Shown in pieces: positions 1 through 61,828 of a stretch of DNA of 61,828 nt. The stretch is from the NCBI GenBank assembly GCA_902590535.1, contig CACIXF010000004.1:1-61828 (forward strand), written 5' to 3'. The stretch's first letter is position 1. The number at the start of each line of letters is the position of its first letter. The notes under the pieces were generated by a model. It was not told the origin of the DNA. It did not search any database and saw nothing but the letters and a program-made list of their open reading frames with translations. A program made the translations under genes and the position numbers. The stretch comes from an uncultured Pelagibacteraceae bacterium (lineage in GTDB: Bacteria; Pseudomonadota; Alphaproteobacteria; Pelagibacterales; Pelagibacteraceae).

Positions 1-1
1 T

Positions 2-217
2 GATCAAAGTAGTTTGGTTAATGGATTTAGATTATTTGTTAAAAAAGCTTTACCTTTAACAATTTTGACAGCAGTTTTTTCTTTTATTGCACTATATCTG
101 CTTAGTTATTCAAACAATTTAAATGGTGCAATTTTAAAAATAATATTTATAGGTTTGGCGTCTTTAACCTTTCCACATATATTGCTGGAATATTTTTTAG
201 AAAAAAATGAAAAATAA
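2..217 (+). CDS. C-terminal fragment of a membrane protein, probably Brp/Blh beta-carotene dioxygenase
   Basis: The frame is open from base 2, so this is the 3' end of a gene that starts upstream of the window. About 71 residues are visible. They contain two hydrophobic segments, the second holding a Phe-Pro-His-Ile-Leu-Leu motif near the end. Brp/Blh proteins, which cleave beta-carotene to retinal for proteorhodopsin, end in a membrane helix with a similar Pro-His-x-Leu/Met sequence, and SAR11 cells carry proteorhodopsin. The family call is inference from a short tail. The stop codon lies inside the start of ispH (11-base overlap), which suggests co-transcription. A TTG at base 14 is not a believable start, because the frame continues upstream of it. 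Confidence 0.5.
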   Translation, partial: DQSSLVNGFRLFVKKALPLTILTAVFSFIALYLLSYSNNLNGAILKIIFIGLASLTFPHILLEYFLEKNEK

Positions 218-1151
218 AGAATTAAAAATATTATTATCTGCGCCTCGTGGGTTCTGTGCTGGAGTAGAAAGAGCAATTGAAATAGTAGAAAAATCTATAC
301 AGAAATTTGGAGCTCCAGTTTATGTGCGTCATGAAATAGTGCATAATAAGTACGTTGTAGATGATTTAAAAAATAAAGGGGCAATATTTGTTGAAGAGCT
401 GGAGGAGATAAAGGATAAATCAAGACCGGTAATTTTTTCAGCGCATGGTGTTCCGAAAAAAATACCTGAAGATGCAAAAAGTTATAAAATGACTTATGTG
501 GATGCTACATGTCCCCTTGTTTCTAAAGTACATAGAGAAGCAGAAAATCTTAATAAAGCTGGTTACCATATAATTTTAATTGGTCATGAAAATCATCCTG
601 AAGTAATTGGAACTATGGGTCAATTAAATAAAGGTTCTATAGATCTAATTCAAAATGAGGAAGATGCTTTGAACTATCATAATAAACTAGATAAAAAATT
701 AGCATATATTACCCAGACTACTTTATCAGTTGATGACACAAAAGAGATAATCAAAATTTTAAAAACCAATTTTCCTAATATTAAAGAACCTATGAAAGAA
801 GATATTTGTTACGCAACTACTAACCGTCAAATGGCAGTAAAAAATATTGCAAAGAATTGTGATATGTTTTTTGTTATTGGGAGCAGAAACTCTTCAAATT
901 CTGTTAGACTAGTTGAGGTAGCAAAAAAATCAGGCTGTGAAAATTCGCAACTTATTCACTCAGAAAGCTCAATACCATATGATCAAATAGAAAATTGCAA
1001 TACTATAGGTATATCATCAGGAGCATCTGCACCAGAAATATTAGTTGAAAATTTTATTAATGATTTAAAAAATAAATTTTCTATAAGTATTGATGAAATT
1101 GAAATAATTAAAGAAGATGTAGTATTTAAAGTTCCCAAAAAATTAAATTAA
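207..1151 (+). CDS. ispH: 4-hydroxy-3-methylbut-2-enyl diphosphate reductase IspH
   Basis: IspH (LytB) catalyses the last MEP-pathway step, reducing HMBPP to IPP and DMAPP with a [4Fe-4S] cluster. The three cluster cysteines are visible at C17 (APRGFCAGV), C102 (DATCPLV) and C201 (DICYATTNRQ). The substrate-binding GHxxHPE motif is at residues 126-132. The 314-residue length is normal. The ATG overlaps the end of the preceding membrane-protein gene by 11 bases. The order ispH-thrB-rnhA that follows is common in alphaproteobacteria. The isoprenoid product would feed ubiquinone, and retinal if the upstream gene is Blh. Confidence 0.97.
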   Translation: MKNKELKILLSAPRGFCAGVERAIEIVEKSIQKFGAPVYVRHEIVHNKYVVDDLKNKGAIFVEELEEIKDKSRPVIFSAHGVPKKIPEDAKSYKMTYVDATCPLVSKVHREAENLNKAGYHIILIGHENHPEVIGTMGQLNKGSIDLIQNEEDALNYHNKLDKKLAYITQTTLSVDDTKEIIKILKTNFPNIKEPMKEDICYATTNRQMAVKNIAKNCDMFFVIGSRNSSNSVRLVEVAKKSGCENSQLIHSESSIPYDQIENCNTIGISSGASAPEILVENFINDLKNKFSISIDEIEIIKEDVVFKVPKKLN

Positions 1152-1154
1152 AAA

Positions 1155-2120
1155 ATGGCTGTTTATACAAAAATAAATCAAAAGGAAATTAATATTATTA
1201 ATGAAAATTTTAATATTGATAAAATAAAAAGTTTTAAAGGTATAAAACAAGGAATAGAGAACACAAACTATCTTCTTAAATCAAAAAATAAAAAATATAT
1301 TTTGACTATTTTTGAAAAAAGAGTTTTACAAAAAGAAATACCTTTTTTCATGAAGTTAATGGATTATTTGAACAATTCAAAAATAAGCTGTCCGAAGCCA
1401 CTGAAAACCAAAGAAAATAAATATCTTATTACATTAAAAAATAAAACTGCATGCATTGTATCATTCTTGGAGGGCAAAGATAAAAAAATATTAAATATAA
1501 ATGATTGTTATACAATTGGTAAAACAATTGCTCGAATGCATGTGGTCACAAATAAAATGAAGCTTAATAGAAAAAATTCGATGGGTATTAGGAATTTAAA
1601 ACCTTTGTTGGAGAGTATTAAATTTAAGTCAAAAAAATTTTCAAATTTAAAAGTATTCTTAAAAAATAACCTAAAAGATATTAATAAAAATTGGCCTAAA
1701 CAATTACCCAAAGGTATTATTCATGGTGACTTATTTATAGATAATATATTCTTCAAAAAAAATAAACTTTCAGGAATTATTGATTTCTACTTTGCTGCTA
1801 ATGATTATTTTATGTATGAAATTGCTATATGCATCAATGCTCTTTGTTTTGACTTTAAAAAGAGAAAATTCCAAATGAATCACAAAAAAATTAAAAATTT
1901 AATCAAAGGGTATGAAAGCGTTAAAAAAATTTCAATAAAGGAAAAGAAATCTATAAATGTTTTATGTAGAGGTGCAGCATTAAGATATTTGTTAACAAGA
2001 TTGTATGACTACTCAAATACACCAAAAACAGCATTAATTAAAATTAAAGATCCTAATGAATACTATCAAAAATTACTTTCTCATAATAATTTAAATTCAT
2101 TCAAAGATTATTTAAATTAA
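1155..2120 (+). CDS. thrB: Homoserine kinase (aminoglycoside phosphotransferase-like type)
   Basis: This is the alphaproteobacterial ThrB type, which has the fold of choline/aminoglycoside kinases rather than GHMP kinases. It phosphorylates homoserine in threonine synthesis. The catalytic loop IIHGDLFIDN lies at about residues 188-197, with Asp192 and Asn197. The metal-binding Asp of the IIDFYF motif is at 210. A nucleotide-loop-like GIENTNYLL is at 33-41. The 321-residue length fits. It starts 3 bases after ispH and its TAA shares one base with the rnhA ATG, so the three genes form one operon. The next enzyme of the pathway, ThrC, is encoded nearby on the other strand. Confidence 0.92.
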   Translation: MAVYTKINQKEINIINENFNIDKIKSFKGIKQGIENTNYLLKSKNKKYILTIFEKRVLQKEIPFFMKLMDYLNNSKISCPKPLKTKENKYLITLKNKTACIVSFLEGKDKKILNINDCYTIGKTIARMHVVTNKMKLNRKNSMGIRNLKPLLESIKFKSKKFSNLKVFLKNNLKDINKNWPKQLPKGIIHGDLFIDNIFFKKNKLSGIIDFYFAANDYFMYEIAICINALCFDFKKRKFQMNHKKIKNLIKGYESVKKISIKEKKSINVLCRGAALRYLLTRLYDYSNTPKTALIKIKDPNEYYQKLLSHNNLNSFKDYLN

Positions 2121-2545
2121 TGATTACAATTTATACAGACGGTTCTTGTTTAACAAATCCAGGCAATGGTGGATGGGCTGCCATTATAAATGATGAAAAA
2201 GAAATAAGAAAAATTAGTGGTAGTGAAAAAAACACTACAAATAATAGAATGGAGCTACTTGCCCCAATTAATGCACTGAAAGATATGAAACCTGGTGTTG
2301 AAATAAAAATATATACTGACTCTCAATATGTAAAAAATGGAATAACTGAATGGATTAATACTTGGTTAGCCAATAATTGGAAAACATCAAAAAAAGAAGA
2401 TGTTAAAAATAAAGATTTGTGGATTGAATTATATAATTTGAATAAATCACTTAATATTCAATGGAATTGGGTAAAGGCTCACGATGGAAATCCTATGAAT
2501 GAAGAAGTAGACATATTAGCTAAAAAAGCAGCAAATTTAGATTAG
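2120..2545 (+). CDS. rnhA: Ribonuclease HI
   Basis: RNase HI removes RNA from RNA:DNA hybrids such as Okazaki primers and R-loops. All four catalytic carboxylates are present: D7 (IYTDGSC), E45 (NNRMELLA), D67 (IYTDSQY) and D131 (EEVDILAKKAA), together with H121. The length of 141 residues is typical. Its ATG overlaps the thrB stop by one base (TAATG). The last 9 bases overlap the 3' end of the convergent peroxiredoxin gene, so no terminator fits between them. Confidence 0.96.
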   Translation: MITIYTDGSCLTNPGNGGWAAIINDEKEIRKISGSEKNTTNNRMELLAPINALKDMKPGVEIKIYTDSQYVKNGITEWINTWLANNWKTSKKEDVKNKDLWIELYNLNKSLNIQWNWVKAHDGNPMNEEVDILAKKAANLD

Positions 2546-3025
2546 TTTTAAAAAATTTTGAGCTGCTGAAATTTCACAAGTGGCAGTATCTTCTTCTGCT
2601 TGTATTTTCTTTACAACATTGTTGTCAATCAACATTGTATATCTTGCTGATCTCATTCCCTGACCTCTGTCGTGTCTATCTATTTCTGCTCCGATTGATT
2701 TAGTAAATTCACAATATGGGTCTGCAGCCATAAATATTTTATCTTCAACTTTTTGACTATCACCCCATGCTTTCATCACATTTGGATCATTAACGGAGAC
2801 ACAAATAATTTTTGTAATCCCTTTGTTCTTTGCTTCCTCATAATTATTAACATACCCCGGCAGATGTTTTGCAGAACAAACTTTTGTAAATGCTCCAGGA
2901 ACACCAATCACAATTGTTTTATGATTTTTAAAAACTTCTGCTGTAGTTATTTTTTTTGCTGCTCCACTTGAGTCTAAATAATAAAATTCTGAATTTGGAA
3001 GTTGTTCACCTTCTTTGATCTTCAT
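2537..3025 (-). CDS. Peroxiredoxin, Prx5 / glutaredoxin-dependent type
   Basis: This is a thiol peroxidase of the AhpC/TSA superfamily that reduces hydrogen peroxide and organic peroxides. The peroxidatic cysteine is C50 in PGAFTKVCSAKHLPGY, the Prx5 signature. A second cysteine near residue 116 (PYCEF region) and one near the C-terminus are candidates for resolving the bond. The 162-residue length is typical. No signal peptide is visible, so the protein is probably cytoplasmic. Its start overlaps the thrC stop by 4 bases, making it the last gene of the long cytochrome oxidase-thrC transcription unit. A role in defence against respiratory peroxide is inferred from that position. Confidence 0.9.
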   Translation of the reverse strand: MKIKEGEQLPNSEFYYLDSSGAAKKITTAEVFKNHKTIVIGVPGAFTKVCSAKHLPGYVNNYEEAKNKGITKIICVSVNDPNVMKAWGDSQKVEDKIFMAADPYCEFTKSIGAEIDRHDRGQGMRSARYTMLIDNNVVKKIQAEEDTATCEISAAQNFLKLI

Positions 3026-4404
3026 TTTGTTTTACCTATAATATAGTTTTTAATTTTTTCTAAATTATTTTCTAATATATCATAATCTTCTTTTTCATTC
3101 AAAATAAACTCAAGTTCTTTTGGTAAATCAGATTTTAAATTAATAGCTTTGGAAACTGCATCAGGAAATTTACATGGATGTGCGGTTGCTAGTACAATAT
3201 TATTTCCTCTTAGGTTGTGTTTGTCGAAAGCACCATATCCAATTGCTGTGTGTGGATCTAAAACTACAGAAAATTTTTCATACACCTTTTTAATAACCTC
3301 CAAAGTCTCATTCTCACTCAGACTAGCTGATAAAAAATTTTCTCTAATTTTATTTAATTTATCATCACCAATTAAATATTTTCCATTCTCTTTAATATTT
3401 TTCATATCTAATGTGGTCTGTTTATCATCTTCATTATTAAGATCGAATATAAGTCTCTCGAAATTACTAGCTATTTGAATATCCATACTAGGAGAAATAG
3501 TTTCTGAAACCTTTTCCGCATCATAACTACCTTTTGATATTGCTCTATGTAAAATGTCGTTTTGATTAGTTGCAACAATTAATTTATTTATAGGCAAGCC
3601 CATTTTTTTGGCTAAATATCCGGCATAAACATCTCCAAAATTTCCCGTTGGTACTGAAAAATTTGTTAGTTGACCTGTATTTTCAACTAATAAATAACTA
3701 TAAAAATAATAAACACTTTGAGCAATAATCCTCGCCCAATTAATAGAGTTTACACCTGACATTTTAATGTCATTAGAAAATTTCTTATCTGCAAACATGG
3801 ATTTAACCAGGTTTTGGCAATCATCGAAATTTCCTTTTATAGCAATATTATATACATTTTCATGTTTACCTGTTGTCATTAATTTTCTTTGCACTGGTGA
3901 AACACGATTATCTGGATGAAGCACAAAAATATTAACATTTTTTTTACCTTTAATTGCATCAATTGCTGCTGCACCAGTGTCTCCTGATGTGGCAACAACA
4001 ATATTAATTTTTTGATTTTCATTGTTTAGATAATATTCATAAAAATTACCTAAAAGTTGCATGGCAACATCTTTAAAAGCTAATGTAGGACCATGAAATA
4101 GCTCTAATACCGTTTTGTCTCCAAGCTTCATTAAATCTACAACGTTATCTTTTCTAAATGTGGAGTAAGATTTATCAATAATGTTACTTAATTCACCCTC
4201 AGACATAAAATTACCAATAAATGGATAAACTATCTTTTTAGCTAGCTCTCGGTAGCTTAGTTTTTTAAAATCTTTAACTTCATTTTCGTTATATTTCGTT
4301 AATTTTTCTGGAATAAATAAGCCTCCATCATCAGCAAGACCTTTGATAAAAACGTCTTTAAATTCAAAGGTTTTTGATGTGTCTCTTGTACTTACGTATT
4401 TCAT
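3022..4404 (-). CDS. thrC: Threonine synthase
   Basis: ThrC is a PLP enzyme that converts O-phosphohomoserine to threonine. The PLP lysine is K111 in GPTLAFKDVAMQ. The phosphate-binding loop is in ATSGDTGAAA, and the N-terminal MKYVSTRD opening is typical of the class. The 460-residue length matches the bacterial long form. It follows the SURF1 gene directly and overlaps the peroxiredoxin gene by 4 bases. It therefore appears to be transcribed with the cytochrome oxidase operon, while thrB sits in the opposing operon only a few hundred bases away. Confidence 0.96.
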   Translation of the reverse strand: MKYVSTRDTSKTFEFKDVFIKGLADDGGLFIPEKLTKYNENEVKDFKKLSYRELAKKIVYPFIGNFMSEGELSNIIDKSYSTFRKDNVVDLMKLGDKTVLELFHGPTLAFKDVAMQLLGNFYEYYLNNENQKINIVVATSGDTGAAAIDAIKGKKNVNIFVLHPDNRVSPVQRKLMTTGKHENVYNIAIKGNFDDCQNLVKSMFADKKFSNDIKMSGVNSINWARIIAQSVYYFYSYLLVENTGQLTNFSVPTGNFGDVYAGYLAKKMGLPINKLIVATNQNDILHRAISKGSYDAEKVSETISPSMDIQIASNFERLIFDLNNEDDKQTTLDMKNIKENGKYLIGDDKLNKIRENFLSASLSENETLEVIKKVYEKFSVVLDPHTAIGYGAFDKHNLRGNNIVLATAHPCKFPDAVSKAINLKSDLPKELEFILNEKEDYDILENNLEKIKNYIIGKTK

Positions 4405-5058
4405 TTAATAATTTTTTTTCCTAAAATATAAATATATTAAAAGGATTGAAATCGCCATAGAAAACCAGGTAATTGCATACTTCTTGTGATTATTTGAAAT
4501 TTTAGCAGTAATCACTCTTGGTTTTGGAATTTTAAATTCACCGTTTAAATAAATTACATACTCTGAAAAGTTTCTTCCAGTGAATTTAAAAATATCTTCT
4601 CTATTTAAAGTAAACCAATAATTTTTCTCAATATCGTTTTCTGGCTTAAACGTACTTGCTTTAGTTTGCAGCATAAGAGTACCAACTATTTGATTTTGAT
4701 CAACTAAATTTATTTCAGGTAAATCTTTTTTTTCAAAAGGTATCCATCCCCTATTCAATAAGTAATTGACGTCACCAATTTTTATTGGATTAATTACTTC
4801 AAATCCAGGTTTGCCTGTATCATTTAAATTGTATAAATATATTTGTTTATCAAAATCAATTTCTCCACTTGTCTTTATTCTTAGATAATTTTTTTCTTCA
4901 ATCTTAGATAATTCCACAGGATCGTTTTTTAAAGAATTTTCTATTTGCTCAATTAAATCTAATTTCCAATTTAATCTATAAATCTGCCAAAACCCAAGAG
5001 AGAGCAGAGTCAAAATAATAAAATAAACAAAAACTGAAAATAGTAATTTATTCTTCAA
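4405..5058 (-). CDS. SURF1-family cytochrome oxidase assembly protein
   Basis: SURF1 (Shy1) proteins help insert heme a into subunit I of aa3 oxidases. The architecture fits: an N-terminal membrane helix (residues 5-25) followed by FWQIYRLNWKLDLI, a periplasmic domain containing the LNRGWIPF motif, and a C-terminal membrane helix (about 195-213) ending in a basic tail. The length is 217 residues. It lies between ctaE and thrC, and its stop is immediately next to the thrC start. In many alphaproteobacteria a DUF983 gene sits between ctaE and SURF1; I see none here. Confidence 0.9.
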   Translation of the reverse strand: MKNKLLFSVFVYFIILTLLSLGFWQIYRLNWKLDLIEQIENSLKNDPVELSKIEEKNYLRIKTSGEIDFDKQIYLYNLNDTGKPGFEVINPIKIGDVNYLLNRGWIPFEKKDLPEINLVDQNQIVGTLMLQTKASTFKPENDIEKNYWFTLNREDIFKFTGRNFSEYVIYLNGEFKIPKPRVITAKISNNHKKYAITWFSMAISILLIYLYFRKKNY

Positions 5059-5067
5059 GGATAAATA

Positions 5068-5856
5068 TTAACTTCCCCAAATATAAATTGCAGCAAATAA
5101 GAATAGCCACACTACGTCAACAAAATGCCAGTACCAAGCAGCCGCTTCAAATCCAAAATGGTGATCTTTAGTAAAATGACCAAGTCTTCCTCTCCACAAA
5201 CATACTGCTAAAAATATCGTTCCAATTATGACGTGGAAACCATGAAAACCTGTTGCCATATAAAATACAGCTCCATAAATATGGCCTGAGTAAGTAAAAG
5301 TAGCGTGATGGTATTCGTATGCTTGCAATAGTGTAAAAAAGAAACCAAGAATAACAGTCAGTGTTAAACCTTGTATAAAGCCTTTTCTATCATCTTCTAA
5401 TAAAGCGTGATGAGCCCAAGTAACAGTTGTTCCTGATAATAATAAAACTAAAGTATTTATTAAAGGAATGTCCCAAGGATCAAATGTTTCAATATCTTTT
5501 GGTGGCCATACATTTCCAACAAATTCATTTGGAAATAAACTTATGTCAAAGTAAGCCCAAAACCATGCAACAAAGAACATTACCTCTGAAGCAATAAATA
5601 AAGTCATTCCATATCTATGATGAATTTGAACAACTGGAGTATGATGACCTTGATGCTCAGCTTCAATAACCACATCTCTGAACCACATGTACGCACCATA
5701 AATTAATAACGCTAAACCAAGATACATTCCCCAGGAAATACCGTTATGCATATAAAAAATTGCACCTATTGCTAATACTAAGCATGCAAAAGATGTATAG
5801 ATTGGCCAAGGGCTTGGATCAACTAAGTGGTAATCGTGTTTTTTCTCTGCTGACAT
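5068..5856 (-). CDS. ctaE: Cytochrome c oxidase subunit III
   Basis: This is an integral membrane subunit of the aa3 oxidase. Seven hydrophobic segments are visible. Conserved features include HDYHLVDPSPWP at the N-terminus, the RDVVIEAEHQGHHT segment, the EVMFFVAWFWAYF helix, and the C-terminal WYWHFVDVVWLFLF helix, which is diagnostic for COX3. The length of 262 residues is normal. It follows ctaG by 9 bases and precedes SURF1 by 9 bases in the same operon. Confidence 0.97.
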   Translation of the reverse strand: MSAEKKHDYHLVDPSPWPIYTSFACLVLAIGAIFYMHNGISWGMYLGLALLIYGAYMWFRDVVIEAEHQGHHTPVVQIHHRYGMTLFIASEVMFFVAWFWAYFDISLFPNEFVGNVWPPKDIETFDPWDIPLINTLVLLLSGTTVTWAHHALLEDDRKGFIQGLTLTVILGFFFTLLQAYEYHHATFTYSGHIYGAVFYMATGFHGFHVIIGTIFLAVCLWRGRLGHFTKDHHFGFEAAAWYWHFVDVVWLFLFAAIYIWGS

Positions 5857-5865
5857 TTTTCGTGA

Positions 5866-6399
5866 TTATGATTGTTTATAGTAATCTGTCGAGAAAAAAG
5901 TGTACGACATAGTTACATCTTGTAGATTTTTTGTTGTTGGGTCGTTCACAAGGTCAGGGTCTAAATAAAAAGTCATTACGTAAGTTGCTTTCTCTCCAGC
6001 CTTCAACTCTTGTTTTTCAAAGCAAAAACATCCTAATTTACTATAATATTTACCAAAACTTGCCGGCGAAACATTGAAACTTGCTACACCATAAGTCGTT
6101 TCGTCTCCAATATTCTCAACTTCAAATTCTATTCTGTTGACCTGGCCAACTTTCACATCAATCACGTTTGATTTTGCTTTAAAATTCCATTCAAGATTGT
6201 TTACATTTGTATCAAACCTCACGCTAACAACCTTATCTAATACTATTTTAGGAGCTTCTTTAGATACCTGAGTTGTTCCTCCAAAGCCTGTAACTCTACA
6301 GAATAGATCATACAAAGGTACTGCTGCAAAAGACAATCCCAACATAAGGACAAAAATCCCAGCTAAAAGTAAAGGAGTTAATGTTTTGCCTTTAATCAT
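5866..6399 (-). CDS. ctaG: Cytochrome c oxidase assembly protein CtaG (Cox11)
   Basis: Cox11/CtaG delivers copper to the CuB site of subunit I. It has one N-terminal membrane anchor (residues 9-28) followed by a periplasmic domain. The copper-binding cysteines are C124 and C126 in KLGCFCFEKQ, and C34 is the conserved membrane-proximal cysteine in LYDLFCRVTGFGGT. The 177-residue length is usual. Its ATG overlaps the stop of the 41-residue ORF upstream by 4 bases. Confidence 0.95.
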   Translation of the reverse strand: MIKGKTLTPLLLAGIFVLMLGLSFAAVPLYDLFCRVTGFGGTTQVSKEAPKIVLDKVVSVRFDTNVNNLEWNFKAKSNVIDVKVGQVNRIEFEVENIGDETTYGVASFNVSPASFGKYYSKLGCFCFEKQELKAGEKATYVMTFYLDPDLVNDPTTKNLQDVTMSYTFFSTDYYKQS

Positions 6400-6521
6400 A
6401 TCTGTCTATCAAATACTCCTACATTGTATAAAGTAAAAACAAATAAAAATACCATAAACGCTAAAATTGCTATTGCAGTTATAATATTTTTTTTCTTTGT
6501 TTTTTTGTCAGGTGTTATCAT
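6396..6521 (-). CDS. Short single-span membrane protein in the cox operon (CoxF/CtaF position)
   Basis: A 41-codon ORF lies between ctaB and ctaG. It overlaps ctaB by 4 bases at its start (ATGA) and ctaG by 4 bases at its stop (ATGA). The product begins MITPDKKTKKKN, with a basic N-terminus, followed by one hydrophobic helix at about residues 13-32 and a short tail ending in VFDRQI. Alphaproteobacterial cox operons often carry a similarly small, poorly conserved membrane gene, called coxF or ctaF, at exactly this place. The double overlap and fitting topology support a real gene. Its function is unknown, and a role in oxidase assembly is inferred from position. Confidence 0.8.
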   Translation of the reverse strand: MITPDKKTKKKNIITAIAILAFMVFLFVFTLYNVGVFDRQI

Positions 6522-7429
6522 AAGATTTTATCAATTAAAAAAAGAACAAAAATTAAAAATAAATACAAAATTGAATATCCAAAAATAGATTTTGCTTTTT
6601 TTGCATCAAATTTGTTTTTTTTAAATTTATAAAGGTCGAAACATAAATAATTATAATAAATTGTCAAAATTAAAGATGGGATTAAAAAAGTTATACCTAC
6701 AAAGCCAATTGCATAAGGTAAAACAATTACTGGTAACATTGTTAAGGAATAGAGAAATATATTTAATTTTGTACTCTCAACACCGTTTGTTAGTGGAAGC
6801 ATTGGAATTTTCGCTTTTTTGTAATCATCTGATTTATACAAACTTAAAGCCCAAAAATGTGAAGGCGTCCAAAAGAATATAATCAAAAAGAATGTAATTG
6901 GCTCAAAAGTTAAAGAATTGGTAGCTATAGTCCAACCAATCACTGGGGGTAATGCTCCTGCAGCTCCTCCTATCACTATATTTTGTGGAGTTTTTCTTTT
7001 TAACCAAATTGTATAAACAAAAACATAAAACAAAATAGTAAAAAGTAATAAACTAGCTGATATTCTGTTAGAATAATAATCAAGCGTAATTACAGAAAAA
7101 ATCGAAAGAGAAATTCCAAATACTAGTGCTTGATTTCTATTTACCTTGCCTGTCGGAATTGGTCTCAAACAAGTTCTTGTCATAAGAGCATCTAAATCTG
7201 ACTCGTACCACATATTTAAAGCCCCAGCTGCTCCTGCTCCAATTGAAACTAAAATTATTCCAATGATTGCATCTTTTGTTGGAATTATATTTGGAGCCAT
7301 TAACAATCCAACTGCACATGTAAATATAACCAAAGACATTACTCTTGGTTTCATTAATTTAAATAATTCAGATAAATTAAAGGCGTCTTCTTGAGATAAG
7401 TTTCTATTTTTTAATTTAGACTTAATCAT
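6518..7429 (-). CDS. ctaB: Protoheme IX farnesyltransferase (heme O synthase)
   Basis: CtaB/CyoE is a UbiA-superfamily prenyltransferase that makes heme O, the precursor of heme A. The first Asp-rich prenyl-diphosphate motif is NMWYESDLDALMTRT at residues 72-86, followed by RPIPTGKV. The second loop contains KSDDYKKAKIPMLP. Multiple membrane helices are evident over 303 residues. It sits between ctaD and the 41-residue ORF in the oxidase operon, supplying the heme for subunit I. Confidence 0.96.
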   Translation of the reverse strand: MIKSKLKNRNLSQEDAFNLSELFKLMKPRVMSLVIFTCAVGLLMAPNIIPTKDAIIGIILVSIGAGAAGALNMWYESDLDALMTRTCLRPIPTGKVNRNQALVFGISLSIFSVITLDYYSNRISASLLLFTILFYVFVYTIWLKRKTPQNIVIGGAAGALPPVIGWTIATNSLTFEPITFFLIIFFWTPSHFWALSLYKSDDYKKAKIPMLPLTNGVESTKLNIFLYSLTMLPVIVLPYAIGFVGITFLIPSLILTIYYNYLCFDLYKFKKNKFDAKKAKSIFGYSILYLFLIFVLFLIDKIL

Positions 7430-7462
7430 TAATTTAAAGTTAAAAAATCTTATTTACTATAT

Positions 7463-9914
<2,452 letters not shown>

Positions 9915-9975
9915 TTTTTTACTCTATATAGAGCGTCTTTTAAAAAAATACACTTTTACTTTTAGCGACAAAATA

Positions 9976-10674
9976 TCAATTAATGGCGTAATTTATGATC
10001 GATAAAGCAGAAATTACAGCCGTTTCAGATCTCAAGATGTTTTCATTGATTTTAACAGACTGAACACCATTAAATTTGAGAATCTCTTCTCTCTCCTGCT
10101 CAGAAAAATCTCCTTCAGGCCCTATGATTACGCAAGTGGGTTTATTTGTTAACTTTGTAAGATCAATTTTTGTATTAGCAGTATTGAGGTCAGTAAAGAT
10201 TAAATCCATATCATTGCTTAGAAAGCTTTTTAATTTTTGAGGATCCGCAATTGATGGAACTGTTATTCTATTTGACTGTTCAGCTGCTTCTATGATTACT
10301 TTTTCCAATCTCTCTTTATTAATCTTTCTAACAATCGTTCTTTCAAAGATAATTGGTAAAAACTTAGTCACACCTAGCTCTGTAGCTTTTTGGATCATAA
10401 AATTAAAGTAATTTGATTTGATTGGAGAGAAAGCCAGCCAGAGATCTTTGTTATTTTCTTTCTGTCTTAATGGTTTCGTTACATTAAATTCAACTATGTT
10501 TTTTGTGATATTTAAGATTTTCGCTTCCCATTCGCCAGTACTATTAAAGAGAGAGAAAACTTCTTTCTCTTTAAGTCTCATGACTTTTGAAACATAGTGT
10601 GATTGAGATTTATCAAGTTTGTCAGTCAAATTAAGAGATAAACTTTTTGAATAAAATAATCTAATGTTACTCAT
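9976..10674 (-). CDS. rsmE: 16S rRNA (uracil-1498-N3)-methyltransferase RsmE
   Basis: RsmE is a SPOUT-class methyltransferase that modifies U1498 of 16S rRNA. The N-terminal PUA-like part has SHYVSKVMRLKEKE. The C-terminal knot region has QKATELGVTKFLPI, IIGPEGDFSEQE and LRSETAVISALSIINY, all typical. Length is 232 residues. It is transcribed away from the dehalogenase gene, and only 16 bases separate the two start codons, so their promoters must overlap or lie inside coding sequence. Confidence 0.93.
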   Translation of the reverse strand: MSNIRLFYSKSLSLNLTDKLDKSQSHYVSKVMRLKEKEVFSLFNSTGEWEAKILNITKNIVEFNVTKPLRQKENNKDLWLAFSPIKSNYFNFMIQKATELGVTKFLPIIFERTIVRKINKERLEKVIIEAAEQSNRITVPSIADPQKLKSFLSNDMDLIFTDLNTANTKIDLTKLTNKPTCVIIGPEGDFSEQEREEILKFNGVQSVKINENILRSETAVISALSIINYAIN

Positions 10675-10690
10675 ATTGATAAATTAGTTT

Positions 10691-11353
10691 ATGAAAAATA
10701 TTAAAGCAATAATTTTTGATGCTTACGGTACCTTATTTGATGTAAATTCAGCTGCAGAAAAATGTAAAGATAAAATAGGTGATAAGTGGGAAGGTTTCGC
10801 CAATTATTGGAGAACCACACAATTAGAATATACTTGGCTGAGAAGTTTAATGAAACGTCATAAGGATTTTTGGCAAGTGACAGAAGAAAGTTTAGATAAA
10901 TCTATGAAAACTTATGAGATAGATTCTTCTATGAGAAATGAGTTATTAGATCTTTATAAAATTCTATCGACCTTTAAAGAAGTTCCTAAAGTTTTAAAAT
11001 CATTAAAAGAAAAAAATTTTAAACTTGCTATTCTTTCAAATGGTACACCTGTCCTTATTAATGAATTGGTTAAGAGCAACAATTTAGAAAATATATTTGA
11101 TGATATTTTTTCAATTGAGGAAGTTGGAGTTTATAAACCAGACTCTAAAGTTTACGATATTCCAGTTAAGAAATATCAAATTCAAAGAAATGAAATTACT
11201 TTTTTAAGTGCGAATACTTGGGATGTATCTGGTGGTGGAAATTATGGTTATAATTCTATTTGGGTTAATAGAAATAGTAATACTTTTGACAATCTAGATT
11301 ATGTACCAAAACATCAAATCGAGGACCTTAGTAAGTTACTTGATATAATATAA
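10691..11353 (+). CDS. HAD-superfamily hydrolase, L-2-haloacid dehalogenase type
   Basis: Class II haloacid dehalogenases hydrolyse 2-haloalkanoic acids through an aspartyl ester. The nucleophile is D10 in IIFDAYGTLFD. The other HAD motifs are S116-N117 (ILSNGTP), K149 (GVYKPDSKVY) and the SANTWDVSGGGNYGY motif at 173-187, a form characteristic of the haloacid dehalogenase group. Length is 220 residues. It heads a plus-strand run with the pirin and quinone reductase genes. The substrate in a marine SAR11 cell is unproven; a small phosphate or glycolate-like substrate is possible. Confidence 0.85.
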   Translation: MKNIKAIIFDAYGTLFDVNSAAEKCKDKIGDKWEGFANYWRTTQLEYTWLRSLMKRHKDFWQVTEESLDKSMKTYEIDSSMRNELLDLYKILSTFKEVPKVLKSLKEKNFKLAILSNGTPVLINELVKSNNLENIFDDIFSIEEVGVYKPDSKVYDIPVKKYQIQRNEITFLSANTWDVSGGGNYGYNSIWVNRNSNTFDNLDYVPKHQIEDLSKLLDII

Positions 11354-11373
11354 AAAATTCTTATGTACGAATT

Positions 11374-12210
11374 ATGAAAAATATTGAAGTAAGTAAAATT
11401 ATTGATCCTATTCCAGCCTCTGATGGAGCCGGAGTAAAATTAAAAAGAAGCATTGGTGTTGAGCCAAACTATTTTGATCCTTTCTTAATGCTTGATGAAT
11501 TTGGATCAGAAAATAGTGAGGATTATATAGCAGGTTTTCCACCCCACCCTCATCGAGGAATTGAAACAGTTACTTATATGTTAGCTGGAGATTTTGAACA
11601 TAAAGATAGTACCGGTGGTGAAGGTAGAATGACTGCAGGAGATGTTCAGTGGATGAAAACAGGAAGTGGAATTATTCATTCTGAAATGCCTGCAATGAAA
11701 GAAGGAAGACTTCATGGATTTCAATTATGGATTAACATGCCTGCTAAATTAAAAATGAGTAAACCTGAATATCTTTATATTGATGCTGATAAAATGAGTG
11801 TTCATAAAGATGATGAGAAACAAGTAAAAGTTATTGCTGGTAAATTCGAAAATGCTGAAGGACCAGTAAAAGGTCATAACGTTGAGCCAGTTTATTTTGA
11901 TGTAGAATTAAAAAAAGATAAGGAGTTCAATTTTAAATTACCGTCTACCCATAATAACTTTATTTATTTAATTAATGGTGAAATAGAGATTGGAAAAGTT
12001 AAACACGATAAAGTTATAGATAGTACTTTAATACTACTAACAAAAGGTGAAGACTTAACTGTTAAGGCTAAGTCAAATGCTAAGTTTTTGGTGATTTCAG
12101 GAAAACCAATAAATGAGGAAATAGCTAGAGGTGGACCATTTGTAATGAATACTAAAGCTGAGATCTTGCAAGCAGTTCAAGATTATCATAATGGTACGTT
12201 TGTAAAATAA
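11374..12210 (+). CDS. Pirin family protein
   Basis: Pirins are bicupin proteins; some act as quercetin dioxygenases or redox-linked regulators. The N-terminal cupin keeps the metal ligands H58, H60 (PPHPHRGIETVTYML), H102 and E104 (IIHSEMP). The C-terminal domain ends in ARGGPFVMNTKAEILQA, the usual pirin signature. Length is 278 residues, close to the family norm. It lies 20 bases after the dehalogenase gene and 3 bases before the quinone reductase gene, so the three are probably co-transcribed. The role in this cell is unknown. Confidence 0.92.
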   Translation: MKNIEVSKIIDPIPASDGAGVKLKRSIGVEPNYFDPFLMLDEFGSENSEDYIAGFPPHPHRGIETVTYMLAGDFEHKDSTGGEGRMTAGDVQWMKTGSGIIHSEMPAMKEGRLHGFQLWINMPAKLKMSKPEYLYIDADKMSVHKDDEKQVKVIAGKFENAEGPVKGHNVEPVYFDVELKKDKEFNFKLPSTHNNFIYLINGEIEIGKVKHDKVIDSTLILLTKGEDLTVKAKSNAKFLVISGKPINEEIARGGPFVMNTKAEILQAVQDYHNGTFVK

Positions 12211-12213
12211 TTT

Positions 12214-13188
12214 ATGAAAGCTGTAGAAATTAATAAAACTGGCGGTCCTGAGGTTTTAGAAGTTAAAAATATTTCTTTAGATAAACCTGGTTCTGATGAA
12301 GTAACAATAGAACAAAAAGCTATTGGTCTCAACTACATTGATACTTACCATAGATCAGGTTTGTATCCTTTAAAACTACCGATAGGTTTAGGTTTAGAGG
12401 GTGCCGGAGTTATTACTGATATTGGTGAAAATGTAAAAGACTTCAAAGTTGGTGATAAAATTTCTTATGCAGGTATTCCATTAGGTTCCTATTCTTCACA
12501 TAGAAATTATCCAACTAAAAATTTAGTAAAAGTACCAGATGGTATTGATCTTGAAATAGCAGCAACTTTAATGACAAAAGGATTAACAACTTTTTATCTG
12601 CTACATAAAACTTATCCAGTTAAATCAGGAGAAACAATTTTATTCCACGCAGCTGCTGGTGGTGTTGGTCAAATTTTTGGCCAATGGGCAAAAAGTTTAG
12701 GTTGTACTGTTATAGGTACAGTTGGATCAGATGAAAAAGTAAATATTGCAAAAGAGAATGGTTACGATCATGTAATTAATTACAATAAAGAAGATTTTGC
12801 AAAAAAAGTTTTAGAAATTACAAATGGTAAGGGTGTGCCAGTTGTCTACGATGGTGTTGGCAAAGATACATTAGATGGTTCAATTGAATGTTTAGCGGTA
12901 AGGGGAATGATGGTTTCATTTGGAAATGCATCGGGACCTTTGTCAGATATTAATGTTCCAAAAGTTATTCAACCAAAAGGTCTTTACCTCGTAAGACCAT
13001 CAATGCAACAATACCTTTCAACTAGACAAGAATTGGACGAAGCATCAAAAACAATGTTTGAAAAAATTAGCTCTGGTAAAATTAAAATTAAAATATTTAA
13101 AAAATATAAGTTAGAAGAAGTTGAGCAGGCTCATCAAGATCTTGAAGGAAGAAAAATTTTAGGACCTGCTGTAATAATTCCTAATTAA
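12214..13188 (+). CDS. qor: NADPH:quinone oxidoreductase (zeta-crystallin-like MDR)
   Basis: This is a zinc-free medium-chain dehydrogenase/reductase. The nucleotide-binding motif HAAAGGVGQIFGQWAK is at about residues 145-160. The QOR-type pattern GLNYIDTYHRSGLYP is at 38-52, and GLGLEGAG is at 58-65. The C-terminus LEGRKILGPAVIIP is typical. Length is 324 residues. These enzymes reduce quinones or enones by one or two electrons with NADPH. Its last 8 bases overlap the end of the convergent DUF2721 gene. Confidence 0.9.
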   Translation: MKAVEINKTGGPEVLEVKNISLDKPGSDEVTIEQKAIGLNYIDTYHRSGLYPLKLPIGLGLEGAGVITDIGENVKDFKVGDKISYAGIPLGSYSSHRNYPTKNLVKVPDGIDLEIAATLMTKGLTTFYLLHKTYPVKSGETILFHAAAGGVGQIFGQWAKSLGCTVIGTVGSDEKVNIAKENGYDHVINYNKEDFAKKVLEITNGKGVPVVYDGVGKDTLDGSIECLAVRGMMVSFGNASGPLSDINVPKVIQPKGLYLVRPSMQQYLSTRQELDEASKTMFEKISSGKIKIKIFKKYKLEEVEQAHQDLEGRKILGPAVIIPN

Positions 13189-13594
13189 CATCAACATCCA
13201 TATCGGACATATGAAGCTTAAGTGCATTGGTTGATATTTGTATTTCTCTAATAAAAAAAATTATAGAAATAATCATCGATAAACAACAAGATCCAAAAAT
13301 TACTCTTGCTAGTAAAAATTCGTCTAAGTAGAGCGCAAATACAGTTAACATATTAAATAGAAAGCCAAAAGCTGCAAACAATATAGTCCATCTTAAAAGT
13401 GTTATTCTGCCACTCAAATTTATAAACTGCTTCTTCCATTCCGGTGGAATATGTTTTTCATAGACATGCTCATCATGAAGTTGTCGAATTAATATACTCA
13501 ATGAGTGAAACCTATTGCTATACACTCCCATCAATAGTGGAATTGCTGGAAACATTAGTGCGGTAACTGTGTAATCTATATTCATACGAATCAA
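13181..13594 (-). CDS. DUF2721-like small membrane protein
   Basis: This is a 137-residue protein with three hydrophobic segments: residues 7-24, about 68-88 and about 92-112. Between the first two lies SNRFHSLSILIRQLHDE, an amphipathic Arg/His-rich stretch like that of DUF2721 proteins (NR followed by IR.L). Function is unknown for the family. The gene is divergent from ubiA with about 40 bases between starts, and convergent with qor. Confidence 0.7.
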   Translation of the reverse strand: MIRMNIDYTVTALMFPAIPLLMGVYSNRFHSLSILIRQLHDEHVYEKHIPPEWKKQFINLSGRITLLRWTILFAAFGFLFNMLTVFALYLDEFLLARVIFGSCCLSMIISIIFFIREIQISTNALKLHMSDMDVDVN

Positions 13595-13634
13595 TTTGAT
13601 TATGAAACTAGCCTTTGTTATTTACAAGTAAATT

Positions 13635-14501
13635 ATGAACCAAATAAACTTATTTATCGAATTAACGAGATTAAAAAAACCAATTGGTTTTATGTTATTA
13701 TTTTGGCCCTGCATTTGGGGACTAACATTAGTTTATGATTTTAATTCTTCTATAGATAATTATTTTTTTTTTGGTTTGCTATTTCTGGCTGGTTCAATTT
13801 TGATGCGTTCAGCGGGTTGTATCGTAAATGACATAGCCGATAAGAATTTTGACAAAAAAGTTGAACGTACAAAAAATAGACCTGTTGCATCTGGTAAAGT
13901 ATCAATAAAACTTGCTTTAATTTATTCAATGGCATTATGTGGGTTAGCCTTTTTGGTATTAATAAATTTTAACAAATTTACAATTTATATGGCACTGTTA
14001 TCAATGCCATTAGCCTTTACTTATCCTTTGATGAAAAGAATTACTTACTGGCCACAATTATTTTTAGGAATTACATTTAACTATGGTCTAATCTTAGCTT
14101 GGGTCTCTGTATCTAACGATATATCTTTAGTTTCTATAGCTTTTTATGTTGGAGCCATATTTTGGACACTCGGCTACGACACAATATACGGATTTCAAGA
14201 TATTAAAGATGATGAAATTATAGGAGTAAAATCAACATCAATTAAATTTAAAAATGATCCAAAAAAGTTTTTACTATTTTGCTATTTGGTTTTTATTGTC
14301 TCATTAATTTATGTAGGAATAAAGATGAATTTTAAATTTTACTATTTTATTTTTTTGTCCATACCAGCAATTCAACTTTTTATTTTCCAAATTAAAAAAT
14401 TAGATGTCTCAAACACGTTTGATTGTTTAAAAAAATTTAAAAGTAACAATTTTTTAGGAATGCTCGTGCTAATAAATATTTTTATCGGAAAATTAATTTA
14501 G
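13635..14501 (+). CDS. ubiA: 4-hydroxybenzoate polyprenyltransferase
   Basis: UbiA attaches the polyprenyl tail to 4-hydroxybenzoate in ubiquinone synthesis. The first Asp-rich motif is NDIADKNFDKKVERTKNRP at residues 65-83, with D66, D69 and D73. The second is in GFQDIKDDEIIGVKSTSI near residue 185. Several membrane helices are visible over 288 residues. The RSAGCIVND start of the first motif separates UbiA from heme O synthase CtaB, which is also present in this window. msbA follows 7 bases later. Confidence 0.93.
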   Translation: MNQINLFIELTRLKKPIGFMLLFWPCIWGLTLVYDFNSSIDNYFFFGLLFLAGSILMRSAGCIVNDIADKNFDKKVERTKNRPVASGKVSIKLALIYSMALCGLAFLVLINFNKFTIYMALLSMPLAFTYPLMKRITYWPQLFLGITFNYGLILAWVSVSNDISLVSIAFYVGAIFWTLGYDTIYGFQDIKDDEIIGVKSTSIKFKNDPKKFLLFCYLVFIVSLIYVGIKMNFKFYYFIFLSIPAIQLFIFQIKKLDVSNTFDCLKKFKSNNFLGMLVLINIFIGKLI

Positions 14502-14508
14502 AATATAA

Positions 14509-16251
14509 ATGAATAATACTGTAATTTTAAAGAGACTTTATAATCAATATACTAGCAAATTTATAATTAAAATAATTTTTGCTGCCCTACTATCAGTATT
14601 AGTTGCAATAAGTACTTCCGCAACAGCATGGTTATTAGATCCAGCAATTGAAAAAATTTTCATAAATAAAGATCAAACTTTAATAATATTAATTCCTTTT
14701 GCTATTATTTTAGCTTTCACAACTAAAGGTATCTCACTTTATTTTGCAAAACTAATTATGATAAATGTGGGTGAAGAAGTGAAAAAAATAATTCAAATAG
14801 ATATGCTTAATTCATTTATTAAAGCAGATACAGAAACTATAGAAAATAAGCACTCAGGTAATTATATTTCAAATTTAAATTTTGACGTTCAACAAATAAC
14901 AAGAATGTTAGCAGAAGCATTCCTTAGTTTATTTAAAGATGGTCTTACATTATTTGGGTTATTAATAGTAATGTTTTATCAAAACTGGAAATTATCTTTA
15001 ATAGCTATCATTATGATACCTTTGGCATCTATAACTGCTAAAGTTCTTGGTAAAAGAATGGGTAAAGTTTCTACTCAGGCACAAGAAAGGTCTGGAGATT
15101 TAAATAGGTATTTAATTGATTTATTTAAAAATCACAAAATAATAAAAATTTTTCAAAGAGAGAATTTTGAAAAATCTAGATCTGAAATATTTGTAAATAA
15201 TCTTAAGGAAAAATCTGCAAAAATTGCTGCTGTATATATCAGGTCTGCTCCAATAATGGAGATTCTGACTGGTATAATGATTGCAATATTAATTTTTTAT
15301 TCTGGAAAACTAATTATAAACGAAGAATTGGGAATTAATAATTTTTTCTCATTTTTAGCGGCAATGATGTTGGCTTATCAGCCAGTTAAAACTCTTACAA
15401 AAGTAAACGTTGCAATTGGTCAAGGGTTAGCAGCTGCAAAAAGAATTTTGCCAATAGTAGATATGAAAGTCGAAATTAATTCTAATGAAAACAGCAAAAG
15501 CTTAGATTTGAAGGATGGTAATATTTTATTTAATAATATTAATTTTTCTTATAAATCAAATTTCGAAAATACAGTTTTAAAAGATATATCTGCAGAATTT
15601 TCAGGAGGAAAAATGACAGCTTTAGTTGGACATAGTGGATCAGGAAAATCAACTTTGCTTAATATGATACCTAGAATTTATTCTCCAAATGAAGGTAATA
15701 TCGAGATAGATGAACAAGATATTTCAAAAATAAACTTAAATTCTTTAAGAAAAGAAATTTCAATTGTAGACCAAAATGTAACTCTTTTTGATGATACTGT
15801 CTTAAATAATATTAAGTATGCAAATCCAGATGCTAGTTTAGAGGAAATTTATGAGGCAGCAGAAAATGCTATGTGTAAAGACTTCATTGAAAATTTAGAT
15901 AATAAATATGAAACGAGAATTGGAGAAAATGGAGTTAAATTATCAGGGGGAGAAAAACAGAGATTATCAATAGCTAGAGCATTTTTGAAAAAAAGTAAGA
16001 TAATTTTACTTGATGAAGCAACATCATCACTAGACTCTGAAACAGAAGAAAAAATTCAATCTGCACTTAATAAACTCATTATAAATAAAACTACTATCGT
16101 AATAGCTCACCGACTATCGACCATTCTCAACTCTGACAAGATATATGTTGTTGATCAAGGCAAAATTATAGACTCTGGTAATCATGAGGATCTTTTGTCA
16201 GGCTCAAGTGTTTATAAAAGTTTTTATGAAAAACAAATAAAACAAAATTGA
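14509..16251 (+). CDS. msbA: Lipid A export ABC transporter MsbA-like (permease-ATPase fusion)
   Basis: This half transporter has an N-terminal six-helix exporter domain (about residues 15-315) fused to an ATPase domain. Walker A is GHSGSGKST at 374-382. The signature LSGGEKQRLSIARA lies near 475, Walker B ILLDEATSSLD near 495, and the switch histidine is in IVIAHRLST. Length is 580 residues, normal for MsbA. It is directly followed by waaA, lpxK and a lipid A acyltransferase gene. That context supports flipping of lipid A-core rather than drug export. Confidence 0.9.
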   Translation: MNNTVILKRLYNQYTSKFIIKIIFAALLSVLVAISTSATAWLLDPAIEKIFINKDQTLIILIPFAIILAFTTKGISLYFAKLIMINVGEEVKKIIQIDMLNSFIKADTETIENKHSGNYISNLNFDVQQITRMLAEAFLSLFKDGLTLFGLLIVMFYQNWKLSLIAIIMIPLASITAKVLGKRMGKVSTQAQERSGDLNRYLIDLFKNHKIIKIFQRENFEKSRSEIFVNNLKEKSAKIAAVYIRSAPIMEILTGIMIAILIFYSGKLIINEELGINNFFSFLAAMMLAYQPVKTLTKVNVAIGQGLAAAKRILPIVDMKVEINSNENSKSLDLKDGNILFNNINFSYKSNFENTVLKDISAEFSGGKMTALVGHSGSGKSTLLNMIPRIYSPNEGNIEIDEQDISKINLNSLRKEISIVDQNVTLFDDTVLNNIKYANPDASLEEIYEAAENAMCKDFIENLDNKYETRIGENGVKLSGGEKQRLSIARAFLKKSKIILLDEATSSLDSETEEKIQSALNKLIINKTTIVIAHRLSTILNSDKIYVVDQGKIIDSGNHEDLLSGSSVYKSFYEKQIKQN

Positions 16252-17489
16252 TGTTTTTTATATACGGTATATTAACAAATATTTTATTTTTATTGTCACC
16301 AATAATTTTTGTTTTTAGAATTTTAAATAAAAAAGAAGACATAAATAGATTTCAAGAAAAATATTGTATTTATTCAAAGAAAAATTTTCAAAAAACAATA
16401 TGGTTTCATGCAGTAAGTGTTGGTGAATTAATGAGTATAATACCAGTTGTAAATAAAATGGAAAAAAATAAAAAAATAAAAAAAATAATCATAACCTCTT
16501 CTACAATTAGTTCGTCAAAAATTTTTAAAAAACAAAAATTTAAAAAAACAATTCATAAGTTTTTTCCTTTGGATACTAATTTTTTAACAAAAAAATTTAT
16601 CAATTTTTGGAAACCTGAAGTGGCAATTTTTGTAGATTCAGAAATTTGGCCAAATATGATAAAAAATTTAGAAAAACATCAAATTCCAATAATTTTATTA
16701 AATGCAAGATTTACAAGATCTAGTTTTAAAAAATGGTTGATTGTAAAAAGTTTTGCAAAAGAAATCTTTGGTAAGATCTCAATTGCTCTTCCTCAAAACA
16801 CAGAAACAAAAAAATATCTTAAAATCCTTGGTATAAAAAAAATTATTTCAGCAGGAAATATAAAATACTTCGGAGAAAAAATCCTCCTGAATAAAAAAAA
16901 TTTAGAATTATTCAGAAAGTTAAAAAAATTTAAAGTTTTATGTGCTGGTAGTACTCATGATGACGAAGAAATATTAATATCTAAATTACACATCGAATTG
17001 AAAAAATATTTACCTAATTTACTTACGGTTATAATACCGCGACACATTAATAGATCAGAAAATATAATTAATGATCTAGATAAATTTAAACTTAATGTGG
17101 TTAAGCACTCTACAAAACAAAAAATATCAAAAAAAACAGATATTTATTTGGTTGATACTTTTGGTGAAACAAAGAATTTTTATAATCTTTCAAACATTGC
17201 TTTTTTAGGAGGATCAATTGTGAAGCATGGAGGGCAAAATCCATTAGAGGCTGCTCGATTAGGTAATTATATTATAAATGGACCTAATATTAGTAATTTT
17301 TCAGAAATATACGACTATTTAAAAATAAATAAAATATCTTATACAACCTCAAATATTTTAAAAATGAGAGATATAGTTTTGTCAAAAATAAATAAAAAAC
17401 TTCCATTCAACAAAAGAAAAAAAATTTTTGATAATGGAAATAAAATTTTAAATAATAACGTAGGTATTATCGAAAAATATATCCAATGA
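16251..17489 (+). CDS. waaA: 3-deoxy-D-manno-octulosonic acid transferase
   Basis: WaaA (KdtA) adds Kdo sugars to lipid IVA at the inner membrane. Conserved glycosyltransferase motifs include VDSEIWPNM, LLNARFTRSSF, CAGSTHDDEE and GGSIVKHGGQNPLEAA. An N-terminal membrane anchor covers about residues 2-24. I place the start at the ATG whose A is the last base of the msbA stop (TGATG), rather than at the TTG one codon earlier, giving 412 residues. It overlaps lpxK by 4 bases. Long lysine-rich stretches reflect the AT-rich genome. Confidence 0.93.
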   Translation: MFFIYGILTNILFLLSPIIFVFRILNKKEDINRFQEKYCIYSKKNFQKTIWFHAVSVGELMSIIPVVNKMEKNKKIKKIIITSSTISSSKIFKKQKFKKTIHKFFPLDTNFLTKKFINFWKPEVAIFVDSEIWPNMIKNLEKHQIPIILLNARFTRSSFKKWLIVKSFAKEIFGKISIALPQNTETKKYLKILGIKKIISAGNIKYFGEKILLNKKNLELFRKLKKFKVLCAGSTHDDEEILISKLHIELKKYLPNLLTVIIPRHINRSENIINDLDKFKLNVVKHSTKQKISKKTDIYLVDTFGETKNFYNLSNIAFLGGSIVKHGGQNPLEAARLGNYIINGPNISNFSEIYDYLKINKISYTTSNILKMRDIVLSKINKKLPFNKRKKIFDNGNKILNNNVGIIEKYIQ

Positions 17490-18406
17490 TTTTCATGAAA
17501 CCAAATTTTTGGCAAACAAAAAATTTAATCTCAATTTTGCTTTTTCCTTTAACATTAATTACTTTAAGCGTTAACTTTTTAAAAAAATTTAATATTAAAA
17601 ATAATTTTAAAATAAAAACAATTTGCATAGGAAATTTAAATGCAGGTGGCACTGGAAAAACATCCTTAGCAATAGAGTTCAGGGAATTACTTAGTTCTAA
17701 ATTTAAAACTGTATTTATTAAAAAGAAATACTCAAATCAAAAAGATGAATATAATTTACTAAAAAAAAGGGGTAAAATCATATCATCAGAAAATAGAATA
17801 GATGCATTGAAGAATGCAGAAAAAAACTTTGATCTGGCTATTTTAGATGATGGCTTGCAACAAAAAAATATAGAATATGATTTAAAAATCGTATGTATTA
17901 ATTCTTATGAAGGTTTTGGGAATAATTTTCTATTACCCGCAGGCCCTTTAAGAGAAAATTTAAATGAACTTAAAAATTATGACATTGTTTTTCTTAATGG
18001 TTTTAAGAAAAATCAAAAATTAAAAAACAAAATTAAAAAAATAAATAATAGTTTAAAAATTTTTAATGCAATATATGAACCTATAAATCTTAAAAAATAT
18101 AATTTAAAAAATAAATTTATATTTTTTTGTGGTATTGGAAATCCACATGAATTTGAGAATACTCTTAAGAAATTCAAATTTAAAATAAAAGAAAAATTTA
18201 TTTTTCCTGATCACTATAGGGTGTCCAGTGAGACAATAAACAATATAAAGGATATGGCTAATAAAAATAAGTTTAAAATAATTACCACAGAAAAAGATTT
18301 TTTAAGATTAACTAAAAAACAGCAAAAAGGTATTAATTTTTTAAAAGTTAAATTAAAAATTAAAAATATAAGTAAGTTAAAAAAATTTCTTAAATCGAAC
18401 ATATGA
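17486..18406 (+). CDS. lpxK: Tetraacyldisaccharide 4'-kinase LpxK
   Basis: LpxK phosphorylates the 4' position of the lipid A disaccharide. The Walker A motif GNLNAGGTGKTS is at residues 49-60, where the family normally has GN..vGGtGKTP. The Walker B-like LAILDDGLQQ is near 118. An amphipathic, hydrophobic N-terminus (about 12-33) would place it at the inner membrane. Length is 306 residues. The ATG at 17486 overlaps the waaA stop (ATGA); a second ATG 9 bases later would also give a typical N-terminus. Confidence 0.93.
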   Translation: MIFMKPNFWQTKNLISILLFPLTLITLSVNFLKKFNIKNNFKIKTICIGNLNAGGTGKTSLAIEFRELLSSKFKTVFIKKKYSNQKDEYNLLKKRGKIISSENRIDALKNAEKNFDLAILDDGLQQKNIEYDLKIVCINSYEGFGNNFLLPAGPLRENLNELKNYDIVFLNGFKKNQKLKNKIKKINNSLKIFNAIYEPINLKKYNLKNKFIFFCGIGNPHEFENTLKKFKFKIKEKFIFPDHYRVSSETINNIKDMANKNKFKIITTEKDFLRLTKKQQKGINFLKVKLKIKNISKLKKFLKSNI

Positions 18407-19263
18407 AAAAAATTAACCACTTAATTCAATTCATTATTATAAAAATTTTTTTTACCATCTTTGGTATAATTGGGTTCAGAGCATCTTCTAAGTTAGGATT
18501 TCTAATAGGAAAGTATTTTGGACCAATTTTTAGATCAAAAGAGTTAATAATAAATAATCTCAAAAAAGCCAATATTGATAAAAAAAATAACTTTGAAAAA
18601 ATAGCTTCAAATGTTCTTGGAAATTATGGAAGAATATTCTCAGAATATGTGCATTTAAAAAATTTTAAAAATGATAGTTTACAAAAATACTTCTCTATAG
18701 AGGGGCTAGATTATTTAAAAAATATTAAAAAAAATAATGAAAAAGTAGTCTTTATTTCAGGTCATTTTAATAACTTTGAATTAATGGCGATGCAAATTGA
18801 AAAGGCGGGAGTTGATTGTGCTGCAATTTATCGACCACTGAACAATCCTTATTTAAACACAATAATGGAAAAAATTAGAATTAGAGATATTTGTAAAAAT
18901 CAAATTAAAAAAGGAAGAGCTGGTACAAGAGAAATTATACGTTTTTTATCAAAAGGTACCTCAATTGCTTTAATGATAGATCAAAGAGTGAGGGAAGGTG
19001 AAAAGATAAATTTTTTTGGAAATCCTGCAACTACAACAACAATTCCAGCGCAACTAATAAAAAAATATGGTTGCAGTGTTGTACCAATTTATATTGAAAG
19101 AAAAAAATCACATCATTTCAAAATGTATGTTTCAAAACCTATTAAGATAAATAGATCAAGAAGCATTTCTGAAATCACAAAACATTTAAATGATATTCTT
19201 GAAAAAATGATATTGAAAAATGTTGACCAGTGGATTTGGACTCACGATCGTTGGAAGGTATAA
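18403..19263 (+). CDS. Lipid A late acyltransferase (LpxL/HtrB family)
   Basis: This is a lysophospholipid acyltransferase-superfamily enzyme that would add a secondary acyl chain to Kdo-lipid A. The catalytic HxxxxE motif is FISGHFNNFEL, with H121 and E126. The GTSIALMIDQRVREG region near 187 is the second family motif. A single N-terminal membrane anchor spans residues 8-24. Length is 286 residues. It overlaps lpxK by 4 bases, ending the msbA-waaA-lpxK run. Which secondary acylation it performs (LpxL or LpxM type) cannot be told from the sequence alone. Confidence 0.88.
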   Translation: MKKINHLIQFIIIKIFFTIFGIIGFRASSKLGFLIGKYFGPIFRSKELIINNLKKANIDKKNNFEKIASNVLGNYGRIFSEYVHLKNFKNDSLQKYFSIEGLDYLKNIKKNNEKVVFISGHFNNFELMAMQIEKAGVDCAAIYRPLNNPYLNTIMEKIRIRDICKNQIKKGRAGTREIIRFLSKGTSIALMIDQRVREGEKINFFGNPATTTTIPAQLIKKYGCSVVPIYIERKKSHHFKMYVSKPIKINRSRSISEITKHLNDILEKMILKNVDQWIWTHDRWKV

Positions 19264-19267
19264 TCAA

Positions 19268-19459
19268 CTATTTTTCTTTTTCTCGCTGTAATGAAGCTTC
19301 AATATATGAGTAATATGCTTCCTGTTTGTCTACATTCCAATAAGTTAAATTTTCTAAGATAATTTTTTTACCTGAGATAGCACATATTACATAATCGCCA
19401 GCTTCCAACACATTAAAGTTATTAGGTAGATATTTTAATTTAGCTAATTTATTTTTCAT
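19268..19459 (-). CDS. DUF2093 family protein
   Basis: This is a 63-residue protein beginning MKNKLAKLKYLPNNF. Its core, GDYVICAISGKKIILENLTYWNVDKQEAYYSYIEASLQR, is the alphaproteobacterial DUF2093 signature (YV.CA.TG..I.L..L.YW....QEAY). An in-frame ATG at 19495 would extend it by 12 residues but would run into the divergent purD start at 19483. I therefore prefer the inner ATG, which leaves a 23-base gap. Function is unknown for the family. The two cysteine/glycine turn positions resemble a small zinc-ribbon-like fold, but only one Cys is present here. Confidence 0.85.
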   Translation of the reverse strand: MKNKLAKLKYLPNNFNVLEAGDYVICAISGKKIILENLTYWNVDKQEAYYSYIEASLQREKEK

Positions 19460-19482
19460 TTCTAAGATATATAAATAGTTAT

Positions 19483-20748
19483 ATGAAAATTGCAATTTTA
19501 GGTAGTGGAGGAAGAGAACATGCTCTTACGTTTTCTATATCCAAATCAAATAAAGTTGAAAAAATTTACTGTATACCAGGTAATGCAGGAACATCTGAGT
19601 TAGCTGAAAATATTGCATTAGATATAAATAATTTCAAAACAATTTATGAATTTTTAAAAAAAAATAATGTTGATTTTGTTGTTGTGGGTCCTGAAGATCC
19701 ACTTGTAAATGGCATTGTAGACTATCTAGAAAAATTAAATATAAAAGTGTTTGGACCAAATAAAATTGCTTCTCAATTAGAGGGATCAAAAATTTTCACA
19801 AAAAATCTTTGTAAAAAATATAATATACCTACTGCAGAATTTGGTGTGTTTGAAAATGCAAAAGACTCTTATAAATATATTGATAATGCCAAACATCCAT
19901 TAGTTATTAAAGCAGATAATTTAGCAGCAGGAAAAGGTGTCTACATTTGTCGAGAAAAAGCAGAGTCTTATTTAGCAGTAAAAGAAATATTTGATGGCAA
20001 GTTTGGGATAGCAAATAATATTTTATTTGAAGAATTTTTAGAGGGAGAGGAAATGAGTTATTTCATTATAAGCGATGGAAAAACATTTAAATTTTTTGGC
20101 TCAGCTCAAGATCATAAAAGAGTTGGAGAAGGTGACACAGGTAAAAACACTGGAGGAATGGGTGCATACTCTCCATCAAGATTATTTAATGAGGAATTAG
20201 AAAAAAAAATATTAGAAAAGATTATAAAGCCAACTTTAAAAGGTATAAATGATTTAGGAACAAAATATAAAGGATTTCTTTATGCTGGATTAATGATTAT
20301 TAAGAATGAACCATTTTTAATAGAATATAATGTAAGAATGGGAGATCCAGAGTGCCAAACAATTCTGCCAACCCTAGATACTGATGTCGTCAAAATTCTT
20401 CAATCATGTATTAATGAAAATCTAATTGAAATAGATATAAATTGGATAAACAAAAAAAGCTTATGCGTTGTATTGTGCTCAAATAATTATCCTGACAAAT
20501 ATGAAAAAAATATAATTGTAAATAATTTAGAAAAATTAAACTTAGATGAAAATAATTATTTATTTCATGCAGGAACAAAAAAACAAGATAAAAAAATTTA
20601 TGCAGTTGGTGGAAGAGTATTAAACTTTATATCAATTTCTAATAGTTACAGTGCTGCAAAAAGAAATATCTATAAAAACCTAAAAAGGTTAAATTGGGAA
20701 AAAGGTTTTTATAGAAAAGATATTGGACATAAAGTCATTGATAAATGA
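19483..20748 (+). CDS. purD: Phosphoribosylamine-glycine ligase
   Basis: PurD (GAR synthetase) is the second step of de novo purine synthesis and has an ATP-grasp fold. The N-terminal motif MKIAILGSGGREHAL and the central LFEEFLEGEEMSYF, HKRVGEGDTGKNTGGMGAYSP and EYNVRMGDPECQ motifs are all present. Length is 421 residues, typical. It overlaps rsmD by 4 bases. De novo purine synthesis here coexists with the purine catabolic island further along. Confidence 0.97.
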   Translation: MKIAILGSGGREHALTFSISKSNKVEKIYCIPGNAGTSELAENIALDINNFKTIYEFLKKNNVDFVVVGPEDPLVNGIVDYLEKLNIKVFGPNKIASQLEGSKIFTKNLCKKYNIPTAEFGVFENAKDSYKYIDNAKHPLVIKADNLAAGKGVYICREKAESYLAVKEIFDGKFGIANNILFEEFLEGEEMSYFIISDGKTFKFFGSAQDHKRVGEGDTGKNTGGMGAYSPSRLFNEELEKKILEKIIKPTLKGINDLGTKYKGFLYAGLMIIKNEPFLIEYNVRMGDPECQTILPTLDTDVVKILQSCINENLIEIDINWINKKSLCVVLCSNNYPDKYEKNIIVNNLEKLNLDENNYLFHAGTKKQDKKIYAVGGRVLNFISISNSYSAAKRNIYKNLKRLNWEKGFYRKDIGHKVIDK

Positions 20749-21308
20749 GAATTATTGGTGGTAATTTTAGAGGTAAAAAAATTCTTGAGCCTAAAGATAA
20801 AGAGACGAGACCTTTAAAAGATTTAACAAAGGAATCAATTTTTAATATTATTAATCACTCTAATAAATTTTCAATAAACATTGAAAAATCTAATGTTTTA
20901 GATTTGTTTTCTGGAACAGGATCTTTTGGTTTGGAATGTTTATCTAGAAAAGCAAAACATGTAAGTTTTGTAGAAAACTATAAAAAAATATTACCAATAC
21001 TAAAAAAAAATTTATCAAATTTAAAATCAATCAGTAATTACTCAATTATTGAAAAAAATATTTTGATTGATTTAAATTTTTTAGAAAAAAAAGAAAAATT
21101 TGATATTATTTTTTTAGATCCTCCCTACAAAGAAAAAGAAATTGGTAATATTTTGAATAATCTTTCTAAATATAAAGCTCTTAAAACAAATGGAGTAATA
21201 ATTATTCATAGACATAAAAAAGAAGATGATAATTTTCCTGAAAAATTTAAAATTATTGAAGAAAAAAAATATGGAATTTCAAAAATAATATTTGGAAAGT
21301 TTATTTAA
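20745..21308 (+). CDS. rsmD: 16S rRNA (guanine-966-N2)-methyltransferase RsmD
   Basis: RsmD methylates G966 of 16S rRNA using SAM. The N-terminal RIIGGNFRGKKIL and TRPLKDLTKESIFNI motifs are characteristic. The SAM-binding motif is VLDLFSGTGSFGLE (51-64) and the catalytic motif is DPPY at 125-128. Length is 187 residues. It overlaps purD by 4 bases, and its stop overlaps the end of the convergent pgi gene by 4 bases. Confidence 0.94.
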   Translation: MRIIGGNFRGKKILEPKDKETRPLKDLTKESIFNIINHSNKFSINIEKSNVLDLFSGTGSFGLECLSRKAKHVSFVENYKKILPILKKNLSNLKSISNYSIIEKNILIDLNFLEKKEKFDIIFLDPPYKEKEIGNILNNLSKYKALKTNGVIIIHRHKKEDDNFPEKFKIIEEKKYGISKIIFGKFI

Positions 21309-22459
21309 GTTAAAATTTTCTTTGTTTCAGTTTTGATTAACTCCACAGCTGGTTGATCAAAAGGGTTAATTTTTAAAGCTCTACCAAGCAAAATTGTTTC
21401 TAGAATAAAAAAAGTAAAAAGTTCTCCAAGAGTTTTTTCATCTCTTTGCAAAATCTCAAAACTTCTAAAGGGTATTTTCTTATTTTTAAAAACATTTTCT
21501 GTAGCTATTTTTTGGGAATAAATAATTTGATCAATATTCTTATTTTTTAAATAACTTTGCATTTGTAAAATTTGACTGTTGTTTATTTTTGGAGACTTTT
21601 TTTCTTTAACATAAAAAAAAGTAAAAAAATTATTCTTAAAGCCATCTAAATATAATTGCATAACACTATGATTATCTTTTGGCATATTTGAAACAATAGG
21701 TAAAATACCAACACCTTTTTTTCCTAAACTTTCAGCTACTAATTGTTGGTACCAATTAAATAAATTTGTAGATTTTTCATCATAATTTATAATTACTGAA
21801 TTAAATTGTTTTCTTTTTATAAAATACATAATTTGATCTACATTGTTAACTAATGCGTTTAAATAATTTTTATTTTTGACTAAATTATTTAGTTGTTTAA
21901 ACTTTTGAGAATTTAGACCCATTAATTCTGCTGGCAACATTCCTACCTCTGATAAAACAGAATATCTTCCCCCAATAAAATTATTATGATGAATTATTTC
22001 TGATTTAAATTTTTTAGCTAAAATATTAAGATAATTTTTTTTATTTTCAGTAATAAAAATATTTTTATTTTTTTTTTGAACAAAAACATTTGTATTAACA
22101 ATTGTTTCTATCGTATTACCCGACTTAGATACTATTAAATTTAAATACTTTTTTTTTTTATTTTTTTTTATGTAAGATTGTAAATTATCTATAAATTTAA
22201 AATTTTTTTTTATTTTATTTCCTAAAAAATCATATATCGCTTGAGTTCCTAGTGAAGATCCACCCATGCCTATAACTCTATAATTAATAAAACTTTTAAA
22301 TTTTGATATTTTCTTTTTATTAAAACTATTACTGTATTCTTTTTTTAAGGATTTAATTACAAAATTTTCTTCATTAAGAAGATTTATTAATTTTTTTTTT
22401 AAATTTTTGTTAAACTTTTTTTTTCTAAAAAGCTTAAATTTAATATTTTTTGTGAGCAT
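21305..22459 (-). CDS. pgi: Glucose-6-phosphate isomerase, short form
   Basis: Pgi interconverts glucose-6-phosphate and fructose-6-phosphate. Recognisable blocks are GMGGSSLG (64-71), the sugar-phosphate loop SKSGNT (111-116) and GGRYSVLSEVG (163-173). The catalytic Glu is in QLVAESLGK (E243) and a His in KDNHSVMQL (H264). At 384 residues it is much shorter than the usual 440-550. The N-terminal part before the first motif is reduced to a lysine-rich stretch. Coding for Lys/Phe/Asn produces many poly-A/T runs. It starts 3 bases after the lipoprotein gene. Confidence 0.9.
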   Translation of the reverse strand: MLTKNIKFKLFRKKKFNKNLKKKLINLLNEENFVIKSLKKEYSNSFNKKKISKFKSFINYRVIGMGGSSLGTQAIYDFLGNKIKKNFKFIDNLQSYIKKNKKKKYLNLIVSKSGNTIETIVNTNVFVQKKNKNIFITENKKNYLNILAKKFKSEIIHHNNFIGGRYSVLSEVGMLPAELMGLNSQKFKQLNNLVKNKNYLNALVNNVDQIMYFIKRKQFNSVIINYDEKSTNLFNWYQQLVAESLGKKGVGILPIVSNMPKDNHSVMQLYLDGFKNNFFTFFYVKEKKSPKINNSQILQMQSYLKNKNIDQIIYSQKIATENVFKNKKIPFRSFEILQRDEKTLGELFTFFILETILLGRALKINPFDQPAVELIKTETKKILT

Positions 22460-22462
22460 TAT

Positions 22463-22774
22463 TTATTTTTTAATTTTGCTCAAAATAGATCCCTCTAGAT
22501 CGCCATTTGATGTTTCTTTTTCTGTATCTCCATTATTATTTTCTGTAATTAAATTTTTAATACTGTTTTCTTGTTTTTGATCAGTAGCATTATTTTGATT
22601 TGGAATAGGTAATTCATTAAATTCTGGCGGTATCACCAGTGGTGATTTTTTTTCAACTAAAAATTCATCACTACTATTTTTTTTTGGATTTTGAAAACCT
22701 TTTTTGACTGTTCCGCACGAGTTTAAAAAAAATAGAACTAAATACAAAAAAATTAATATTTTTATTTTCTTCAT
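22463..22774 (-). CDS. BamF-like (DUF3035) outer-membrane lipoprotein
   Basis: This is a 103-residue lipoprotein: an N-terminal hydrophobic signal followed by the lipobox LNSC with acylation at C20. The segment SSDEFLVEKKSPLVIPPEF near residues 34-52 matches the DUF3035/BamF pattern of alphaproteobacteria, where a small lipoprotein joins the BAM complex. The rest is low-complexity (Asn/Glu/Gly). It overlaps lspA, the lipoprotein signal peptidase gene that would process it, by 4 bases. The family call rests on the SSDEF..PL..PP motif. Confidence 0.78.
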   Translation of the reverse strand: MKKIKILIFLYLVLFFLNSCGTVKKGFQNPKKNSSDEFLVEKKSPLVIPPEFNELPIPNQNNATDQKQENSIKNLITENNNGDTEKETSNGDLEGSILSKIKK

Positions 22775-23283
22775 TGACTAATTTTAGGTTTAACAATTAT
22801 TTCAAAAAATATCATTAGTAATACACCAAGAGTTATAAATATATCGGATACATTAAAAATAAACCAATGAAAATTACCAACATGAAAATCTATAAAATCT
22901 GGAACTCCTCTGTAAATAATTCGATCAAAAACGTTACCTAAAGCACCTCCTAAAATCATCAAAAGTGCATATCTTTCATAGCTTTTTGATCTTATGATCA
23001 TAAAAAGTATAACAGAAATAATTATTAATATTAATAATGTTAAGAAGTTATAAATATTTTGATTGTTAAATGAAAAAAAGCCAAAGGCAATTCCTTCATT
23101 CCAGATCAGACTGATATTTAAAAATTTAGAGGAAAATATTTCAGATCCAAGAAATTTCTTATCCAAATAAATTACATAAATTTTAGAAAATCTATCAATT
23201 AAAAAGATTGATAAGACTATAAACGAATTTATTAAAAATTTTTTATCTAAATTTTTTAAAGTCATTAAGGGTGTCTTGGACAA
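22771..23283 (-). CDS. lspA: Lipoprotein signal peptidase (SPase II)
   Basis: LspA cleaves prolipoproteins just before the lipidated cysteine. Four membrane helices are visible. The conserved family motifs are WNEGIAFG (61-68), GNVFDR (116-121, Asp120), VPDFID (127-132, Asp129) and FNVSDIFI (143-150, Asp147). The catalytic aspartate pair lies in the last motifs. Length is 170 residues. Its start overlaps the ileS 3' end by 19 bases, an unusually long overlap even here. The pairing of ileS with lspA is common in bacteria. Confidence 0.95.
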   Translation of the reverse strand: MSKTPLMTLKNLDKKFLINSFIVLSIFLIDRFSKIYVIYLDKKFLGSEIFSSKFLNISLIWNEGIAFGFFSFNNQNIYNFLTLLILIIISVILFMIIRSKSYERYALLMILGGALGNVFDRIIYRGVPDFIDFHVGNFHWFIFNVSDIFITLGVLLMIFFEIIVKPKISQ

Positions 23284-25979
23284 GGACCCTCATTTATTTT
23301 CCAACAAACTGGACACTTGGTTCCCTTTGCTTTACTAGTTATTGCTGAAGTCTCAATACCATCTTTATAATAAACTTCAGCTTTTGATGTAATACACAGT
23401 TCAGAAAAATTTATATTTTCTGTAAGATTTTTTAATTTTTGACTTAATTGTATTTTTAAATCTGCCTCTAAGCTTGAGCCAATTTCTTTACTAGCTCTTT
23501 TTTCTTCAATGCTTATATTGCAAATATTTCTGATTTTAATTAATTCAATCCATTTTTCACTAAGTTTTTCATTTTTAAATTTATCAGGAAGTTCTTGAAA
23601 TTTTTCAAGATGAATACTTTTTTTATCTTTAAATAATAACTTAAAAATTTCTTCAGTTGTAAAAGACAATATGGGAGCAAACCATTTTAATAATGAATTT
23701 AGAATTATGTTAAGCAATGTAATAGTTGATTTTCTTTTTTTTGAATTTATAGGATCGCAATAAAGATTATCTTTTCTAATATCAAAATAAAAAGCAGATA
23801 AATCAACAGTGCAAAAATTTAGTAACTCCTTATATAAATTATGAAAATCATAATTATTAAAATATTGTTTAAATTTATCGTTTAGAACAAAGATTTTATG
23901 CAACATTAATTGCTCTAATTCAGGTAATTCATCAACCTCGATGTTGTCTAATTTAATATCTTCAAAATTATCATTTATATTTCCAAGCAAATATCTAAAA
24001 GTATTTCTTATTTTTCTATAGGAGTCTGCATGTTGATCCAAAATTGAATAGTCTATTCTTAAATCTTCTGCATAATTTGATGATGCTACCCAAATTCTAA
24101 GAATGTCTGCACCATACTTTTTCAATATATCCTCAGGAGCGATTACATTTCCTAAAGATTTTGACATCTTTAAACCTTTACCATCTACAACAAATCCATG
24201 AGATAATATTGACTCAAATGGAGCTCTACCTCTAGTTCCACACGACTCTAATAATGACGAGTGAAACCAGCCTCTATGCTGATCTGATCCCTCTAAATAC
24301 ATTGATGCTGGCCATTTCAAATCATCTCTTTTTTCTAAAACAAATGAATGGGTAGAACCACTATCAAACCAAACCTCAACTATATCACTCAATTTTTCGT
24401 AATCATCAGCTTTATACTTATTTCCTAAAAATCTTTGAGGATCATCAGAAAACCAACAATCCGAACCTTCTTTTTCATAAATAGAAGAAATATTTTCAAT
24501 AACCTCATCATCAACTAAAATTTCTTTAGTTTTTTTATTAACAAAAATTGGAAGAGGTACACCCCAAACTCTTTGTCTTGAGACACACCAATCAGGCCTT
24601 GTTTCTATCATTGATTTTAATCTTTCTTTACCTTTACTTGGATAAAAAGTTGTTTCATCAATAGCCTTTAATGCTTTATCTCTTAATTTATGACTTTCCA
24701 TTGAAATAAACCATTGTGGAGTAGCTCTATGCACAAGTGGAGCTTTAGACCTCCATGAGTGTGGATAAGAATGAACCAACTCACCATTAAATAATAAATT
24801 CTTTTGCTCTTTCAGTTTTTCAATTACAACAGGATTTGCTTTAAAAATATGAGTTTCTTCAAACAATTTTACATTGTTTGTATATTTTCCATCACCATCA
24901 ACTGTTTCTATCGCTTTAATACCGTTATTCAAACAAAGATTGAAGTCATCAGGTCCATGACTTGGTGCGCAGTGAACTATTCCGGTTCCTTGCTCGGTAG
25001 TTACAAATCTAGCCTCAAGCATTGGGATATCATGATCATAACCAAGATTTAAAAATGGGTGACTACAAATAGTTTTATTAAATTCTTTGCCCTTAAAGGT
25101 ATGAATTTTTTTATAATTGTTTAGTTCACACTCTTTAACAACTGATTCCAGCAGAGCTTCTGCAATAACGATTTTTCTGTTTTTAAAATCACCTTCATCA
25201 TTTATTTCTATTATTATATAATCAAGAGACTCGTTATATGCTAAAGCTTTATTGGCTGGTATTGTCCATGGAGTTGTGGTCCAAATAATTATTTCACTTC
25301 CAACTAAATCTTTTAAATTAGATGATTTAACTTTAAACGAAGTGTAAATTGTATCCGATTTATGGTCTTGATATTCTACCTCAGCATCTGCAAGCGCAGT
25401 TTTCTCAACTGTCGACCATAACACAGGTTTAAAACCTTTATATAAACTTCCTTCTTTTAAAAATTTACCTAGCTCTCTAACAATCTGAGCTTCTGCATTA
25501 AAGCTCATTGTTGAGTAATAATTTTCCCAATCCCCTACAACACCTAATCTTTTAAATTGACTTTTGTGAACCTCAATCCACTTCTCAGCAAATGTTCTAC
25601 ATTCTTTTCTAAACTCAACTATTGGAACTTCATTTTTGTTTTTTTTATTTTTTTTATACTGTTCTTCAATTTTCCATTCAATTGGTAAGCCATGACAATC
25701 CCAGCCTGGAACATAAATAGAATCTTTTCCATCCATTTGATGAAATTTTACAATTATATCTTTAAGAATTTTATTCAGAGCTGTCCCCATGTGAATATTT
25801 CCGTTTGCATAAGGAGGACCATCATGTAAAACGAATTTTTCCTTTCCTTTACTTTGATTTCTTAATTCGTTGTAAAGATTAATTTTTTTCCAATATTCAA
25901 GAATTTCTGGTTCTCTAGTAGGTAGGTTGGCTTTCATAGAAAAAGCTGTTTTTGGCAAGTTTATTTGTGATTTAGTCAT
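23265..25979 (-). CDS. ileS: Isoleucyl-tRNA synthetase
   Basis: This class I aminoacyl-tRNA synthetase has 904 residues. The HIGH-type motif is in PPYANGNIHMGTALNK (55-70), and the second ATP motif is GLKMSKSLGN. The editing (CP1) domain contains IIWTTTPWTIPAN and GTGIVHCAPSHGPDD. The C-terminal zinc-binding segment is compact, CPVCWKINEGPCPRHP, with Cys-x2-Cys and Cys-x2-His. It overlaps lspA by 19 bases and ribF by 4 bases. Confidence 0.98.
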   Translation of the reverse strand: MTKSQINLPKTAFSMKANLPTREPEILEYWKKINLYNELRNQSKGKEKFVLHDGPPYANGNIHMGTALNKILKDIIVKFHQMDGKDSIYVPGWDCHGLPIEWKIEEQYKKNKKNKNEVPIVEFRKECRTFAEKWIEVHKSQFKRLGVVGDWENYYSTMSFNAEAQIVRELGKFLKEGSLYKGFKPVLWSTVEKTALADAEVEYQDHKSDTIYTSFKVKSSNLKDLVGSEIIIWTTTPWTIPANKALAYNESLDYIIIEINDEGDFKNRKIVIAEALLESVVKECELNNYKKIHTFKGKEFNKTICSHPFLNLGYDHDIPMLEARFVTTEQGTGIVHCAPSHGPDDFNLCLNNGIKAIETVDGDGKYTNNVKLFEETHIFKANPVVIEKLKEQKNLLFNGELVHSYPHSWRSKAPLVHRATPQWFISMESHKLRDKALKAIDETTFYPSKGKERLKSMIETRPDWCVSRQRVWGVPLPIFVNKKTKEILVDDEVIENISSIYEKEGSDCWFSDDPQRFLGNKYKADDYEKLSDIVEVWFDSGSTHSFVLEKRDDLKWPASMYLEGSDQHRGWFHSSLLESCGTRGRAPFESILSHGFVVDGKGLKMSKSLGNVIAPEDILKKYGADILRIWVASSNYAEDLRIDYSILDQHADSYRKIRNTFRYLLGNINDNFEDIKLDNIEVDELPELEQLMLHKIFVLNDKFKQYFNNYDFHNLYKELLNFCTVDLSAFYFDIRKDNLYCDPINSKKRKSTITLLNIILNSLLKWFAPILSFTTEEIFKLLFKDKKSIHLEKFQELPDKFKNEKLSEKWIELIKIRNICNISIEEKRASKEIGSSLEADLKIQLSQKLKNLTENINFSELCITSKAEVYYKDGIETSAITSKAKGTKCPVCWKINEGPCPRHP

Positions 25980-26899
25980 TTAGTACTTTTTGCAATATTT
26001 AAATCTTTTTTAATTTGTATTCTTAATTGATTAACATTATTAAATTTTTTTTCTTTCCTTATAAACTTTAAAAACTCTACTGATAAAAGTTTATTATAAA
26101 GATTTCCAGAAAAATTAAATAAATGAACTTCTAATAATATTTTTTTTTGATTAAATGTTGGTCTATATCCAAGATTAGCAATTCCTTTAAGATATTTATC
26201 ACTATTTTTTCTCAAAACTCTGACGGCATAAACTCCTGGTCTTGCTAAAACATAATCATTGATGTCTATGTTGCAGGTTGGGAAGCCAATTTTTTTTCCT
26301 ACTTGTCTTCCCTTTTTAACCGCTCCTTGAATCGTCCAGTTTCTTTTTAAAAGATTATTAGCTTTGTCCAATAGACCCTTTTCTAAAAGATTTCTTATTA
26401 AAGATGATGATACAATTTTTTTACTTTTAATTAATGGTTCAGGCTTAACAACTTTATAATTAAACGATTGTTCATATTTTTTTAATAAATTAACATTTCC
26501 TTCTCTTTTATTTCCAAATCTAAAATTATTGCTAACAAAAATAAATTTGGAGCTTAATTTTTTATTTAAAATTTGAGAAATAAAGTTTAGCGCTTTAGTT
26601 TTTGAAAATTTTTTATCAAATTTTTTTGTAATAACAAAATCTACTTTTAAGTTACTAAGTAACTTTATTTTTTGATCATTATTAGAAAGGCGAAAATTTT
26701 TTAATTTTTTATTAAAAAACATTTTTGGCATTGGATCAAAATTTACAACACCAATCTTTAGATTATATTTTTTCTTATACGACTGTGCTAATTGAAATAA
26801 TTTTTGATGTCCTAAATGTAAACCATCAAAATTACCTATTAAAATTATTGATCCTCTATGTATTTTTTTAATATTAAAATTTGTATAGTGTTTTACCAT
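25976..26899 (-). CDS. ribF: Bifunctional riboflavin kinase / FAD synthetase
   Basis: RibF makes FMN and then FAD. The N-terminal adenylyltransferase domain has the nucleotidyl motif GNFDGLHLGHQKL (22-34) and RFGNKREGN. The C-terminal flavokinase domain has KKIGFPTCNID (GFPTAN-like) and the GVYAVRV strand. Length is 307 residues, which is usual. It lies between a HAD phosphatase gene (7-base overlap) and ileS (4-base overlap); the ribF-ileS-lspA order is widely conserved. Confidence 0.95.
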   Translation of the reverse strand: MVKHYTNFNIKKIHRGSIILIGNFDGLHLGHQKLFQLAQSYKKKYNLKIGVVNFDPMPKMFFNKKLKNFRLSNNDQKIKLLSNLKVDFVITKKFDKKFSKTKALNFISQILNKKLSSKFIFVSNNFRFGNKREGNVNLLKKYEQSFNYKVVKPEPLIKSKKIVSSSLIRNLLEKGLLDKANNLLKRNWTIQGAVKKGRQVGKKIGFPTCNIDINDYVLARPGVYAVRVLRKNSDKYLKGIANLGYRPTFNQKKILLEVHLFNFSGNLYNKLLSVEFLKFIRKEKKFNNVNQLRIQIKKDLNIAKSTK

Positions 26900-27711
26900 T
26901 TTAAATCTGATTGAATAAAATTAACTATTGCCTCATAATCTTTTGAAACGTCTTGAATACCATTATTTTTTATTTCATTTCTATGTATTCCGTTACTAAT
27001 CAGTAAAGAATCATAATTTAAAAGATTTGCACCTCTGATATCAGTATTTAAATTATCACCAATTGCTAATATTTTTTTATTTTTATTATCAATTGACTGA
27101 TTATAAACCTCTGGATGTGGTTTTCCAAAATATACTACTTCTCCACCCATTTTTTCAAAAACCATTGCGACAGAACCTGCGCACAACTCTCTAACTTCGC
27201 CACGATCAACTATTAAATCTGGATTTGTGCAAATCATTTTTTTGGCAATATGTTTTTCAAGTAAATCTTTATAAAATTCTAAATCCTTATCATGATCATC
27301 AAATAACCCTGTGCACAATAAATATTCACTATCACTAATATCTTCACACTTATTATTCTCAAATAAATAAAATAAATCAAAATCTCTGGGTGGACCTATG
27401 TGATAAAACTTTTTAGATAAGTAAGATTTTTTCAAATAATTCAATGCTGCTTCTCCTGAGGTAAATACGTGATCTCTGAGTGCTTTGTCCATGCCCATCT
27501 TTTCTAAAAAATTTTGAACAGTTTTATTTGGTCTTGGAGCATTTGTTAAAAGTACGAACATTTTCTTTTTTTTTAAAAGCTCATTTAAAACAGCTATTGC
27601 TTTTTCATGAAGATTAACCCCATTATGAACAACACCCCATAAGTCTATATAAAAAAGATCATAATTATCAGCAATTGATTGTAAGCCATTTAAATCTAAA
27701 TTTTTGGTCAT
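26893..27711 (-). CDS. HAD-IIA family hydrolase
   Basis: This is a 272-residue HAD phosphatase of subclass IIA (NagD/PGP-like group). The nucleophile motif is FYIDLWGVVHNG (20-31). Motif II is LLTNAPRP, and the C-terminal KPHPEVY and GDNLNTDIRGANLLNYDSLL motifs complete the active site. The WGV(V)H form is found in alphaproteobacterial TIGR01459-type proteins. The substrate is unknown; because the gene is linked to ribF, a flavin- or sugar-phosphate role is possible but speculative. Confidence 0.88.
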   Translation of the reverse strand: MTKNLDLNGLQSIADNYDLFYIDLWGVVHNGVNLHEKAIAVLNELLKKKKMFVLLTNAPRPNKTVQNFLEKMGMDKALRDHVFTSGEAALNYLKKSYLSKKFYHIGPPRDFDLFYLFENNKCEDISDSEYLLCTGLFDDHDKDLEFYKDLLEKHIAKKMICTNPDLIVDRGEVRELCAGSVAMVFEKMGGEVVYFGKPHPEVYNQSIDNKNKKILAIGDNLNTDIRGANLLNYDSLLISNGIHRNEIKNNGIQDVSKDYEAIVNFIQSDLKW

Positions 27712-27778
27712 ATTTTAAGGTATAAACCATAAAATCACGAATTTACTAGCAATATTAATATCTTAAAGTTTTTCTGAT

Positions 27779-27808
27779 CTTGAAATAGGCGGTGAAATAT
27801 CTATATGA
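27779..27808 (+). promoter_or_regulatory. Sigma-32 (RpoH)-type promoter of groES-groEL
   Basis: CTTGAA (27779-27784), a 16-base spacer and CTATAT (27801-27806) match the alphaproteobacterial heat-shock promoter pattern (CTTG...CYTATNT). The same two-box pattern with exactly the same spacing occurs upstream of hsp20 (43710-43737). Transcription would start near 27813, giving a leader of about 30 bases. I see no CIRCE inverted repeat (TTAGCACTC-N9-GAGTGCTAA), so control by HrcA is unlikely. Confidence 0.8.
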
Positions 27809-27843
27809 AGCACATATTTATAAAGATTTATTAAGGAGAATTT

Positions 27844-28134
27844 ATGAAGTTTAAACCGTTACATGACAGAGTTTTAATCGAAGTATTAGATGGCAGTGAA
27901 AAAACTGCTGGAGGAATAATTATCCCTGACTCAGCTCAAGAAAAACCTCAAGAAGGCAAAGTTGTTGCTGTAGGTGGTGGTGCAAAAACTGAAGATGGAA
28001 AAATAATTCCAATGGATGTTAAAGTTGGTGATAAAGTTTTATTTGGCAAATGGTCAGGAACTGAAGTCAAAATTAATGGTAAAGAATATAGCATAATGAA
28101 GGAGTCTGACATTATGGGTATTTCAGGTAAGTAA
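27844..28134 (+). CDS. groES: Co-chaperonin GroES
   Basis: GroES caps the GroEL folding chamber. The product has 96 residues with the mobile loop [24 protein letters not shown] compressed around residues 17-40, the roof-loop region, and the conserved N-terminus [13 protein letters not shown] strong Shine-Dalgarno sequence AAGGAGA precedes the ATG. It is followed by groEL after 26 bases. The upstream region contains the sigma-32-type promoter listed separately. Confidence 0.98.
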
Positions 28135-28148
28135 CTTAATTTATTTAA

Positions 28149-29822
<1,674 letters not shown>

Positions 29823-29850
29823 TCCCTCATTTTCTAAAATAAAATTTAAA

Positions 29851-29877
29851 AGGTCATCTTAAGATGGCCTTTTTTTT
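29851..29877 (+). terminator. Rho-independent terminator after groEL
   Basis: An 8-base-pair stem, AGGTCATC / GATGGCCT with loop TTAA and one G-U pair (29851-29870), is followed by an unbroken run of Ts to 29877. It lies 29 bases after the groEL stop and ends the groES-groEL unit. Such clear terminators are rare in this window. Confidence 0.9.
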
Positions 29878-29893
29878 ATCTGAAATTTAATTC

Positions 29894-30010
29894 ATGTCAA
29901 AAAGATATAGTGGTAAATCATTTAAAGACTCTAGTGTTAAAAAAAAACCTAAATTGAGCTTTAAAGAAAAAAGGAAACTTAAAAAAGATAAGCAAAAAAA
30001 GACAAATTAA
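29894..30010 (+). CDS. Candidate 38-residue basic protein
   Basis: An ATG-started ORF of 38 codons follows the groEL terminator. The predicted product starts MSKRYSGKSFKDSS and continues as a Lys-rich chain (15 of 38 residues are Lys, with two Arg), with no hydrophobic segment. Composition alone is weak evidence, because random AT-rich DNA gives Lys-rich ORFs. Against that, it fills the only large gap (about 270 bases) between groEL and typA. The start has no strong Shine-Dalgarno sequence. If real, it would be a small RNA- or ribosome-binding-like basic protein. Function unknown. Confidence 0.45.
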   Translation: MSKRYSGKSFKDSSVKKKPKLSFKEKRKLKKDKQKKTN

Positions 30011-30095
30011 TTCTGAATTTTGAAAATTATTCAAGCCAGTTATGAGTTTTTTTGAGTTTTAATATCCTTTTAAATATGTATAAGAGCCAGAATTT

Positions 30096-31922
30096 ATGAG
30101 TAATAATATCAGAAACATCACAATCATAGCCCATGTTGACCATGGCAAAACTACTCTAATTGATAATTTAATGAAACAGAGTGGTTCATTTAGAGAAAAT
30201 GAAGTTGTTGATGAAAGATTAATGGACTCCGGTGAGCTTGAAAAAGAAAGAGGAATTACAATTTTGGCTAAACCTGCTTCAATTAATTGGAACAATTCAA
30301 GAATAAATATTATCGATACACCAGGCCATAGAGATTTCGCTGCTGAAGTTGAAAGGGTTTTAAGTATGGCAGACGGAGCACTTTTACTAATTGATTCTGC
30401 AGAAGGTGTCATGCCTCAAACAAAATTTGTATTATCAAAAGCACTTAAACAAGGATTAAAACCAATTGTTGTTATTAATAAATTAGATAAAGCTGATCAA
30501 AGAGCTAATGAAGTTTTAGATGAAACATTTGATTTATTTGTTAGCTTAGATGCAAATGAAGAACAATTAGATTTCCCAGTTCTGTATGCAAGTGGAAGAT
30601 CTGGTTGGGCAGATCATGAAGTTGATGGTCCAAGAGAAAATTTAAATCCTTTGTTAGATTTAATTGTTAATCATGTAAAACCTGCTGAACTTGATAAAAC
30701 CAAACCTTTTGCAATGTTGTCAACGCTACTTTATGCAGATAGTTTTTTAGGAAGAAGTTTAGTTGGAAGAATTACACAAGGGACCGCGAAAGCTAATCAA
30801 TCTATAAAAGCAATCAATTTAAATGGTGAAAAAGTTGATGAAGGAAAATTAACAAAAATTTTTAGATATGAAGGAACAAAAAAAGTTCCAATAGATGTTG
30901 GGGAAGCTGGAGATATTGTAGTTGTTGCTGGATTAGAAAAAGCAAATGTTGCTGATACCATATGTGACCTAGAGGTAAACGAGCCTATCCATGCTACTCC
31001 GATAGATCCTCCTACAATGTCAATTACAATCACTGTAAATACTTCACCTTTAGCTGGAACTGAAGGTAAAAAACTTACCAGTACGCAAATAAGAGATAGA
31101 TTAGTTCAAGAAGCTCAAAATAATGTTGGTATTACATTTTCAGAAAACGAAGGAAAAGACTCTTTTGTAGTAAGTGGTAGGGGTGAGCTGATGTTAGAAA
31201 TTCTTTTAACTCAAATGAGAAGAGAAGGTTTTGAAATGACAGTTAGTCCTCCTAAAGTATTATATAAAACTGATGAAAGTGAAAATAAACTTGAGCCAAT
31301 TGAAGAAATTACTATGGACCTTGATGAAGAACATTCTTCAAAAGTAATTGATTCAATGAATAGAAGAAAAGGGAAACTAATAGAATTAAAAGATACTGGA
31401 ACTAATAAAAAAAGATTAATTTTTCATGCACCTACAAGAGGCTTAATGGGGTACACAAGTAGATTTCTTACACTTACAAAAGGAAATGGTGTCATAAATA
31501 GAATATTTCATAGCTATGGTCCTTTTGAAGGAGAAATGGAAGGTAGAAGAAATGGAGCATTAATCTCAATGGAACAAGGAAAAGCTGTTGCATTCGCAAT
31601 ATTTAACCTACAAGCAAGAGGAGAAATGTTTGTAACCCATAATGATGCTGTTTATCCTGGAATGATTGTTGGTCTTTCACCTAAACCAGGTGACATGATA
31701 ATCAACGTTATGAAAGGTAAAAAATTAACAAATATGAGAACTCAAGGTACTGATGAAAATGTTGTACTTACACCCGTCAGAACAATGTCTATTGCTGAAC
31801 AATTAAGTATGCTTAATACTGATGAGGCATTAGAAATTACTCCTGATTCATGTAGATTACGAAAAGCTATTTTAGATCCACATGAAAGAAAGAAAAGTGA
31901 AAAAGCTATAGCAGCAGCCTAA
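30096..31922 (+). CDS. typA: Ribosome-associated GTPase TypA/BipA
   Basis: TypA is a translational GTPase related to EF-G that helps 50S assembly and stress or cold adaptation. The G1 motif is AHVDHGKTT (12-20), the switch region has KERGITILAKPASI, G3 is DTPGHRDF and G4 is NKLD. The C-terminal BipA-specific region contains PTRGLMGYTSRFLTLTKG and LTPVRTMSIAEQL. Length is 608 residues, which is typical. It stands alone, with the previous terminator about 220 bases upstream, and its stop overlaps the convergent membrane-protein gene by 4 bases. Confidence 0.97.
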   Translation: MSNNIRNITIIAHVDHGKTTLIDNLMKQSGSFRENEVVDERLMDSGELEKERGITILAKPASINWNNSRINIIDTPGHRDFAAEVERVLSMADGALLLIDSAEGVMPQTKFVLSKALKQGLKPIVVINKLDKADQRANEVLDETFDLFVSLDANEEQLDFPVLYASGRSGWADHEVDGPRENLNPLLDLIVNHVKPAELDKTKPFAMLSTLLYADSFLGRSLVGRITQGTAKANQSIKAINLNGEKVDEGKLTKIFRYEGTKKVPIDVGEAGDIVVVAGLEKANVADTICDLEVNEPIHATPIDPPTMSITITVNTSPLAGTEGKKLTSTQIRDRLVQEAQNNVGITFSENEGKDSFVVSGRGELMLEILLTQMRREGFEMTVSPPKVLYKTDESENKLEPIEEITMDLDEEHSSKVIDSMNRRKGKLIELKDTGTNKKRLIFHAPTRGLMGYTSRFLTLTKGNGVINRIFHSYGPFEGEMEGRRNGALISMEQGKAVAFAIFNLQARGEMFVTHNDAVYPGMIVGLSPKPGDMIINVMKGKKLTNMRTQGTDENVVLTPVRTMSIAEQLSMLNTDEALEITPDSCRLRKAILDPHERKKSEKAIAAA

Positions 31923-32566
31923 TCAAAAATTTTATCAACTAAATAAAGTCCTAAAGCAACGCAAGGGCCTATGCCAAATGCAAATAGTAAAGTTCCAATC
32001 CCTACCGTTCCTCCTAAGTACCATCCAATACTAACAACTGAAATTTCCATTGTTCCTCTTACTGCAGCTATAGGAAAATTAGTTAATTTTTGTAATCCTA
32101 TCATTAGTCCATCTCTAGGACCGGCTCCTAAATTTGATACTAAGTAAATACCCCCACCTATTCCAACCATGATAACAGAAATTACAGCTAATAATAATTG
32201 ATGAATATAATTTGAAGGTGTTGGAACATACTTGATACAAAGATCAATCATAATTGCAATTATCAGAGCATTAAATATTGTACCCATCCCTGGTTTTTGC
32301 CCAAGAGGCATCCATAAAATTAAAACAGCGAAACTTATTAATAATGTGATAGTTCCAATACTTAAATTAACATTTAAGGAAATACCTTGGGCTAAAACAC
32401 TCCAAGGAGAGGCTCCTGTGAATGAAACAATTAACAATCCCTCACCCAATCCAAATAAAGACAAACCAAAACATAAGAAAAAAAATGTAGAAAACTTTGG
32501 TTTAAAATTAAATGGTTTTTCTGAGCTCCATTTTACTTTTGGAATTTTTTTTATTTTTAAAAACAT
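31919..32566 (-). CDS. YczE/YitT-like integral membrane protein
   Basis: The 215-residue protein has about five hydrophobic segments after a short basic N-terminus. The patterns GEGLLIVSFTGASPWSVLAQG, PLGQKPGMGTIFNALIIA, NLGAGPRDGLMIGLQ and PIAAVRGTMEISV are those of the YczE (COG2364) family, whose transport role is unknown. Glycine-rich GAGPRDGLM loops recur as in YczE/YyaS proteins. It is convergent with typA. Confidence 0.8.
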   Translation of the reverse strand: MFLKIKKIPKVKWSSEKPFNFKPKFSTFFFLCFGLSLFGLGEGLLIVSFTGASPWSVLAQGISLNVNLSIGTITLLISFAVLILWMPLGQKPGMGTIFNALIIAIMIDLCIKYVPTPSNYIHQLLLAVISVIMVGIGGGIYLVSNLGAGPRDGLMIGLQKLTNFPIAAVRGTMEISVVSIGWYLGGTVGIGTLLFAFGIGPCVALGLYLVDKIFD

Positions 32567-32619
32567 AATTGTAATAAGCTATATCAATTAATGAATAATT
32601 CTAATATTGTAACTAGCAA

Positions 32620-33300
32620 ATGAAAAAGTTTATTTTTATTTTGCTTGTTATATTTTTCTCATCAATTTCTTTAGCTCATATTGGTCATTATAACAAATTT
32701 GACAAAATAGAAATGGAGATCTTAAGAAATGATGAAGTAATTGGTTATAACAATTATTTTTTCAAAAGAGATGGTGAAAAAACGATAGTAAAAAACCAAT
32801 ATAAATTTGAGGTAAAATTACTATCTGCAACAATATTTAAAGTAGAAGGATATGGGGAAGAAATTTATTTAAAAGATAATTTAATATCTTTTCAATCAAA
32901 GACACTTCAAAATAAAAAAGGGAAATTTGTAAACTTAAAATTAGATAAAAATAATAAAAAGTTTGATATCAAAGGATCTTCATATTCAGGTGAAGCTTCT
33001 ATTAAAAATATTATTGGAAATTGGTGGAGTCATAAAATTTTACAAGCAGAAAGTCAAATAAGTCCTATTTCTGGAAGTATAAAAGAACAAATAGTTACTT
33101 TTATTGGCAAGGAAAATATTTCAATTAATGGAAAACAATACGAAACAGATCATTTCAAACTTACATCTAAAGATATGTCTATTCCTGAAGATAAAAAATT
33201 AAATTTTGATATTTGGCTTGATAAAAAAACCTCGGTTATTGTCAAAGTTACATATAAAAGAATGGGAGATTGGGAATATCGTTTAAAAAATCTTGAATAA
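32620..33300 (+). CDS. Exported DUF6134-like protein
   Basis: This is a 226-residue protein with a signal peptide (about residues 1-19, ending SSISLA before HIGHYNK). The rest is soluble and beta-rich, with EILRNDEVIGYNNYFFKRDGEK and a C-terminal DIWLDKKTSVIVKVTYK strand. This pattern (duplicated beta strands, 'IG' turn, W-rich middle) resembles the DUF6134 family of periplasmic proteins. A HxGH motif follows the cleavage site directly and might bind metal at the N-terminus. Function unknown. It is convergent with the FAD-protein gene, 2 bases apart. Confidence 0.65.
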   Translation: MKKFIFILLVIFFSSISLAHIGHYNKFDKIEMEILRNDEVIGYNNYFFKRDGEKTIVKNQYKFEVKLLSATIFKVEGYGEEIYLKDNLISFQSKTLQNKKGKFVNLKLDKNNKKFDIKGSSYSGEASIKNIIGNWWSHKILQAESQISPISGSIKEQIVTFIGKENISINGKQYETDHFKLTSKDMSIPEDKKLNFDIWLDKKTSVIVKVTYKRMGDWEYRLKNLE

Positions 33301-33302
33301 AA

Positions 33303-34274
33303 TTATTTATTTATTTTATTATAAAGATCATTTGCACTTATCCATCCAGCCTCTACTCTAGGACCTACAAACCAATCTGCACACACACCTAAATTTAATT
33401 TACTATCCCAATAACTTTTAACTTTTAAGGATCTAGAATTTGAAGAATATTTCCAACCATGATTTAATGAAGTTAATATTTTTGTTTTTTTAATTCCAGT
33501 AAGTTTAAAAAATTGATCAATTAAAATCTTTGAGTTTTTTTCTTTATTTTCTTTATTTTTATTTATTTTTTTATTTGCCCATATGTTTGTACTTTGTAAA
33601 GTCCATAAATCATTATTACTTTTAAATCTTTTTTTACTATTTTCTTTAGCTGCCCATCCTAAAATTTTATCGTTGAACAGATAACTTGATATGTTTTTAT
33701 TTGTTTTTTTAATTTCGATCATAACTGTAATATTTGCATCCATTTTAATTTTTTGTTTTATGAACGTATCTTTTATATATTTTTTTGATAATTTTTTTAA
33801 TTGTGGAAATGGACAAGTTAATATTAATTTATCATAATATTTTATTTGGTTGTTCTTAAAATCTAATTTCCATTTATTTTTAATAAATTTAATCTTCTCT
33901 AACTCGCTTTGAAAATTACAATTTATATTCTTTATTAAATGTTTGCTAATATCGTTGTTGCCTTTGCAGCCAATTATTTTTACATGATTTTTATTTTCTT
34001 TTTTTAATTTGTTTAAAAAAATATGTTTGCCAGTCCATTTTTTTAGAATTTTTTTTTTAAGTAAATTTTTTATAAATTTTTTAAATTGAATTGAGTTTGG
34101 AGAAATATATTGTGCTCCATGGTCAAATCCTTTTGACTTCTTTAATCTTTTAAAAGAAGATCTACCACCTGGACCCCGAGCTTTGTCATAAATGTGTACA
34201 GAATTTTTTTTACTTAACAAATTAGCTATTGTTGCTCCTGAAATTCCAGAGCCAATGACACAGTAACCGCTCAT
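33303..34274 (-). CDS. NAD(P)/FAD-dependent oxidoreductase, renalase-like
   Basis: The 323-residue flavoprotein begins with a Rossmann FAD motif, VIGSGISGATIANLL (GxGxxG at 8-13), followed by YDKARGPGGRSS (GG-doublet of amine oxidases) and FDHGAQYI, which is typical of renalase-like COG3380 proteins. The C-terminal FAD contact is NLGVCADWFVGPRVEAGWISANDL. The substrate is unknown; related enzymes oxidise aberrant dihydro-NAD(P). It overlaps pmbA by 4 bases, so it shares a transcript with pmbA and tldD. Confidence 0.82.
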   Translation of the reverse strand: MSGYCVIGSGISGATIANLLSKKNSVHIYDKARGPGGRSSFKRLKKSKGFDHGAQYISPNSIQFKKFIKNLLKKKILKKWTGKHIFLNKLKKENKNHVKIIGCKGNNDISKHLIKNINCNFQSELEKIKFIKNKWKLDFKNNQIKYYDKLILTCPFPQLKKLSKKYIKDTFIKQKIKMDANITVMIEIKKTNKNISSYLFNDKILGWAAKENSKKRFKSNNDLWTLQSTNIWANKKINKNKENKEKNSKILIDQFFKLTGIKKTKILTSLNHGWKYSSNSRSLKVKSYWDSKLNLGVCADWFVGPRVEAGWISANDLYNKINK

Positions 34275-35587
34275 TTTCCTGCAACAGTCATACCTTCTAT
34301 CATCATAGTTGGTGAGTTGACTGAATATTCGAATTCTAAATCATTAGCTAAAATTATATTTTTAAACATTTCCTTAAAATTACCAGCAATTGTGATTTCA
34401 TTTACAGGATATTTAAATTCTCCGTCTTCAACCAAAAAACCAGTAGCTCCTACTGAATAATCTCCTGTTACAAGATTAGATCCGTGACCAATAGTTTCGG
34501 TAATATAAAGACTTTTTGAATTTTTTTTTAGAAGATCCTCGTAACTTATATTTCCATTTTCAAAATATAGATTAGTAGTTCCACTACTTCTTCCATTTGA
34601 TTTTAAATTTAATTTTTTTCCATTGTATGTATCCACAAGATAATTTTTAAGTACTCCATCCTGTATAAGTTGTAATGTATTTGAGTTTACACCCTCTGAA
34701 TCAAAATTTTGGGAACCCATTCCTTTAATTATGTCTGGTTTATCAATTACATTTACCGAATTAGCAAAAACCTTTTGATCAATTTTATCCTTTAAAAATG
34801 AAGTACCTCTTGCAATTGCAGAGGAAGATATTGCACTTGCAAAAGCGCTTAACATTCCCTTTGAGATTCTTTTATCAAAAATTATGCTAATTTTTTCACT
34901 TCCAATTTTTTTAGGACTCAATTTTCTAATAGTTTGCTTGGCAGCTTTATATCCGAGATCTGTTGCTTGCTTAATATCAGACAAATGACGTTTGCTAGAA
35001 AATTCATAGTCTCTTTCCATGCTATTTTCATCTTTTGCGACTGTTACACATGAAGCAGCAAAAGAAGAGGTTTTATAACCGTCACAAAAACCGTCACTAT
35101 TAGCTAATATAAAATTTGATTTATTTTCAGTGAAACTAGATTCTGTATTTATGATTTGATTATCTAATGAAGCGGTTTCCTCTAAATCTTTTAAGTATTT
35201 GATTTTTTTATCATTTTCAAATCTTGTTTCATCATACAAATTAAGGCTACTAATTTGTTTAGCTAATAAATTTTTATCTGGCAAAGAATTAAATTCATCC
35301 TCTGGTGTAATTTTTGTAGTTTCAAAGCACTTTTCAATTAAAGTTTTTATATTTTCATCTAGTAAATTTGATGATGAAATTGATGATCTTCTTTTACCTA
35401 AATAAGTTTCTATACTTAATGCCAATCCATCTGATCTATCTGAGGCTTCTAGAGATTTATTTCTAAAATTAACTGTTTCTGAAATTGAGTGACCAACTGT
35501 AACACTTGCATCAGTTGCTCCAATTTTTTTTGCTAAATCTAAACAATATGAAGCTTTAGATTTTAGAAATTCTTGATCCTTTACCAT
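34271..35587 (-). CDS. pmbA: TldD/PmbA family protein PmbA
   Basis: PmbA (TldE) pairs with TldD in a heteromeric peptidase that matures ribosomal peptides and degrades CcdA-like peptides. It lacks the metal site itself. Recognisable features are an N-terminal ASVTVGHSISETVNFRN region, the central GLALSIETYLGKRRSS and the C-terminal GHGSNLVTGDYSVGATGFLVEDGE, typical for PmbA. Length is 438 residues. tldD lies 5 bases upstream. Confidence 0.93.
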   Translation of the reverse strand: MVKDQEFLKSKASYCLDLAKKIGATDASVTVGHSISETVNFRNKSLEASDRSDGLALSIETYLGKRRSSISSSNLLDENIKTLIEKCFETTKITPEDEFNSLPDKNLLAKQISSLNLYDETRFENDKKIKYLKDLEETASLDNQIINTESSFTENKSNFILANSDGFCDGYKTSSFAASCVTVAKDENSMERDYEFSSKRHLSDIKQATDLGYKAAKQTIRKLSPKKIGSEKISIIFDKRISKGMLSAFASAISSSAIARGTSFLKDKIDQKVFANSVNVIDKPDIIKGMGSQNFDSEGVNSNTLQLIQDGVLKNYLVDTYNGKKLNLKSNGRSSGTTNLYFENGNISYEDLLKKNSKSLYITETIGHGSNLVTGDYSVGATGFLVEDGEFKYPVNEITIAGNFKEMFKNIILANDLEFEYSVNSPTMMIEGMTVAGK

Positions 35588-35592
35588 AATAC

Positions 35593-37005
35593 TTAAAGTT
35601 TTGTTCCACCAACTGTCATTTTATCAATTAAAATTGAAGGTTGAGCAACTCCCACAGGAACTCCTTGTCCAGCTTTACCACAAGTTCCAATGCCCGGATC
35701 TAACATCATATCGTTTCCTACCATCGATACTTCTTTAAGTATTGATGGACCATCACCTATTAATGTTGCTCCCTTAATTGGAGATCCAATTTTACCGTTA
35801 TTTATTTCATAGGCTTCAGTGCAATTAAAAACAAATTTTCCAGATGTAATATCTACTTGGCCACCTCCAAAACTTACTGCGAAAATCCCTTTATCAACAG
35901 ATTTGACCATTTCATCTTGAGTTTGATTGCCACTTAACATCATTGTGTTCCTCATTCTTGGTAAAACAATATGTCTATAATTTTCTCTTCTTCCAGAACC
36001 AGTAGATCTTGTATTCATTAATCTCGCATTGTGCCTGTCTTGCATAAAATTTTTAAGAATACCGTTTTCAATTAAAACTGTTCGCTCAGTTGGCGTTCCC
36101 TCATCATCAATAGTTAAACTACCTCTTCTATTATCTATCGTACCATCATCAATAATTGTTACTCCCTCACTTGCAACTTTTTCTCCCATAAGGTCATGAA
36201 ATGCTGATGTTTTTTTCCGATTAAAATCTCCTTCAAGACCATGACCAATTGCTTCATGAATTAAAATAGCTGGCCAACCAGGTCCTAAAACCACTTTCAT
36301 CTCACCAGCAGGTGCTGGTTTACTTTCTAGATTTACTGATGCAATTCTAAAAGCCTCTTCACAAACATTTTTCCAATTATCATTTTTTAAATAATCATCA
36401 TAAGATTGTCTGCCACCAATTCCATATACACCTGTTTCTTTTCTTCCATTTTTTTCCAACATCACAGAAACGTTAAATCTAATTAATGGACGTACATCAG
36501 TAAGCGCCTCTCCACCTGATCGAATAATCTCTATTGATTTTTGCTCACCAGCAAAACTAGCAGTCACTTGTTTTACAGACTCATCTTTTTTTCTTAAAAA
36601 ATCATTCACTTTATTTAAGACTTCTAATTTTGAATCTAAAGTTTTTTGTTCAATTGGATTAATATCTTCATAAAATTTTTTATTAGATTTTGGAATTTCA
36701 TGATTATATGTCCCTTTAATTGATTTCAGAGTTGATTTAAGATTTTCTGAGGAATTTTTTAGTGAATCTTTTGAGATTTCATTTGAATATGAATAAGCAA
36801 CAACCTCGTTTGAGATGGCCCTAAAACCAAATCCTAAATCTGAACTATAATTTGAGCTTTTTATTTTATTATCATCTAACAAGATTGACTCTGATTTAGA
36901 CTCCTCTAAATAGAGCTCACCATCATCACAATTATTTAGTGTTTCGGATACTATTTTATCTGCATCTTGTCTTGTTAAATCAGATTTATTAAAGAAATTA
37001 CTCAT
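35593..37005 (-). CDS. tldD: Metallopeptidase TldD
   Basis: TldD is the catalytic partner of PmbA. The zinc-binding HExxxH motif is HEAIGHGLEGD (H250, E251, H255). GTCGKAGQGVPVGVAQPSIL near the C-terminus is diagnostic and includes the third zinc ligand Cys. Length is 470 residues. The gene leads the minus-strand run tldD-pmbA-flavoprotein and is divergent from the DCC gene with an 85-base gap, where its promoter should lie. Confidence 0.95.
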   Translation of the reverse strand: MSNFFNKSDLTRQDADKIVSETLNNCDDGELYLEESKSESILLDDNKIKSSNYSSDLGFGFRAISNEVVAYSYSNEISKDSLKNSSENLKSTLKSIKGTYNHEIPKSNKKFYEDINPIEQKTLDSKLEVLNKVNDFLRKKDESVKQVTASFAGEQKSIEIIRSGGEALTDVRPLIRFNVSVMLEKNGRKETGVYGIGGRQSYDDYLKNDNWKNVCEEAFRIASVNLESKPAPAGEMKVVLGPGWPAILIHEAIGHGLEGDFNRKKTSAFHDLMGEKVASEGVTIIDDGTIDNRRGSLTIDDEGTPTERTVLIENGILKNFMQDRHNARLMNTRSTGSGRRENYRHIVLPRMRNTMMLSGNQTQDEMVKSVDKGIFAVSFGGGQVDITSGKFVFNCTEAYEINNGKIGSPIKGATLIGDGPSILKEVSMVGNDMMLDPGIGTCGKAGQGVPVGVAQPSILIDKMTVGGTKL

Positions 37006-37090
37006 CCATCTTAAATAGTAGTTTGTTGATAATTTTCAACTGATCATTTTACGCATGTACAATTTCTTACTAAAAGTTAATAATTATTAA

Positions 37091-37438
37091 ATGAAAGTGT
37101 ATTTTAATAATTCTTGTAAAATTTGTAGATCGGAAATTAACTTATATAAAAAAGAAAATATCAAAGATATTGACTGGATAGATATAACTAATAATTCAGA
37201 TGCTGAAAAAGAAACTTCAAGAAATGATAAAGAATTATTAAGAAGACTACATATTAAAGAAAATGGTAAAATTATTCAGGGCGCAGAGGCATTTCTTTAT
37301 GTTTGGAAAAAAATTCCTAAATATAAATTTTTGTATAAATTTTTTAAACTCCCAATAATTTTCACAATCTTTAAATATGGTTACGAAATGATTGCTTTTT
37401 TTTTATATTTAAAAAATAAAAAACAACTTAAAAACTAA
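37091..37438 (+). CDS. DCC-family thiol-disulfide oxidoreductase (DUF393)
   Basis: A thioredoxin-fold-like protein of 115 residues. It begins VYFNNSCKICRSEINLYKK, the DCC motif with C9 and C12. The middle has the HIKENGKIIQGAEAFLYVWKKIP segment typical of the family. A hydrophobic tail lies at about 80-108. The redox partner is unknown. It sits alone on the plus strand and its stop overlaps the next minus-strand gene by 4 bases. Confidence 0.88.
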   Translation: MKVYFNNSCKICRSEINLYKKENIKDIDWIDITNNSDAEKETSRNDKELLRRLHIKENGKIIQGAEAFLYVWKKIPKYKFLYKFFKLPIIFTIFKYGYEMIAFFLYLKNKKQLKN

Positions 37439-37728
37439 GTTAAGAAATATATTAAAAATTCACTTAACAAAGACATAGATAGCAAGAACATTATCAATAA
37501 TATTGAATACATGAGAGTTATAACTCTATTTCTTTTTCTCCTCAATCTTACAAAAATTTTATCATCTAAATCCGAAATATCTCTTTCACCAACTACAGGA
37601 TAATCATAACTCCATCGCCATGTAGATTGGCCCAATCTAGAATCGAGGCTATTAAAATACCTTATCCACGCAAGAACATATTTTAATATTAGATACAAAA
37701 TAATCATTAGTATTGAAGAAAATAACAT
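37435..37728 (-). CDS. Unknown two-helix membrane protein
   Basis: This is a 97-residue protein that I do not recognise. Hydrophobic helices lie at about residues 2-20 and 72-95. Between them is a soluble loop with SLDSRLGQSTWRWSYDYPVVGERDISDLDDKIFVRLRRKRN compressed in residues 26-67, with charged Arg/Lys next to the second helix. Both ends appear to be on the same side. It may belong to a transport-associated or assembly family. The gene is translated away from the lysine-rich coiled-coil gene, 30 bases downstream of it, on the same strand. Confidence 0.6.
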   Translation of the reverse strand: MLFSSILMIILYLILKYVLAWIRYFNSLDSRLGQSTWRWSYDYPVVGERDISDLDDKIFVRLRRKRNRVITLMYSILLIMFLLSMSLLSEFLIYFLT

Positions 37729-37758
37729 TCTTAATGATACTTAATTATGTAAGATAAT

Positions 37759-38952
37759 TTAATTGATATTTTTGGCTCTTTTTCTTGAGATTAATTGAGT
37801 GAGCGCATCAACCATAGTATCTGAGGCCTTAAATATTTCATTATTTTTAAACTCGTGAGATATATTTTTTTCAGGATTTGTTTTATCTTCAATAACTATT
37901 CCTTCATCTGGTGAATTATTTTTTATATAAATTAATAAAAGCCATTCATCATCTAAAGCTTCATCCCATTTAACAAATATTTCTCCTGTTTCAAACCTTC
38001 TGTCTATACATCTAAAGATAGACATATGCCTTGTTATGTGTCTTTTGTTTAATTGAAACACTAAACTGCTAGCACTTCTGTAAAAACTTTCGAGAGCAAA
38101 CTCAATTTTTTGTCTAGCTAAGGTATATTCTTTTTCTTTTTGTAGAAGTGTTTCTCTATCTTCGTCTCCTTGAATTTTTACTCCTAAAGCCTCTACTCTT
38201 TCCCTAATTTTTTGATCTCTAATAATTCGATATTTTTCTTTTAATTTTTCTATTCTTTGTTGTAAGCCAGTATAATCCTCTCTCTTTTCTCTTAAGGAAA
38301 TTTTTTCTAATTTTTCTAATTCTTTTACTTCTCTAACTCTAAATTTTTCAATTTGCTTATCTAATTTTAATTGTTGTAAAAATTGCTTTTGTTTTTCTGC
38401 TTGTTCAATTCTTAAAAGAGCTTGTTCTTTTCTTAAAAATAATTTTATTTCTTTTGTTCTTTGTTTTTCTAACCTAATTTCATCTTTTAGAGCCTGTTCT
38501 TTTAATTTGACCTTTAATTCAGCCTCTTTTTGTTTTTCTTTTGCAATTTCAATCTTTTCTAATCTCTCTTTTTCTTGTTTTTCTAATTTTAACCTTCTTA
38601 CTTCAACCTTTTTAAGCACTCTGTATTGAGAAATTGTATCTGCTATTTTATCAAAAAATGCTTGAATATATTTTTCAAAACCTAAATTTATTTTAAACTT
38701 TATTTCGGGTTTTAAAGAATTTTGAAAATTAATAAACTTTAAAAGAAAACCTGTTTGCTTTTGTTTAATTGATTTAAATTTTTTTATTACTTTTTTTGTT
38801 TTTTTTATTTTACTTTTTTTTGGAGTTTTTTTTCGTTTTACTTTTGTTTTTTTTACATTTCTTTTTTTTGATTTTTTAAAAGTTTTTTTAGTTTTTAGTT
38901 TATTTTTGGTTTTAGAAACGTTTTTTTTTAACTTTTTTTTCTTTTTTTTCAT
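37759..38952 (-). CDS. Lysine-rich coiled-coil protein, unknown function
   Basis: The product has 397 residues, starting at the ATG that gives MKKKKKKLKKN; a TTG codon 24 bases upstream is a weaker start. Three regions are visible. Residues 1-65 are almost only Lys with Arg/Thr/Ser and resemble a histone H1-like tail. Residues about 95-275 form a long charged Lys/Glu-rich coiled coil with repeated leucine heptads. Residues about 285-397 are a compact globular end, rich in aromatics, containing RHMSIFRCIDRRFETGEIFVKWDEALDDEWLLLIYIK. I recognise no known family. The minus-strand neighbour upstream is cfa. Confidence 0.7.
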   Translation of the reverse strand: MKKKKKKLKKNVSKTKNKLKTKKTFKKSKKRNVKKTKVKRKKTPKKSKIKKTKKVIKKFKSIKQKQTGFLLKFINFQNSLKPEIKFKINLGFEKYIQAFFDKIADTISQYRVLKKVEVRRLKLEKQEKERLEKIEIAKEKQKEAELKVKLKEQALKDEIRLEKQRTKEIKLFLRKEQALLRIEQAEKQKQFLQQLKLDKQIEKFRVREVKELEKLEKISLREKREDYTGLQQRIEKLKEKYRIIRDQKIRERVEALGVKIQGDEDRETLLQKEKEYTLARQKIEFALESFYRSASSLVFQLNKRHITRHMSIFRCIDRRFETGEIFVKWDEALDDEWLLLIYIKNNSPDEGIVIEDKTNPEKNISHEFKNNEIFKASDTMVDALTQLISRKRAKNIN

Positions 38953-38980
38953 TTTAAGGAAATTAATATCTATCAATAAT

Positions 38981-40171
38981 TTATTGATAAATATAGTCTC
39001 TTGTAACTGGAGTTGATGAATAATCTTTTGTTAATTGAAATTGATATACAACTTGATCACCCCATTTAAATGCCATCTCACAACCAGCAAGATAAAATTC
39101 CCACATTCTAAAAAATCTTTCGTCAAACATTTGAATTATTTTCTCTTTATTTCTAAGGCAATTTTCTTTCCAATGTCTTAGGGTATGCGAATAATGCATC
39201 CTCAAAACCTCAATATCTGCAACGATTAAACCTGCTTTTTCTATTGGTGTTGTAACTTCACTCAAGCTTGGAGTGTAACCACCTGGAAATATATACTTAG
39301 TAATCCAAGGGTGTGGGTCCCTTGGAGGATTTACAGATCCAATAGTATGAATTAAAGATACTCCATCATCTTTTAATAATTTTTCAACTTGTGAAAAAAA
39401 TTTTTTATAAAATTTTCTACCAACATGTTCAAACATCCCAACACTAACTATTCTGTCAAACTTTTCATTAAGTTCTCGATAATCCATTAATTTAAAATTT
39501 AATTGATTTTCTAAATTAAGTTCTTTCGCTTTTTTTTTGCAATAATTAAATTGGTTTTCTGAGAGTGTTATTCCTGTAACTTCACAATTTGCGCTTTTAG
39601 CAATATCTATTGCTAGTGAACCCCATCCACATCCTATATCTAAAACCTTTTGATTTGGTTTTATATTTAATTTTTTAATTATATGTTGAATTTTGTTGTT
39701 TTGTGCAGTTTCTAAACTATCGGTCTCGCTTTTAAAATAAGCACAAGAGTATTGTCTTTTAGGATCTAGAAACAAGTCATAAAGATCATCTGAGATATCG
39801 TAGTGATGCGAAACATTCATTTTTGATTTTTTAATAAAATTGAAATTAGTTAAATATCTATAAGAACCCCTCAATCTATTGATTAAATAACTGAAAAAAT
39901 TTAAATCCCCTCTTCCAAAATTCATTAATGATAAATCTAGAAAATCAGTAAGACTTCCATTTTCAATGACTATCTCACCATCCGTATAAGCTTCTCCAAA
40001 ATAAAGATCAGGATGAAATAACAGCTTATAATGAAGATTTTTGTTTAAAATTTTAACTTTAATAGGATTGTCACTTTTAGGATTTCCAATAATATAATTT
40101 TTAGAATTAGCATCAACTAATATAAATCCATCTTTTTTAAAAACACTGTTTAAGAATCTTGCTAATTGCAT
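38981..40171 (-). CDS. cfa: Cyclopropane-fatty-acyl-phospholipid synthase family methyltransferase
   Basis: This enzyme would transfer methylene from SAM to unsaturated acyl chains. The N-terminal lipid-binding part contains LFHPDLYFGEAYTDGE (51-66). The SAM motif is VLDIGCGWGSLA (176-187). SHHYDISDDLYDLFLD (121-136) and YSCAYF (141-146) are characteristic of CFA synthases. The C-terminal part has LAGCEMAFKWGDQVVYQFQ. Length is 396 residues. Related fatty-acid methyltransferases cannot be excluded. It lies one base after the aldolase gene. Confidence 0.9.
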   Translation of the reverse strand: MQLARFLNSVFKKDGFILVDANSKNYIIGNPKSDNPIKVKILNKNLHYKLLFHPDLYFGEAYTDGEIVIENGSLTDFLDLSLMNFGRGDLNFFSYLINRLRGSYRYLTNFNFIKKSKMNVSHHYDISDDLYDLFLDPKRQYSCAYFKSETDSLETAQNNKIQHIIKKLNIKPNQKVLDIGCGWGSLAIDIAKSANCEVTGITLSENQFNYCKKKAKELNLENQLNFKLMDYRELNEKFDRIVSVGMFEHVGRKFYKKFFSQVEKLLKDDGVSLIHTIGSVNPPRDPHPWITKYIFPGGYTPSLSEVTTPIEKAGLIVADIEVLRMHYSHTLRHWKENCLRNKEKIIQMFDERFFRMWEFYLAGCEMAFKWGDQVVYQFQLTKDYSSTPVTRDYIYQ

Positions 40172-40172
40172 T

Positions 40173-41057
40173 TTATGCTGCCATTAAAGATTTAATTGAA
40201 AAGTTAAGTTTTTCTAAATTGTTAATAAGTTCTTTTTCACTTTTAGAATTTAAAACTCTTAACGGAGGTAATAAATTTTCGTATATACTTTCCTTTTTTT
40301 TATAAAAAGTATGAAGCCCAGAGATAAGATTATACTTTTCAAACTCCCCTCTTACTTCACAAAGTTTTTCATTAACTGTTTGGGGTATACCTTTGCTAAA
40401 ATCATCATAAACTTTTCTTGCTAGTCCTGCTGTAGCATTGCATGTAGCTGTAATTATGCCAGAGCATCCTAGCTCAAGTCCTTTTAGTAACTTTGATTCA
40501 GAGCCAGGCATAACAGAAAAATTGTCTAACTTTAAATTCTCAAAAAGATTATAAGAACTATCTTTTACTCCAACTATTTGATTTGGAAATCTTTTTACAA
40601 GTTCTTTGACACATTCTACACTAAATTTATATCCACATAATTTTTCAAAATTATAAAGGATAATTTTACTTTCAGGAATTGCCTCAACAATTTTGCTATA
40701 AAAATCGATTACTTCACTGTCTCCATATAAATAATAAGCAGGAGGCATAATTAAGAATTTTTCAAAATTTAATGATTTGGCTACTCTCATTAGATTTATT
40801 GTATCTCCTAATGAATTAAGGCCAGTTCCAATTAAATATTTATCTTTGTATTTATTTGTAGCAAGTTTATTTAATAAATTAATTTTTTCTGAAATAGGAA
40901 TAAGTTGTGCCTGCCCAGTACTTCCAAAAATTGCAGCTCCATGACATCCATTGTCAATAACCATCTCTGCATGCTCTATTGTTTTACCAATATTTAATGT
41001 CAAATTTTCATTTAATATTGACATTGATGCAGCGTATATTCCTTTAATATTATTCAT
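40173..41057 (-). CDS. Dihydrodipicolinate synthase / N-acetylneuraminate lyase family aldolase
   Basis: This is a class I aldolase of the DapA/NAL family with the Schiff-base lysine K165 (GVKDSSYN) and the catalytic Tyr135 (ILYNF). The substrate-binding loop is GSTGQ at 45-49, whereas DapA proper has GTTGE. That, with the divergent C-terminus, argues against lysine biosynthesis and for another 2-keto acid substrate. Length is 294 residues. It is upstream of cfa on the same strand, one base apart, so they may be co-transcribed, although no shared pathway is obvious. Confidence 0.8.
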   Translation of the reverse strand: MNNIKGIYAASMSILNENLTLNIGKTIEHAEMVIDNGCHGAAIFGSTGQAQLIPISEKINLLNKLATNKYKDKYLIGTGLNSLGDTINLMRVAKSLNFEKFLIMPPAYYLYGDSEVIDFYSKIVEAIPESKIILYNFEKLCGYKFSVECVKELVKRFPNQIVGVKDSSYNLFENLKLDNFSVMPGSESKLLKGLELGCSGIITATCNATAGLARKVYDDFSKGIPQTVNEKLCEVRGEFEKYNLISGLHTFYKKKESIYENLLPPLRVLNSKSEKELINNLEKLNFSIKSLMAA

Positions 41058-41102
41058 ACTTAAAATTTATATAAAAATTAAATTTAGTAAAGATTAAATA
41101 AA

Positions 41103-41606
41103 TTAACCTATATCTCTTAAAACAATTTCTTTTGCTTCATTCACCAGGGAAGACAGTCTTGATGTTTCTGGAGAAATATCTGGATGTATTTTTTTTTGGA
41201 TTTTAATGTATGCTTTATTTACTTCCTCTTTTGTTAAACTTTTAGAAGGATTTAAATTTAAAATTCTATATGCCTCTTGGGTTGACATAGTGCTTAAATT
41301 AGAGGGATTTTGATTGTTAAAAGAAAACCTTCCAGAATTTCTTAAAGTTTGAATTAATCTATACAGAGAAATTAATTGAAAAATGGAAAGACCCTTTAAT
41401 TTTAAAAGCGCTAAACTTGCAAGTGTGAAAGGTAGAGTTAATAAAACTTTTCCCCCTATTGCAAATAATATTGCAAAAACAGCCAATATTAGAAATAATA
41501 AAATTCTTAAACCCCTGGATATTTTTTTTGATGCAACTCCAGTTAAAAATCTTAGTAAAAAATATAAACCTGCTAAAATTAATACTGTATAAATTATAAT
41601 ATTCAT
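41103..41606 (-). CDS. Membrane-anchored J-domain protein (TIM14/DnaJ-like)
   Basis: The protein has 167 residues, taking the ATG at 41606. The ATG at 41636 would run into the divergent peptidase gene, and the chosen start has an AGGAAAT ribosome-binding site. Two or three hydrophobic helices in residues 1-75 are followed by a linker and a C-terminal J-domain. The J-domain holds EAYRILNLNPSKSLTKEEV and the HPD motif (KKIHPDISPE), like the alphaproteobacterial and mitochondrial Tim14/Pam18 group. HPD activates DnaK ATPase; a role at the membrane is inferred. Confidence 0.87.
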   Translation of the reverse strand: MNIIIYTVLILAGLYFLLRFLTGVASKKISRGLRILLFLILAVFAILFAIGGKVLLTLPFTLASLALLKLKGLSIFQLISLYRLIQTLRNSGRFSFNNQNPSNLSTMSTQEAYRILNLNPSKSLTKEEVNKAYIKIQKKIHPDISPETSRLSSLVNEAKEIVLRDIG

Positions 41607-41621
41607 ATATTTCCTATAAAA

Positions 41622-43697
41622 ATGAAAGTACCACAACTTAAAAAAAAACTAGAGACAAAATCTTGTCACAATATAGAGTGGGAGGATAATTACAGCTGGA
41701 TACATCAAAAAAATATTTTAGAAGTTCTAAAAGATAAATCAAAACTAGACTCGGAAGTTAAAAAATATTTAGAAGAAGAAAACGCATACACCGATTATCA
41801 CCTAAAAGATACTAAAGATATTCAAAAAAAATTGTTTGATGAAATTAAAGGTAGAATAAAATTAGATGATGAGTCTTTACCTTATAAAGATCATACATAT
41901 GAGTATTGGACAAAAACTACAGCAACAGGAAACTATTCTATAAAACTTAGAAAAAAAATTGGTTCAGAAAATATAGAAGAAATATGGAATGGAGATAAGG
42001 AAAAAGAAAAACTCAAAACTGAATATTTTGGAGTTGGAGATTTAGAAGTAAGTAATAATGATAAATATCTAGGATACTCTTTAGATCTCAAAGGTTCTGA
42101 GTATTACACAATTTATTTAAGAGATATAAAAACAAACAAAATTATTTCAAAAGAAATCACAGAAACATCAGGGGGAATAACATTTAGTTTGGATGATAAA
42201 TATATTTTTTATTCTAAACTTGATGAAAATCATAGGGCAAGAACAATATATAGACACAAAATAGGAGATTTTGATAATGAGGATGAGTTAATATTTGAGG
42301 AGAATAGTGAAGCTTTTACAGTGGGAATTGGAAAAAGCTCAGATGAAAAATATTATTTCATAAATACTTCTGACCATAATACTTCAGAGCAATATTACTT
42401 TAAATCAGATGAATTAAATCCATCTCCAAAACTTATTATTAAAAGAGAAAGAGGTGTTTTGTATTCTGTTAATTCATGGGAAGGTAAATTTTATAATCAT
42501 ACAAATAAAAATTCTGAAGACTTTAAAATTGATATTTGTGACAATTTAGAAAATCAAAATTGGCAAACATATATTCCAGCAAAAGATGAAGTTTTAATTG
42601 GTGGATTAACATTCCTTAAAAATTGGATTATTCGTGGTGAAACATCAGATGCACTAGATAAATTATTTGTCAAAAATATTTCTACTAATATAGAAGAAGA
42701 ATTAATTTTTTCTGATGAAACTGTTTATGTTCCAGGAGTAAGCTTAACTCAAAAAGATAGAAATACTGATGAAGTTCATTTAGGATATTCATCACCTAAA
42801 ACTCCTTCTAGAGTATTTAAATATAATTTAGCAACAAAATCTAAAGAACTTGTTAAAGAACAAGAGATCCCATCTGGTCATAATAAAGATGACTATATTG
42901 TTGAGAGAGTTGAGTTTAAATCTCATGACGGAAGAATGGTTCCATTAACAATTACTAGACACAAAAAAACAAAAATTGATGGGTCTGCAAATGTTTTATT
43001 GTATGGATATGGGTCTTATGGAAATTCTATGTCCCCAAGTTTTTCTTCTACAAGACTAAGTCTTATAAATAGAGATATAATTTGGGCCACAGCTCATATC
43101 AGAGGTGGTATGGAGAAAGGTATGAAATGGTGGAAAGAGGGAAAATTAACAAACAAAAAAAACACTTTTGAAGATTATATTTACGCAGCAAAATATTTGA
43201 TCGAAAAGAATTATACGTCAAAAGGAAATATTATTGGAATGGGTGGATCAGCTGGAGGATTATTGATGGGAGCTGTTGTCAATCAATCTCCTGAATTATT
43301 TTTAGGAATTATTATGGCTGTTCCTTTTGTAGATTCTTTAACAACAAATCTAGATCATTCTTTACCTTTAACTGTTGGAGAATTTGACGAATTTGGAAAT
43401 GCAAAAGAGAATAAAGAACACTTTGATTATATTTTTTCATATGCACCCTACAACAATATTAAAAAAATGGATTATCCACATATTTTTATTACAACAAGTT
43501 TAAGTGATAATAGAGTTTTATTTGATGAACCTGCAAAGTTCACAGCAAAACTTAGAGACTATAAAACAGATAATAATTTACTTCTTTTAAAAACCGAAAT
43601 GAATGCTGGTCATGGTGGAAAATCTGGAAGAGATGGAGCAATAGAAGAAATTGCTATTGACTATGCATTTGCATTAAAGATTTCTAAAAAAATTTAG
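41622..43697 (+). CDS. Prolyl oligopeptidase family peptidase (oligopeptidase B-like)
   Basis: This is a serine peptidase of family S9A with an N-terminal beta-propeller and a C-terminal alpha/beta hydrolase. The catalytic triad is S543 (GMGGSAGG), D629 (SLSDNRV) and H664 (NAGHGGKSGR). YGYGSYG precedes the oxyanion region. The GGSAGGLLMG form and the R-preferring motifs suggest oligopeptidase B (ptrB), which cleaves after Arg/Lys. Length is 691 residues, typical. No signal peptide is seen, so it is probably cytoplasmic and acts on imported peptides. Confidence 0.92.
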   Translation: MKVPQLKKKLETKSCHNIEWEDNYSWIHQKNILEVLKDKSKLDSEVKKYLEEENAYTDYHLKDTKDIQKKLFDEIKGRIKLDDESLPYKDHTYEYWTKTTATGNYSIKLRKKIGSENIEEIWNGDKEKEKLKTEYFGVGDLEVSNNDKYLGYSLDLKGSEYYTIYLRDIKTNKIISKEITETSGGITFSLDDKYIFYSKLDENHRARTIYRHKIGDFDNEDELIFEENSEAFTVGIGKSSDEKYYFINTSDHNTSEQYYFKSDELNPSPKLIIKRERGVLYSVNSWEGKFYNHTNKNSEDFKIDICDNLENQNWQTYIPAKDEVLIGGLTFLKNWIIRGETSDALDKLFVKNISTNIEEELIFSDETVYVPGVSLTQKDRNTDEVHLGYSSPKTPSRVFKYNLATKSKELVKEQEIPSGHNKDDYIVERVEFKSHDGRMVPLTITRHKKTKIDGSANVLLYGYGSYGNSMSPSFSSTRLSLINRDIIWATAHIRGGMEKGMKWWKEGKLTNKKNTFEDYIYAAKYLIEKNYTSKGNIIGMGGSAGGLLMGAVVNQSPELFLGIIMAVPFVDSLTTNLDHSLPLTVGEFDEFGNAKENKEHFDYIFSYAPYNNIKKMDYPHIFITTSLSDNRVLFDEPAKFTAKLRDYKTDNNLLLLKTEMNAGHGGKSGRDGAIEEIAIDYAFALKISKKI

Positions 43698-43709
43698 TAC
43701 ATTTTAAAT

Positions 43710-43737
43710 CTTGAAAAAAACAAATTAATTCCCATAT
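43710..43737 (+). promoter_or_regulatory. Sigma-32 (RpoH)-type promoter of hsp20
   Basis: CTTGAA (43710-43715), a 16-base spacer and CCATAT (43732-43737, preceded by another C) form a heat-shock promoter. The boxes and spacing equal those upstream of groES. Transcription would start about 43744, immediately before the first leader hairpin. Confidence 0.8.
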
Positions 43738-43744
43738 AAATCCA

Positions 43745-43802
43745 GTAAGTCGCCTAATGGGGCTTACATAAATAAACTTGCTTAACAAAGGAGGATATTA
43801 TG
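43745..43802 (+). ncRNA. Candidate ROSE-like RNA thermometer in the hsp20 leader
   Basis: Two hairpins fill the roughly 56-base leader. The first (43745-43767) pairs GTAAGTC and CC with GG and GGCTTAC around a TAAT loop, with one bulged G (52). The second (43777-43794) pairs CTTGCTT with AAGGAGG around the loop AACA. It buries the whole Shine-Dalgarno sequence five bases before the ATG. It contains TTGCT opposite AGGAG with a central G-G mismatch, which is the signature of ROSE elements controlling small heat-shock genes in alphaproteobacteria. This reading is from the sequence by eye; no folding calculation was run. Confidence 0.7.
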
Positions 43803-44246
43803 ACAAGTAAGGATCTATCTATATTTAACTCACTTAGACCTTTTTCAATTGGTTTTGATGATATGTTTGACCAATTCGAAAGTATGTTGGGAAATAGCAA
43901 TTTGACGATGCAGTCAAATTATCCACCTTACAACATCCGAAAGACAGGTAAAGACAACTATGCAATTGAAGTAGCATTGGCTGGCTTTAGCAAAAAAGAC
44001 GTTGAGGTTGAATTCGAGGACAATTTATTAACCGTAAGAACAAAACAAGTTAATAAGTCTGAGGACAGTGATGTTAATGGAGAAATTATTCATAAAGGTA
44101 TTTCTCAAAGACAATTTGCAAGATCATTCACTATAGCTGATGATGTAAAAGTTAATGGTGCTGAGCTTAAAGATGGTCTTTTAACAATATCTTGTGAAAG
44201 AATAATTCCAGAACATAAAAAAAAGAAGCTTATTGAAATTAAATAA
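43800..44246 (+). CDS. Small heat-shock protein Hsp20 (IbpA family)
   Basis: This is an ATP-independent holdase of the alpha-crystallin family, 148 residues. Typical features are the N-terminal RPFSIGFDDMFDQFE, YPPYNIRKTGKDNYAIEVALAGF at the start of the alpha-crystallin domain, and the GISQRQFARSFTIADDVKVNGAELKDGLLTI beta strands. The C-terminal motif is IIPEHKKKKLIEIK. The start is fixed by a strong GGAGG Shine-Dalgarno sequence at 43790-43794. It has its own sigma-32-type promoter and a leader hairpin that may act as a thermosensor. Confidence 0.96.
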   Translation: MTSKDLSIFNSLRPFSIGFDDMFDQFESMLGNSNLTMQSNYPPYNIRKTGKDNYAIEVALAGFSKKDVEVEFEDNLLTVRTKQVNKSEDSDVNGEIIHKGISQRQFARSFTIADDVKVNGAELKDGLLTISCERIIPEHKKKKLIEIK

Positions 44247-44259
44247 GTCTTAAACCTTG

Positions 44260-44290
44260 CTTGTGGGGATTTCTCCCCACAAGTTTAAAT
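44260..44290. terminator. Bidirectional terminator between hsp20 and the purine permease gene
   Basis: A perfect 10-base-pair stem (CTTGTGGGGA / TCCCCACAAG, loop TTTC) spans 44260-44283. T-rich or A-rich flanks on both sides make it usable for both convergent genes. It is the most GC-rich short hairpin in this window. Confidence 0.85.
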
Positions 44291-44293
44291 TAA

Positions 44294-45616
44294 TTATTTC
44301 TTTGCCATTATAGCATTTAAAAAAAATGCTAGTAATCCAGCAGGTATAAGTCCAGTTGTTAATAGTAGTTTTAAACTTATTCCAAAATCTGGAATATTTT
44401 TCACAAAGTCTGGTAACAATGACATCCCAATTCCAAAAGACAAAGAAAGAGCTAAGATTAATAAATTTCTTTGATCCATTTCTGCCCTTGAAATCAATTT
44501 AATACCAGCAGCTACAATCATACCAAACATAATGATTGCTGCTCCACCAATCACAGACTCTGGCATTGCAGCGATTATTCCACCTAATTTTGGAAATAAT
44601 CCCATTAGAACCAAGGCTATTCCTGCAATAGTTCCAACGTGCCTACTTACCACACCTGTAAACGCAACTAGTCCAGCATTTTGTGAATAGGATGTATTTG
44701 GCATCGCATTAAATATTGCACCAAATGCAGTACCAACACCATCTGCCATAATTCCACCTGATATTTCTTTATCCGTTGCTTCTCGTTTAGCACCACCCAT
44801 TGTCGTAGCACTTATGTCTCCAATTGTTTCAATTGTTGTAACAACTGACATAAACAACATTAGAATTATTGCGCCAGGTACAAAATCAATTCCATATTGA
44901 AGTGGCATTGGAAATGCAAACCATGCTGCAGATGCAATTTTGCCATAGTTAACCATTCCTAGTGCTGCTGCAACTATGAAGCCAGCTACTATTCCAATTA
45001 AAATTGAGGCTGCAGAAGCCATTCCTTTTCCTCTAAGATTGAAAAAGATAGCAACTATGAACACTGAAGCGGCAACTGTTAAATGATTTGCATTTGCAAA
45101 GATTTCAGGTTTATTGTTCATTAACCATCCACCTCCACCAGCATACATAAAACCAACTTTAAGCAAACTAAATCCGATCATTAATACAACTATACCAGTG
45201 ACTAATGGTGGAAATAGATGCCTTATTGGTTTTAAAACTTTTCCAATAAAAATTTGAAAAATTCCTCCAATGAACGCAGCTGTAAATACCGCACCTAATC
45301 CTGCTGCTTTAAATGGTAGCATGATTGGTATAAATGCAAAACTTGTTCCTTGAACAATAGGAAGTCTTGCACCAATTTCTTTATATCCAACAGTTTGGAT
45401 AATTGTTGCAACTCCCGCAACAAACAAAGCCATTTGAATCAAAAATATTTTTTGTTCAGGCGTTTGACCAAAAACTCCAGCCACAATAATAGGAACCGTT
45501 ATATTACCAGCAAACATTGCTAGTACGTGCTGAATTCCCAAAGGTATGGATTTATTTAATGGAAGTTTTTTATCCGGACTGTTTGTAGAGCCCGCTTTTG
45601 TTTTTCTTGAAGCCAT
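44294..45616 (-). CDS. NCS2 nucleobase permease, probably xanthine/urate
   Basis: This is an inner-membrane symporter of the NCS2 (NAT) family with about 12-14 helices and 440 residues. The NAT signature is QNAGLVAFTGV (312-322), where Gly follows Thr. Uracil permeases normally have Thr-Arg in this position, whereas xanthine/urate permeases have Thr-Gly. The conserved Glu in TTIETIGDIS (263) and the TSFAFIP segment near 91 fit too. Neighbouring purine-catabolic genes support xanthine or urate as the substrate; this was not tested directly. The 138-base region upstream is listed separately. Confidence 0.87.
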   Translation of the reverse strand: MASRKTKAGSTNSPDKKLPLNKSIPLGIQHVLAMFAGNITVPIIVAGVFGQTPEQKIFLIQMALFVAGVATIIQTVGYKEIGARLPIVQGTSFAFIPIMLPFKAAGLGAVFTAAFIGGIFQIFIGKVLKPIRHLFPPLVTGIVVLMIGFSLLKVGFMYAGGGGWLMNNKPEIFANANHLTVAASVFIVAIFFNLRGKGMASAASILIGIVAGFIVAAALGMVNYGKIASAAWFAFPMPLQYGIDFVPGAIILMLFMSVVTTIETIGDISATTMGGAKREATDKEISGGIMADGVGTAFGAIFNAMPNTSYSQNAGLVAFTGVVSRHVGTIAGIALVLMGLFPKLGGIIAAMPESVIGGAAIIMFGMIVAAGIKLISRAEMDQRNLLILALSLSFGIGMSLLPDFVKNIPDFGISLKLLLTTGLIPAGLLAFFLNAIMAKK

Positions 45617-45660
45617 ATAACCTCCGTCGTTAACTAAATTGACGTTACATTATTGGCTTT
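45617..45660 (-). promoter_or_regulatory. Possible cis-acting hairpin over the permease ribosome-binding site
   Basis: Just before the permease ATG, the mRNA-sense sequence is GTAACGTC, a 12-base loop, then GACGGAGGTTAT. CGTC can pair with GACG (4 bp), or GTAAC with GTTAT with the GGAG ribosome-binding site in a bulge. Either would partly hide the Shine-Dalgarno sequence. Xanthine-sensing (NMT1-type) riboswitches exist before similar transporter genes in proteobacteria, but I cannot match this stretch to that consensus. Confidence 0.3.
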
Positions 45661-45754
45661 GAATTAACATAAAAAAAATGACTAGTTTAGAAGAACTCTA
45701 CTTTAGATAGTGAAAAAAACCTATAATGAGCAGATTTATTTTAATTAATAAATT

Positions 45755-46060
45755 TTAAAAGCAACCGTTTGAAACAAAACCCACAACTATATTTTCTGAA
45801 TTTATTTCAAACCTACGTTCACATGGAACAAGGTATTTTTTGCTATTATAAACAAACTCGAAATTGCCTTTAGCATTTTTAAAGTCTTCGTCTGGTTTTC
45901 CAAGCTCCATCTGAAGTTCACTAGCTGATTTTCCAAGAAATTTACTTAATTTTTCATTTTCCTTTTCAACAATAGCATCTGTTTTATCTTTAACGGTTTG
46001 GCACCCTGAAAAAAAAATTAATACAATTACAAGACTTATTGCTGATTTAAGTTTTGACAT
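45755..46060 (-). CDS. Small lipoprotein with BamE/SmpA-like C-terminus
   Basis: A 101-residue protein with a signal peptide and lipobox FSGC (C20). The C-terminal part (about 42-101) has SASELQMELGKPDEDFKNAKGNFEFVY, reminiscent of the BamE/OmlA domain, where a short helix is followed by 'lG.P'. Two cysteines, C80 and C100, may form a disulfide. No known partner is encoded next to it. It lies between the permease promoter region and the deaminase gene and is transcribed leftwards. Confidence 0.7.
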   Translation of the reverse strand: MSKLKSAISLVIVLIFFSGCQTVKDKTDAIVEKENEKLSKFLGKSASELQMELGKPDEDFKNAKGNFEFVYNSKKYLVPCERRFEINSENIVVGFVSNGCF

Positions 46061-46186
46061 AAGTTTAAATTAACATTTTTTGTTAAATAAATTATTAACT
46101 TTTAAGTTGTATAAATAATTTATTTCTTATTACTTTTAAGTTTAATTATAGTAACAATTGTGTTCTTTATTTGATGGTTCAAGCAT

Positions 46187-46777
46187 ATGAATGAAAAAGC
46201 CATAGAAAAGATACTAAATATATTTTCAAAAGAGGTTTTACCCTTAACTGAAAAAGGTGTTGCTAAAGGTAGTAAAATATTTGGTGCCGCAATAATTAAA
46301 AAAGAAGATTTATCTCTTGTAGTTGCAGAAACAAACAATGAAATTGAAAATCCATTGTGGCATGGAGAAATGCATACTCTCAAAAAATTTTATGAATTAG
46401 ATGCAAATACAAGACCAAAAGAAAAAGATTGCATGTTCTTAAGTTCACACGAGCCCTGTAGTATGTGTTTGAGTGCAATCACATTTTCTGGATTTGATAA
46501 TTTTTATTATTTGTTTCCTTATACTGCCACAAATGAGGAATTTTATATTCCACACGATTTAAATATACTCAAAGAAGTATTTAAAATTAATGATGGAGAA
46601 TATAATAAAGAAAATTCTTACTGGAAAAGTCAAAATATAAACTTACTTATTGAAAATTTACCCACTTCAAAAAAAGAAAATATTTTAAAACTATTAGACG
46701 AAATTAAAAAAAAATATCAAACTTTATCAAATCAATATCAGGAAAATAAGGATGGAAATTCTATACCATTAAATTAA
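46187..46777 (+). CDS. Cytidine/deoxycytidylate-deaminase-family nucleobase deaminase
   Basis: This is a zinc-dependent deaminase with 196 residues. The zinc and proton-shuttle residues are H59 and E61 (WHGEMHT) with C91 and C94 (EPCSMC). It differs from the GuaD of the same island by its N-terminal 30-residue extension, by the HGEMH form (rather than HAE/HGE), and by a longer C-terminal tail (about 140-196) with many Lys/Asn. Four bases separate it from the ABC transporter ATPase gene, so it probably acts on the imported nucleoside or base. Its substrate (cytosine, adenine or a modified purine) is unknown. Confidence 0.8.
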   Translation: MNEKAIEKILNIFSKEVLPLTEKGVAKGSKIFGAAIIKKEDLSLVVAETNNEIENPLWHGEMHTLKKFYELDANTRPKEKDCMFLSSHEPCSMCLSAITFSGFDNFYYLFPYTATNEEFYIPHDLNILKEVFKINDGEYNKENSYWKSQNINLLIENLPTSKKENILKLLDEIKKKYQTLSNQYQENKDGNSIPLN

Positions 46778-46780
46778 GTA

Positions 46781-48271
46781 ATGAATACAAACCTTAAAAT
46801 TTCAAATGTAACTAAAATTTATCCTGGGTGTGTTGCAAACGACAATGTTTCACTCGAATTTAATAGTGGTAAAATTTATGCTCTTCTTGGAGAAAATGGT
46901 GCTGGAAAATCTACACTAGTTAAAATTCTATCAGGCGTCATCATTCCTGACGAAGGTAACATTTATTTAAATGAAAATAATCTAAAGCTCAATTCGCCAT
47001 TAGATGCAAAAAAAAATGATATCGGAATGGTATTCCAGCATTTTAATCTTTTTGAAACTTTGTCTGTATTTGAAAACTTAATAATAGACTCAGATGAAGA
47101 AAGGGAAAGTTTAAGAGAAAAAATTGATACAATAATGAAAAAATATAATTTTTCAATTGATCTTGATATTCCTGTTCTAAATCTATCAGCAGGTCAAAAA
47201 CAGAAAGTGGAAATAATAAGATGCCTAATAAGGAGTCCAAAAGTTTTAATTATGGATGAACCAACATCTGTATTAACAGAACAAGAAACGAGTGAATTAT
47301 TCTTATCTTTGAAAAAATTTTCAGAAGAAGGAATTTTAATTATTTATATTACACACAAACTAAAGGAAGTTATGCAGCTTTGTGATGAAGTTGCTGTAAT
47401 GAGAAGAGGAAAGTTAGTTTCTGTAAGTGAAATAAAGAATGAAAATATTGAGTCACTTGCTAACAAAATGGTGGGTCAGAACCTAAAAACAATTAAGAAA
47501 AAAAAAGCAAAAACTTCATCGGATCAGTTAATTAAAATAACTAATCTTAATTTTACAAGTGAAGATCCTTTTGAAACAAATTTAATGGATATTAATTTTT
47601 CTGTTAATCGAGGGGAGTGTTTAGGAATTGCTGGTATATCAGGAAACGGACAAAGTGAATTATTTCAAGTATTAAGTGGTGAAATTATTTCGGAAAAGAA
47701 CTCTATAGAATTTAATAAAAATTATATAGGAGATTTAAATCCTCAAGAAAGAAGAGAATATTTGATGGCCTTTTCTCCAGAGGATAGGCTTGAGCAGGCT
47801 GCAATTCCACAAATGAAAATTTTTGAAAATGTAGCTCTAAACAATTTTAAATCATCAAATTTTTTTAATAACGGATTAATAAACGAAAACAAAATTAAAG
47901 AACATTCCAAAAAAATAATTTCAGATTTTAATGTTAATACAGATAACATAGAGTTAAAAAGCCAATTTTTGTCCGGAGGTAATCTTCAAAAATTAATTAT
48001 TGGAAGAGAATTAATAACTTCTCCAGATTTATTAATTTGTTTTAATCCAACTTGGGGTCTAGATGTTGGAGCAATAAATTATATTCACGAAACATTGATT
48101 AAAATCAATGAACAAAATAAATCAATTATATTAATATCTACAGACACTGATGAGTTATTAAAATTAAGTGATAAAATTTCAGTAATTCATAAAGGAAAAT
48201 TATCAAAAATTATGAATGCTGAAGAAGTTACCTCTGAAAAACTTGGGATACTAATGGGAGGGGCAAATTGA
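46781..48271 (+). CDS. ABC transporter ATPase, BMP-family nucleoside importer
   Basis: This is a fused double ATPase (RbsA-like) of 496 residues. Domain 1 has Walker A GENGAGKST (37-45), the signature LSAGQKQKVEIIRC and Walker B LIMDEPTS. In domain 2 the Walker A is degenerate (GISGNGQSELF) and the signature is LSGGNLQKLIIGREL. It is the energiser of the four-gene run with the two permeases and the binding protein. The pattern is that of bacterial purine nucleoside importers (YufO/NupA type). Confidence 0.9.
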   Translation: MNTNLKISNVTKIYPGCVANDNVSLEFNSGKIYALLGENGAGKSTLVKILSGVIIPDEGNIYLNENNLKLNSPLDAKKNDIGMVFQHFNLFETLSVFENLIIDSDEERESLREKIDTIMKKYNFSIDLDIPVLNLSAGQKQKVEIIRCLIRSPKVLIMDEPTSVLTEQETSELFLSLKKFSEEGILIIYITHKLKEVMQLCDEVAVMRRGKLVSVSEIKNENIESLANKMVGQNLKTIKKKKAKTSSDQLIKITNLNFTSEDPFETNLMDINFSVNRGECLGIAGISGNGQSELFQVLSGEIISEKNSIEFNKNYIGDLNPQERREYLMAFSPEDRLEQAAIPQMKIFENVALNNFKSSNFFNNGLINENKIKEHSKKIISDFNVNTDNIELKSQFLSGGNLQKLIIGRELITSPDLLICFNPTWGLDVGAINYIHETLIKINEQNKSIILISTDTDELLKLSDKISVIHKGKLSKIMNAEEVTSEKLGILMGGAN

Positions 48272-49332
48272 TTAAAATCGTAAAACGAGATCAACCATCA
48301 AGAGCTATTTTTTTCTTTACACCTGTGTTAGCTATTTTTCTAACATTAGTAGCAGGAGGTTTGATTTTTTTTATTTTAGGTTTTAAACCATTTGAAGCTC
48401 TTAAATTTTTTTTCATAGTTCCAATTGCAGATAAATATGGTTTCAGTGAATTATTATTAAAAGCTACACCTCTTTGTTTAATTGCAATCGGTTTATCTTT
48501 TTGTTTTAAAAGTAACAACTGGAATATTGGAGCCGAAGGGCAATTAACTTTCGGGGCGATAGTTTCAGGAGGAGTTGCATTATTGTTTTATGAGCAAGAA
48601 GGTTTTTATATTCTTCCAATAGTGATTTTAGCTGGTGCAATCGGTGGTATGCTGTATGCGTCAATACCCGCAATCTTAAAAACTTACTTTAATACAAATG
48701 AAATATTAGTAAGTCTTATGTTGGTATATGTTTCAAAATTAATTTTGGACTATCTTGTTGTTGGTCCTTGGAGCAATCCAGAGGGATTTAATTTTCCTGA
48801 AACCAGACAGTTCAGTGACTCTGCTAAACTTCCGTTATTATTTGAAGGACTAAGAATTCACGCAGGAATATTTTTAGCTTTAGCTGCAGTGGTTATAAGT
48901 TGGTTTGTTTTTTATAAAACGTATTTAGGGTTCCAAATGAAAGTTTCAGGTTTTAGTTTAAAGACAGCAAAATATGCCGGATACAAAGGTAAAAAAATGA
49001 TCATTCTCGTTTTTTTAATAAGTGGTGCTTGCGCAGGTTTAGCTGGAGTTGGAGAAATAACTGGACCTATTGGTCAGCTTCATAGAGAAATTTCTCCAGA
49101 TTATGGTTTTACTGCTATAATTGTAGCGTTTTTGGGTCGTTTACATCCTGTTGGTATCATCTTTGCATCACTAGTTGTTGCAATAACTTATTTGGGTGCT
49201 GAAACAGCTCAAATATTTATGCAAATTCCTAAATATACTGGTCAGGTTTTTCAAGGAATGATTTTATTTTTTCTTCTTGCATCAGATTATTTACTTTTTT
49301 TCAAAATTAAATTTATAGGTTCAAAAAAATGA
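48268..49332 (+). CDS. ABC transporter permease 1, nucleoside importer (BMP type)
   Basis: This integral membrane protein has about eight hydrophobic segments and 354 residues. It shows the BPD_transp_2 patterns NWNIGAEGQLTFGAIVSGG (about 87-105), KTYFNTNEILVSLM and SGACAGLAGVGEITGP. It overlaps the ATPase gene by 4 bases and the second permease gene by 4 bases, a stable translational coupling. Start is TTG, directly overlapping the ATPase stop. Confidence 0.9.
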   Translation: MIKIVKRDQPSRAIFFFTPVLAIFLTLVAGGLIFFILGFKPFEALKFFFIVPIADKYGFSELLLKATPLCLIAIGLSFCFKSNNWNIGAEGQLTFGAIVSGGVALLFYEQEGFYILPIVILAGAIGGMLYASIPAILKTYFNTNEILVSLMLVYVSKLILDYLVVGPWSNPEGFNFPETRQFSDSAKLPLLFEGLRIHAGIFLALAAVVISWFVFYKTYLGFQMKVSGFSLKTAKYAGYKGKKMIILVFLISGACAGLAGVGEITGPIGQLHREISPDYGFTAIIVAFLGRLHPVGIIFASLVVAITYLGAETAQIFMQIPKYTGQVFQGMILFFLLASDYLLFFKIKFIGSKK

Positions 49333-50261
49333 TCATCGATATAAATTTTATTGGAGTGATAATTGCATCAATAATGGCATCTGCTGTTCCTTTGATCCTA
49401 GCGTCCTGTGGTGAACTTATTACAGAAAGATCCGGTGTTCTAAACCTTGGTGTTGAAGGAATGATGATCATTGGCGCTATATCAGGCTTCGCACTAATGA
49501 CAGTGACAGGAAGTTTAATTATTGCAGTTTTTGGTGCAATGCTAGCTGGAGTTCTAATTTCAACTATTTTTGCATTCCTTACTCAAACATTAATCACTAA
49601 TCATGTTGCTACTGGTCTGGCGCTTACCATATTTGGAATTGGTATTTCTGCGATGATAGGAAAAAATTTTGTAGGTATTCCTGGAAAAGAGTTTCCTGTT
49701 TTGTTTGAAGGTTTAAAAGATACAATGCCACTTTTAGGCCCAATATTATTTGGACATTCAATTGTTTTTTATTTTGCTTTTGCCCTTCCCTTCATAACTA
49801 GCTATTTTTTAAAAAAAACGAAAATTGGATTAATTTTAAGAGCTGTAGGAGACTCACCTGAGTCTGCGTCTAATCAAGGAATAAATGTTAGGTTAGTTCG
49901 TTACGCTTGTATACTTTATGGAGGCGCAATGAGTGGACTTGCTGGTGCATATTTATCCATGATTTATACTCCTCAGTGGATTGAAAATATGACGGGTGGA
50001 AGAGGTTGGATCGCATTAGCTCTGGTGGTTTTCTCAACGTGGAACCCAATTAAAATTTTAATTGGTGCTATGATTTTTGGTGGGTTAACAATTATCCAAT
50101 TTCATATGCAAGCAATTGGAGTAAGAATTCCTGTGCAATTTTTAACAGCTCTACCTTACATCGTTACAATAATAGTTTTAGTTGTAATTTCTCGTGATAG
50201 TAGAAAAATAAGACTAAGTACTCCTAGTTCATTGGGGAAATCTTTTCATAAAGACAATTAA
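49329..50261 (+). CDS. ABC transporter permease 2, nucleoside importer (BMP type)
   Basis: The second membrane subunit has 310 residues and about eight helices. Typical motifs: ERSGVLNLGVEGMMIIGAISGF (about 33-54), the ATGLALTIFGIGISAMIG helix and SPESASNQGINVRLVRYACILYGGAMSGLAGAYLS. It overlaps the first permease by 4 bases and precedes the binding-protein gene by 78 bases. The gap contains an inverted repeat (listed separately). Confidence 0.9.
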   Translation: MIIDINFIGVIIASIMASAVPLILASCGELITERSGVLNLGVEGMMIIGAISGFALMTVTGSLIIAVFGAMLAGVLISTIFAFLTQTLITNHVATGLALTIFGIGISAMIGKNFVGIPGKEFPVLFEGLKDTMPLLGPILFGHSIVFYFAFALPFITSYFLKKTKIGLILRAVGDSPESASNQGINVRLVRYACILYGGAMSGLAGAYLSMIYTPQWIENMTGGRGWIALALVVFSTWNPIKILIGAMIFGGLTIIQFHMQAIGVRIPVQFLTALPYIVTIIVLVVISRDSRKIRLSTPSSLGKSFHKDN

Positions 50262-50281
50262 TTTAAAAATAATCATTTTTT

Positions 50282-50301
50282 TTTAGATAATTTAATCTAA
50301 A
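50282..50301. promoter_or_regulatory. Inverted repeat upstream of the BMP binding-protein gene
   Basis: A 7+7 perfect inverted repeat (TTTAGAT, six-base spacer, ATCTAAA) ends 38 bases before the ATG at 50340. It can act as an operator or as a small mRNA hairpin that lets the binding protein be made in excess over the permeases. The half-site TTTAGAT also occurs in the permease upstream region on the other strand near 45707-45713. AT-rich base composition makes chance matches likely. Confidence 0.4.
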
Positions 50302-50339
50302 TTTAATTTTATTAAAAAATCAAAAGGGGAAATAAATTT

Positions 50340-51410
50340 ATGCATAAATTTTTAATTCGTTCTTTCGTCTCTTCTTTAGTTTTATTATTTACATTAACTG
50401 TAGCTGCAGTTGCCAAAGATGTTAAAGCAGCATTTGTTTATATTGGTCCAACTGGTGACCATGGATGGACATATCAGCATGATGTAGGTAGAAAAGCTGT
50501 TGAAGCTGCCGGATTTAAAACAACTTACGTAGAAGGTGTTCCAGAAAGTGCCGATGCTGAGAGGGTTCTTAGACAATTAGCTAACTCTGGTCATGATGTT
50601 ATCTTTACAACTAGTTTTGGATATATGAATCCAACTAACAAAGTTGCAAAAGAGTTTCCAAATGTAAAATTTGAACATGCTACTGGATACAAAAGAGAAC
50701 ATCCAAATGTTTCAACATACGCAGCTAGATTCTACGAAGGTAGAACTATCTTAGGAACAATTGCTGGAACTATGACAAAATCAAATGTTATTGGTTACGT
50801 GGCATCTTTTCCAATTCCTGAAGTTATCAGGGGTATCAATTCATTTACTTTAGCGGCTCAAAAAGTTAATCCAAATATTAAAACTAAAATTGTTTGGGCT
50901 TTCACTTGGTACGATCCAGGTAAAGAAGCAGAAGCAGCAAAAGCTTTAATTGACCAAGGTGCTGATGTAATTGCCCAACATACAGATAGTACTGCTATTG
51001 TTCAAATTGCTGAAAAAGCTGGAGTATATGCTTTTGGACAAGCAAGTGATATGGACAAGTTTGCTCCTAAAGCTGTATTGACTTCAGTTGAAAACAATTG
51101 GGGACCATATTATGTAGATAGAGTTAAAGCCGTTGCAAATGGTACATGGAGCCAAAAAGATACTTGGCATGGTATTGGAGACGGTATGGTGGTGATATCA
51201 GATTTAGACTCACAAATGCCAGCTGACCTAAGATCAAAAGTTAAAAAACTTCAGGCAGATTTAGCATCTGGAAAAGTTCATTCTTTCACAGGACCAATTT
51301 ATGACCAGAAAGGTAATTTAATGGTTGCTGAGGGAAAAACTGCAGATGACGGAATGCTTGCAGGAATGATGACTTACGTTAAAGGTGTTGAAGGAGATAT
51401 ACCTAAATAA
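50340..51410 (+). CDS. BMP-family (Med/BmpA) periplasmic nucleoside-binding protein
   Basis: This is the substrate-binding component of the ABC importer, with 356 residues. A signal peptide of about 25 residues ends in the VAAVAKDVKAAF region. Features of the BMP family include AFVYIGPTGDHGWTYQHDVGRKAVE, the TTSFGYMNPTNKVAKEFPNVKFEHATGY loop, and DQGADVIAQHTDSTAIVQIAEK. A strong GGGGA ribosome-binding site (AAAAGGGGAAA) fits high expression. A terminator follows. Members bind purine nucleosides or bases; which one here is unknown. Confidence 0.92.
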   Translation: MHKFLIRSFVSSLVLLFTLTVAAVAKDVKAAFVYIGPTGDHGWTYQHDVGRKAVEAAGFKTTYVEGVPESADAERVLRQLANSGHDVIFTTSFGYMNPTNKVAKEFPNVKFEHATGYKREHPNVSTYAARFYEGRTILGTIAGTMTKSNVIGYVASFPIPEVIRGINSFTLAAQKVNPNIKTKIVWAFTWYDPGKEAEAAKALIDQGADVIAQHTDSTAIVQIAEKAGVYAFGQASDMDKFAPKAVLTSVENNWGPYYVDRVKAVANGTWSQKDTWHGIGDGMVVISDLDSQMPADLRSKVKKLQADLASGKVHSFTGPIYDQKGNLMVAEGKTADDGMLAGMMTYVKGVEGDIPK

Positions 51411-51432
51411 TCAGTTTTCATTTAAAAAATTT

Positions 51433-51462
51433 AAAAGGCCGGTTTTTTAACTGGCCTTTTTT
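51433..51462. terminator. Rho-independent terminator after the nucleoside importer
   Basis: A 12-base-pair stem (AAAAGGCCGGTT / AACTGGCCTTTT, loop TTTT, one G-U pair) is followed by T's. It lies 22 bases after the binding-protein stop and before the end of the convergent phosphoribosyltransferase gene (stop at 51461). It can work in both directions because the stem is flanked by A/T runs. Confidence 0.88.
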
Positions 51463-51985
51463 ATGTCTGATGTTTTTTTTTGATTTCTTCAATCCTTAAT
51501 TCTTCATAAATTTCAAAGGGCTGTACTATCCAAGGATTATCAGGAAGTTTATTTGCGCAGAAGTCTGGCTCAAATGTTGATTTCTTTTTTTTAAATAATG
51601 TTGCGGTTTTAATGTCTTCTATTTTATCTTTAATGGGTTCGTATTTTTTTAACCAATCTATACTTTTGTTAAAAGTGATTCCTGTGTCAGATAAATCATC
51701 ACATAAAAGTATTTTTCCACCCATATTGGGTGCTATCGAACTCATTTCTCTTGAAAACACAATATCACCTTGCTCATCCTCTACTCCCTTACCACTGTAA
51801 GACTCAACTGCAAGATACGCACATTTTAATTTAAAAATTCTACTTAAAACATCTATCATCGGCGCTGCTCCACGCATGATGCCAATTAGTATGGTTGGTT
51901 TATATCCGCTCTCATCAATTTGGATTGCAAGCTTCTCAACAGTTTTGTTGTACTCGTCCCAGCTGACAATCATTTTTTCAGACAT
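51461..51985 (-). CDS. gpt: Purine phosphoribosyltransferase, xanthine-guanine (Gpt) type
   Basis: This enzyme would convert xanthine or guanine plus PRPP to the nucleotide, salvaging imported bases. The PRPP loop is ILLCDDLSDTGIT (92-104), with the conserved Asp pair D96-D97. The C-terminal LPDNPWIVQPFE matches the Gpt-type 'tW.v.PWE' loop. The 174-residue length is slightly longer than Gpt. It ends 1 base into the importer terminator and leads away from puuD, with 16 bases between the two. Confidence 0.85.
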   Translation of the reverse strand: MSEKMIVSWDEYNKTVEKLAIQIDESGYKPTILIGIMRGAAPMIDVLSRIFKLKCAYLAVESYSGKGVEDEQGDIVFSREMSSIAPNMGGKILLCDDLSDTGITFNKSIDWLKKYEPIKDKIEDIKTATLFKKKKSTFEPDFCANKLPDNPWIVQPFEIYEELRIEEIKKKHQT

Positions 51986-52001
51986 AATTTTTTATATCTA
52001 T

Positions 52002-52910
52002 TTATTTAAATAATAAAACTAAAACTGCAAGAACGATAAGCGCTATTATTGAAGAAATTAGAATATACAACCTATGAATGTTTCTTCCTCTTAAATTAAA
52101 ATAATGTCTTGCTACACCAGAAATAACAGCAATCGCACACAATATTAACCAATTATATTGATGATAAACTAAAAAGCTCGAATGCCCAGAAAGCATTATA
52201 AACAGAACTAAAAAAGTTGAATAATTATTGTGAATTGATCGTTGTTTAGCTGCTAGAGATAAACTCATATCAAATTTTTCGCCTCTTTCACTACTACTAA
52301 TTATGTTCATTTGATTAGGTATAATTACTGTAAAAACATTACCAAACATATTAGTACCAATGATTAATCCAACACTCAAAATTGCAAATTTAGGTCCAAA
52401 TAATTTTGTGAGACCGAAAGAAATGAGAGTTAACAAAATTATTCCTGTGCATATAAATAAAATGTTATTCTCAATTAATTTTGATTTGCATAAGAGATCA
52501 TAAATAAACCAAGCCACAATCAATGATAAAAGCGAGATAATAATGGCATAACTAGGAGGCATTAACAGAACACGTTTATCAACCATCAATACTCCAGCGT
52601 TATAATAATAAATTACAACTAAGAGCAACATTCCAGTTACAAAGGTTAAGTAACTTTGCCACTTGAAGATTACTAATCTATTTAAGTAATCTTGAGGTGG
52701 AGATGTTTTTAACCTTGAAAGTTTATAAAAAAAACCAGAATGCATCAGATATCCTTCACCATCGATATCATCACTTGTTATATTTTTATTTAAATTATTA
52801 TCTAAGTAATTAAATAAAAAACTATTACCTACCCATAATATTGCAAATAATACATGGCCCCATCTTAGAATAACCTCTAACCATTTTATTGTATAAGGTA
52901 AAAATTCCAT
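52002..52910 (-). CDS. puuD: Urate hydroxylase PuuD, membrane domain only
   Basis: This integral membrane protein has 302 residues and about eight helices. The N-terminal RWGHVLFAILWVGNSFLFNYLDNN (residues about 16-39) is the PuuD (DUF989) signature. PuuD oxidises urate to 5-hydroxyisourate and passes electrons to cytochrome c. Normally a cytochrome c domain is fused at the C-terminus, but here the protein stops after the last helix. A small c-type cytochrome at 60393-60716 may replace it. It overlaps guaD by one base (TAATG). Confidence 0.85.
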   Translation of the reverse strand: MEFLPYTIKWLEVILRWGHVLFAILWVGNSFLFNYLDNNLNKNITSDDIDGEGYLMHSGFFYKLSRLKTSPPQDYLNRLVIFKWQSYLTFVTGMLLLVVIYYYNAGVLMVDKRVLLMPPSYAIIISLLSLIVAWFIYDLLCKSKLIENNILFICTGIILLTLISFGLTKLFGPKFAILSVGLIIGTNMFGNVFTVIIPNQMNIISSSERGEKFDMSLSLAAKQRSIHNNYSTFLVLFIMLSGHSSFLVYHQYNWLILCAIAVISGVARHYFNLRGRNIHRLYILISSIIALIVLAVLVLLFK

Positions 52911-53380
52911 TAATATTTTATTTTATCTACTTTTTTATTCCAAATTTCAAATGCTTTTAAAGCTTCATCTCTGAGCATTTGTACCATTTTAATTTTCCTA
53001 TCATCAATTTTTTTTGGGATTTCTGTATAAATAAAGGAGTCATCGAAATCTATATTTTTTGCATCTTCTCTAGTGTTTGCATAATATATTTTATCTAATC
53101 TTGACCAATAAATTGCTGAGAGACACATCGGGCAAGGTTCACAAGATGTATAAATCTCACATCCAGAAAGATCAAAAGTATTTAAATTTTTACAGGCTTC
53201 TCTAATTGCTACTATTTCTCCATGAGCAGTTGGATCATTTGAAGAAGTAACTTTATTTGAACCCTCTGCAATAATCTTATCATCCTTAACTATAACGCTT
53301 CCAAAGGGACCACCAATTGTATTTGCACTATTTATTGAAAGTTCAATAGCTTTCGCCATAAATTTTTTTTTATCTTCCAT
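52910..53380 (-). CDS. guaD: Guanine deaminase (cytidine-deaminase fold)
   Basis: GuaD hydrolyses guanine to xanthine. The zinc site is H53-x-E55 (PTAHGEIVAIR) with C83 and C86 (EPCPMCLSAIYWSRLDKIYYA). The continuation DFDDSFIYTEI is the guanine deaminase pattern. Length is 156 residues, as in the B. subtilis type. It is between xdhB (1-base gap) and puuD (1-base overlap), which places it logically as the entry step from guanine to xanthine. Confidence 0.92.
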   Translation of the reverse strand: MEDKKKFMAKAIELSINSANTIGGPFGSVIVKDDKIIAEGSNKVTSSNDPTAHGEIVAIREACKNLNTFDLSGCEIYTSCEPCPMCLSAIYWSRLDKIYYANTREDAKNIDFDDSFIYTEIPKKIDDRKIKMVQMLRDEALKAFEIWNKKVDKIKY

Positions 53381-53381
53381 T

Positions 53382-55685
53382 TTAATTTTTTATTTTATTT
53401 TTAATTTTGTTAATACTCATTAAAATTCTTTCAGGGGTTGCCGGTGCATTTAGTTCTGGTGCAAACTGATAATTTCCAATTGAAGCAACTGCATCTTTTA
53501 TTGCATAAAAAACGCTCATGGCTAGCATCAAAGGGGGTTCACCAGTTGTTTTTGCTTTATTAACAACTTTTTCTTTGTTTAATCCCTCCTTAAAAATTTC
53601 TACATTAAATTTTTTTGGAATATCACTTACCGCAGGTATTTTATAAGTCGATGGAGAAAAAGTTGTGATCTGACCATCTGATTTCCATTTCAATTCCTCT
53701 ATTGTAAGCCAACCTTGTCCTTGTATAAAACCACCCTCTATCTGACCTAGTTCTAACGCTGGATTTATTGGCTTACCGGCATCATGTAAGATATCTACTC
53801 TTTCCAGTATATTTTCACCCGTCAATGTATCTACAATTACTTCCGAAACAGCTGCTCCGTAACAAAAGTAATAAAAAGGTCTTCCTCTAAATTTTTTTTT
53901 ATCAAAATTAATTTTTGGTGTTGAATAGAAGCCTGATGATGAAAGAGATATTCTATTTAGATATGCCTCTTGAATTATGCTTTTAAATTCAAATTGTCTG
54001 TTTCCAAATATTATATATTGATCTTTATAGACTGCCTCTTGGTTGTAGATCTTATATTTTTTCTTTATAAATTTTTCTAAATTTAATTTAATTTTTGCTA
54101 CTGCATTTAGAGCTGCTGCTCCATTAAGGTCTGTAGTTGACGAAGCGGCGCTAGCTGAAGTATTTGGAACCTTGGCTGTATTTGTTGATGAGATATGAAC
54201 TAAATTATAGGGTAATCCCAAAGAATTAGCCACTAACTGAGCAATCTTTGTGTGAGTCCCCTGACCCATTTCTATACCTCCATGATTTAAATGAACGCTT
54301 CCATCTGTGTAAATATGAACTAAAGCTCCAGCTTGATTTAAATGAATTGTTGTAAATGAAATACCAAATTTTAAAGGTGTAATAGCTATACCCTTCTTTT
54401 TAAATTTATTTTTTTCATTAAATTTTCTTATGTCCAAATATCTTTTCTTATAATTAGATTTACTCTCTAATTTTTTAAATATTTCATTAATGACATTATC
54501 TTCAACAGTCATTCCATAGTGAGTTACATTTCTTTTATCATTTTGATAAAAATTTTTTTTTCTGACTTCTATAGGATCTTTTTTTAAATACCTTGCGATA
54601 TTATCTATAATATTTTCTATAGCCATCATCCCTTGATTTCCACCAAAGCCTCTAAATGCAGTTGAGGTTGGAATATTTGTTTTACATAAATTATTTGTTA
54701 CCTCGATATCTGAAATATAATATGCATTGTCCACATGAAGCAAAGCTCTCTCGTTTATTGCAGCCGATAAATCGGGTGACATTCCACAATTAGAAGATAA
54801 ATTTAATTTTAATCCTTCAATGATACCTTGATCATTAAAACCAACTTCATACTCAGATAAAAATTCATGTCTCTTACCAGTTAAAATTATATCATCATCT
54901 CTATCCAATCTTAATTTAACTGGTTGCCCTGATTTTTTTGCCAGCAACGCACAAATGCATGCTGTCATGAAATTTGTTTCCTTTCCCCCAAACCCACCTC
55001 CAATTCTTCTAACTTCAACATTTATTGAATTACTTTTTTGATTAAACATTTTTGCAATTAATTGTTGAGTTTCTGATGGATGTTGTGTTGAACTATAAAC
55101 TAAAAAATTATCATCTTCTTTAGGAACAACAAAAGCTGCCTGGCCTTCTAGATAGAAGTGCTCTTGGCTTCCAGTTGTAAAATTTCCTTTTAAGTTGTTT
55201 TTGGAATTTTTTATTTTTTTAGACGGGTTACCTTTTTTAACTTTTCTAGGTTTAAATAAAAATTGCTTCTTATTTAAAGCTTCCTTTATTGTAATAACAG
55301 GTTTTAAATCTTTATAGGTAATTTTGGCTTTTAATACTGCCTTTCTAGCAAGTTCTGTAGTTGTAGCAGCTACTGCAAATAATGGCTGACCAAAAAACTC
55401 AACTTTTTTTTCTGGAAAAATTGGATCACCTTCAAAAACAGGACCTACGTCATTCCTACCAGGGATATCTCTTTGAGTAACTATTGATATCACTCCTTCA
55501 CTTTTTTTTACCTCGGTTAAGTCTATATTTTTGATTATTGCATGGGCTTTTTTGCTTAATCCAATAGCACCATAAATGGTATTTTTTGGTTCATTAATAT
55601 CATCAGTGTACTCTGCATATCCACTAACATGCTTATAAGCACTATCATGTGGTCTTATTTCCTCAATGTAGTTCTCTTTACTCAT
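53382..55685 (-). CDS. xdhB: Xanthine dehydrogenase molybdopterin-binding subunit
   Basis: This is the large subunit, 767 residues, carrying the molybdenum cofactor. Conserved blocks include FFGQPLFAVAA, GSQEHFYLEGQAAFV, RRIGGGFGGKE (about 228-238, with the catalytic-loop Gly-rich motif), AFRGFGGNQGMMAIENI, EMGQGTHTKIAQLVA and GEPPLMLAMSVFYAIKDA (catalytic Glu within GEPPL). It follows xdhA directly and precedes guaD with a single base between. The three form one operon. Confidence 0.96.
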   Translation of the reverse strand: MSKENYIEEIRPHDSAYKHVSGYAEYTDDINEPKNTIYGAIGLSKKAHAIIKNIDLTEVKKSEGVISIVTQRDIPGRNDVGPVFEGDPIFPEKKVEFFGQPLFAVAATTTELARKAVLKAKITYKDLKPVITIKEALNKKQFLFKPRKVKKGNPSKKIKNSKNNLKGNFTTGSQEHFYLEGQAAFVVPKEDDNFLVYSSTQHPSETQQLIAKMFNQKSNSINVEVRRIGGGFGGKETNFMTACICALLAKKSGQPVKLRLDRDDDIILTGKRHEFLSEYEVGFNDQGIIEGLKLNLSSNCGMSPDLSAAINERALLHVDNAYYISDIEVTNNLCKTNIPTSTAFRGFGGNQGMMAIENIIDNIARYLKKDPIEVRKKNFYQNDKRNVTHYGMTVEDNVINEIFKKLESKSNYKKRYLDIRKFNEKNKFKKKGIAITPLKFGISFTTIHLNQAGALVHIYTDGSVHLNHGGIEMGQGTHTKIAQLVANSLGLPYNLVHISSTNTAKVPNTSASAASSTTDLNGAAALNAVAKIKLNLEKFIKKKYKIYNQEAVYKDQYIIFGNRQFEFKSIIQEAYLNRISLSSSGFYSTPKINFDKKKFRGRPFYYFCYGAAVSEVIVDTLTGENILERVDILHDAGKPINPALELGQIEGGFIQGQGWLTIEELKWKSDGQITTFSPSTYKIPAVSDIPKKFNVEIFKEGLNKEKVVNKAKTTGEPPLMLAMSVFYAIKDAVASIGNYQFAPELNAPATPERILMSINKIKNKIKN

Positions 55686-57122
55686 TTAATTTACTCTTGA
55701 TAACTTATTAGAATTTATTTCTACAAAACATTTCATCAATAAATTTTTTGCTATCTCTAGTCTGTATTCTTTACTAGCTCTCATGTCTCCAATAGGACTT
55801 AAATCTTTTTCTAAATATTTTTTTGCTTGATCAAAAGTATTGATGGTAAGAGGCTTATTTTTAAGAATTTTTTCACATGCTTTAGCTCTTTTTGGTACAG
55901 CAGCCATGCCTCCATATGCAATATAAACCTCTTTAATTTTATTATTATTAATCTCAAAATTAAAAGATCCACAAACAGATGAAATATCATCATCAAATCT
56001 TTTTGATATCTTAAATGCCTTAAAAATATTTTTCTTAAATAATGGTATTTTTATTGAATGTATAAATTCATTGTTTTTTAATTTAGTTTTTCTGTAATCA
56101 AGAAAAAAATTATTTAAAGGAATCACTTTTCTTTTGTAAAAACTTTCAATTAAAACCTCTGCGTTTAAAGATAATAGAATTGGCAGTGAGTCACCAATTG
56201 GAGATGCTGTTGCAATATTGCCGCCTATAGTTCCAACATTTCGAATTTGAACAGATCCATATCTTTTTAGAACCGAATAAAAATCTGGATAATATTTTTT
56301 AATTTCTTTTTCAAATTTTATTAAAGGTGTAGCAGAACCAACTTCTAAATAATTTTTACTTACTTTTATAAAATCTAATTCATTAATTTCTTTTAAATCA
56401 ATTATAAAAGGAATTTCTTTTCTTTCTTTTGTAACTTTTAAAGATAAGTCAGTTCCACCAGCAAGAAAACTAAAGTTAGAATGTTTTTTAATTATACTTT
56501 TTAAATTTTTAATATTTTTTGGTGAAAAATAAATTTTATCATCTTTTTTAATATAAACATTTTTCGGTTTAATTTTTTTTAATTGCTGAATAACTTTATT
56601 TTTATTTTTAGAAAATTGATCATTCTTGTTTATCTTATTTAAACTTTTAGCAGCATCAATTATAGGTCTATAACCGGTACAACGACATAAATTACCTGAT
56701 ATAGAGTCTGTTATTAATTCATTATTAAGACTTTTGTTATTTTTAAACATTGAAAATAAAGACATAACAAATCCTGGGGTGCAGAAACCACATTGAGAGC
56801 CATGAAATTTCACCATCGCATCTTGCACTGGATGAAGTTTTCCATTTTGAGAAACTAAATCTTCAACAATTATAAGTTGCTTACCATTCAATGATGGGAC
56901 AAATGAAATGCAAGAATTAATTGCTTTATATTCAATTTTATTATCGACCAATTCACCTAAAACAATTGTACATGCGCCACAACCACCCTCTGAACATCCT
57001 TCTTTAGTTCCAGTCTTTTTTAGTTCAGTTCTAATATAATTAAGTAATGTTTGGTTTGGATCTGGATTTTTGATTACTATAAGCTTATCATTTAATAAAA
57101 ATTTAACAGAACTCGATATCAC
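55686..57122 (-). CDS. xdhA: Xanthine dehydrogenase FAD/iron-sulfur subunit
   Basis: The small subunit (478 residues) carries two [2Fe-2S] clusters and FAD. The plant-type cluster cysteines are C43, C48, C51 and C71. The second cluster is C111, C114, C146 and C148 (CGFCTPGF and CRCTGYRP). The FAD domain contains FLAGGTDLSLKV near residue 220 and RNVGTIGGNIATASPIGD. Together with XdhB it oxidises hypoxanthine and xanthine to urate. I see no XdhC-type cofactor-insertion gene in the window. Confidence 0.95.
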   Translation of the reverse strand: MISSSVKFLLNDKLIVIKNPDPNQTLLNYIRTELKKTGTKEGCSEGGCGACTIVLGELVDNKIEYKAINSCISFVPSLNGKQLIIVEDLVSQNGKLHPVQDAMVKFHGSQCGFCTPGFVMSLFSMFKNNKSLNNELITDSISGNLCRCTGYRPIIDAAKSLNKINKNDQFSKNKNKVIQQLKKIKPKNVYIKKDDKIYFSPKNIKNLKSIIKKHSNFSFLAGGTDLSLKVTKERKEIPFIIDLKEINELDFIKVSKNYLEVGSATPLIKFEKEIKKYYPDFYSVLKRYGSVQIRNVGTIGGNIATASPIGDSLPILLSLNAEVLIESFYKRKVIPLNNFFLDYRKTKLKNNEFIHSIKIPLFKKNIFKAFKISKRFDDDISSVCGSFNFEINNNKIKEVYIAYGGMAAVPKRAKACEKILKNKPLTINTFDQAKKYLEKDLSPIGDMRASKEYRLEIAKNLLMKCFVEINSNKLSRVN

Positions 57123-57473
57123 TTAACTACCTCTATAAGTAGAATAACTCCAAGGTGAAACAAGTAAAGGAACATGATAATGCTGTGCAGGATCTGAAAT
57201 ACCAAATCTGATAACAACATCATCCAAGAATGGTACATCACTAGCTGAAGATGTATTTTTAAAATAATCACCAATATGAAAAACTAATTCATATTTACCT
57301 TTAATAAAAACTTCTCCCTCCGCTAATGGTGAGTTAGCTCTACCATCGTCATTGAGTTTTGTTGACGTTAATTTTTTTCGTTCTGAATTATTAATATAAA
57401 ACAACTCAACTAGGATACCTTTGCCAGGTTTACCAGAATACACATCTAAAACATGAGTTGTGAGCTTTGTCAT
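57123..57473 (-). CDS. uraH: 5-Hydroxyisourate hydrolase (transthyretin-like)
   Basis: HIU hydrolase converts 5-hydroxyisourate to OHCU, the second step from urate. The active-site residues are H7 (TTHVLD), R45 (DDGRAN) and H98/H100 (QHYHVPLLVSPWSYSTYRGS); the YRGS ending is the family signature. Length is 116 residues. It is the first gene of the minus-strand xanthine/urate run (uraH-xdhA-xdhB-guaD-puuD), starting 47 bases from the divergent uraD gene. Confidence 0.96.
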   Translation of the reverse strand: MTKLTTHVLDVYSGKPGKGILVELFYINNSERKKLTSTKLNDDGRANSPLAEGEVFIKGKYELVFHIGDYFKNTSSASDVPFLDDVVIRFGISDPAQHYHVPLLVSPWSYSTYRGS

Positions 57474-57498
57474 AAAATTATAGTATCATTTAATTTCA

Positions 57499-57518
57499 AA
57501 CTTAAATTATTTAAAGTT
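57499..57518. promoter_or_regulatory. Near-palindrome between the divergent uraH and uraD genes
   Basis: The 20-base sequence AACTTAAATTATTTAAAGTT has 8 of 10 possible pairs between its halves. It sits in the only 47-base divergent promoter region of the catabolic island. This is a plausible operator for a regulator that would control both directions. AT-rich DNA makes such palindromes common, so the support is weak. Confidence 0.35.
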
Positions 57519-57520
57519 AT

Positions 57521-58018
57521 ATGAGAACAATAGATAACATTAACGATCTTAACAAGTCTGATTTTTTGTCTGTATTTGGTAATGTTTTTGAAAAAACTGA
57601 GTCAGTTGCTATTGAAGCTTTTGAGTCAAAACCATTTAAAAACTTTGAAGATATTGTGTTTAAAATGCTTGATATTTATGAAAATTACGAAAAGAATAAA
57701 ATTTTAGAGATTTTAAATGCACATCCTGAGCTTGCTGTAGCAAAAAAAATGACCTCTGAATCTATATCAGAACAAGCCTCTGCAAAATTAAACCAATGTT
57801 CTAATGATGAATATGAGGAATTTAAAATATTAAATGCAGAATATAAAAAAAAGTTTAATTTTCCTTTTATAATTGCCGTAAAAGGTAAAGATAAAAATGA
57901 AATTTTGAATAATTTTAGACAAAGAATACAAAGTGATGTAGAAAGTGAATTCCTTGAAGCAAAAAAACAAGTAAAAAAAATCGCAACCTTTCGTTTGAAT
58001 GAAATAAACAAAAAATGA
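57521..58018 (+). CDS. uraD: OHCU decarboxylase
   Basis: UraD decarboxylates OHCU to S-allantoin. The catalytic His is H68 in NAHPELA, and FPFIIAVKG (114-122) is the conserved substrate strand. The C-terminal motif RIQSDVESEFLEAKKQVKKIATFRL is typical. Length is 165 residues. It overlaps the allantoicase gene by 4 bases and leads the plus-strand run uraD-alc-allA-puuE. Confidence 0.93.
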   Translation: MRTIDNINDLNKSDFLSVFGNVFEKTESVAIEAFESKPFKNFEDIVFKMLDIYENYEKNKILEILNAHPELAVAKKMTSESISEQASAKLNQCSNDEYEEFKILNAEYKKKFNFPFIIAVKGKDKNEILNNFRQRIQSDVESEFLEAKKQVKKIATFRLNEINKK

Positions 58019-59001
58019 AAAAATTTATAAGTGCAAAAATGATTAACTTAGCAGATCCAAGAATTGGATCTAAAATTATATTTAAGACTGATGATTTTTT
58101 TGCAGCTGCTCATAGAATATTAAACATCGAAAATCCAGTTTTTAAAGATGGACTATTTGACAAACATGGTAAATGGATGGATGGATGGGAAACAAGGAGA
58201 AGAAGATCAAAAGGTTTTGATTATTTAATTTTAAAACTTGGTAAACCTGGAAAGATATTTGATATAGACATTGACACAACACACTTCAATGGAAATCAAC
58301 CCACACATGCTTCTTTAGAGGGCTGCTTAAGTAAAACAAAGCCAAATAAGAAAACAAAATGGATTTCTTTACTGAGCAAAAAAAAACTTGGGCCAAGCCG
58401 AAACCATAGCTTCAAATCAAACAACAAATCTGTTTTTAATTATATAAGACTAAACATTTTTCCAGATGGTGGAGTTGCAAGACTAAGGCTTTATGGAAAA
58501 ATTGAAATGGAGAAAAAATTTTTAAATAACAAAACTATCAACCTTACATCTGTTTTAAATGGCGCTTCAATTATTGGTTGTAATAATGAACATTTCGGCA
58601 GGGCTGAAAATATCATAGCACCTGGTAAAGGGAAAAATATGGGAGATGGTTGGGAAACAAGAAGAAGTAGAGGAAAAAACTTTGATTGGCTTATAATAAA
58701 ATTTGGAAAACCAGGATTAATAAAAAAACTAGAGATAGATACCCATCATTTTAAAGGAAACTATCCAGATAGTTGTTCAATTCAAACTGCAAGCATTTCA
58801 AAAGATCTGTCCAATAAATCAATTGTCAATAATTCAAAAAATTGGAAGTTTATTTTAAATAAGTCAAAACTGTCAGCTCACAAGAAACATATTTTTAAAA
58901 AATTCTTAATTAAGAGAAGTAAGGAAAATTATCTTAAAATAAATATCTATCCAGACGGTGGAATTTCAAGAATAAGGGCATTCGGAAATTTTGTGAGATG
59001 A
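58015..59001 (+). CDS. alc: Allantoicase
   Basis: Allantoicase hydrolyses allantoate to ureidoglycolate and urea. The 328 residues form two homologous repeats: DGWETRRRR.KGFDYLILKLGKPG near residue 55, and DGWETRRSRGKNFDWLIIKFGKPG near residue 210. Each is followed by an IDTxHF.GN.P motif. The N-terminus ISAKMINLADPRIGSK is typical. It overlaps uraD and allA by 4 bases each. No urease gene is visible, so the fate of urea must be elsewhere or it is excreted. Confidence 0.95.
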   Translation: MKKFISAKMINLADPRIGSKIIFKTDDFFAAAHRILNIENPVFKDGLFDKHGKWMDGWETRRRRSKGFDYLILKLGKPGKIFDIDIDTTHFNGNQPTHASLEGCLSKTKPNKKTKWISLLSKKKLGPSRNHSFKSNNKSVFNYIRLNIFPDGGVARLRLYGKIEMEKKFLNNKTINLTSVLNGASIIGCNNEHFGRAENIIAPGKGKNMGDGWETRRSRGKNFDWLIIKFGKPGLIKKLEIDTHHFKGNYPDSCSIQTASISKDLSNKSIVNNSKNWKFILNKSKLSAHKKHIFKKFLIKRSKENYLKINIYPDGGISRIRAFGNFVR

Positions 59002-59489
59002 AAATAATAAAAGCAAAAAAAATTACTAAAAAAAATTTTTCCAAATTTGGTCAATTAATAGATACGTCAAAAAAAAATCCTATTAATATTAATGATGGTT
59101 ATGCAAAAAGATTTGATAATTTGATTAACGTAGATGCATCTAAAAACAAAGGGAAAGCAATTGTTAGTATTTTTAAAGCAAAAAAAAGAAAGTTTCCTAC
59201 GAAAATTGATATGATGGAAAAACATCCTTTAGGAAGCCAAGCCTTTATACCAATGGAAGATACAAAATTTTTAGTATTTGTAGCACCGAAAGGAGATAAA
59301 CCAGATGTAAATAAAATCCAATCCTTTTTAGTCCCAAAACAAACTGGGGTTAATTACAATGCTGGTATTTGGCACTTTCCATTGATTTCTATGAAAAATA
59401 TGAATTTTCTAGTTGTTGATAGAAAAGGAAAAGGAAACAATCTTGTTATTTATAAATTTAAAAAAGATAAAATTATTTTGAAAAAATGA
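58998..59489 (+). CDS. allA: Ureidoglycolate lyase AllA
   Basis: AllA splits ureidoglycolate into glyoxylate and urea, the last carbon-releasing step. The 163 residues include FSKFGQLIDTSKK near the N-terminus, MEKHPLGSQAFIPME (68-82), and GVNYNAGIWHFPLI (about 116-129), the family pattern with the conserved His. It overlaps allantoicase and puuE by 4 bases each. The glyoxylate could enter central metabolism as an inferred C source. Confidence 0.93.
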   Translation: MKIIKAKKITKKNFSKFGQLIDTSKKNPININDGYAKRFDNLINVDASKNKGKAIVSIFKAKKRKFPTKIDMMEKHPLGSQAFIPMEDTKFLVFVAPKGDKPDVNKIQSFLVPKQTGVNYNAGIWHFPLISMKNMNFLVVDRKGKGNNLVIYKFKKDKIILKK

Positions 59490-60385
59490 AAAAAAAATAC
59501 CCAAGAGATTTGGTGGGATATGGTTCCAAAAAAGTTAAGGTAAAGTGGCCTGGTAATGCTAAGTTGGCTTTACAATTTGTGCTTAATTACGAGGAAGGAG
59601 CAGAGAATTGTATTCTTCATGGTGATAAAACTTCAGAAGTATTTTTATCAGAAATTATAGGAGCAAAACCAATTAAAGGTCGACATTTAAATATGGAATC
59701 AATTTATGAATATGGATCAAGAAGAGGGTTTTGGAGAATTCATGATCTATTTAATAAAAAGAAAATTCCACTTACTATTTTTGGTGTCGGTATGGCTTTG
59801 GAAAGAAATAAAGAAGTTTGTTCGGCTATAAAAAAAGCAAATTATGAAGTTGCTAGTCATGGGTGGAGATGGATTGACTATCAAAATGTATCAAAGAAAA
59901 AAGAAAAGAATGATATGAAACTTGCAGTCAAATCTATAAAAAAGATTTTTGGTAATCAACCTGCCGGTTGGTACACAGGTAGGTGTAGCGAAAATACTTT
60001 AGATTTAGTAATTGATAATGGTAGTTTTTTATACTGTAGCGATACATATAGTGATGATCTTCCTTACTGGATAAAAAAAGGTAATAAAAAACAACTAATG
60101 GTTCCTTACACACTTGATAACAATGATATGAGGTTTGCAACCAATCAAGGATTTAATTCGGGTGAACAATTTTATAATTATTTAAAAGATAGTTTCGATG
60201 CCCTTTATGAAGAAGGAAAAAATTCACCAAAGATGATGTCAGTTGGCTTACATTGTAGATTAATTGGAAGACCTGGTAGAATACAGTCTCTTAAAAAATT
60301 TTTAAATTACGTCACAAAATTTAAGGATATTTGGATCTGCAAAAGAGTAGATATAGCTAAACATTGGATAAAAAATTACAGTTAA
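59486..60385 (+). CDS. puuE: Allantoinase PuuE (polysaccharide-deacetylase-like)
   Basis: PuuE hydrolyses allantoin to allantoate without the metal-dependent amidohydrolase fold. The 299 residues start with YPRDLVGYGSKKV, followed by FVLNYEEGAENCILHGD and ESIYEYGSRRGFWRIHDLF, the PuuE N-terminal signature. Later motifs include SHGWRWIDYQ and LHCRLIGRPGRI. It overlaps allA by 4 bases. The order of the catabolic genes thus covers every step from guanine to glyoxylate. Confidence 0.94.
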   Translation: MKKKYPRDLVGYGSKKVKVKWPGNAKLALQFVLNYEEGAENCILHGDKTSEVFLSEIIGAKPIKGRHLNMESIYEYGSRRGFWRIHDLFNKKKIPLTIFGVGMALERNKEVCSAIKKANYEVASHGWRWIDYQNVSKKKEKNDMKLAVKSIKKIFGNQPAGWYTGRCSENTLDLVIDNGSFLYCSDTYSDDLPYWIKKGNKKQLMVPYTLDNNDMRFATNQGFNSGEQFYNYLKDSFDALYEEGKNSPKMMSVGLHCRLIGRPGRIQSLKKFLNYVTKFKDIWICKRVDIAKHWIKNYS

Positions 60386-60392
60386 ATTTTTA

Positions 60393-60716
60393 TTATTGTT
60401 CAGCAGCTATAGAAGTATAGTGAGCAACTGCTTCTATTTCATCATCAGTTAGTATACCCTCCATTGCGGGCATTACTCCTATACCGTTTCTGACTGCCAT
60501 TATAATTCTTTGAATATCAGGTCTAATTTCATTTAAATTTGGACCAACCATTGCGTTCGATCCAGCATCTGAGAGCATATGGCATGCTGCACAATTTCCA
60601 GCTCCCAGAAAAACTTCTTTTCCCTTATTAAACAGTTCATCAGCATTAACGTGGGTTAATGATAAAAATATCAAAAATAATAATGTATTAAAGAAATTTA
60701 AAAATAATTTTTTCAC
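60393..60716 (-). CDS. Small secreted c-type cytochrome
   Basis: A 107-residue protein with a signal peptide (about 1-25, cleavage after HVNA) and one heme-binding motif CAACH (C42, C45, H46). The axial Met is likely M82 or M85 in GIGVMPAMEGIL. It resembles the cytochrome c domain normally fused to PuuD, with the pattern 'NCAACH..G....GP.L' and 'G...MP'. It sits within the purine island, 7 bases after the convergent puuE. A role as electron acceptor for PuuD is inferred. Confidence 0.9.
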   Translation of the reverse strand: MKKLFLNFFNTLLFLIFLSLTHVNADELFNKGKEVFLGAGNCAACHMLSDAGSNAMVGPNLNEIRPDIQRIIMAVRNGIGVMPAMEGILTDDEIEAVAHYTSIAAEQ

Positions 60717-60759
60717 ATAAATTTGGTATCATAATTAAAAAAATTTAAAAAGGAGAATT

Positions 60760-61047
60760 ATGAAAGCTTATTGGGTTGCAAATTATACTGAAATAAAAGA
60801 CGACGAAAGACTTAAAAAATATGCTGTTAAAGCAAAAGAAGCGGTTGAAAAATATTCTGGAAAAATAATAGCAAGAAGTGCAAATAATGTAACTTTAGAA
60901 GGTAGGGAGATGGTTAGAGTAGCGCTTGCAGAATTTCCAGATATTGAAACAGCAAAAAATTGTTACAATTCCGAAGAGTATGTTGAAGCTAGAAAACATT
61001 TGGAAAATAATGCTACTAGAGAACACATAATTTTTGAGGGAATGTAA
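60760..61047 (+). CDS. DUF1330 family protein
   Basis: A 95-residue single-domain protein with a dimeric alpha-beta barrel-like fold. Typical elements: AYWVANYTEIKDDERLKKYAV at the N-terminus, RSANNVTLEG in the middle and the ARKHLENNATREHIIFEG end. The family has unknown catalytic roles. A strong Shine-Dalgarno sequence (AAAAGGAGAAT) precedes its ATG. It is divergent from the cytochrome gene with a 43-base gap, so it may be regulated with the purine genes, or just be a neighbour. Confidence 0.88.
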   Translation: MKAYWVANYTEIKDDERLKKYAVKAKEAVEKYSGKIIARSANNVTLEGREMVRVALAEFPDIETAKNCYNSEEYVEARKHLENNATREHIIFEGM

Positions 61048-61059
61048 GCTGATAAAGAC

Positions 61060-61695
61060 TTAATATTGAATAGGTTCGGGATCTATACTTCTCCATAAAT
61101 ACCAAGTTGCAACAGAACAGTAAGGTGAAAACTTTTTGTTTAGATATTTCACGTAACTTTCTGGTGGTAGATATTTTTTATTAAAATTTTTTGAAATAGC
61201 TCTTAACAAACCAATATCCTGGATTGGCCAAATATTAGGACGATTATAAGTAAATAACAAAATCATTTCTGCTGACCATCTTCCAATTTGTCTTAATTTA
61301 GAAAGATAAATTATGGCATCTTCATCAGACATATTTGAAATAAGTCTTGGATTAAACTCTTTACTTAATATTTTTTGGGCTAAACTTTTTATTCCTTTTA
61401 CTTTCTGTCTACTTAGACCACAGCTTTTAAGTTGAATAGTAGATAACTTGCTGACTGTTTTTGCATTAATTTTATTTTTACATTTTTTCTTAAATTTTAA
61501 AAAAACTGAATTAGCAGCAGCTACACTAATTTGTTGTCCAATTATACTTTTGCAGAGAGAGAAGAAGACATCTTTTCTTGAAGTTAACACTGTCTCTGAA
61601 GGAGATTTATATTTTTTAATCAAAGAAGACATAGTTTTATCTTTTTGAGATAAATATTTTTTTGCTTTATTCCAATATAATGGAGTTTTACTCAT
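61060..61695 (-). CDS. DNA-3-methyladenine glycosylase II (AlkA/HhH-GPD)
   Basis: An alkyl-base DNA glycosylase of 211 residues, taking the ATG at 61695. This start gives MSKTPLYWNKAKKYL; the upstream in-frame ATG at 61776 would overlap the tail of the transporter gene. The HhH-GPD motif is IGRWSAEMILLFTYNRPNIWPIQDIGLLRAI, with the catalytic Asp in PIQDIG. An early segment CKSIIGQQISVAAAN is also typical. The product is related to Mag1/AlkA-type proteins. Start overlaps the transporter stop by 8 bases. Confidence 0.9.
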   Translation of the reverse strand: MSKTPLYWNKAKKYLSQKDKTMSSLIKKYKSPSETVLTSRKDVFFSLCKSIIGQQISVAAANSVFLKFKKKCKNKINAKTVSKLSTIQLKSCGLSRQKVKGIKSLAQKILSKEFNPRLISNMSDEDAIIYLSKLRQIGRWSAEMILLFTYNRPNIWPIQDIGLLRAISKNFNKKYLPPESYVKYLNKKFSPYCSVATWYLWRSIDPEPIQY

Positions 61696-61828
61696 GACGT
61701 GAAACAGATAACTTTTTTTTAAAATACATCTCTCTTCTAAATATAATAATAGATGACACAATAACCAATAAAGCACCTACTAAAGTTTTAGAAGATGGTA
61801 TTTCATTCCAAATAAAATATCCAAAAAT
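61688..61828 (-). CDS. C-terminal fragment of an EamA/DMT transporter
   Basis: The reverse frame is open to the end of the window and encodes 46 residues. They form the last transmembrane helix of a DMT/EamA permease (IFGYFIWNEIPSSKTLVGAL, then a second hydrophobic piece and a basic tail). The GYF.W.E.PS..TL.GA pattern is the usual end of this family. The stop is at 61688-61690 and overlaps the start of the glycosylase gene by 8 bases. The rest lies outside the window. Confidence 0.75.
   Translation of the reverse strand: MFGYFIWNEIPSSKTLVGALLVIVSSIIIFRREMYFKKKLSVSRHE

Follow-up and report, generated by a model that had tools for sequence, protein, structure and literature searches.

How might a SAR11 bacterium adjust the output of its small heat-shock gene to temperature, and could the few bases of RNA ahead of hsp20 do part of the sensing? 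The locus that raises this question lies in the window, by which we mean the whole stretch of 61,828 nucleotides analysed here, from an uncultured Pelagibacteraceae bacterium. Here, we propose that the SAR11 hsp20 leader is very probably a short ROSE-type RNA thermometer, where the element is read from folding and from comparison among relatives, and where we infer thermosensing by analogy with characterised ROSE elements.

Promoter, leader and predicted fold at the hsp20 locus

The features on which the argument depends are as follows, in window coordinates:

41622-43697: prolyl-oligopeptidase-like gene upstream of the promoter, named by eye
43710-43716, + strand: -35 box CTTGAAA of a sigma-32-type promoter, from reading the sequence
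43731-43737, + strand: -10 box CCCATAT, after a 14-base spacer from the -35 box, from reading the sequence
43743-43745, + strand: predicted transcription start, placed by its distance from the -10 box
43745-43767, + strand: hairpin I, nine pairs with a bulged G at 43752 and the loop TAAT, from folding and covariation
43777-43794, + strand: hairpin II, CTTGCTT (43777-43783) against AAGGAGG (43788-43794) with an odd G at 43780, from folding and motif
43800-44246, + strand: hsp20, 148 amino acids, Hsp20/alpha-crystallin (Pfam PF00011), IbpA-like, ATG at 43800

The hsp20 product matches PF00011 at 61.5 bits (cut-off 20.8), and its top NCBIfam match is IbpA, at 103 bits and below that model's cut-off of 212. 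It is the single hsp20 of its genome assembly (1.02 Mb in 32 contigs, 78% complete), in which one protein scores above the curated cut-off for RpoH. Both boxes, which were judged against the sigma-32 promoter consensus, both hairpins and the TTGCT and AGGAG strands lie exactly where the initial annotation had placed them, and its heat-shock promoter is borne out by relatives: a TTGA-like box begins 33-35 bases 5' of hairpin I in 170 of 177 hsp20 leaders, the distance from the -35 box to hairpin I being exactly 34 bases in 147 of them and the box being literally CTTGAAA in 150. A TTGA box is not found at that distance in five of the 177 (L040, L116, L125, L126 and L138), among which L040 ends at a contig edge, L116, L125 and L126 share genus g5, and L138 reflects a misreading by the script. 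With hairpin I as the anchor for 163 distinct leaders, conservation is seen in both boxes and in the hairpin, and not in the bases immediately 5' of it. A transcript starting at the foot of hairpin I would have a leader of about 56 bases in all, and the fixed distance between promoter and hairpin speaks against a start inside or after hairpin II. Beyond the gene, at 44260-44283, a perfect 10-base inverted repeat (CTTGTGGGGA-TTTC-TCCCCACAAG, followed by TTTAAATTAATT) lies between hsp20 and a convergent gene on the opposite strand, and is probably a terminator.

Folding of 43744-43805 with RNAfold returns precisely hairpins I and II, as had been expected, with a minimum free energy (MFE) of -14.4 kcal/mol that is equalled or bettered in 2 of 200 shuffles of the same segment (z -2.81); hairpin I by itself is computed at -9.8 kcal/mol. 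In the predicted fold, TTGCT of hairpin II pairs with the hsp20 Shine-Dalgarno sequence AGGAG. Freeing AGGAG is computed to cost 8.7 kcal/mol at 4 C, 6.6 at 20 C and 4.0 at 37 C, and for L287, a leader that belongs to the Rfam family ROSE_3, the corresponding costs are 7.1, 5.8 and 4.4 kcal/mol. With 41 coding bases included, AGGAG has a mean unpaired probability of 0.15 at 4 C and 0.42 at 37 C, and the computed opening has no sharp step over this range. Of 300 leaders with the upstream bases shuffled, 22 hold AGGAG at least as tightly at 20 C. In 177 relatives, opening AGGAG at 20 C costs 5.6 kcal/mol in the median, with a range of 0.5-7.8, so that a few leaders look open. Energies of this kind would not by themselves prove a thermometer.

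Two ideas about hairpin II were discarded along the way. It had seemed weaker in SAR11 than in Pseudomonas (-2.0 to -3.1 kcal/mol at 37 C against the -4.1 to -7.6 given in PMC3669281), a claim that was dropped since L287, a true ROSE_3 leader, comes out at -2.6 when computed likewise. An AU-rich extension of the hairpin in the cold state was also abandoned, its sequence not being preserved in relatives.

Conservation and covariation of the two hairpins

The leaders compared were drawn from 80 named records plus further genomes of the same family. TYGCT followed by AGGAG at a gap of 5-9 bases is present in 176 of 178 Pelagibacteraceae hsp20 leaders (TTGCT in 172, TCGCT in 4), the exceptions being L163, which reads TGGAG, and L139, a divergent relative with 38% identity. 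Together with the predicted fold, this supports the claim that TTGCT stands opposite AGGAG and that hairpin II covers the ribosome-binding site. Over 68 bases, 156 of 177 leaders are distinct, and hairpin I forms nine of its nine pairs in 155 leaders, eight in 18 and seven in 4, counts that are flattered by taking the best pairing in each leader. Unpaired or poorly conserved leaders, which the initial annotation had named as the outcome that would count against it, were not encountered; those of the relatives are paired and conserved.

Taken alone, the short motif is not special in the window: TTGCT-N3-10-AGGAG occurs twice against 0.70 expected, and at least two occurrences are found in 17 of 100 shuffles. 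The other occurrence, at 17197-17211, is at chance level. A pattern of the TTGCTCTTCTAAAAGGAGT type gave 32 matches in ten genomes against 1 for its reversed control, and the form TTGCTCTTCTAAAAGGAGT(G/T)CCATG was also seen at a site other than hsp20 in three SAR11 genomes (G035:C1:1244649, G063:C1:1280044 and G026:C1:1265110).

Compensatory changes were counted on two of three alignments. The first, A1, holds 150 of the 156 distinct leaders (the near-identical L003, L012, L015, L016, L019 and L039 are omitted) and displaces hairpin II by one base in rows of the CCTTGCT type, for which reason it was not used for counts. A2 is a MAFFT alignment of 46 chosen leaders without the CCTTGCT type. A3 comprises 78 of 272 loci, picked for diversity or as heat-shock matches and including other Alphaproteobacteria and the CCTTGCT type; it was fitted to the structure of R1, the covariance model built from A2, and leans towards that structure. 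A second model, R2, was built from A3, and both models match their own seeds by construction.

Hairpin I has double changes in six of nine pairs on A2 (23 double-changed cells, where shuffles give 4.2 and slid partners 0 to 15) and in eight of nine pairs on A3, and it keeps its bulged G across the aligned leaders. On A3 the whole structure has 145 double-changed cells against 29.4 in shuffles. The compensatory changes anticipated among SAR11 relatives are thus present in hairpin I and absent from hairpin II, which has none among the 46 leaders of A2. Nor do its four core pairs have double changes among the 78 leaders of A3, where the outermost pair has 6 double-changed cells plus 23 unpaired and the innermost pair has 4. 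Part of the invariance of hairpin II on A2 is due to selection, as rows of the CCTTGCT type are absent from it. As judged from these alignments, the comparative proof of hairpin I, and of the unit as a whole, is strong, and that of hairpin II consists mainly of constancy; its core being nearly constant, the pairing of hairpin II rests on motif, energy and analogy.

A central G-G pair in hairpin II had also been proposed. Such a register is possible, with 94.6% of A2 cells pairing, but pairing is better when the G is bulged (CUU-g-CUU with AAG-GAG), in which case 276 of 276 A2 cells pair and the variation from U to C preserves the pair (U-G to C-G). From these sequences, the G of TTGCT can either face a G or bulge in a shifted register.

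Relation to known ROSE elements and competing readings

We call the leader ROSE-type because it lies between a heat-shock promoter and a small heat-shock gene (as judged from Pfam, the boxes and RpoH); because its 3'-proximal hairpin sets U(U/C)GCU against the Shine-Dalgarno sequence in 176 of 178 leaders, by predicted pairing; because the motif in those 176 contains a non-canonical G, as a G-G pair or a bulge; and because, where ROSE-type leaders have two to four hairpins with a structurally conserved upstream one, this leader has two, of which hairpin I covaries. The Rfam ROSE families do not recognise it at their thresholds. ROSE_3 (RF02523), which we take to be the family of the short ROSE element of Pseudomonas ibpA, scores the window's leader at 22.7 bits, with E 0.019 for the 501 bases searched, and because this is below the gathering threshold of 43, the leader is not filed under ROSE_3. 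A search of 20 loci with Rfam gave only two ROSE matches, L197 (ROSE_3, 28.6 bits) and L119 (ROSE_2, 22.8 bits), both sub-threshold, and none at E 5 for the window's own locus, while RF02523 run against 190 genomes of the class had sub-threshold matches in 5 and none in the listed SAR11 genomes G000 and G009. In a separate Rfam search of 15 loci, a ROSE match was obtained for L287 alone. This leader of an Hsp20 gene (by Pfam) outside the class scores 38.7 bits with R2 and 67.1 bits with ROSE_3 (gathering threshold 43), and, being in no seed, provides an out-of-sample link, though a single one, to a known ROSE family.

Like the classical elements known from rhizobia and from E. coli ibpA (RF00435 and RF01832), the SAR11 leader has a U(U/C)GCU hairpin over the Shine-Dalgarno sequence of small heat-shock genes. 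Classical elements are reported to have three to four hairpins, against two here (PMC3669281). The closer likeness is to the Pseudomonas ibpA thermometer as reported in the same paper, with which it has in common a sigma-32 promoter, only two hairpins, a GC-rich or stable hairpin I, and a hairpin II that sets U(U/C)GCU against the Shine-Dalgarno sequence of a small heat-shock gene (PMC3669281); an unpaired G in hairpin I is shared with the ROSE_3 consensus. Unlike the Pseudomonas element, the SAR11 leader is AT-rich, scores below the ROSE_3 gathering threshold, belongs to another lineage, SAR11 in the Alphaproteobacteria, and is described here from its sequence. The initial annotation was right about the two hairpins of a very short leader, but that layout has a reported precedent in Pseudomonas ibpA (PMC3669281). 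Probing, toeprinting and reporters are reported there to have found that hairpin II opens with temperature while hairpin I stays closed; that hairpin II became more stable, and expression and ribosome binding dropped, once the odd G was removed, by itself in P. aeruginosa and in combination with another change in P. putida; and that hairpin II alone remained temperature-responsive (PMC3669281).

Cis-regulatory RNA candidates have been reported before in this lineage, as structured leaders in 'Candidatus Pelagibacter ubique', though those named in the abstract precede the genes of ribosomal proteins S2 and S12 and of a signal recognition particle protein or are a riboswitch (PMC2704228); the words 'heat shock', 'hsp' and 'ibpA' are absent from the main text of that paper (PMC2704228). 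In the open-access literature, covered mostly by titles and abstracts, neither a ROSE element nor any other RNA thermometer turned up for SAR11 hsp20. The SAR11 leader is a newly recognised ROSE-type element, missed by the Rfam models at their thresholds, in a two-hairpin layout that was already known.

What else could such a leader do? It might be structured without sensing temperature, hairpin I stabilising the mRNA, hairpin II fixing a low and constant translation, and heat control being exerted by RpoH alone. The stable and covarying part is indeed hairpin I, the energies have no sharp melting and the shuffle control finds them unexceptional, yet the non-coding 5' strand TYGCT is retained in all but two of the 178 leaders, with a G that keeps the helix imperfect in every one of them, and a passive attenuator would have no need for U(U/C)GCU, reported as the thermosensing part in Pseudomonas (PMC3669281). 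We regard a purely passive leader as unlikely. Alternatively, Hsp20 might repress its own synthesis by binding the leader, with temperature titrating it onto unfolded proteins. The window's Hsp20 has GISQRQF at what we take to be the position corresponding to R93 of E. coli IbpA. That protein is reported to bind its own leader and to need Arg93 for this, a residue present in alphaproteobacterial IbpAs as well (PMC10474464), but a protein site alone would not demand pairing of the Shine-Dalgarno sequence. As the main switch, autorepression is very improbable, but it is compatible with a thermometer and may act alongside it. That the repeat works as a DNA operator or as an attenuator (terminator) is scarcely credible: hairpin I is an imperfect inverted repeat directly after the promoter, but its stem varies in sequence with pairing kept, a single pair taking as many as six standard types, which is not how a protein operator behaves; neither hairpin is followed by a T-run, and a simple scan of 43300-44600 on this strand found no terminator.

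Returning to the thermometer, the proposed mechanism is that RpoH would transcribe hsp20 and that the whole leader of about 56 bases would act as the sensor. In the cold, hairpin II would pair U(U/C)GCU with AGGAG and exclude the ribosome; the single bulged or G-G-mismatched G would weaken the helix, such that it opens gradually on warming and translation begins. Hairpin I, the stable covarying 5' stem, would probably fold first and protect or isolate the leader, with no melting of its own. We infer the repression, the melting and the temperature of melting, as well as the transcription start.

Related leaders in other genomes and before other heat-shock genes

Within the order, R1 was searched against 147 genomes, of which 94 belong to the window's family and 53 to a sister family (two of the 53 assigned there by label). 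At the window R1 scores 90.6 bits, high by construction for a seed, and at most 19.4 bits in the rest of that genome. A match at E 1.3e-8 or better is present in 90 of the 94 family genomes, the next match in any genome being at 4.7e-4, and hsp20 is present in all 90. No hsp20 was found in the four that lack a strong match (G001, G012, G032 and G230); these figures were counted by hand from two tables. In 20 of 20 genomes whose coordinates were compared by eye, the element adjoins hsp20. The sister family has weak matches in 33 of 53 genomes, and of 12 such sites inspected six precede hsp20 with TCGCTTAAGGAGG and hairpin I and six do not. The sister-family hsp20 leaders L256, L261 and L263-L266 carry TCGCTTAAGGAGG, with motif and Shine-Dalgarno sequence just two bases apart, and a hairpin I that differs in sequence; for L261, RNAfold predicts an AU-rich hairpin covering the Shine-Dalgarno sequence.

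Secondary R1 matches of 24-28 bits occur in Pelagibacteraceae at eight places (L253-L255, L258-L260, L271 and L272), none of which has a heat-shock gene downstream, and are taken as chance. Two of them, L254 and L255 (G051 and G093), are 28-bit matches ahead of a peroxiredoxin-like gene whose leader is identical in both genomes, and are probably chance too. A further R1 match, L211 (G314:C63:84295-84412), consists of the GC-rich hairpin GGCGGTCGCCTAATGGGGCCGCC and, after it, a run of eight T; we rejected it as a terminator-like site that resembles hairpin I by chance. A search in the order of G334 (two genomes) gave an extra match, L288, ahead of an open reading frame of 50 residues with no evident identity.

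Across 289 genomes of the class, 41 have an R1 match at E 0.1 or better, with E-values calculated per genome such that some chance matches are expected; of 30 loci inspected, 19 precede heat-shock genes and 11 do not. R2 was run on 385 genomes of the class and matches 31 of them at E 0.01 or better. All 30 loci inspected precede heat-shock genes (hsp20 in 20, rpoH in 5, dnaK in 5), 15 of them being R2 seeds or sites that coincide with seeds and the other 15 lying outside the seed set; four further matches are not among the 30. The downstream genes were named via NCBIfam or Pfam, by hsp20 coordinates, or by eye (L201). Among 299 genomes of the phylum, R2 has three matches: the window's genome, the alphaproteobacterium L284 (dnaK), and L287 outside the class.

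The two-hairpin module stands directly before rpoH in five alphaproteobacterial genomes of three families, at these locus coordinates:

L203: 1501-1571, - strand
L280: 1501-1574, + strand
L283: 1501-1570, + strand
L285: 1501-1572, - strand
L208/L277: 1501-1566, + strand

Before dnaK it is likewise present in five genomes, drawn from three families (L206, L213 and L286; L220; L284). L203, L206, L207, L208, L213 and L220 were found by R1 and then became seeds of R2, and L280, L283, L284, L285 and L286 are not seeds of R2. The MFE fold contains both hairpins in the rpoH leaders L280, L283 and L285 and the dnaK leaders L206, L213 and L286, and does not contain both in L203, L277, L220 and L284. 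Across the five rpoH leaders, double changes affect seven of the nine pairs of hairpin I and amount to 18 cells where shuffles give 6.6, though seven pairs are reached in 92 of 500 shuffles and the alignment is a fitted one with seeds in two of its five rows. The dnaK leaders L206, L213 and L286 have TTGCC instead of TTGCT. No ROSE family matched the rpoH and dnaK leaders among the 15 loci searched with Rfam, at E 2. Weaker leaders of similar kind were seen before clpB, at L221 and at the sub-threshold ROSE_3 match L181.

ABC transporter genes are reported to carry ROSE-like leaders (PMC11342760), and the E. coli rpoH thermometer is described as a different, larger one that extends into the coding region (PMC4166951). 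Searching the open-access literature by titles and abstracts, we found no alphaproteobacterial ROSE case on rpoH or dnaK. These leaders are a lead rather than a result about the window, and may be the larger finding. We give not quite an even chance to the broader idea that the module with the bulged G is an old, portable alphaproteobacterial thermosensor, placed on hsp20 in SAR11 and others and, in several small-genome lineages, on rpoH and dnaK, such that the heat-shock sigma factor itself would be ROSE-switched, with the SAR11 copy opening within sea temperatures.

In light of these results, covariance models can reveal ROSE-type leaders that the Rfam models miss, the rpoH and dnaK leaders included. 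SAR11 bacteria are among the most abundant marine cells. Oligotrophs with reduced genomes are reported to have relatively few transcriptional regulators (PMC13198564). If the hsp20 leader is a thermometer, a sensor of about 56 bases would let SAR11 read temperature directly at translation.
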